From: a virus
IMG/VR virus record: IMGVR_UViG_3300025646_006878
Span: 1-20,508 of that record
Direction: 5' to 3' (one strand)
Length of the DNA stretch: 20,508 bases
Below, piece after piece: positions 1 to 20,508 of the stretch. Position numbers and translations under genes: made by a program. The notes under the pieces were generated by a model, which was given only the letters and a program-made list of their open reading frames with translations, was not told the DNA's origin and did no database searches. Positions within the stretch are counted from its first letter, which is position 1, and every line of letters begins with the position of its first letter.

Positions 1-315
1 GAGGAGGAGCCAAAACGCCTCGGCGAAGAAGCGAGTCCTGTCACAAGGCGAGAAGGTGCAGTTGTAGATCCTCATGTTGTTGCGCTCGATTGCAGCTCCT
101 CCGAACTGCATTGAACGCTGAGAGGGAAACACCTCCTGCCGACGCACGAAGCCGAAGGCGTCTTTGATCTGGTCTGCCAGGTCGGGGAACTTGCGCGTGT
201 GCATCGCCTCAACGCGATCGACCGCTTGGTCCCAAGTCTCCCGCCCGCCCTCCTCCGTCTCGCGCGAATACTGAGCCGTGAACGCGACTGCGCCCAAGAG
301 TTGATTCTGAGCCAT
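1..315 (-). CDS. nrdJ: Class II (adenosylcobalamin-dependent) ribonucleotide reductase, N-terminal part
   Basis: Partial gene: it starts at ATG 315-313 and is open for 105 codons to the left edge. Class II reductases turn ribonucleotides into deoxyribonucleotides in the cytoplasm using coenzyme B12 as radical generator, which supplies phage DNA synthesis. Seen here: FTAQYSRE near residue 12, an EGGRETW segment near residue 22, a PSQRSMQFGGAAIERNN segment near residue 67, and YNCTFSPCD near residue 87. This order matches the N-terminus of class II enzymes (typically PSMRAL..AG.A.ER followed by YNC), where the YNC cysteine is probably the first member of the redox-active pair. It starts 21 bases after the stop of the preceding membrane protein, the widest gap in the window, with only a weak AGGG-type ribosome site. 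The catalytic barrel, thiyl-radical cysteine and finger loop lie outside the window, so class and completeness rest on the N-terminus alone. Confidence 0.85.
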   Translation of the reverse strand, partial: MAQNQLLGAVAFTAQYSRETEEGGRETWDQAVDRVEAMHTRKFPDLADQIKDAFGFVRRQEVFPSQRSMQFGGAAIERNNMRIYNCTFSPCDRTRFFAEAFWLLL

Positions 316-336
316 GCTGGAGCCCTGCTTGCTGAG

Positions 337-747
337 TTAGCGCGTGGCGATGACCACCATCGACACAGCGCCCAAGACTAACACACCAACAGACGCCGAT
401 CGCCACACCTTGATTGAGAAGCGAGCCTCATCGAGCTGTCTGCCCCGCTCGGCGAGGTCGCTCTTGAGCTTGTGATTCTCCTCGATCGCCTTGGAGGTGA
501 TGGCGGCACAGTCGGCGCGCGCCTGGTCGAGTCGTGCTTTACAGAGCCGCCGCTCCTCCTCAATCGTCTCGACAGCTCCCTCAAGGTCTCGCTTGACCAA
601 GATGAAGTCCTCAAGGGTCAAGCAGAAGCCGTCCTCGGCGGCGTTGTACTTGGCAGGCACCTCGAGCCCGGTGGTCAGCGTGAGCGGCTCCACAAAGTTG
701 ATCGATGGGACCGCCATGTTCAGCGCCAGGGAGAGCGCGAGGATCAT
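337..747 (-). CDS. Small secreted/membrane coiled-coil protein, spanin-like candidate
   Basis: Product of 136 residues. I chose ATG 747-745, which overlaps the previous stop as ATGA; the GTG at 774 would lie deep in the upstream gene. The first ~17 residues (MILALSLALNMAVPSIN) form a short uncharged hydrophobic stretch like a signal or anchor segment. Residues ~45-112 are charged and heptad-like (EEERRLCKARLDQARADC), and residues ~115-133 form a clear C-terminal membrane span ending in ATR. Cysteines lie at 42, 69 and 80. An N-terminal export signal, periplasmic coiled coil and C-terminal membrane anchor is the layout of one-piece spanins, which bridge the two membranes at lysis. I see no lipobox cysteine, which a true one-piece spanin needs. 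An ordinary phage membrane protein of unknown role is therefore also possible. It is last in the late-type gene row before the reductase. Confidence 0.72.
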   Translation of the reverse strand: MILALSLALNMAVPSINFVEPLTLTTGLEVPAKYNAAEDGFCLTLEDFILVKRDLEGAVETIEEERRLCKARLDQARADCAAITSKAIEENHKLKSDLAERGRQLDEARFSIKVWRSASVGVLVLGAVSMVVIATR

Positions 748-1037
748 GGCACACCTGCCGCACAGAGCCGACACCTAAGCGTCTTGTATTCCTCGAGCGT
801 GTCTTTGCACTTCTGCATCTCCACCAGGCGAATCTTGTGGCGCTCCTCCTCAAGGTCATCTCGACACTCGGCGAGCTGCGCCTGGCACTCGGCGATCAAC
901 GACTCCTCAACAGAACAGTCCGCCTTGGAGCCGTGTTCTTTGCCGAGCAGATAGAATGCGACGCCGCTCAAGACAAGCCACACTCCGATCGCAATCGATG
1001 CCGCTCTGATGTGCTTCTGCTCTAGCGTGACCTTCAT
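744..1037 (-). CDS. Small membrane protein with cysteine-rich coiled coil (possible inner-membrane spanin or holin partner)
   Basis: Product of 97 residues from ATG 1037-1035, overlapping the previous stop as ATGA and the next start as ATGA. A positively charged N-terminus (KVTLEQKHIR) precedes one membrane span at about residues 12-32 (SIAIGVWLVLSGVAFYLLG). The remainder is a charged helix with coiled-coil spacing (AECRDDLEEERHKIR). Six cysteines (41, 51, 58, 77, 89, 92) all lie after the span, which is high for 97 residues. In the periplasm they could form inter-chain disulfides. One N-terminal anchor followed by a coiled coil resembles an inner-membrane spanin (Rz type). I looked in the other frames for a nested Rz1-like lipoprotein and did not find one. 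Function is inferred from shape and position only. Confidence 0.72.
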   Translation of the reverse strand: MKVTLEQKHIRAASIAIGVWLVLSGVAFYLLGKEHGSKADCSVEESLIAECQAQLAECRDDLEEERHKIRLVEMQKCKDTLEEYKTLRCRLCAAGVP

Positions 1038-1309
1038 CGTGCCTCCTGCGTGATCCGCTCCAACATGCGCTCTATACGCTCAAGTTGTGCCTGCATTCCC
1101 TCGAGCTTCGTCTCGATCTTGGCGAGGCGCTCTTTGGTCGTCCCTGCGCGCTCCTCGAGGCTGTTGATCTTCGCCTTGAGCTCGGCGAGCTCGACTGTGC
1201 CCTGCGCGATTTGAATCCGCTGAACCTCGACAACACGCGAAATCCAAAAGCTCCACACGATGGTCGGAATGATCAGAATCTGAACGATGTCACGAGCGCG
1301 GTCCCACAT
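1034..1309 (-). CDS. Small membrane-anchored coiled-coil protein, lysis-cassette candidate
   Basis: Product of 91 residues. A TTG at 1324 would add five residues, but GGAGG at 1317-1321 sits 7 bases from ATG 1309-1307, so I take the ATG; it overlaps the preceding stop as TGATG. One membrane span lies at about residues 8-27 (IVQILIIPTIVWSFWISRVV). It is followed by an almost unbroken heptad helix, residues ~35-88, with segments such as LEERAGTTKERLAKIETKL and no cysteine. The layout recalls small phage membrane proteins near holins (XhlA-type proteins have a coiled coil plus one span, but in the opposite order). Its position first of three membrane proteins after the tail genes suggests a role in host lysis or membrane attachment. 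I do not recognise a named family. Confidence 0.72.
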   Translation of the reverse strand: MWDRARDIVQILIIPTIVWSFWISRVVEVQRIQIAQGTVELAELKAKINSLEERAGTTKERLAKIETKLEGMQAQLERIERMLERITQEAR

Positions 1310-1824
1310 CAAGACACCTCCCAAACACAGATAGAGCTATCACCCTCTGGGGTCGCGGATTGGTAAAGATTCGCGTACCAGGTCGTGCTGAGAGGCGAGC
1401 AAGCCACAGCGCGCAGCTCGATATCCATCGTCGGATTCGCGCCAAAATCACTCGCCAAGATCAACGCCCTCGCCGCCCACCTCGCGCTCCTCGAAGCAGT
1501 CCCGACAGTTTGATTTGAACCCACGCGAGCGTACAACCGAGCGCCGATCTCTGCTGATGTGGTCGTGTTGTACCACGCCACATCGAGATAAGCATTCGCC
1601 GGTCGATTAAGCGCGAGGACGCCCAAAGCTGCCTCGATGTAGTAGTTGCAGCCCGAGGTGAGGCGCAGCCTGCCGTTCACTACCGATGTGCGCGAGGAGG
1701 TCAAGCCAGAGCCCAAGAGGACCACTTGTGTTGGAACCGATGTGACTTTGCTCGTGCTAGATTGCGCCTTGCCGAGCAAGGTGACTATATTGCCCGCAAC
1801 AGGCACAGGAGGGATAAATGTCAC
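1309..1824 (-). CDS. Small beta-rich virion protein, probable tail fibre/tip accessory (C1q/jelly-roll-like pattern)
   Basis: Product of 171 residues beginning at GTG 1824-1822. GGAG lies 7 bases upstream, and the start overlaps the previous stop as GTGA. There is no signal peptide or membrane span. The chain is made of alternating hydrophobic and polar stretches: GRLRLTSGCNYYIEAAL at ~50-66, AYLDVAWYN at ~78, ARALILASDFGANPTMDIEL at ~118-137, and a final SSICVWEV. The sequence of a strand, a G-x-x-Y-x-I strand, a W-x-N strand and an I-x-V end resembles the TNF/C1q-like beta sandwiches common on phage fibres. That is an inference from pattern, not a match I can prove. Directly downstream of two other small proteins and the fibre, it is most likely a virion surface or receptor-contact component. 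Confidence 0.72.
   Translation of the reverse strand: MTFIPPVPVAGNIVTLLGKAQSSTSKVTSVPTQVVLLGSGLTSSRTSVVNGRLRLTSGCNYYIEAALGVLALNRPANAYLDVAWYNTTTSAEIGARLYARVGSNQTVGTASRSARWAARALILASDFGANPTMDIELRAVACSPLSTTWYANLYQSATPEGDSSICVWEVS
1317..1321 (-). promoter_or_regulatory. Ribosome binding site deciding the start of the 91-residue membrane protein
   Basis: GGAGG with a 7-base spacer to ATG 1309-1307. The TTG at 1324 lies upstream of this site and is rejected. Confidence 0.72.
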
Positions 1825-2261
1825 TTGCGAACTCCTGCGGTCACAGCTTTTCCGATTGCCACCGTGAATGATGGCGCGGAGCCTGTGGGTGAAAAGCGAA
1901 CATCTGATGTCTCTGTGTTGCTCGCTTTGTCCCCAAACAGCAGATCATCGTTGAACGCTGCATGGAATGATGTGCGGCTCGGGTGATCCTGATAGGCGAT
2001 GATGTTTGTCTCGCCGTTCGAGTAGAGGTTCCCAAAGGTGGAGTAGTCACTAGGGGTCACAGGTGTCATCAAGGCATCACTGCGCCATGCTGACGCAGCC
2101 ATGCTCAGTGTATGATTGCTCGAATCAACGGCAGACTTAATCGAGGGGATTGAGGCGTCAATCGTGACGGTGCTGCCGTTACTGGGGTATGTATAAGACG
2201 CGCTATTATAAACCATGAAGAACGGAGTACGAGCATAGCCGAGAGCTTGAGGGTTATACAT
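1821..2261 (-). CDS. Hypothetical small virion protein, fibre-region
   Basis: Product of 146 residues starting at ATG 2261-2259, with GGAGG 6 bases upstream. It overlaps the previous gene by 8 bases and the next by 4 (GTGA). I do not recognise it. It is serine/threonine-rich with beta-prone segments (FFMVYNSASYTYPSNGSTVT, then PTGSAPSFTVAIG near the C-terminus). It has a histidine/aromatic central part (NIIAYQDHPSRTSFHAAFND, residues ~85-104), and no cysteine, signal peptide or membrane span. Enclosed between two other small beta-rich genes behind the main fibre, it is probably a minor fibre or tip component, or a fibre-assembly helper. Confidence 0.65.
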   Translation of the reverse strand: MYNPQALGYARTPFFMVYNSASYTYPSNGSTVTIDASIPSIKSAVDSSNHTLSMAASAWRSDALMTPVTPSDYSTFGNLYSNGETNIIAYQDHPSRTSFHAAFNDDLLFGDKASNTETSDVRFSPTGSAPSFTVAIGKAVTAGVRK

Positions 2262-2721
2262 TCGCAGCCTCCACAACGAGCAGGGTTGGTCGCTTTGCGG
2301 TGAATGTACCTGAGCTGATCGTGATCTTGATCGAGTAGGTCTGCGTGGTGTCCAGCAAGACCATCTGCGCCGTCTGCGATAGGTTGGTCGCGCTCAGTCC
2401 CACGCTCCATGCGGTGCTCGAAGCATTGCCAGAGGAGGCAGTCAACAGCGTCCCCGACTGATCATAGAAGGAGAATGAGAAGTTGGCGCTCGTAGAGCTG
2501 CGCTCGCCGTCCTCACTGAGCAGGAGCCAATAGCTATACCCTGCTGTTGGCGTTATGACCCCTGTCGAAGAGTTGATCGAGATCGTAGAGGAGCCTGTTG
2601 ACCGAACGGTGTCAAAGGTCAAGACATCGCCTGAACTCATCGACTGATCCGAACTCTTAGTGAACTCGCTCACGACAACATTGACGCGCGTGGAGCTTAA
2701 CTCCTCGTATAGGTAGCTCAT
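2254..2721 (-). CDS. Small beta-rich virion protein, probable fibre accessory
   Basis: Product of 155 residues. I use ATG 2721-2719, which overlaps the fibre stop as ATGA; a start at 2733 would add only four codons inside the fibre gene. Composition is rich in Ser, Thr and Gly. Recognisable segments are GDVLTFDTVRSTGSSTISIN (~31-50), TPTAGYSYWLLLSEDGE (~57-73), NFSFSFYDQSGTLL (~80-93) and TYSIKITISSG near the end. This resembles the C1q/TNF-like beta sandwich (G-x-Y-x-W/L strand, F-x-F strand, Y-x-I-x-I strand), as does the 171-residue protein two genes on. Probable role: trimeric virion surface domain binding the fibre or a host receptor. The family assignment is inference. Confidence 0.72.
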   Translation of the reverse strand: MSYLYEELSSTRVNVVVSEFTKSSDQSMSSGDVLTFDTVRSTGSSTISINSSTGVITPTAGYSYWLLLSEDGERSSTSANFSFSFYDQSGTLLTASSGNASSTAWSVGLSATNLSQTAQMVLLDTTQTYSIKITISSGTFTAKRPTLLVVEAANV

Positions 2722-4841
2722 ATCACGAACCAATTCGCCCCATCTGACACGATGGAGATTGCCGCATATTGGATCGAAATCACAAAGGTTGACGCGCCAT
2801 CAATGGTCTGAGCGCCGTTGGGGTCAATCGTGAGCGCGAACGATCCGAGGTTCTTGATGTGATACTTGAAGCCAGATGTCACAGTCGCAGCAGAAGGAAG
2901 TGAGACGGTGGTGGCAGCAGTTGTCGTGAGCAGGAAGATCTCCTCAACCCCTGTATAAGTCGTGATCGAGTATGAGCCCGAGACTGAGGCGCTCGTCACA
3001 GTAGGCTGACCGATCCCTAAGTTGATCCACTCAGAGGTCGCGCTGTCATAGGTCAGCACCTGGCGATCCGCAGGTGTCGTGATCGTCACATCGGTGATAT
3101 CGTTGAGCGCGACAGTAGCGACCACGCCTGTGAGCAGAGAGCCATCGACCGCAGGGAGCTGCGCTGATCCGTTTAGCTGAACGACATTCAGCGCGCTCGT
3201 CCCGACATCGAGAGCCGCTGCGGTGCCGAGGGTCGGAGTCCCGCTCAGATCGCTGTAGGCGCCGGTCGTTGCGACCGTTGCCAGCGTAGGAGTCCCTGTG
3301 ACATCGGCATAAGCGACAGCGGAGTTGATCCACTCCGAGCTCGCGCTGTCATAGGTGAGAACCTGGCGATCCGCAGGTGCCGTGATCGTCACATCGGTGA
3401 TCCCATCAAGGGAGGTCGGCGGGAGGTTGATGAGCTGCGAGCCGTCAACAGCAGGGAGCTTGGCTGAGGCGTCAAGCTGAACGACATTCAGCGCGCTCGT
3501 GCCAACATCGAGAGCCGCTGCGGTGCCGAGCGTCGGGAGCCCACTCAGATCACTGTAAGCCCCGGTCGTTGCGACCGTTGCCAGCGTAGGAGTCCCGCTC
3601 AGATCACTGTAAGCCCCGGTCGTGGCAACAGTTGCAAGAGTCGGGGTCCCGCTCAGATCGCTGTAAGCGCCGGTCGTGGCAACAGTTGCGAGAGTCGGAG
3701 TCCCTGTCACATCAGCATAAGCGACCGCCGAGTTGATCCACTCAGAGCTCGCGCTGTCGTAAGTCAACACCTGGCGATCCGCAGGTGCCGTGATCGTTAC
3801 ATCGGTGATCCCATCGAGAGAAGTCGGCGGGAGGTTGGTGAGCTGCGAGCCATCAACAGCAGGGAGCTTTCCAGAGGCATCAAGCTGAACGACATTCAGC
3901 GCGCTCGTGCCAACATCGAGAGCCGCTGCGGTGCCGAGCGTCGGGAGCCCGCCTAGGTCGGAGTAAGCCCCGGTCGTGGCAACAGTTGCGAGAGTCGGAG
4001 TCCCGCTCAGATCGCTGTAAGCCCCGGTCGTTGCGACCGCGGCAAGGGTCGGAGTCCCTGTCACATCAGCATAAGCGACAGCGGAGTTGATCCACTCAGA
4101 GCTCGCGCTGTCGTAAGTCAACACCTGGCGATCCGCAGGTGTCGTGATCGTCACATCGGTCAGCGCGTCGAGAGTCGTGACACCACTCGGCAGGTTGGTG
4201 AGCTGCGAGCCGTCAATCGCCGGGAGCTTTCCAGAGGCGTCAAGCTGAACGACATTCAGCGCGCTTGTTCCGACATCGAGAGCGGCTGCGGTGCCGAGCG
4301 TGGGAAGTCCGCTCAAGTCGGAGTAAGCCCCGGTCGTTGCGACCGTGGCAAGGGTTGGAGTCCCGCTCAGATCACTGTAAGCGCCCGAGGTTGCGACTGT
4401 GGCGAGCCCGCTGATATCACCTGCGCTCAAGACCACAGCACCGGTGCGACCTGCGACCGAGGTCACGCTATCAGTTGAATCAATCTTGTCGATCTTGCTG
4501 TCGGTGACGGTGCCGCCCATGTCGGCGTTGACGAGCAGGTGATCGCCGACATCCCAAGAGCGCCCCGCATAGGTGCCAGCGCCGCTGATGATGTACAGAT
4601 CGCCCTTGACTGCGTTGGAGAGGTCGAGCGGCGAGCCTGCGTCAAAGGTGCCTTTATAGGTGACGCCACCAACCACCGCAGCATCGACAACAGACTTCAC
4701 CTTTGCAGGCGTCATCGCAGTCAGATCGTTCGTGCCGGCGGTAGCCTCTGCGCTCGTTGCAATGCGGATCTTGCCAGCCACGGTCTCTGAGGCGTTAGGG
4801 AAAGAGGCTGCGCCTCCTGAGATCTTAATGTTGACACTCAT
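2718..4841 (-). CDS. Tail fibre with long internal repeats
   Basis: Product of 707 residues from ATG 4841-4839, three bases after the previous stop. The N-terminus (VNIKISGGAASFPNASETV, then a TPAKVKSVVD segment) resembles fibre attachment domains. Residues ~158-610 are repeats: a block with DVGTSALNVVQLDASGKLPA, LTNLP, a DVTIT segment, ADRQVLTYDSASSEWIN and SAVAYADVTGTPTL, interspersed with 18-residue TLATVATTGAYSDLSGTP units. The C-terminus (~625-707) contains TTVSLPSAATVTSGFKYHIK, TIDPNGAQTIDG and DGANWFVI, a common C-terminal fibre module. Such proteins usually form trimeric fibrous shafts that contact the host. Repeat copies are nearly identical at DNA level, so copy number may vary by recombination. 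Receptor specificity cannot be read from the sequence. Confidence 0.9.
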   Translation of the reverse strand: MSVNIKISGGAASFPNASETVAGKIRIATSAEATAGTNDLTAMTPAKVKSVVDAAVVGGVTYKGTFDAGSPLDLSNAVKGDLYIISGAGTYAGRSWDVGDHLLVNADMGGTVTDSKIDKIDSTDSVTSVAGRTGAVVLSAGDISGLATVATSGAYSDLSGTPTLATVATTGAYSDLSGLPTLGTAAALDVGTSALNVVQLDASGKLPAIDGSQLTNLPSGVTTLDALTDVTITTPADRQVLTYDSASSEWINSAVAYADVTGTPTLAAVATTGAYSDLSGTPTLATVATTGAYSDLGGLPTLGTAAALDVGTSALNVVQLDASGKLPAVDGSQLTNLPPTSLDGITDVTITAPADRQVLTYDSASSEWINSAVAYADVTGTPTLATVATTGAYSDLSGTPTLATVATTGAYSDLSGTPTLATVATTGAYSDLSGLPTLGTAAALDVGTSALNVVQLDASAKLPAVDGSQLINLPPTSLDGITDVTITAPADRQVLTYDSASSEWINSAVAYADVTGTPTLATVATTGAYSDLSGTPTLGTAAALDVGTSALNVVQLNGSAQLPAVDGSLLTGVVATVALNDITDVTITTPADRQVLTYDSATSEWINLGIGQPTVTSASVSGSYSITTYTGVEEIFLLTTTAATTVSLPSAATVTSGFKYHIKNLGSFALTIDPNGAQTIDGASTFVISIQYAAISIVSDGANWFVI
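3022..4420 (-). repeat. Nested direct repeats inside the fibre gene
   Basis: Two repeat levels are visible. Long blocks are marked by a TTGATCCACTC sequence (plus strand) at 3022, 3325, 3733 and 4087 and by ACGACATTCAGCGCGCT at 3181, 3481, 3889 and 4249. A 54-bp unit containing CTCAGATCACTGTAAGCC or a close variant starts near 3244, 3544, 3598, 3652, 3952, 4006, 4312 and 4366. All spacings keep the frame (54, 300 and 306 bp), so blocks can be gained or lost without breaking the protein. In protein terms each short unit is 18 residues. Confidence 0.9.
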
Positions 4842-4844
4842 GGC

Positions 4845-5219
4845 TTACTCCTTATCGAAGCCTGCGATGATCACAACATCGTCGGTGGTCGCGCCCTTCT
4901 TGATGGCGATGGAAGTCACCGCATCGCGCAGGGTTGCCACATCATCCTCATAGACGCTCGAGGCGCTGATCGGAAGCTCGTTGGTCGTAGGATCATCAAC
5001 GGCGTCGGCGGCGCGCAGCTTGAGATAGGCTGTGGAGGTCCCGGTGTTGATGACGCCGATGAAGGCGAAGCGCAAGCCAGCTGCCACAGCAGAGCCACTA
5101 ACCGAGTCCTGGAAGTCGCTCGAGGTGAGGCTCTGCCAATCGGTGGTCTCGGTGGAGATGTGCAGGCAAGCTCGAATCGAGCCAGCCTTGACAGGATAGG
5201 TGACATTCAATGCCGACAT
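4845..5219 (-). CDS. Hypothetical small virion protein between tail peptidase and fibre
   Basis: Product of 124 residues. A TTG at 5225 is possible, but GAGGAG at 5228-5233 is 8 bases from ATG 5219-5217, so the ATG is preferred; it lies 2 bases after the peptidase stop. Beta-rich segments predominate: SALNVTYPVKAGSIRACLHI at the N-terminus, LRFAFIGVINTGTSTAYLKL near the middle, and TDDVVIIAGFD at the C-terminus. An acidic stretch (DDVATLRD) links the last two. There is no membrane span or signal peptide. I do not recognise the family. Its position suggests a small tail-tip or fibre-attachment protein. Confidence 0.72.
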   Translation of the reverse strand: MSALNVTYPVKAGSIRACLHISTETTDWQSLTSSDFQDSVSGSAVAAGLRFAFIGVINTGTSTAYLKLRAADAVDDPTTNELPISASSVYEDDVATLRDAVTSIAIKKGATTDDVVIIAGFDKE

Positions 5220-5221
5220 GC

Positions 5222-5932
5222 TCAACGCTCCTCAAAGTCCTCGGGAAGTAGACGATAGATGTGAGCGATGCTGTTCACATCGCGCTGACGCTTGATCACG
5301 CCCTCGGCGCGACCCTTCGGCGTCTGACCCTTGGCATTGCCCTCAATGGTCGAGAACAGCCCGAGGTCATTGGGAGGCTCAACACAGAGCGTGATATGGT
5401 TCCCCTGCACATCGCTCTTGTTGTTCAGATCGTTGAAGATCACCACAATATCCCCGGGCATGGGTTGCTCACCATCACGACAGCGCGAGGTCTTGCCCCA
5501 AGCATTCCAGAGGCGCAGGCAGCTCGGCATGATCTTGTGACGGATCGGGAAGCTGAGATGATCGCCATAGCAGAAGGCTGCGAATGCTCCACACCAGGCG
5601 AACTCACCATTCTTGGTGTAGTCGGGTTGCCACGACCAGCCGAGCCCCTCTCGGCTCTTGATATAGGTGTTGATCCGCTGCCAATCGCCCTTCCATTCGG
5701 GCTCAGTCACATTGCGCTTCCACTCCGCTTCAGCGCGCTCGATCGCATGGCGGCTCTGCTCGGAAGGATAGACCCTGCGCTCGCTGACCACAGAGCCCTC
5801 GAGGGCGGCGCGCATGTCGAGGCGAAGCTGACCGACGGTGCGATTGGCGCGGCGCAGCTCCTCCTCAAGCGCGGCGATCTTCTCCGCTGAGGTCTTGAGC
5901 TGATCTGCGATCTGACTCTTGGTTGCACTCAT
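5222..5932 (-). CDS. Cysteine peptidase (CHAP/NlpC-P60-like) peptidoglycan hydrolase
   Basis: Product of 236 residues. AGGAG at 5941-5945 sits 8 bases from ATG 5932-5930, so I reject the TTG at 5935; the start overlaps the hub stop as TGATG. Residues ~5-50 form a short coiled coil (KIAALEEELRRANRTVGQL). The catalytic domain follows: WCGAFAAFC with probable nucleophile Cys114, then MPGDIVVIF, then GNHITL with His179, then STIEGN with Glu197 or Asn199 as third member. This Cys-His-Glu/Asn order fits CHAP/NlpC-type amidases or endopeptidases that cut peptidoglycan cross-bridges. No signal peptide or membrane span is present. Located between the tail hub and fibre, it may be a virion-borne enzyme that opens the wall at DNA entry. 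It could instead be the endolysin, since no other lysin is in the window and membrane proteins follow about 4 kb on. Confidence 0.8.
   Translation of the reverse strand: MSATKSQIADQLKTSAEKIAALEEELRRANRTVGQLRLDMRAALEGSVVSERRVYPSEQSRHAIERAEAEWKRNVTEPEWKGDWQRINTYIKSREGLGWSWQPDYTKNGEFAWCGAFAAFCYGDHLSFPIRHKIMPSCLRLWNAWGKTSRCRDGEQPMPGDIVVIFNDLNNKSDVQGNHITLCVEPPNDLGLFSTIEGNAKGQTPKGRAEGVIKRQRDVNSIAHIYRLLPEDFEER
5228..5233 (-). promoter_or_regulatory. Ribosome binding site deciding the start of the 124-residue protein
   Basis: GAGGAG is 8 bases from ATG 5219-5217 and only 2 bases from the alternative TTG at 5225. Confidence 0.72.
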
Positions 5933-8900
5933 CAAGCATACTCCTGCGCTGAGTCTGAACCTAACACGGGGAGCGCGTCATTGCTAGCCATGAATGCGTC
6001 TGCCTTGTGCGTGGCGCTCGCGCTTGCGTAGGTGGTCGGCTCGAGCGTTCCCCCGCTCGCGCTGATCCCATGGTTGGTTGTGAAGGTGATCGTCTGACCG
6101 ACCACAGAGAGAATCGTGAGCCCTGTCAGCGCGCCGTCCTCGTTGCCCTCTGGCAAGTAGTCCACCACATCACCCGCGGCGAAGTAACTCGCATCGTCCT
6201 CGCTGAACTGTGCTGAGGCGATGGTCACACTAGAGGATGTCGGCGTGGCTGTGACGAGCGCGGAAGCGTTCCAACACACAGGGCTTATGCCGAGAGAGAT
6301 CATCTCAAGCTGGCAGCCCTCGCCCATGAGGTCTTGATGGATCGCCTTCACAAAGCCGATGCCGTTGGTGACGCCGAAGCTGTCATCGTAGCCCTTGAGG
6401 TGCTTGGAGGTGACATCGACATAAGAGCCGACATCGAGGAACATGCTCGCGCCTGTTCCGATATTCCCGACCCACTCTCGCGCAGGGTTGCTGAACAGGT
6501 TGAACAGCCTTGCCGATGTCGGGAGGAAGAATCCAAAGCTGTCTCCAGCGCCCTCACCAATATCTCTGAGTCTCAGCCCGCGAACGCTGATGCCGATCTT
6601 CTTGAGCTCGCCGCCATAACGATTCACCGCCTCTTGATTCGTGAAGGTTCTTGAGGCGCGATACTTCTCTTCAACCTCGTCCCAATCGAACTGATAGACC
6701 ACCTGCGTCACGATGTCCTCAAAGATCGACCAGCGCGGCGGCGGGTCTGCGATCCAATCCGCCTCGGTGATGGTCGCATCGAGGAAGCGACGATTCTCTG
6801 CGCCGAGCGGCTGGAGCCTCAGCAACGATGACCCGGTGGTCTCGTCTCGGTGCATGATGAGCGCACAGCCCATCATCTTTAGAACGCCGCTGATCTGCTC
6901 CTCGATGTCTGTCCCCTCAGATGACAGGTCTCCACTCAGGCTGAAGAGTGCGGTGCTGTCGTAGGCGATAAAGCTCGCCTCGTCGATCTCGCTTGAGGGA
7001 ATGCCGAGCCCAATCGGAAACAGGTCATAGTCACCGTTGACCTCGAAGCCGCCGCCGCTCTCGAGGAGGCGCAGGAGCAGCTCACCTGGTCGGATCTGAT
7101 CATATCGCGCGCCTCGGCTGATCAAGCACCTCTCCTGCCCCTGCCAATCTCCGAAGCTGTTGTTGTCGTTGAGATACACATTTCGGCTGAGGTGGATATA
7201 TACGCCGATAGCATCACCTTGAAAGCTCGCTGTAGTCTCGTGCGTGGCTTTGAACCATTGCTTCTGCATCTCTCCTGCGACCCGGTTGAAGTACTTCACC
7301 TCAACATCATAATCGTTGCCGTCTGGTGCAGAAGGGAGACCGATTGAGCCCTCCACCAAGATCAGCGGCTCAACGACCTGATACCAGGCGAGAGCCACGC
7401 CGCCGAGAGGAATGCGAGATGATCGCGTTCGACCTGTCCTGCCGAGTGTGCTCTCAAGGAGAACCTGCGTTCCATTCCGGTTGGAGGCTCCCGCGCGACC
7501 GATGTCGAGCGTCGCTTGCTCGGTGAGTTGGATCGGATAGTTGAGGCGCATATAATCATCAAGCGCAGGATAGCCAGCGGCGGCGGTCCAATAACGACCA
7601 TCGATCGGCTCCACCTTTTCACGCGCAGACCACATGAGCATCTGCGTGCTGAATGGTGTTGGATCGGCGTTCTGAACGGCAACAACATCAGAGCCGTCGA
7701 GCGCCCATCTTCCCCATTGACCATCGACTCCCTGCGTCGTGCTCAATGTAAGTTGGAGCTGTGAGTTGATCGCCTGTGTCCATTGAACAAGGGTCTCCTC
7801 AGCGATCTTGATCCGCTTGATCTCGACCTGTGGTCGGATCTCAAGATAGTCGCCCATATAGAGGTTCGTAGATGCCGAATCGAACTGTATCGAACAGCCT
7901 GGGCTCGGCGCGTTCGATGTGACGCTTATTGGCAAAAAAGAGCGATTGAATCCGATAATGCCCAATCGGGGAAAGCGCGGATGGACGCCCGAGTCACCAT
8001 GAGGGAGGCTTATGTCGAACAGCCGATTAATCTCTTGAGCAATGTCAACATCAAGGTATGCAACATTCGGCGTTACAGCGGTGTCAATGCTCGTGATGCG
8101 AGCCTGACGGCTTGTGCCGATGAGCCTCCACGCCCATTCAAGATGATTCCCTGTCGTGGAGAAATAGTGATAGTCGTGAAGGAGGTTGGTTGTGACGCCG
8201 ATCGCCGCAGACGCGCTCGAAGCGAGAGCCACGAGCGGCAAGATCGAGAAGCTGACCTCGCTCGCCTCCTCGACCTGTGGCGTGTTGTCGATGAAGCCGT
8301 TGACCACCTGAACAAAGTCCGACAGACCGCCATCTGGATATTGGTGAGCTGCGAACAGTGAACAGCGCCGACCTCTAAAGGTCGTGATCTCGGTTGTCAC
8401 CTCTGGCGAGTTGGTGCCGCCGAGCGTGATCGCATGAGCTTGACGCTGTGATCCGCCGACTGCGCGAGCCCCGATCAGGAGCTTGTTTGAGGTGACACCA
8501 GAGCAGCGGAAGCTCTCTGCCCCAATGTGAACGATCGAAGGCGTTATGATCTGACCTCTTAGATCTCGATCAACATTGGCGAGGATCGGCGCATTGGTCT
8601 CATACTTGATTGACTGCGTGAGCTTTGCCCTCGTGACGCTCGAGCGCGATCCACACCGACCAAATACCACATGAGGATCAGTTGACGCGCCACGAGCTCC
8701 ACGAGAGGCGAGAGTCACGCTCACGCCTTGATAGGAGGCGATGCCGCCAGCGGGATCAATCGAGCCGCTGAACGAACCAACAGAGACGAGCCCTGTCACA
8801 TTCTGATACGAGACGCCGGTGGCAATGTTTTGATCGAGATTGGAGCCGCTGAGATCAAGGTCATGGCTCATGTATCTGACCCGAAGCCCTGCGACCTGCA

Positions 8901-8937
8901 AGACGAACACGCGCCGCCCATGCTGAGAAGAGATCAT
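5932..8937 (-). CDS. Large tail-tip protein, central hub candidate
   Basis: Product of 1001 residues from ATG 8937-8935, which overlaps the preceding stop as TGATG with AGGAGG just upstream. Reading the frame from 9096 would only cover the upstream gene. The N-terminus reads RRVFVLQVAGLRVRYMSHDL, then NVTGLVSVGSFSGSIDPAGG (~45-65), beta-rich structure. The middle (~665-800) contains DIEEQISGVLKMMGCALIMH, DWDEVEEKYRASRTF and AVNRYGGELKKIGISVRGL; the latter layout (Tyr-Gly before a K-x-I-x-x-R-G-L strand) recalls the central tail hub domains of siphophages. A C-terminal beta domain follows (TPTSSSVTIASAQFSEDD near 890). Being the largest gene after the tape measure and just before a peptidase matches a hub that closes the tube and anchors fibres. 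The precise family is uncertain. Confidence 0.8.
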   Translation of the reverse strand: MISSQHGRRVFVLQVAGLRVRYMSHDLDLSGSNLDQNIATGVSYQNVTGLVSVGSFSGSIDPAGGIASYQGVSVTLASRGARGASTDPHVVFGRCGSRSSVTRAKLTQSIKYETNAPILANVDRDLRGQIITPSIVHIGAESFRCSGVTSNKLLIGARAVGGSQRQAHAITLGGTNSPEVTTEITTFRGRRCSLFAAHQYPDGGLSDFVQVVNGFIDNTPQVEEASEVSFSILPLVALASSASAAIGVTTNLLHDYHYFSTTGNHLEWAWRLIGTSRQARITSIDTAVTPNVAYLDVDIAQEINRLFDISLPHGDSGVHPRFPRLGIIGFNRSFLPISVTSNAPSPGCSIQFDSASTNLYMGDYLEIRPQVEIKRIKIAEETLVQWTQAINSQLQLTLSTTQGVDGQWGRWALDGSDVVAVQNADPTPFSTQMLMWSAREKVEPIDGRYWTAAAGYPALDDYMRLNYPIQLTEQATLDIGRAGASNRNGTQVLLESTLGRTGRTRSSRIPLGGVALAWYQVVEPLILVEGSIGLPSAPDGNDYDVEVKYFNRVAGEMQKQWFKATHETTASFQGDAIGVYIHLSRNVYLNDNNSFGDWQGQERCLISRGARYDQIRPGELLLRLLESGGGFEVNGDYDLFPIGLGIPSSEIDEASFIAYDSTALFSLSGDLSSEGTDIEEQISGVLKMMGCALIMHRDETTGSSLLRLQPLGAENRRFLDATITEADWIADPPPRWSIFEDIVTQVVYQFDWDEVEEKYRASRTFTNQEAVNRYGGELKKIGISVRGLRLRDIGEGAGDSFGFFLPTSARLFNLFSNPAREWVGNIGTGASMFLDVGSYVDVTSKHLKGYDDSFGVTNGIGFVKAIHQDLMGEGCQLEMISLGISPVCWNASALVTATPTSSSVTIASAQFSEDDASYFAAGDVVDYLPEGNEDGALTGLTILSVVGQTITFTTNHGISASGGTLEPTTYASASATHKADAFMASNDALPVLGSDSAQEYA
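5941..5945 (-). promoter_or_regulatory. Ribosome binding site deciding the peptidase start
   Basis: AGGAG with an 8-base spacer to ATG 5932-5930 supports the ATG over the TTG one codon upstream. Confidence 0.7.
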
Positions 8938-9542
8938 CACGCCTCCTGGTAGATGTCGATGAGGTGCAGAGCCGTGACAGCCACTGAAGCCGCGGCGATC
9001 CTCACGCAGATCACTTGCCCACGATACGCCTGTGGAACATAGAGCGGTCTCGGCACATAAGAGGAAGATCCCGACGGCGGTCGAGTGAGAGCCCAACCCG
9101 AGGAGAGGCGCGTCGGGTTGGACTGAGGCATGTCCTCTGTCTCAAGGTAGTAGTTGAGGACACAGCCCGCATCAATAGTGCCATCTATCGCGCCGCTCAC
9201 AACCGACTTGAGGGAGATCTGGAGTGTTGGCGTATCGTCTTGAGCTGTAGAGGCAGAGTACACCACACTAAACCAGATCCATTCGGTGAGCGGCGTTGTG
9301 GCATAGAGGAGCTGCCAAGTCTCCTCATGCCCCTTCTCGATGATCTGATTGATCTCGAAAAGGCTCGCCGCAAAGCCGACCGTGACTCTTTGTAGATGAT
9401 AGTGAGCTTCACCAAGCATCTTGACCGAGGCGAGATTGAGCGCGCCGATGGCGATCTGCGCGACCGTGGAGCCTGCCACCAAGCGCCCTTGATCACATGT
9501 TGAGAGAGCAGGGAGTGTCTGAGGTGATGATGGCGTAAGCAT
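8937..9542 (-). CDS. Hypothetical tail-tip protein
   Basis: Product of 201 residues starting at ATG 9542-9540, overlapping the previous stop as TAATG; the upstream start at 9599 would lie within the previous gene. I do not recognise it. Segments include DQGRLVAGSTVAQIAIGALN at the N-terminus, TEWIWFSVVYSASTAQDD near residue 90, GCVLNYYLETEDMP in the middle, and GQVICVRIAAASVAV near the C-terminus, all beta-prone. Its plan (an L-x-A-G-x-x-I/V start, a strand-rich middle, and a G-x-V/L-x-x-x-x-A-x-S ending) resembles the first half of the 339-residue protein encoded just before it. The two may be paralogues. Probable role: structural part of the tail tip. Confidence 0.7.
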   Translation of the reverse strand: MLTPSSPQTLPALSTCDQGRLVAGSTVAQIAIGALNLASVKMLGEAHYHLQRVTVGFAASLFEINQIIEKGHEETWQLLYATTPLTEWIWFSVVYSASTAQDDTPTLQISLKSVVSGAIDGTIDAGCVLNYYLETEDMPQSNPTRLSSGWALTRPPSGSSSYVPRPLYVPQAYRGQVICVRIAAASVAVTALHLIDIYQEA

Positions 9543-10561
9543 TATGGACCCCAGAGGCAGAGAGCGGTGATGACGCCGAGAGTGTTGCCATCCCACCAAT
9601 GGTTATCGACAAGGTTGAGCGGCGTCGGGTCTAAACCGACTTGATAGAGCGGGAGCTTAAACTCTCCGTCAACAGGCTCCAGAAGCAAACCGAGCGTGAA
9701 GAATGACCAGCCATTGGTAGTCAAGGTGATGCGCTGACCAAGTATGTCAATATCAACGCTCGTGGTGATCCCCTCTGCCTTGATTGCGCCATAGATGACC
9801 TGCGGTCCAATCTCCGCCCAAGGGATCGCCACAGGAGTCAACAGACGCATGATGTCACCTGCGCCAAGCCACTCGGCAGGTCCAGGGTTCGGGGTGATAT
9901 AGGTCGCGTTCTGAACCGATGACCACGAGACCCAGGTTCTTAAACGCCCTCTGAGTGTCCCGATGTCGCTGATCATGTTGTGACCCACGCGCGCGCTGAG
10001 AGGCTTCTCATCATCAAGCCGACCGATCCCGAATGGCTTGAAGGTGTTGCCCATGACGGTCGCGTTGGATGTCGGGAGAGGCGATGTGAGAGGAGCCCAT
10101 CGCGCCATGATCGAGGCGATCTTGACCGTGCCGCTGGTTGCTTTGCACTCGAGGGTCAAGGTTCCGAAGCTCGCGCCGAAGCTCGACAGGCTCAAGGTGG
10201 AGATGTACAGAGCCTCACTCCCGCCCGATGTTGCAACCTCTTGCACATCTGACGATCCAACGAAGTCGAGCGTGAGGCGAATCGAGCCTGTGCCATGCAC
10301 GAGAAGATAGACCTCAAGGTCAAGGTGCAGGTTGCTCGCTTGTGGTAGCTTCCACTCACACATCGTCTGATAGGTGGTGTCACTCTGTGAGCAGCTCCCA
10401 TCGCTCCACGCTTGCGAGATGATGTTGGTGATGCCGCCCACGCCGAAACTGTAGTTGAGCGTCTGACCAATGCTGTTGATCGCGCCATAGCTGATCGGCT
10501 GACCTGCAACAACGGTCTGAGGGTCAGCGAGAGGAGGAGGAGAGGCGAAGCTGTTGCTCAT
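9542..10561 (-). CDS. Hypothetical tail-tip protein
   Basis: Product of 339 residues from ATG 10561-10559, overlapping the preceding stop as ATGA. It has no signal peptide, membrane span or catalytic motif. The N-terminal half (VVAGQPISYGAINSIGQTLN, SGTVKIASIMARW) looks like a beta-sandwich. The second half contains IGTLRGRLRTWVSWSSVQN, AGDIMRLLTPVAIPWAE and GITTSVDIDILGQRITLTTN, then a Trp-rich C-terminus (NHWWDGNTL and LCLWGP). Position in the tail-tip block suggests a distal tail or baseplate-like component. I recognise no named family. Confidence 0.72.
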   Translation of the reverse strand: MSNSFASPPPLADPQTVVAGQPISYGAINSIGQTLNYSFGVGGITNIISQAWSDGSCSQSDTTYQTMCEWKLPQASNLHLDLEVYLLVHGTGSIRLTLDFVGSSDVQEVATSGGSEALYISTLSLSSFGASFGTLTLECKATSGTVKIASIMARWAPLTSPLPTSNATVMGNTFKPFGIGRLDDEKPLSARVGHNMISDIGTLRGRLRTWVSWSSVQNATYITPNPGPAEWLGAGDIMRLLTPVAIPWAEIGPQVIYGAIKAEGITTSVDIDILGQRITLTTNGWSFFTLGLLLEPVDGEFKLPLYQVGLDPTPLNLVDNHWWDGNTLGVITALCLWGP

Positions 10562-11757
10562 AGGTGCTCCAGGCTGACCGTCACAGGCACACGCTTCTTG
10601 AGCGCACCGAAGGAGAGGTCAAAGTCGGTGGAGCGCATCGAGCACCGCAGGCGCCCGAGGTCTCCGTTGTTCTCGCTCGTGTAGAGCAGATCATAGGCAG
10701 GCTGGTTGCTCGACACCAAACCCGACCTCAGCGAGCGGCGCGCGTCACCCCAACCTTGATAGAAGTTGATCCGCTCACCCTCGCCGCAGTAGGGAAGGAA
10801 GCCCTCTGTGAAATGACGATAGAGATCCTTCTGATCAAGCAAGGCGTCGATATCGAAGGTGAGGTTGCTCGTCACATAAGAGCCGAGGAAGTTGGACACA
10901 TAGCCACCACCGAGGAGGCGGCGCGCGGTGCTCTCGGTCTCGGTCGAGTAGAAGTGAGCCTGGTAAGGTCTCGAGGGGAACAGCGCGCCAGGGAGCGGTC
11001 GGTCGGCGGTGATCCTGTCATATCCTGTGAATGGATGATCTGCGACCTCGCTCCCACTAAAGCCGAGCCGATCTCGGAAGGTGGTCGATGACCATGTGAT
11101 AGCTCCATAGCTCGTCGGATAGTGGGCTTCAACATGCCCATCATCGTTGATGAGCCAGAAGAAGGTCGAATAGTTGCTGCTCTGTGCCGCCTCGTGAAGC
11201 GCCTCAAGGCATGTGGTCGAGTAAAGCTCATCGGCATCACTCGTCACTCCTCTATTCCGAAGGAGTGTCATAATGTCCTGCCTTGGAGCCTTTGCCGCAT
11301 CGTTGACGAACGGCGCGGTGAAGCTCCCGCCACTGCTCGTCAGCGTGAAGCGCCCGCCGAGGTAGAGCCCACGCATCCAATCAAGCTCGGCTGTCACGAC
11401 CAAGCGACCACCGACCACCGAAGCCGTCTGCGTTCCCCAACCAAACACATCGTCACCGATAGGCGCGATGGAGAAGGCTGTCGATGCGTTACTGATCTCA
11501 AGGAGATCATCGCCGTTGATCGACACCTGCCAATCGCTCCCGAAGGTGGCGAGCGAACTGACCAGCTCTGTCAGCGAGGACAAGCTCGATCGACCGTTGA
11601 GGAAGAACAGCGCATCTTCATATACTCCCGCACCGGCGGAGAAGGTCGGCAAGGTGATCGAGTTCCCATCTTGCTCAAAGACCGTGACGCCGCTCCATTG
11701 CCGAGCGTCAAAGGAAGTGATCAAGGCGAAATTAGGTGACGGATCATTCAGCGGCAT
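10558..11757 (-). CDS. Tail protein following the tape measure, distal-tail candidate
   Basis: Product of 399 residues; ATG 11757-11755 overlaps the tape-measure stop by one base (TGATG). Two similar stretches are visible: SDWQVSINGDDLLEIS followed by a GDDVFGWG turn (~70-105), and TFFWLINDDGHVEAHYPTSY followed by FRDRLGFSGSEV (~195-235). Both have a W/F-x-x-x-I-N-x-D strand, a short gap and an F/L-G-W/F motif, so the protein may contain two copies of one fold. The C-terminus (CSMRSTDFDLSFGALKKRVP) is strand-rich. Genes just after the tape measure usually encode the distal tail ring or the tip proteins that nucleate the tube. The exact role is inference from position. Confidence 0.75.
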   Translation of the reverse strand: MPLNDPSPNFALITSFDARQWSGVTVFEQDGNSITLPTFSAGAGVYEDALFFLNGRSSLSSLTELVSSLATFGSDWQVSINGDDLLEISNASTAFSIAPIGDDVFGWGTQTASVVGGRLVVTAELDWMRGLYLGGRFTLTSSGGSFTAPFVNDAAKAPRQDIMTLLRNRGVTSDADELYSTTCLEALHEAAQSSNYSTFFWLINDDGHVEAHYPTSYGAITWSSTTFRDRLGFSGSEVADHPFTGYDRITADRPLPGALFPSRPYQAHFYSTETESTARRLLGGGYVSNFLGSYVTSNLTFDIDALLDQKDLYRHFTEGFLPYCGEGERINFYQGWGDARRSLRSGLVSSNQPAYDLLYTSENNGDLGRLRCSMRSTDFDLSFGALKKRVPVTVSLEHL

Positions 11758-13886
11758 CAGCGCGCTCCTCTCATCTCACCACGGCGGCGATCAAGGCGTT
11801 GAGTCATAGCCATCTCTGCGGCTCGCTTGGTGTCATACACCACAGCACCGCCGAAGTTGACATTGTAGACGATTGAGCTGGTCTCAGCCCGCTCGCGCTG
11901 TGGCGCGGTCGATGTCTGCGGCGTCCCTGTCGGCGAGGTCGGCGTGGATGTGTTCTTGCCTCCTGCTCCTCCTGTCTGAATGGATGCGGCAGCTCCACCG
12001 GCGGCAACGGCGGCGGCTCCGAAGATGCCTGCCGCGGTGAAGTGGTTAGCGGCTGCGGCAGGGTTGAGGAAGAGCGCGGCAACGCCCTTGGCAGACTCCA
12101 TGAGCGCCGAGACCGTTGCCTCCTGCGCGAGCCCTTGCAGGACTCCCTTGAACGCCTCACCGATGCTCTGAGATGTCCAGATCGCCGCCGCCGCCGCTTG
12201 AGCGAATCCCTTGCCATATTGGTCAAGCGCGCCGTTCACCTTCTCGAGCCTCAGATCAATATACTGCTGCTCTATCTCTGCGCGCTCCATGGTGAATCGC
12301 CTATGCATCTCTGCGAGCTTGACCTCGTTGTCCTGCGCCAAGATGAACTCTTGTGCATAACGAACGCCAAGCGCATCGAGGCGCTGTTGGTTCTCGGCGG
12401 CGAGGTCATCTTTGGGAACGATGCGGTGCTCGATGGCGAACTGCTGACTTTCAGCCTCGAACGCGATCGCTTCCTTGATGGTCTCACGCTGGATATTGAG
12501 ACGCTCCTCGGCGGCAACACGCTCGGCGGCTGTGCGCTCGTCTCGCAGCTTCTTCAGCTCAAGCTCATAGCTCTTTTGGATCACAGCGAGCTTCATCGGC
12601 TCATCCTTGGCGAGCTCGAGCCCGGCGCGGTGACGCTCCTCGATGAGTGCCAGCTTCTGCGCCTCGCCATCCTTCGTGAGCTGAATGTCAAGGAGGTTGA
12701 TCTGGCTCTGCATGGCGAGACGCTGTTGCTCGGCTGCGGCTGCGGCTTTGGCTTCTGCGTCGCGTCGCGCCTGTGCCTCTTTCCAAGCCCTCTGACGCTC
12801 CTCACGCGCCTTCTTGGCGGCGTCCTGCTCCAGCTTTACCTGTCGAGCCATGTTCGCCTCTCTGATAGCCTCCTCCTCACGCAGACCCTCAACGGCGTCC
12901 TTCTGACCCTTGATCATCTCGATCAGCTCGGCGCGGCTCTTGTCCTCGAGCCCGAGGAGGCTGATCGCGTGCTCGGTCTCAACATTGTCCTTGATGAGCG
13001 CTTGAGTCAGCTCATCGAGTTGACCAGCTTCGAGGCGCAGGAGCTCCACCGTCTTAAGTCGCTCGGCGTTCTCTTTGAACTTGGCGCGCAGGTTGTCGGT
13101 GGTCTGCTCCTCAAGGACCTTCTCTTGCTCGGCGGCTGCGGCGATGCCTGCTAGGTTCTGAGCTGATGCGGCTGTGATCTCAGCGGTGCGCTTGGCTCGC
13201 TTGGCTTGCACCTCTGATAGCTCAAGCTCTGCCTTCTGCACAGCCTGAATCGCGGCAGATGTCTCTGAGGAGACCTTGCCATATTCCTTCTGAACCGATG
13301 TGAGATGCGCTTGTGCCTCGGTGAGCGCCTTCTGAGCCTTCTCTTCCTTATCGATCAGAGGAAGGAGCTTCTCCGTTTTCTTGATCAACAGCTCTTTTGC
13401 GACCTGCGTCTCGAGAGTGATTCGTGCAAAACGCTCAAGCTGTCGAGCAGTCGGCACAACGCCGCCCTCAGCGAGAGCCTCGAGCTTTGACGAGAGATCA
13501 CTCGCCGCCGCCGCCATTGCCTCTTGACGATCCTCTGCCTCCTGCGCGGCTCCTGATAGCTGCCTATAAGCCTCATAGACTGCGCCGACCGCAGTCACGA
13601 CCAAGCTGATCGGACCGAGAAGAGATGTAAAGCTCAGAGCGCCACCTTGACCGAGAGCAGAGAAGGCGTCCTTGACACCATCGACTGCGCTGAGGCTCTC
13701 ACCAAGCGCGTCACTCACGCTGGAAAGACCCTCGCCGAGCTGCTTGTTGGTCTTGCCGACTACATCCCCGACAGACTTGAAGGTCTCACCAACGCCCTCG
13801 GCGCCCTTGGTGATGTTCTGAAGTCCCTTGCCGACCTCCTTCTGACCGACAAGCTCAACCTCAATCTGAACCTGATTCTCAGCCAT
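11757..13886 (-). CDS. Tail tape measure protein
   Basis: Product of 709 residues from ATG 13886-13884, with a strong AAGGAGG at 13893-13899 and an 8-base overlap with the chaperone extension. Tape measures line the tail tube during assembly and set its length. Seen here: a glycine/valine-rich N-terminus (NITKGAEGVGETFKSVGDVV), a hydrophobic stretch near 85-105 (SLLGPISLVVTAVGAVYEAY), and about 400 residues of charged helical coiled coil (~110-560: AKKAREERQRAWKEAQARRD, LEQDAAKKAREE). A hydrophobic Ala-rich segment follows near 570-640 (GIFGAAAVAAGGAAAS). At the usual ~0.15 nm per residue, 709 residues imply a tail shaft of about 105 nm, assuming full helical extension. Its position directly after the chaperone pair supports the call strongly. 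Confidence 0.92.
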   Translation of the reverse strand: MAENQVQIEVELVGQKEVGKGLQNITKGAEGVGETFKSVGDVVGKTNKQLGEGLSSVSDALGESLSAVDGVKDAFSALGQGGALSFTSLLGPISLVVTAVGAVYEAYRQLSGAAQEAEDRQEAMAAAASDLSSKLEALAEGGVVPTARQLERFARITLETQVAKELLIKKTEKLLPLIDKEEKAQKALTEAQAHLTSVQKEYGKVSSETSAAIQAVQKAELELSEVQAKRAKRTAEITAASAQNLAGIAAAAEQEKVLEEQTTDNLRAKFKENAERLKTVELLRLEAGQLDELTQALIKDNVETEHAISLLGLEDKSRAELIEMIKGQKDAVEGLREEEAIREANMARQVKLEQDAAKKAREERQRAWKEAQARRDAEAKAAAAAEQQRLAMQSQINLLDIQLTKDGEAQKLALIEERHRAGLELAKDEPMKLAVIQKSYELELKKLRDERTAAERVAAEERLNIQRETIKEAIAFEAESQQFAIEHRIVPKDDLAAENQQRLDALGVRYAQEFILAQDNEVKLAEMHRRFTMERAEIEQQYIDLRLEKVNGALDQYGKGFAQAAAAAIWTSQSIGEAFKGVLQGLAQEATVSALMESAKGVAALFLNPAAAANHFTAAGIFGAAAVAAGGAAASIQTGGAGGKNTSTPTSPTGTPQTSTAPQRERAETSSIVYNVNFGGAVVYDTKRAAEMAMTQRLDRRRGEMRGAR

Positions 13887-14304
13887 TCTGCGCCTCCTTC
13901 ATTGCCTGCTCTCGTTGTCGAGCGATCATGTCCTCGGTGGCTGAGTGTAGCACATCGAAGGCTTCCACTATGGCGCAGGAGGGTTGCGGGAATTGAACAG
14001 ATAATGAAGCAAGCCCCGCTCTATGTCGAGAGTAGGCATGCACGATAGACGCGAGCCTGTTAGCGTCTGCCACAGGACACGATCTGATCTGAAGCTCGCT
14101 GAATGATGAGCCACTATCGGGAGCCACGCGATAACCAGGTATGAAGCGCCCTGACTCGTCTACTTGCGACTGAGGAAGCCCCTCGAGGAAGGAGCCGCCG
14201 CAGTTGCCACGCAGGCGTCTGAGCGCAGGCTTCGCCTTGCACTGATCACAGCTCCAAGACCTGCCGCCGCTATGTGAGAGCCACACGGCGGCGGCGAGTC
14301 CTAT
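13879..14304 (-). CDS. Tail assembly chaperone, -1 frameshift extension (gpT-like part of gpGT)
   Basis: This reading frame is probably translated only after ribosomes slip -1 at 14304-14310. The fusion then runs from 14816 to 13879 and is 312 residues (171 + 6 bridging residues, IGLAAA, + 135). The only local start is a GTG at 14286 inside the hairpin, without a well-placed ribosome site. The extension carries a cysteine pattern, numbered from that GTG: Cys13-x2-Cys16, Cys29 (NCGG), Cys70 (RSCPV) and Cys104 (PSCAI). The first four could bind a zinc ion. The C-terminus is a helix (ATEDMIARQREQAMKEAQNG). In lambda the long form recruits tube protein to the tape measure and is absent from the mature tail. 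The same is expected here. It ends 8 bases inside the tape-measure gene. Confidence 0.85.
   Translation of the reverse strand: MGLAAAVWLSHSGGRSWSCDQCKAKPALRRLRGNCGGSFLEGLPQSQVDESGRFIPGYRVAPDSGSSFSELQIRSCPVADANRLASIVHAYSRHRAGLASLSVQFPQPSCAIVEAFDVLHSATEDMIARQREQAMKEAQNG
14263..14295 (-). other. Frameshift-stimulating hairpin
   Basis: Reading the minus strand, GCCGCCGC (14295-14288) pairs with GCGGCGGC (14270-14263), eight perfect pairs. After one C-A mismatch (14287/14271), GTGTG (14286-14282) pairs with CACAT (14276-14272) including one G-U pair, closing a five-base loop GCTCT. It begins 8 bases after the slippery heptamer, the spacing at which downstream structures stall ribosomes and promote -1 slippage. 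All bases are also coding in the extension frame. Confidence 0.85.
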
Positions 14305-14816
14305 TTTCCCGACTGACCGAGCAGGCTCATGCGCTGAACATGACGCACGAGCTCGGCGATCACCTGGACGCGATGCGCCTCCGGGCGAATGTCATCGAGC
14401 GGGTTGGAGTCCTTGGCGATAGGTCGCTCGTCAATCATGATCAGCGAGGCCCGCACCATCTCGTTAAAGACTCGATTAATATAGCCTTGATAAGAGGCGA
14501 GCGCGCTCTTTTCATCGTCGCTGAGATTATGGTGCCAGAGCGCCTTCGCGCGAGGCTCGTCGGGAGACTCGACCCACAGCATGCGCCCAAGCTCAGAGCG
14601 AGTGTAAGCGCCTGCGCGGACCTCTGCCTCCTCGCGCTCAGTCGGCGAGAGCGCCTTGAGCGTGAACATGGTCGCTCCCTCATGCTTCTCCAGCTTCCCA
14701 AGATCGCCGCTCTCGAGGTAGGCAGCAGCCTGCTCGTTGGTGGCGATGACGGCAGGGTCACAGGTCACAACGACATCGAGGGTCATTGTGGAGGAGGGCA
14801 TGAAGGAGAGCGCCAT
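14301..14816 (-). CDS. Tail assembly chaperone, short form (gpG-like)
   Basis: Product of 171 residues from ATG 14816-14814. GGAG lies 7 bases upstream and the gap after the tube-protein stop is 2 bases. A mixed N-terminus (MTLDVVVTCDPAVI) is followed by acidic and basic helical segments (ALSPTEREEAEVRAGAY; PEAHRVQVIAELVRHVQRM). There is no membrane span. Genes in this exact slot, between tube and tape measure, with a slippery site at their end, encode the abundant short chaperone that coats the tape measure before tube polymerisation and is then released. Sequence conservation in this family is low, so the call rests on position, size and the frameshift element. Confidence 0.88.
   Translation of the reverse strand: MALSFMPSSTMTLDVVVTCDPAVIATNEQAAAYLESGDLGKLEKHEGATMFTLKALSPTEREEAEVRAGAYTRSELGRMLWVESPDEPRAKALWHHNLSDDEKSALASYQGYINRVFNEMVRASLIMIDERPIAKDSNPLDDIRPEAHRVQVIAELVRHVQRMSLLGQSGK
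14304..14310 (-). promoter_or_regulatory. -1 programmed ribosomal frameshift slippery site G GGA AAA
   Basis: The last codons of the short chaperone read TCG GGA AAA TAG. GGGAAAA is an X XXY YYZ heptamer in the correct phase, so both tRNAs can re-pair after slipping one base back (GGG, AAA). The stop follows at once, and the new frame then reads ATA GGA CTC into the downstream frame. Lambda uses the related GGGAAAG in the same gene pair. Confidence 0.92.
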
Positions 14817-14818
14817 GT

Positions 14819-16108
14819 TTAGACTCCGAGAGCGATGCGGACGGGAGAGTTACCTGCGGCGCTGTTGCTCACATCACCACCGAAGCGACCCGACGCATAG
14901 CTGAGGGTCTGACGAGTGATGTCGTTGCCGCTCACATCGTACTTCGAGGGATCTGCGGTGAGGTAGGCAGCAGGGAGCATGAGCGCCAAGCCGAGACCAT
15001 CGCCAACAGGACCACAACCCACTAACACTTGACGAGAGGTGCGATTGAAGAAATCGTTGTTGATGGTGGTGTTGGGGTCGCTCACCGTCAGCGACAGCTC
15101 CACGGCAACATCGCTGATCTCCATGTCCTTCATGGCGAGAAGGCTGTTGCTGTGACCGACCGGGGTCAGCGTGTTCGTGATGGTGAGGCTGAAGTCCTCC
15201 ACATCGAGAGCAATGCGCCCGAGCGTGTCCCCGGTGGTCGCGGTGCCGCTCGTCTGAGGAGCTGCATCGCTCACCACCACATAGGAGCCACGGAAGAACG
15301 CAGGTGCGCCGGTGTTGTACTCGGGCTCAACAGGACCGGCGGCGTTGCCGTGATCGTCCTGGATACAAGCCGACTGATAGGTGAGATCAGCCATCACGCG
15401 CCCATTGTCGAGGCTGAAAGCGATGCTCTCGAGGACACAGCCGACCGCATAGGAGCGGAAGCCGACGCCATCCACTCGGAAGGCGAGCGAGTAGTTGCGA
15501 TCGCCGGTCAAGGTGCGCGAGCCGGGGAACCAGGTCTGCATACCACGAACGAGAGGAGTCCCGGTGAAGCCTGCGCTGAAGGCAGGGCTCACGGTCACAT
15601 CGCCGCTGGCGTCATTGTCGGTGACGGCGCTGTACTCGGCGCGACCATTCACCGAGGAGCTGATCAGCCCGCCGATGGAGTAGTTGGCGGCGTTAGCGGT
15701 GACGAGCGTGTTGACATCGGTGACGCTGGTCAGCGTGTCGCTCTTCATGATGGAGACATTGGAGAGGAAGCCTGCGCCGAGCAAGTAGCCCATGTAGTTT
15801 GCGGCGTAGGTGTCGGCGGCGCTCCCGATGGTGGTGATGTCGATCCTCATCTGCACCTGGCCGGTGCGGCGGCGAACACGCGCGCCGCTCGACCACACGG
15901 TGTCGGGCTCGGGAGCGATCCCGAACGAGCCATCACGCGCGTCGTTGCGCTCGCTGACCACAGCGTCACCATAGATGATGATCGGATCGCGCTCGCAGGG
16001 AAGAGAGACATAGGTCAGACCAGAGGCATCGGGAAGCCCGGTCGAAGATGAGAGCGAGCCGAAAGAATTCTCGACGGCAACGCTGAGAGAGCGATGAGTG
16101 ACGCCCAT
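14819..16108 (-). CDS. Major tail tube protein
   Basis: Product of 429 residues. A TTG at 16114 is possible, but GGAGG at 16116-16120 is 7 bases from ATG 16108-16106, so the ATG is used; it lies 2 bases after the preceding stop. The N-terminus (VTHRSLSVAVENSFGSLSSS) and segments such as GARVRRRTGQVQMRIDITTI (~75-95), LAFRVDGVGFRSYAVGCVLE and IALDVEDFSLTITNTLTPVG are typical strands of the tail-tube fold, including the V-x-D/F-S-x-T-I-T-N pattern. The second half may form a further beta domain. Six-fold rings of this protein form the tail shaft. It is long for a tube protein (often 150-300 residues), so a surface-exposed extra domain is likely. Confidence 0.85.
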   Translation of the reverse strand: MGVTHRSLSVAVENSFGSLSSSTGLPDASGLTYVSLPCERDPIIIYGDAVVSERNDARDGSFGIAPEPDTVWSSGARVRRRTGQVQMRIDITTIGSAADTYAANYMGYLLGAGFLSNVSIMKSDTLTSVTDVNTLVTANAANYSIGGLISSSVNGRAEYSAVTDNDASGDVTVSPAFSAGFTGTPLVRGMQTWFPGSRTLTGDRNYSLAFRVDGVGFRSYAVGCVLESIAFSLDNGRVMADLTYQSACIQDDHGNAAGPVEPEYNTGAPAFFRGSYVVVSDAAPQTSGTATTGDTLGRIALDVEDFSLTITNTLTPVGHSNSLLAMKDMEISDVAVELSLTVSDPNTTINNDFFNRTSRQVLVGCGPVGDGLGLALMLPAAYLTADPSKYDVSGNDITRQTLSYASGRFGGDVSNSAAGNSPVRIALGV

Positions 16109-16110
16109 GA

Positions 16111-16578
16111 TCAAGCCTCCAAGTAAAGAAGATCGAAGGGGAATGAGAGGATCAGATAGCTTGCTTCTGTGGTCGGATCGAGGATCGGCTCGGCGGTCGG
16201 GTCACCGGGGATCACCGAGACGATCCCGCTTGTGCTGAGGTCGTAGTCTGGACCCTTGATTGCGCGCAGGATCAGCGCGGCGTCCTCGTTGATCAGACGC
16301 TCAAGGTAGTGCTCTTCAGCAGGCACCTCATACTTGACGCGAATGATCAGCGGCGCGCGCCTCCTACCAGAGAGCGCAGCTGCGCCATCATCAATCGTGA
16401 AGCCAACGAAGCGGATCTCGAAAGATCGGTTGGTGTGCTGCCGAGCCTCAAGGGGCGCGACCCTCCCGCCGGTGCGAGCGTTGATCGCCGTGAAGCCATG
16501 ATGGAGGTCGGTCTTAGGAGTGATCGCCTCGATCATGCTCTCGAGCTTGGCGCAGGCGGCGAAGATGCCTTGACTCAT
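16111..16578 (-). CDS. Tail terminator candidate
   Basis: Product of 155 residues from ATG 16578-16576, with AGGAGG-like bases just upstream. It overlaps the preceding stop as ATGA and ends 2 bases before the tube gene. Start is an amphipathic helix (FAACAKLESMIEAITPKTD), then FEIRFVGFTIDD near 53-64, APLIIRVKYEVPAEEHYLER near 74-93, and a C-terminal strand set ending in ILSFPFDLLYLEA. Helix, beta sheet with I-R-V strand and a hydrophobic final strand, at this size and immediately before the tube protein, match lambda gpU-type terminators. These cap the finished tube and join it to the head. Assignment is by position and layout. Confidence 0.75.
   Translation of the reverse strand: MSQGIFAACAKLESMIEAITPKTDLHHGFTAINARTGGRVAPLEARQHTNRSFEIRFVGFTIDDGAAALSGRRRAPLIIRVKYEVPAEEHYLERLINEDAALILRAIKGPDYDLSTSGIVSVIPGDPTAEPILDPTTEASYLILSFPFDLLYLEA
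16116..16120 (-). promoter_or_regulatory. Ribosome binding site deciding the tube-protein start
   Basis: GGAGG with a 7-base spacer to ATG 16108-16106; the upstream TTG at 16114 is only 1 base away. Confidence 0.75.
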
Positions 16579-17096
16579 GATCGACCTCCTTGGAAGTTGT
16601 TGATCAGATCAAGCTCGACAGCCTTGACTACGATGTCCACCTGGCGCTGTGACAGCCCGATATAGGGGCGATCTTGGTTCACAGCATAACCATAGTAGCG
16701 CACCTCGGGAGTGAGCCCAATGACGAAGCGGCGAGCGTCTGCGTGGAGGACAACAAGGTTGTTCATCAAGATCCCGCTTGCCACCAGGTCAACGAGCGCG
16801 CTCGACCCTGCGCCATGCTTGCGGCTCTTGGCTTTGTACTCGTGATAACCACCAGCGAAGAACATCGACCGACCTGTCCTTGAGACGCGCCCTCCCTTTG
16901 GCTTGAGCCGCGCGCCCTTCATGGCGATGTAGATCGGCTTCTTGCTGTAAGGTTTGAATGGCTTGTCGTTGGTGTCGAGCCCCTCAGATGTCCTCATCTT
17001 GATCGACGCGACCACATTGGAGGCGAGCGCGGCAGACTGTTGAGCAGTCCACAGCGCCGCGGGCAGGTTGAGCTTGATCGTGGCGCGGATCGGCAT
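16575..17096 (-). CDS. Tail completion/neck protein (HK97 gp10 or virion-morphogenesis type)
   Basis: Product of 173 residues from ATG 17096-17094, 2 bases after the connector stop. Features: an N-terminal helix (AALWTAQQSAALASNVVASI), then MRTSEGLDTNDKPFKPYS (residues ~34-51), a pattern found in tail-completion proteins (arginine/threonine, then a G-x-D-x-x-x-x-P-F-x-P-Y-S turn). A basic stretch follows (KPKGGRVSRTGRSMFF), and RRFVIGLTPEVRYYGYAVNQ then RPYIGLSQRQVDIVVKAVEL near the C-terminus. The R-P-x-I/F-G-x-S ending is common in this group. These proteins join the connector to the tail. I cannot separate the HK97 gp10 and Mu-G-like subgroups. Confidence 0.82.
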   Translation of the reverse strand: MPIRATIKLNLPAALWTAQQSAALASNVVASIKMRTSEGLDTNDKPFKPYSKKPIYIAMKGARLKPKGGRVSRTGRSMFFAGGYHEYKAKSRKHGAGSSALVDLVASGILMNNLVVLHADARRFVIGLTPEVRYYGYAVNQDRPYIGLSQRQVDIVVKAVELDLINNFQGGRS

Positions 17097-17098
17097 GA

Positions 17099-18052
17099 TC
17101 AGTGCCTCATCCCTCGAGAGGGAGTGAAGAAGCTATCGTTGGGGCTCTTGACATAGGTGGCGAAGGAGGCGCGCAGGTCACGCGCCGAGCCGCCTGTCTG
17201 AGCGTTGTCGAGATCCCCCTCGTCAACGATGCCGTCACCGTCCTTGTCGATAGCCACCAGGCGGAGAGCAAGGGTCATCAGCTCGGTGCAACGATCACGC
17301 ATGGCGGTCGCGGTGTCGAACTGAAGAGCTGCCTCATAGACCCTCGCCGCGGTGCAGTAGGCGTGAGCCAGCATGAAGCTAGAGCCGTTAAACACCTCGT
17401 CCTCGGTGAGCGCCTTGTCCTTGAGATGGTCGCGCAGGGTCAGCGAGATCTCCTCGAGCGCCGCGGCGATCTGCGCTGCGAATGAGGTCTGTCGGCGAGG
17501 GATCATGTCGGCGAGCTGCGGGAAGGTGCCAACGAGCCCATCATGGTCGAGCCCGGTGGTGAACGGTCGAGGCGTGACCTTGAGCAGATCACGCTCAAGC
17601 CGCTCCTCAGCGCCCTGCCCAATGTCGCGCGTGTAGGTGACCTCGATTGGATAGTAGCCAGATGAGTCGGTGACCCATGACGGCGCGTTCCCATACCACA
17701 TGGCGAAGTCGAGTGTGGCGGCGCTCGACAGGTCAATCTCTCGAGGCAGGGGCTCGGCAAGGATCGCCGTCGTGCCGACCATGCGCGTCACTATCACAGG
17801 ATAGATCGAGTCACCTGCCGTCACTAAGAACGCTTTGGTCTGATCTGCCTGGAGCCCTGTCGCTTGTGAGTCAACGGTGAGGGTTCGACGGTCGGCGGCG
17901 ATGGCGCTCACAGAGGCTGCGGTGCGCGTCTGAGTGAGGAACACGACTGAGGTCTGACCCTCCTCCTTGAACGCCACAGAGGGAGCCGTGGTGAGAGGAC
18001 CAGGAGCAAGCCATTCGAGGAGGTAGGTCTGACCGGTGACAGCTTTCCGCAT
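17099..18052 (-). CDS. Head-tail connector with N-terminal beta domain and EF-hand-like loop
   Basis: Product of 317 residues. AAGGAG at 18060-18065 lies 7 bases from ATG 18052-18050 but only 1 base from the TTG at 18058, so I use the ATG; the gap to the previous stop is 2 bases. Residues ~1-150 are strand-rich. Residues ~180-265 are helical (FAAQIAAALEEISLTLRDHL, MLAHAYCTAARVYEAALQF), the four-helix arrangement of gp6-type connector adaptors that dock under the portal. At ~269-280 there is DKDGDGIVDEGD, which fits the D-x-D-x-D-G part of a calcium-binding EF-hand/dockerin loop; the twelfth position is Asp rather than Glu. The C-terminus is a short tail. Calcium binding and the connector role are inferred from motif and position. 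Confidence 0.78.
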   Translation of the reverse strand: MRKAVTGQTYLLEWLAPGPLTTAPSVAFKEEGQTSVVFLTQTRTAASVSAIAADRRTLTVDSQATGLQADQTKAFLVTAGDSIYPVIVTRMVGTTAILAEPLPREIDLSSAATLDFAMWYGNAPSWVTDSSGYYPIEVTYTRDIGQGAEERLERDLLKVTPRPFTTGLDHDGLVGTFPQLADMIPRRQTSFAAQIAAALEEISLTLRDHLKDKALTEDEVFNGSSFMLAHAYCTAARVYEAALQFDTATAMRDRCTELMTLALRLVAIDKDGDGIVDEGDLDNAQTGGSARDLRASFATYVKSPNDSFFTPSRGMRH

Positions 18053-18054
18053 GT

Positions 18055-18963
18055 TCAAGCTCCTTGGTTAGCTTTGGCGATGTCGGCGGCTGTTGCTCTC
18101 GTGAGGTTCGCCGCATCGACGAAGCCCTGCGACACAGGGCTCCATGAATGGCGGCAGTTGTAGCCGCCGCCCGATAGCTTCACAGGCAGACCTTGACCGT
18201 TGTTCAGCGCCGCCATCTGCTTATCGTCAACAACCTTGTTGATCAGCGGCTTGCAGAACTGACGAGTGATGCCGTCTCGTGGTCCTGTGTAGAGGTAGAG
18301 ATCGAGTCCTGCGCTCTCACCGACAGCTGCGGTGACCTGCCGACCATAGGAGGCGATCTTGGTTCTGAGCTCGGTGAGCTGACGCCCCTCTGATCGTTGC
18401 ATCTGATCTGAGAGCCGACCCATAGACGCTGTGAGCGAGACGCCGAGGGTCATGCCCTGAAGCGCCTCACGAACAGCCTTGGTGGTGTCGGGAATGATCA
18501 CATCTTGAAACACAGCGTCGACCGCCGCAACGCGAAACGAGTCGAGTTGTGCTTGGACTGATGCTGTTGTGGCTGTTGGCTCCAAGACTTGGATCGCCTC
18601 GAGCGCGGCGGCGGCAACCCGATCAGACTGCTCGATGAAATCATCGACCGTCAATCCGAATCCCGCCTGCAATACGAAGTCCGCCAGAGCCTCTCTCGGG
18701 AGACCGAGGAGGAACTCTGGAGAAGAGATAGAGAGAGCCGCCTCAAGGGTATCGAGGAGGCTCTTCCTGCTTTGTCCCATAGCCCGCGCCATGACCTCCG
18801 CCGCCCTGATCTCGGCGCGCAGCTCCTCCACCTTTGCCATTGTGAGTGCGGCGCGATCGCCCGACTGCTCTTTCGCCTGAGCGGTCAGATCGGAGACAGC
18901 TACCTTGTCGGCGCTGTCACCCTCTGCAAGCAGTTGAACGGTGCGACCACACTCACAGCGCAT
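18055..18963 (-). CDS. Minor head protein (SPP1 gp7/Mu F-like C-terminus)
   Basis: Product of 302 residues from ATG 18963-18961, one base after the capsid gene stop (TAAGATG). Reading the frame further upstream merely enters the capsid gene. The first residues (MRCECGRTVQL) carry a Cys-x-Cys, a possible half of a zinc site. The middle (~25-200) is a long helical region. The C-terminal ~80 residues read YTGPRDGITRQFCKPL (225-240), then LNNGQGLPV and GGGYNCRHSWSPV (265-277). That G-Y-N-C-R-H-x-W-x-P ending is the mark of the minor head/morphogenesis family of SPP1 gp7 and Mu F, which sits in or near the portal and aids DNA packaging or ejection. Most phages place this gene upstream of the capsid gene; here it follows it. 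Confidence 0.8.
   Translation of the reverse strand: MRCECGRTVQLLAEGDSADKVAVSDLTAQAKEQSGDRAALTMAKVEELRAEIRAAEVMARAMGQSRKSLLDTLEAALSISSPEFLLGLPREALADFVLQAGFGLTVDDFIEQSDRVAAAALEAIQVLEPTATTASVQAQLDSFRVAAVDAVFQDVIIPDTTKAVREALQGMTLGVSLTASMGRLSDQMQRSEGRQLTELRTKIASYGRQVTAAVGESAGLDLYLYTGPRDGITRQFCKPLINKVVDDKQMAALNNGQGLPVKLSGGGYNCRHSWSPVSQGFVDAANLTRATAADIAKANQGA
18060..18065 (-). promoter_or_regulatory. Ribosome binding site deciding the connector start
   Basis: AAGGAG lies 7 bases from ATG 18052-18050 but only 1 base from the alternative TTG, which favours the ATG. Confidence 0.75.
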
Positions 18964-18964
18964 C

Positions 18965-19966
18965 TTAGAGGCAGTCGGTGAGGATGTAGCCGAGGTTGCT
19001 GTCGATCGCCTGGAAGGTGTGGCACTCCTCAGCGTAGACATAGCGGCGGATCTTGCCGAGATCGTCATACTGACCAGCGACCATGCCACCGAACTCGAAG
19101 TTGAGCGCGGCAACAGGCATGCCCTTGACATTGCCGCCCTTCTGCACGATGGCGTCAGAGCCATGCAGGATGCCGAGGAAGAGGCTGTCGGCGGTCCAGA
19201 TGTAGCCCTCGGAAGCCGAAGCGCCGGGGACGGCGCTGTCGATACGAGCCTCACCGACCATGATGTTCGGGATGCCGAGCACATCGGAGAGAACCTGCTT
19301 CACCGCGGCGTCGCTGAGGATCAGGTTACCAGAAGCGATGCCGGCGCTCGAGGTGCCGACATAACCACGCACCTCGGGATTGCGAGCAAGCGCGCGGAAC
19401 AGGTCACGACCCATGACAAGCGTGTCAGGGTTGATGCCATGAGCCGAGGCGAACACGGTGTCCTTGAGCTGGTGGAGGTAGCTCAGAGGCTCGGCGCCCG
19501 CGGCGTTGAACTTGCCGCCGAAGGTAGCGGTCGAGGTGCTGTTGGTGAAGTTGCTCGTCCCGAAGAGGAGGTCGGCGGCGCGCTTCTCCTTGGCGAGCTT
19601 CATCACGCGAGCGACCTTCTTGGCGATGCGCTGCTCCTCGCTCCCAGGATACTGAGAGTCGATGATGTCCTCCATGGCGATCGAATCCTTGGCGGAGTAG
19701 ATCTTAGCCTTGAAGGTGGTGGAGGAGCGATCGAAGCCACCGATGGCGGCACGATCAGCACCGGGAGCGCGCTCGAGGTCGAGACCAGCGCCAGCGCCCA
19801 TGAAGTTGCGGGTCTGCTCGATGAGGAGCGTGCCCGAACGCTCGGGAACCTTGATGTTCTCGAAGAGCTTGTCGGCGATGAGCTGCGCGTCGGAAGGCAC
19901 AGCCTCCACAACGAGCGAGCTGAGGATCTGATCGACAGGATGAAGATTGCTGTATGAGCTAGCCAT
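18965..19966 (-). CDS. Major capsid protein (HK97-fold)
   Basis: Product of 333 residues from ATG 19966-19964, with AGGAG 9 bases upstream. Recognisable parts: LHPVDQILSSLVVEA and DAQLIADKLFENIKVPERSG (~8-45), EQTRNFMGAGAGLDLERAPG (~50-70), FDRSSTTFKAKIYSAKDSIA, and KKVARVMKLAKEKRAADLLF (~118-137), the long spine helix region of HK97-fold capsids. These are followed by SNFTNSTSTATFGGKFN, LVMGRDLFRALARNPEVRGY (an arginine-rich P-domain segment) and LPVAA-like strands near the end. It assembles the icosahedral shell with the cement protein before it. Length is normal for capsids that use a separate scaffold/protease. No obvious N-terminal cleavage domain. Confidence 0.92.
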   Translation of the reverse strand: MASSYSNLHPVDQILSSLVVEAVPSDAQLIADKLFENIKVPERSGTLLIEQTRNFMGAGAGLDLERAPGADRAAIGGFDRSSTTFKAKIYSAKDSIAMEDIIDSQYPGSEEQRIAKKVARVMKLAKEKRAADLLFGTSNFTNSTSTATFGGKFNAAGAEPLSYLHQLKDTVFASAHGINPDTLVMGRDLFRALARNPEVRGYVGTSSAGIASGNLILSDAAVKQVLSDVLGIPNIMVGEARIDSAVPGASASEGYIWTADSLFLGILHGSDAIVQKGGNVKGMPVAALNFEFGGMVAGQYDDLGKIRRYVYAEECHTFQAIDSNLGYILTDCL

Positions 19967-19985
19967 GTTGTGAGGCTCCTACGAC

Positions 19986-20372
19986 TTAGGCGTTGACGGT
20001 GGTGGGACCGGTGAAGAGCACCACGAGCTGATCATTCGCAGCGGCGCTCACCTGGTTGATGTTGGGCATCACGCGAGCGACAGCGTAGTCACCAGAGGCG
20101 AGCCCGCTCTTGACCTTGCCGTCGGTGGTGACAGCGAGGAGAGGCGTCGAGACGAAGGTCAGCGAGCCGCCTGCGATCACGCGAGTCAGACCGAACACGC
20201 ACACCTCAACGGAATCGCCAGTAGAAGCGGCGCGCTGCGCCACACCGACCACGGCGGGAGAGGTGGCGTCGGCTGCGACAACGATCTTGCCGTTGGCGTC
20301 GATAGCGACGATGGCGAACTCGGTCACAGCCGAGGCGCAGATGAAAGACTTGACGATGTTCTGAAGCTCCAT
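19986..20372 (-). CDS. Capsid cement/decoration protein (DUF2190-like)
   Basis: Product of 128 residues from ATG 20372-20370, preceded by GGAG within the upstream gene's last codons and 3 bases from its stop. It is glycine- and alanine-rich with short strands: EFAIVAIDANGKIVVAADA (~18-36), AVVGVAQRAASTGDSVEV (~40-57), then an ITFVS-like turn and DGKVKSGLASGDYAVARV. It ends in NDQLVVLFTGPTTVNA. This layout (a VVxxxxNG strand, V-G-V-A, G-D-x-V-x-V, G-L-x-x-V-x-A) is typical of trimeric cement proteins that clip the capsid's three-fold axes. Its place between scaffold/protease and capsid genes is the standard one. Confidence 0.85.
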   Translation of the reverse strand: MELQNIVKSFICASAVTEFAIVAIDANGKIVVAADATSPAVVGVAQRAASTGDSVEVCVFGLTRVIAGGSLTFVSTPLLAVTTDGKVKSGLASGDYAVARVMPNINQVSAAANDQLVVLFTGPTTVNA

Positions 20373-20375
20373 GGC

Positions 20376-20508
20376 TTACGCTCCGTAGACTGCGAGGTAC
20401 TGATCAGGGTTAGTGGTGCGGAAGAGGTTGAGCGCCTCTGAGAAGCTGATGCTCTTCTCGGTGGCGAGAGCCTTCACCTGCTCGGCGAGGGTTGCGCGGG
20501 TCAGCTCC
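20376..20508 (-). CDS. C-terminal end of head protease/scaffold-like protein
   Basis: Only the last 43 codons are in the window; the start lies beyond base 20508. The stop TAA is at 20378-20376, three bases from the cement gene. The visible chain has a helix-rich end: ATLAEQVKALATEKSISFSE, then EALNLFRTTNPDQYLAVYGA. This resembles the short conserved helix seen at the C-terminus of Mu gpI-type protease/scaffold proteins (helix, S-F-x-E-A-L, then N-P-x-x-Y). The catalytic protease part cannot be seen, so the name is a reasonable guess from this end and the gene order. Confidence 0.65.
   Translation of the reverse strand, partial: ELTRATLAEQVKALATEKSISFSEALNLFRTTNPDQYLAVYGA

Follow-up and report, generated by a model that had tools for sequence, protein, structure and literature searches.

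The junction between two overlapping tail genes in the 20,508-base stretch taken from IMG/VR record IMGVR_UViG_3300025646_006878, an uncharacterised tailed phage (the whole analysed stretch is hereafter the window), very probably carries a signal for programmed -1 ribosomal frameshifting, of the lambda G/GT kind (probability about 0.95, judged from sequence). This reading rested on the anatomy of the site, its conservation, structural covariation and the fact that most relatives have no alternative start, and from these we infer slippage itself, its efficiency and the roles of both products. Late genes were on the minus strand and included the major capsid protein gene and several connector-like genes. 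The features of the junction and its neighbours were:

14819..16114, minus strand: probable major tail (tube) protein, 431 aa, assigned by position; upstream neighbour kept in relatives
14301..14816, minus strand: zero-frame chaperone gene (gpG-like; G), 171 aa and a UAG stop; family alignment of 50 members
14304..14310, minus strand: slippery heptamer G_GGA_AAA in -1 phase; slippery in 104/104 distinct junctions
14301..14303, minus strand: zero-frame UAG stop, 0 nt after the heptamer
14296..14303, minus strand: spacer of 8 nt that includes the stop, from sequence and fold
14263..14295, minus strand: predicted stimulatory hairpin of 8 bp, a C-A mismatch, 5 bp and a 5-nt loop
14255..14303, minus strand: hairpin extended below, in the minimum-energy fold, by a possible weaker helix (14303-14297 with 14261-14255)
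13879..14304, minus strand: -1-frame extension (gpT-like; T), 141 codons (I to G, 14304-13882) and TGA; predicted to be made solely as part of a G-T fusion
11757..13886, minus strand: tape-measure gene, with a weak tape-measure PHROG match

The chaperone frame, on the minus strand, ended in ...L-G-Q-S-G-K-stop (TCG GGA AAA TAG), which put GGGAAAA at 14310-14304 in slippery phase, as the first-pass annotation had claimed. That annotation placed the stop one base after the slip, and this was corrected: the UAG abuts the heptamer. Its claim of a 141-codon open -1 frame that leads into the tape-measure start held; the ATG of the tape-measure gene (13886) overlaps the end of that frame. Across the window's minus-strand ORFs (6,685 codons), heptamers of the form XXXYYYZ were in phase only 6 times, and the one at 14310-14304 alone adjoined a stop or gene end and preceded a strong fold (-33.4 downstream of the chaperone site vs. 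-10.6 to -17.4 at the other five).

For most ribosomes, translation of the chaperone gene would end at the UAG and yield the 171-aa G protein. A smaller share would be slowed by the hairpin, some 8 nt ahead, with GGA and AAA in the decoding sites; these would slip back by one base (G_GGA_AAA to GGG_AAA), avoid the UAG and read AUA GGA CUC and onwards for 141 more codons, and their product would be a G-T fusion of 312 residues and about 34 kDa. If lambda is a guide, both products may bind the tape-measure protein through their G part, while the T part, in minor copy number, may recruit the tail-tube protein. For mass spectrometry the first-pass annotation had proposed a junction peptide at K171; an Arg-C-type peptide, MSLLGQSGKIGLAAAVWLSHSGGR, does span the junction and a tryptic peptide does not, because trypsin cuts after K171. 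The predicted trypsin product past the junction, IGLAAAVWLSHSGGR, would still start upstream of the GTG of the -1 frame.

Relatives formed a large metagenomic phage family, found with both frames and their alignments as queries, and gave 104 distinct junctions (85, of which 83 were close and 2 distant, plus 19 further). The heptamer was GGGAAAA in 97 (in phase in 83/83 close junctions, and in 14 of the further 19), GGGAAAG, which is lambda's exact heptamer, in 5 (all among the further 19), and CCCAAAA in the 2 distant relatives (about 31% identity in T). Loss of the heptamer and stem from relatives that keep both frames had been named beforehand as evidence against a frameshift; in the relatives the heptamer was slippery throughout and the hairpin was retained. 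The two distant loci (L177 and L178), with C_CCA_AAA at the homologous junction, came from metagenome bins that bear the labels Fluviicola and Planctomycetota, and the loci serve comparison and not host assignment; a scan of species genomes gave three matches only, these two loci and one short partial match. A sequencing error, or a decaying frame that split two genes, is a reading that a single record could not rule out, and it was refuted by the family: in over 100 distinct junctions, drawn from many metagenomes, the break fell at the same position and both frames were conserved, which left this artefact a practically nil probability.

The UAG directly adjoined the heptamer in 78/83 close and 18/19 further junctions (96/102); the zero-frame stop was 6 nt on in the remaining 6/102 and 132 nt on in the CCCAAAA pair. 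A -1-frame stop was directly before GGG in 32/83 close junctions and one codon away in 8 more, so that the heptamer is where the -1 frame becomes open. Where stops abut the heptamer on both sides, of the -1 frame upstream and of the zero frame downstream, a shift is possible only on the heptamer.

T could instead be a separate gene, begun without any frameshift from a GTG in the hairpin or by coupling at the UAG, and the window does have an in-frame GTG 24 nt past the heptamer (14286-14284). This GTG would be inside the stem and lacks a clear Shine-Dalgarno sequence, and the KIALA residues upstream of it were conserved and the heptamer codons fixed. In 54/85 distinct junctions the first ATG, GTG or TTG of the -1 frame came over 60 nt beyond the heptamer, well inside conserved coding sequence. 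By sequence, T appears to have no start of its own in most relatives, the window with its GTG being among the others, and together with the 32 abutting -1 stops this means that the shift must happen at the heptamer. A separate start is accordingly highly improbable.

Slippage of RNA polymerase on the A run, and not of the ribosome, would also yield a fusion, as either kind of slippage would. The A run was only four long, and polymerase slippage needs much longer runs. C_CCA_AAA in the distant relatives, three A in those with G_GGA_AAG, and the exact fit to the phase that ribosomal slippage requires all speak against it, and its probability is extremely small. The frameshift reading was also consistent with codon choice in 50 diverged members: GGA was at the heptamer in 50/50 (vs. 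14% of Gly codons in the gene) and AAA in 50/50 (vs. 43% of its codon family in the gene), the base before GGA was always G (50/50) across five amino acids, and TCG was used for 13/13 Ser before GGA (vs. about 5% of Ser codons), frequencies whose products are not probabilities since the members are related. The zero-frame stop was TAG in 50/50 (vs. 2/48 for T stops), a constancy that the -1-frame residues (KIALA) may dictate and that alone is not evidence of release-factor control.

The hairpin had been described as an 8-base spacer followed by 8 GC pairs, one C-A mismatch, 5 more pairs and a 5-base loop, and every part of this was found. The 5' arm (14295-14288) and 3' arm (14270-14263) formed the 8 GC pairs, the C-A mismatch was 14287/14271, and the inner stem paired 14286-14282 with 14276-14272 (5 bp, one G-U) around the loop at 14281-14277. 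The minimum free energy of the 73-nt stretch was -35.9 kcal/mol (z = -4.1; 0/200 shuffles equally stable). The lower helix was absent from most relatives and would melt with a ribosome standing on the heptamer. Rfam gave no known RNA over the window.

With the protein held fixed and synonymous codons redrawn in the 51-nt stretch after the heptamer, the family had a mean z of -2.5 to -2.7 at the chaperone site only, vs. about -0.4 (means from +0.4 to -1.0) at other positions in both frames under the same null. With the first 5 nt after the heptamer left out of the fold, the longest helix started 5 to 9 nt past the heptamer in 83/91 distinct elements, most commonly at 8. For the 3' arm there were at least four pairing registers, and in some lineages the arm was displaced by one to two codons. 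Because the registers fell in several classes, a single fixed register was rejected for the family as a whole, and two registers were tested apart. Changes on both sides were found in 8/14 pairs (30 cells) in the register of the window and in 6/10 pairs (14 cells) in the commonest other register; the groups were picked by best register, which favours the percentage paired and affects these compensatory counts less. Pair counts, cell counts or covariation scores were matched by 0/500 shuffles in both registers; covariation in the stem was a check that the first-pass annotation had proposed. Structures slid by 1 to 3 columns had far lower pairing and covariation scores, and in the second register group the version slid by -1 nearly equalled the double-change counts. 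In one relative (L018) the arms were wholly unlike those of the window, yet 15 bp were paired. Compared with L204 and L206, to which it is closely related, another (L207) had an apparent 3-nt deletion inside the hairpin but retained the outer stem. On these alignments a stable structure 5 to 9 nt past the heptamer is maintained by compensatory change.

The heptamer alone might drive the shift, as in lambda, with the hairpin a by-product of the protein sequence. The lambda site had no stable structure in the same fold test (z = +1.07), and a low rate suffices for G/GT shifting. The phage group here has a conserved hairpin, the protein-preserving null placed the excess stability at the chaperone site (mean z about -2.7), and compensatory changes and moved registers kept the stem as the sequence changed, all of which makes a by-product distinctly improbable and favours the hairpin as part of the signal.

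The order of tail gene, G, T and tape measure, with the overlap of T and tape measure, was conserved in 17/17 relatives checked, and two overlapping frames between the positional tail tube gene and the tape-measure gene are what a lambda-type G/GT requires. The PHROG tape-measure match had E = 0.017 in the window and E = 1.7e-4 in a relative (L030). Neither G nor T had a significant match in Pfam or PHROG, whether queried alone or by family, and sequence searches of the PDB with G and T gave no matches. The product of 14819-16114 had no family match in Pfam and PHROG searches and is, from its position, probably the tail tube protein. The AlphaFold model of G had a pLDDT of 87, and that of T had a pLDDT of 90 in the best of five models (61 to 72 in the other four). 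Against PDB structures the T model had no match, and the G model had no match with E < 0.1; YqbN, which we take to be a protein of the tail-chaperone family, was third among the structure matches of G (E = 0.65, not significant). In the BFVD viral library the best match of the G model had E = 0.004 and the best named one E = 0.014 (marginal), and the informatively named top matches were mostly tail assembly chaperones, with marginal E-values. The identity of G as a tail chaperone is supported by gene order, the weak tape-measure profile matches in relatives and the weak fold matches. Four cysteines of T (C19, C22, C35 and C76, counted from I1) were invariant across 48 relatives, which suggests a zinc-binding site in the predicted protein; to our knowledge, a cysteine site of the zinc type is not known from lambda gpT.

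Frameshifting of the G/GT type is widely conserved in long-tailed phages, and reviews give a lambda gpG:gpGT ratio of about 30:1 (PMC5009743). The first-pass annotation was correct to name lambda gpG/gpGT as the precedent: in lambda (G_GGA_AAG), too, the tail tube gene is followed by G, a -1-frame T that overlaps G, and the tape measure, and the heptamer class is the same and the sizes of G and T are similar. Unlike in lambda, the UAG here adjoins the heptamer (the lambda zero-frame stop is 15 nt on), and G and T had no sequence family match to the lambda proteins. In E. coli the heptamers G_GGA_AAG and C_CCA_AAG shift very readily (PMC5009743). These efficient motifs end in AAG whereas GGGAAAA ends in AAA, a difference that counts against the frameshift reading. 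Tail-chaperone sites assayed elsewhere gave 6 to 7% frameshifting (PMC3711429). The E. coli dnaX and IS3-type -1 signals also have a heptamer, a short spacer and then a stimulatory hairpin or pseudoknot (PMC3711429, PMC4066793), but they belong to other genes, and dnaX has an upstream Shine-Dalgarno stimulator and a heptamer ending in AAG. Downstream hairpins are common at -1 sites of insertion sequences, and one survey judged a downstream hairpin relevant in one of five phage clusters (PMC4066793). In SPP1, gp17.5/17.5* is a functional analogue of gpG/gpGT with a putative -1 frameshift, as here, but its heptamer is U_UUU_UUC and the available part of the report describes no hairpin (PMC6316719).

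A stop directly 3' of the slippery heptamer is found in Rous sarcoma virus and barley yellow dwarf virus (PMC4373837), eukaryotic viruses that differ in having other heptamers, pseudoknots or long-range pairing, and unrelated genes. In HIV-derived tests a stop directly after the slip site cut frameshifting and let release factor compete (PMC4373837), so that output at the present site may be low. The UAG might itself be functional, with competition by release factor 1 setting the ratio of G to G-T, an unusually strong hairpin evolved to offset it, and the stem kept without fixed partners while its 3' arm slid by whole codons; this elaboration is tentative and rather unlikely.

Each part of the proposed signal has a precedent, and what is new is the combination of a hairpin and an adjoining UAG in a tail-chaperone gene across a large phage group. 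Translated searches of a phage collection (50,697 phage records) with G, T and the major capsid protein gave no relative, and since even the major capsid protein had none, the whole group seems unrepresented among those records. The relatives make up a natural series of more than 90 distinct 72-nt versions in which the slip site is nearly constant and the hairpin varied; the series includes swaps among GGGAAAA, GGGAAAG and CCCAAAA and stops that adjoin the heptamer or are 6 nt or 132 nt off. The signal also marks out the tail-chaperone pairs of the phage group, in which standard gene callers would mis-start or miss the T frame.

Elsewhere in the window, the major capsid protein (18965-19966) matched PHROG 1005 (E = 4e-33). 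The 707-aa ORF at 2718-4841 had tandem repeats of 54 bp and 300-408 bp and probably encodes a tail-fibre-like protein. A partial ORF at the edge (1-315) resembled a ribonucleotide reductase alpha domain below the Pfam cut-off (E = 0.0023), and a 237-aa ORF (5222-5935) weakly matched an endolysin profile (PHROG E = 8.6e-4).
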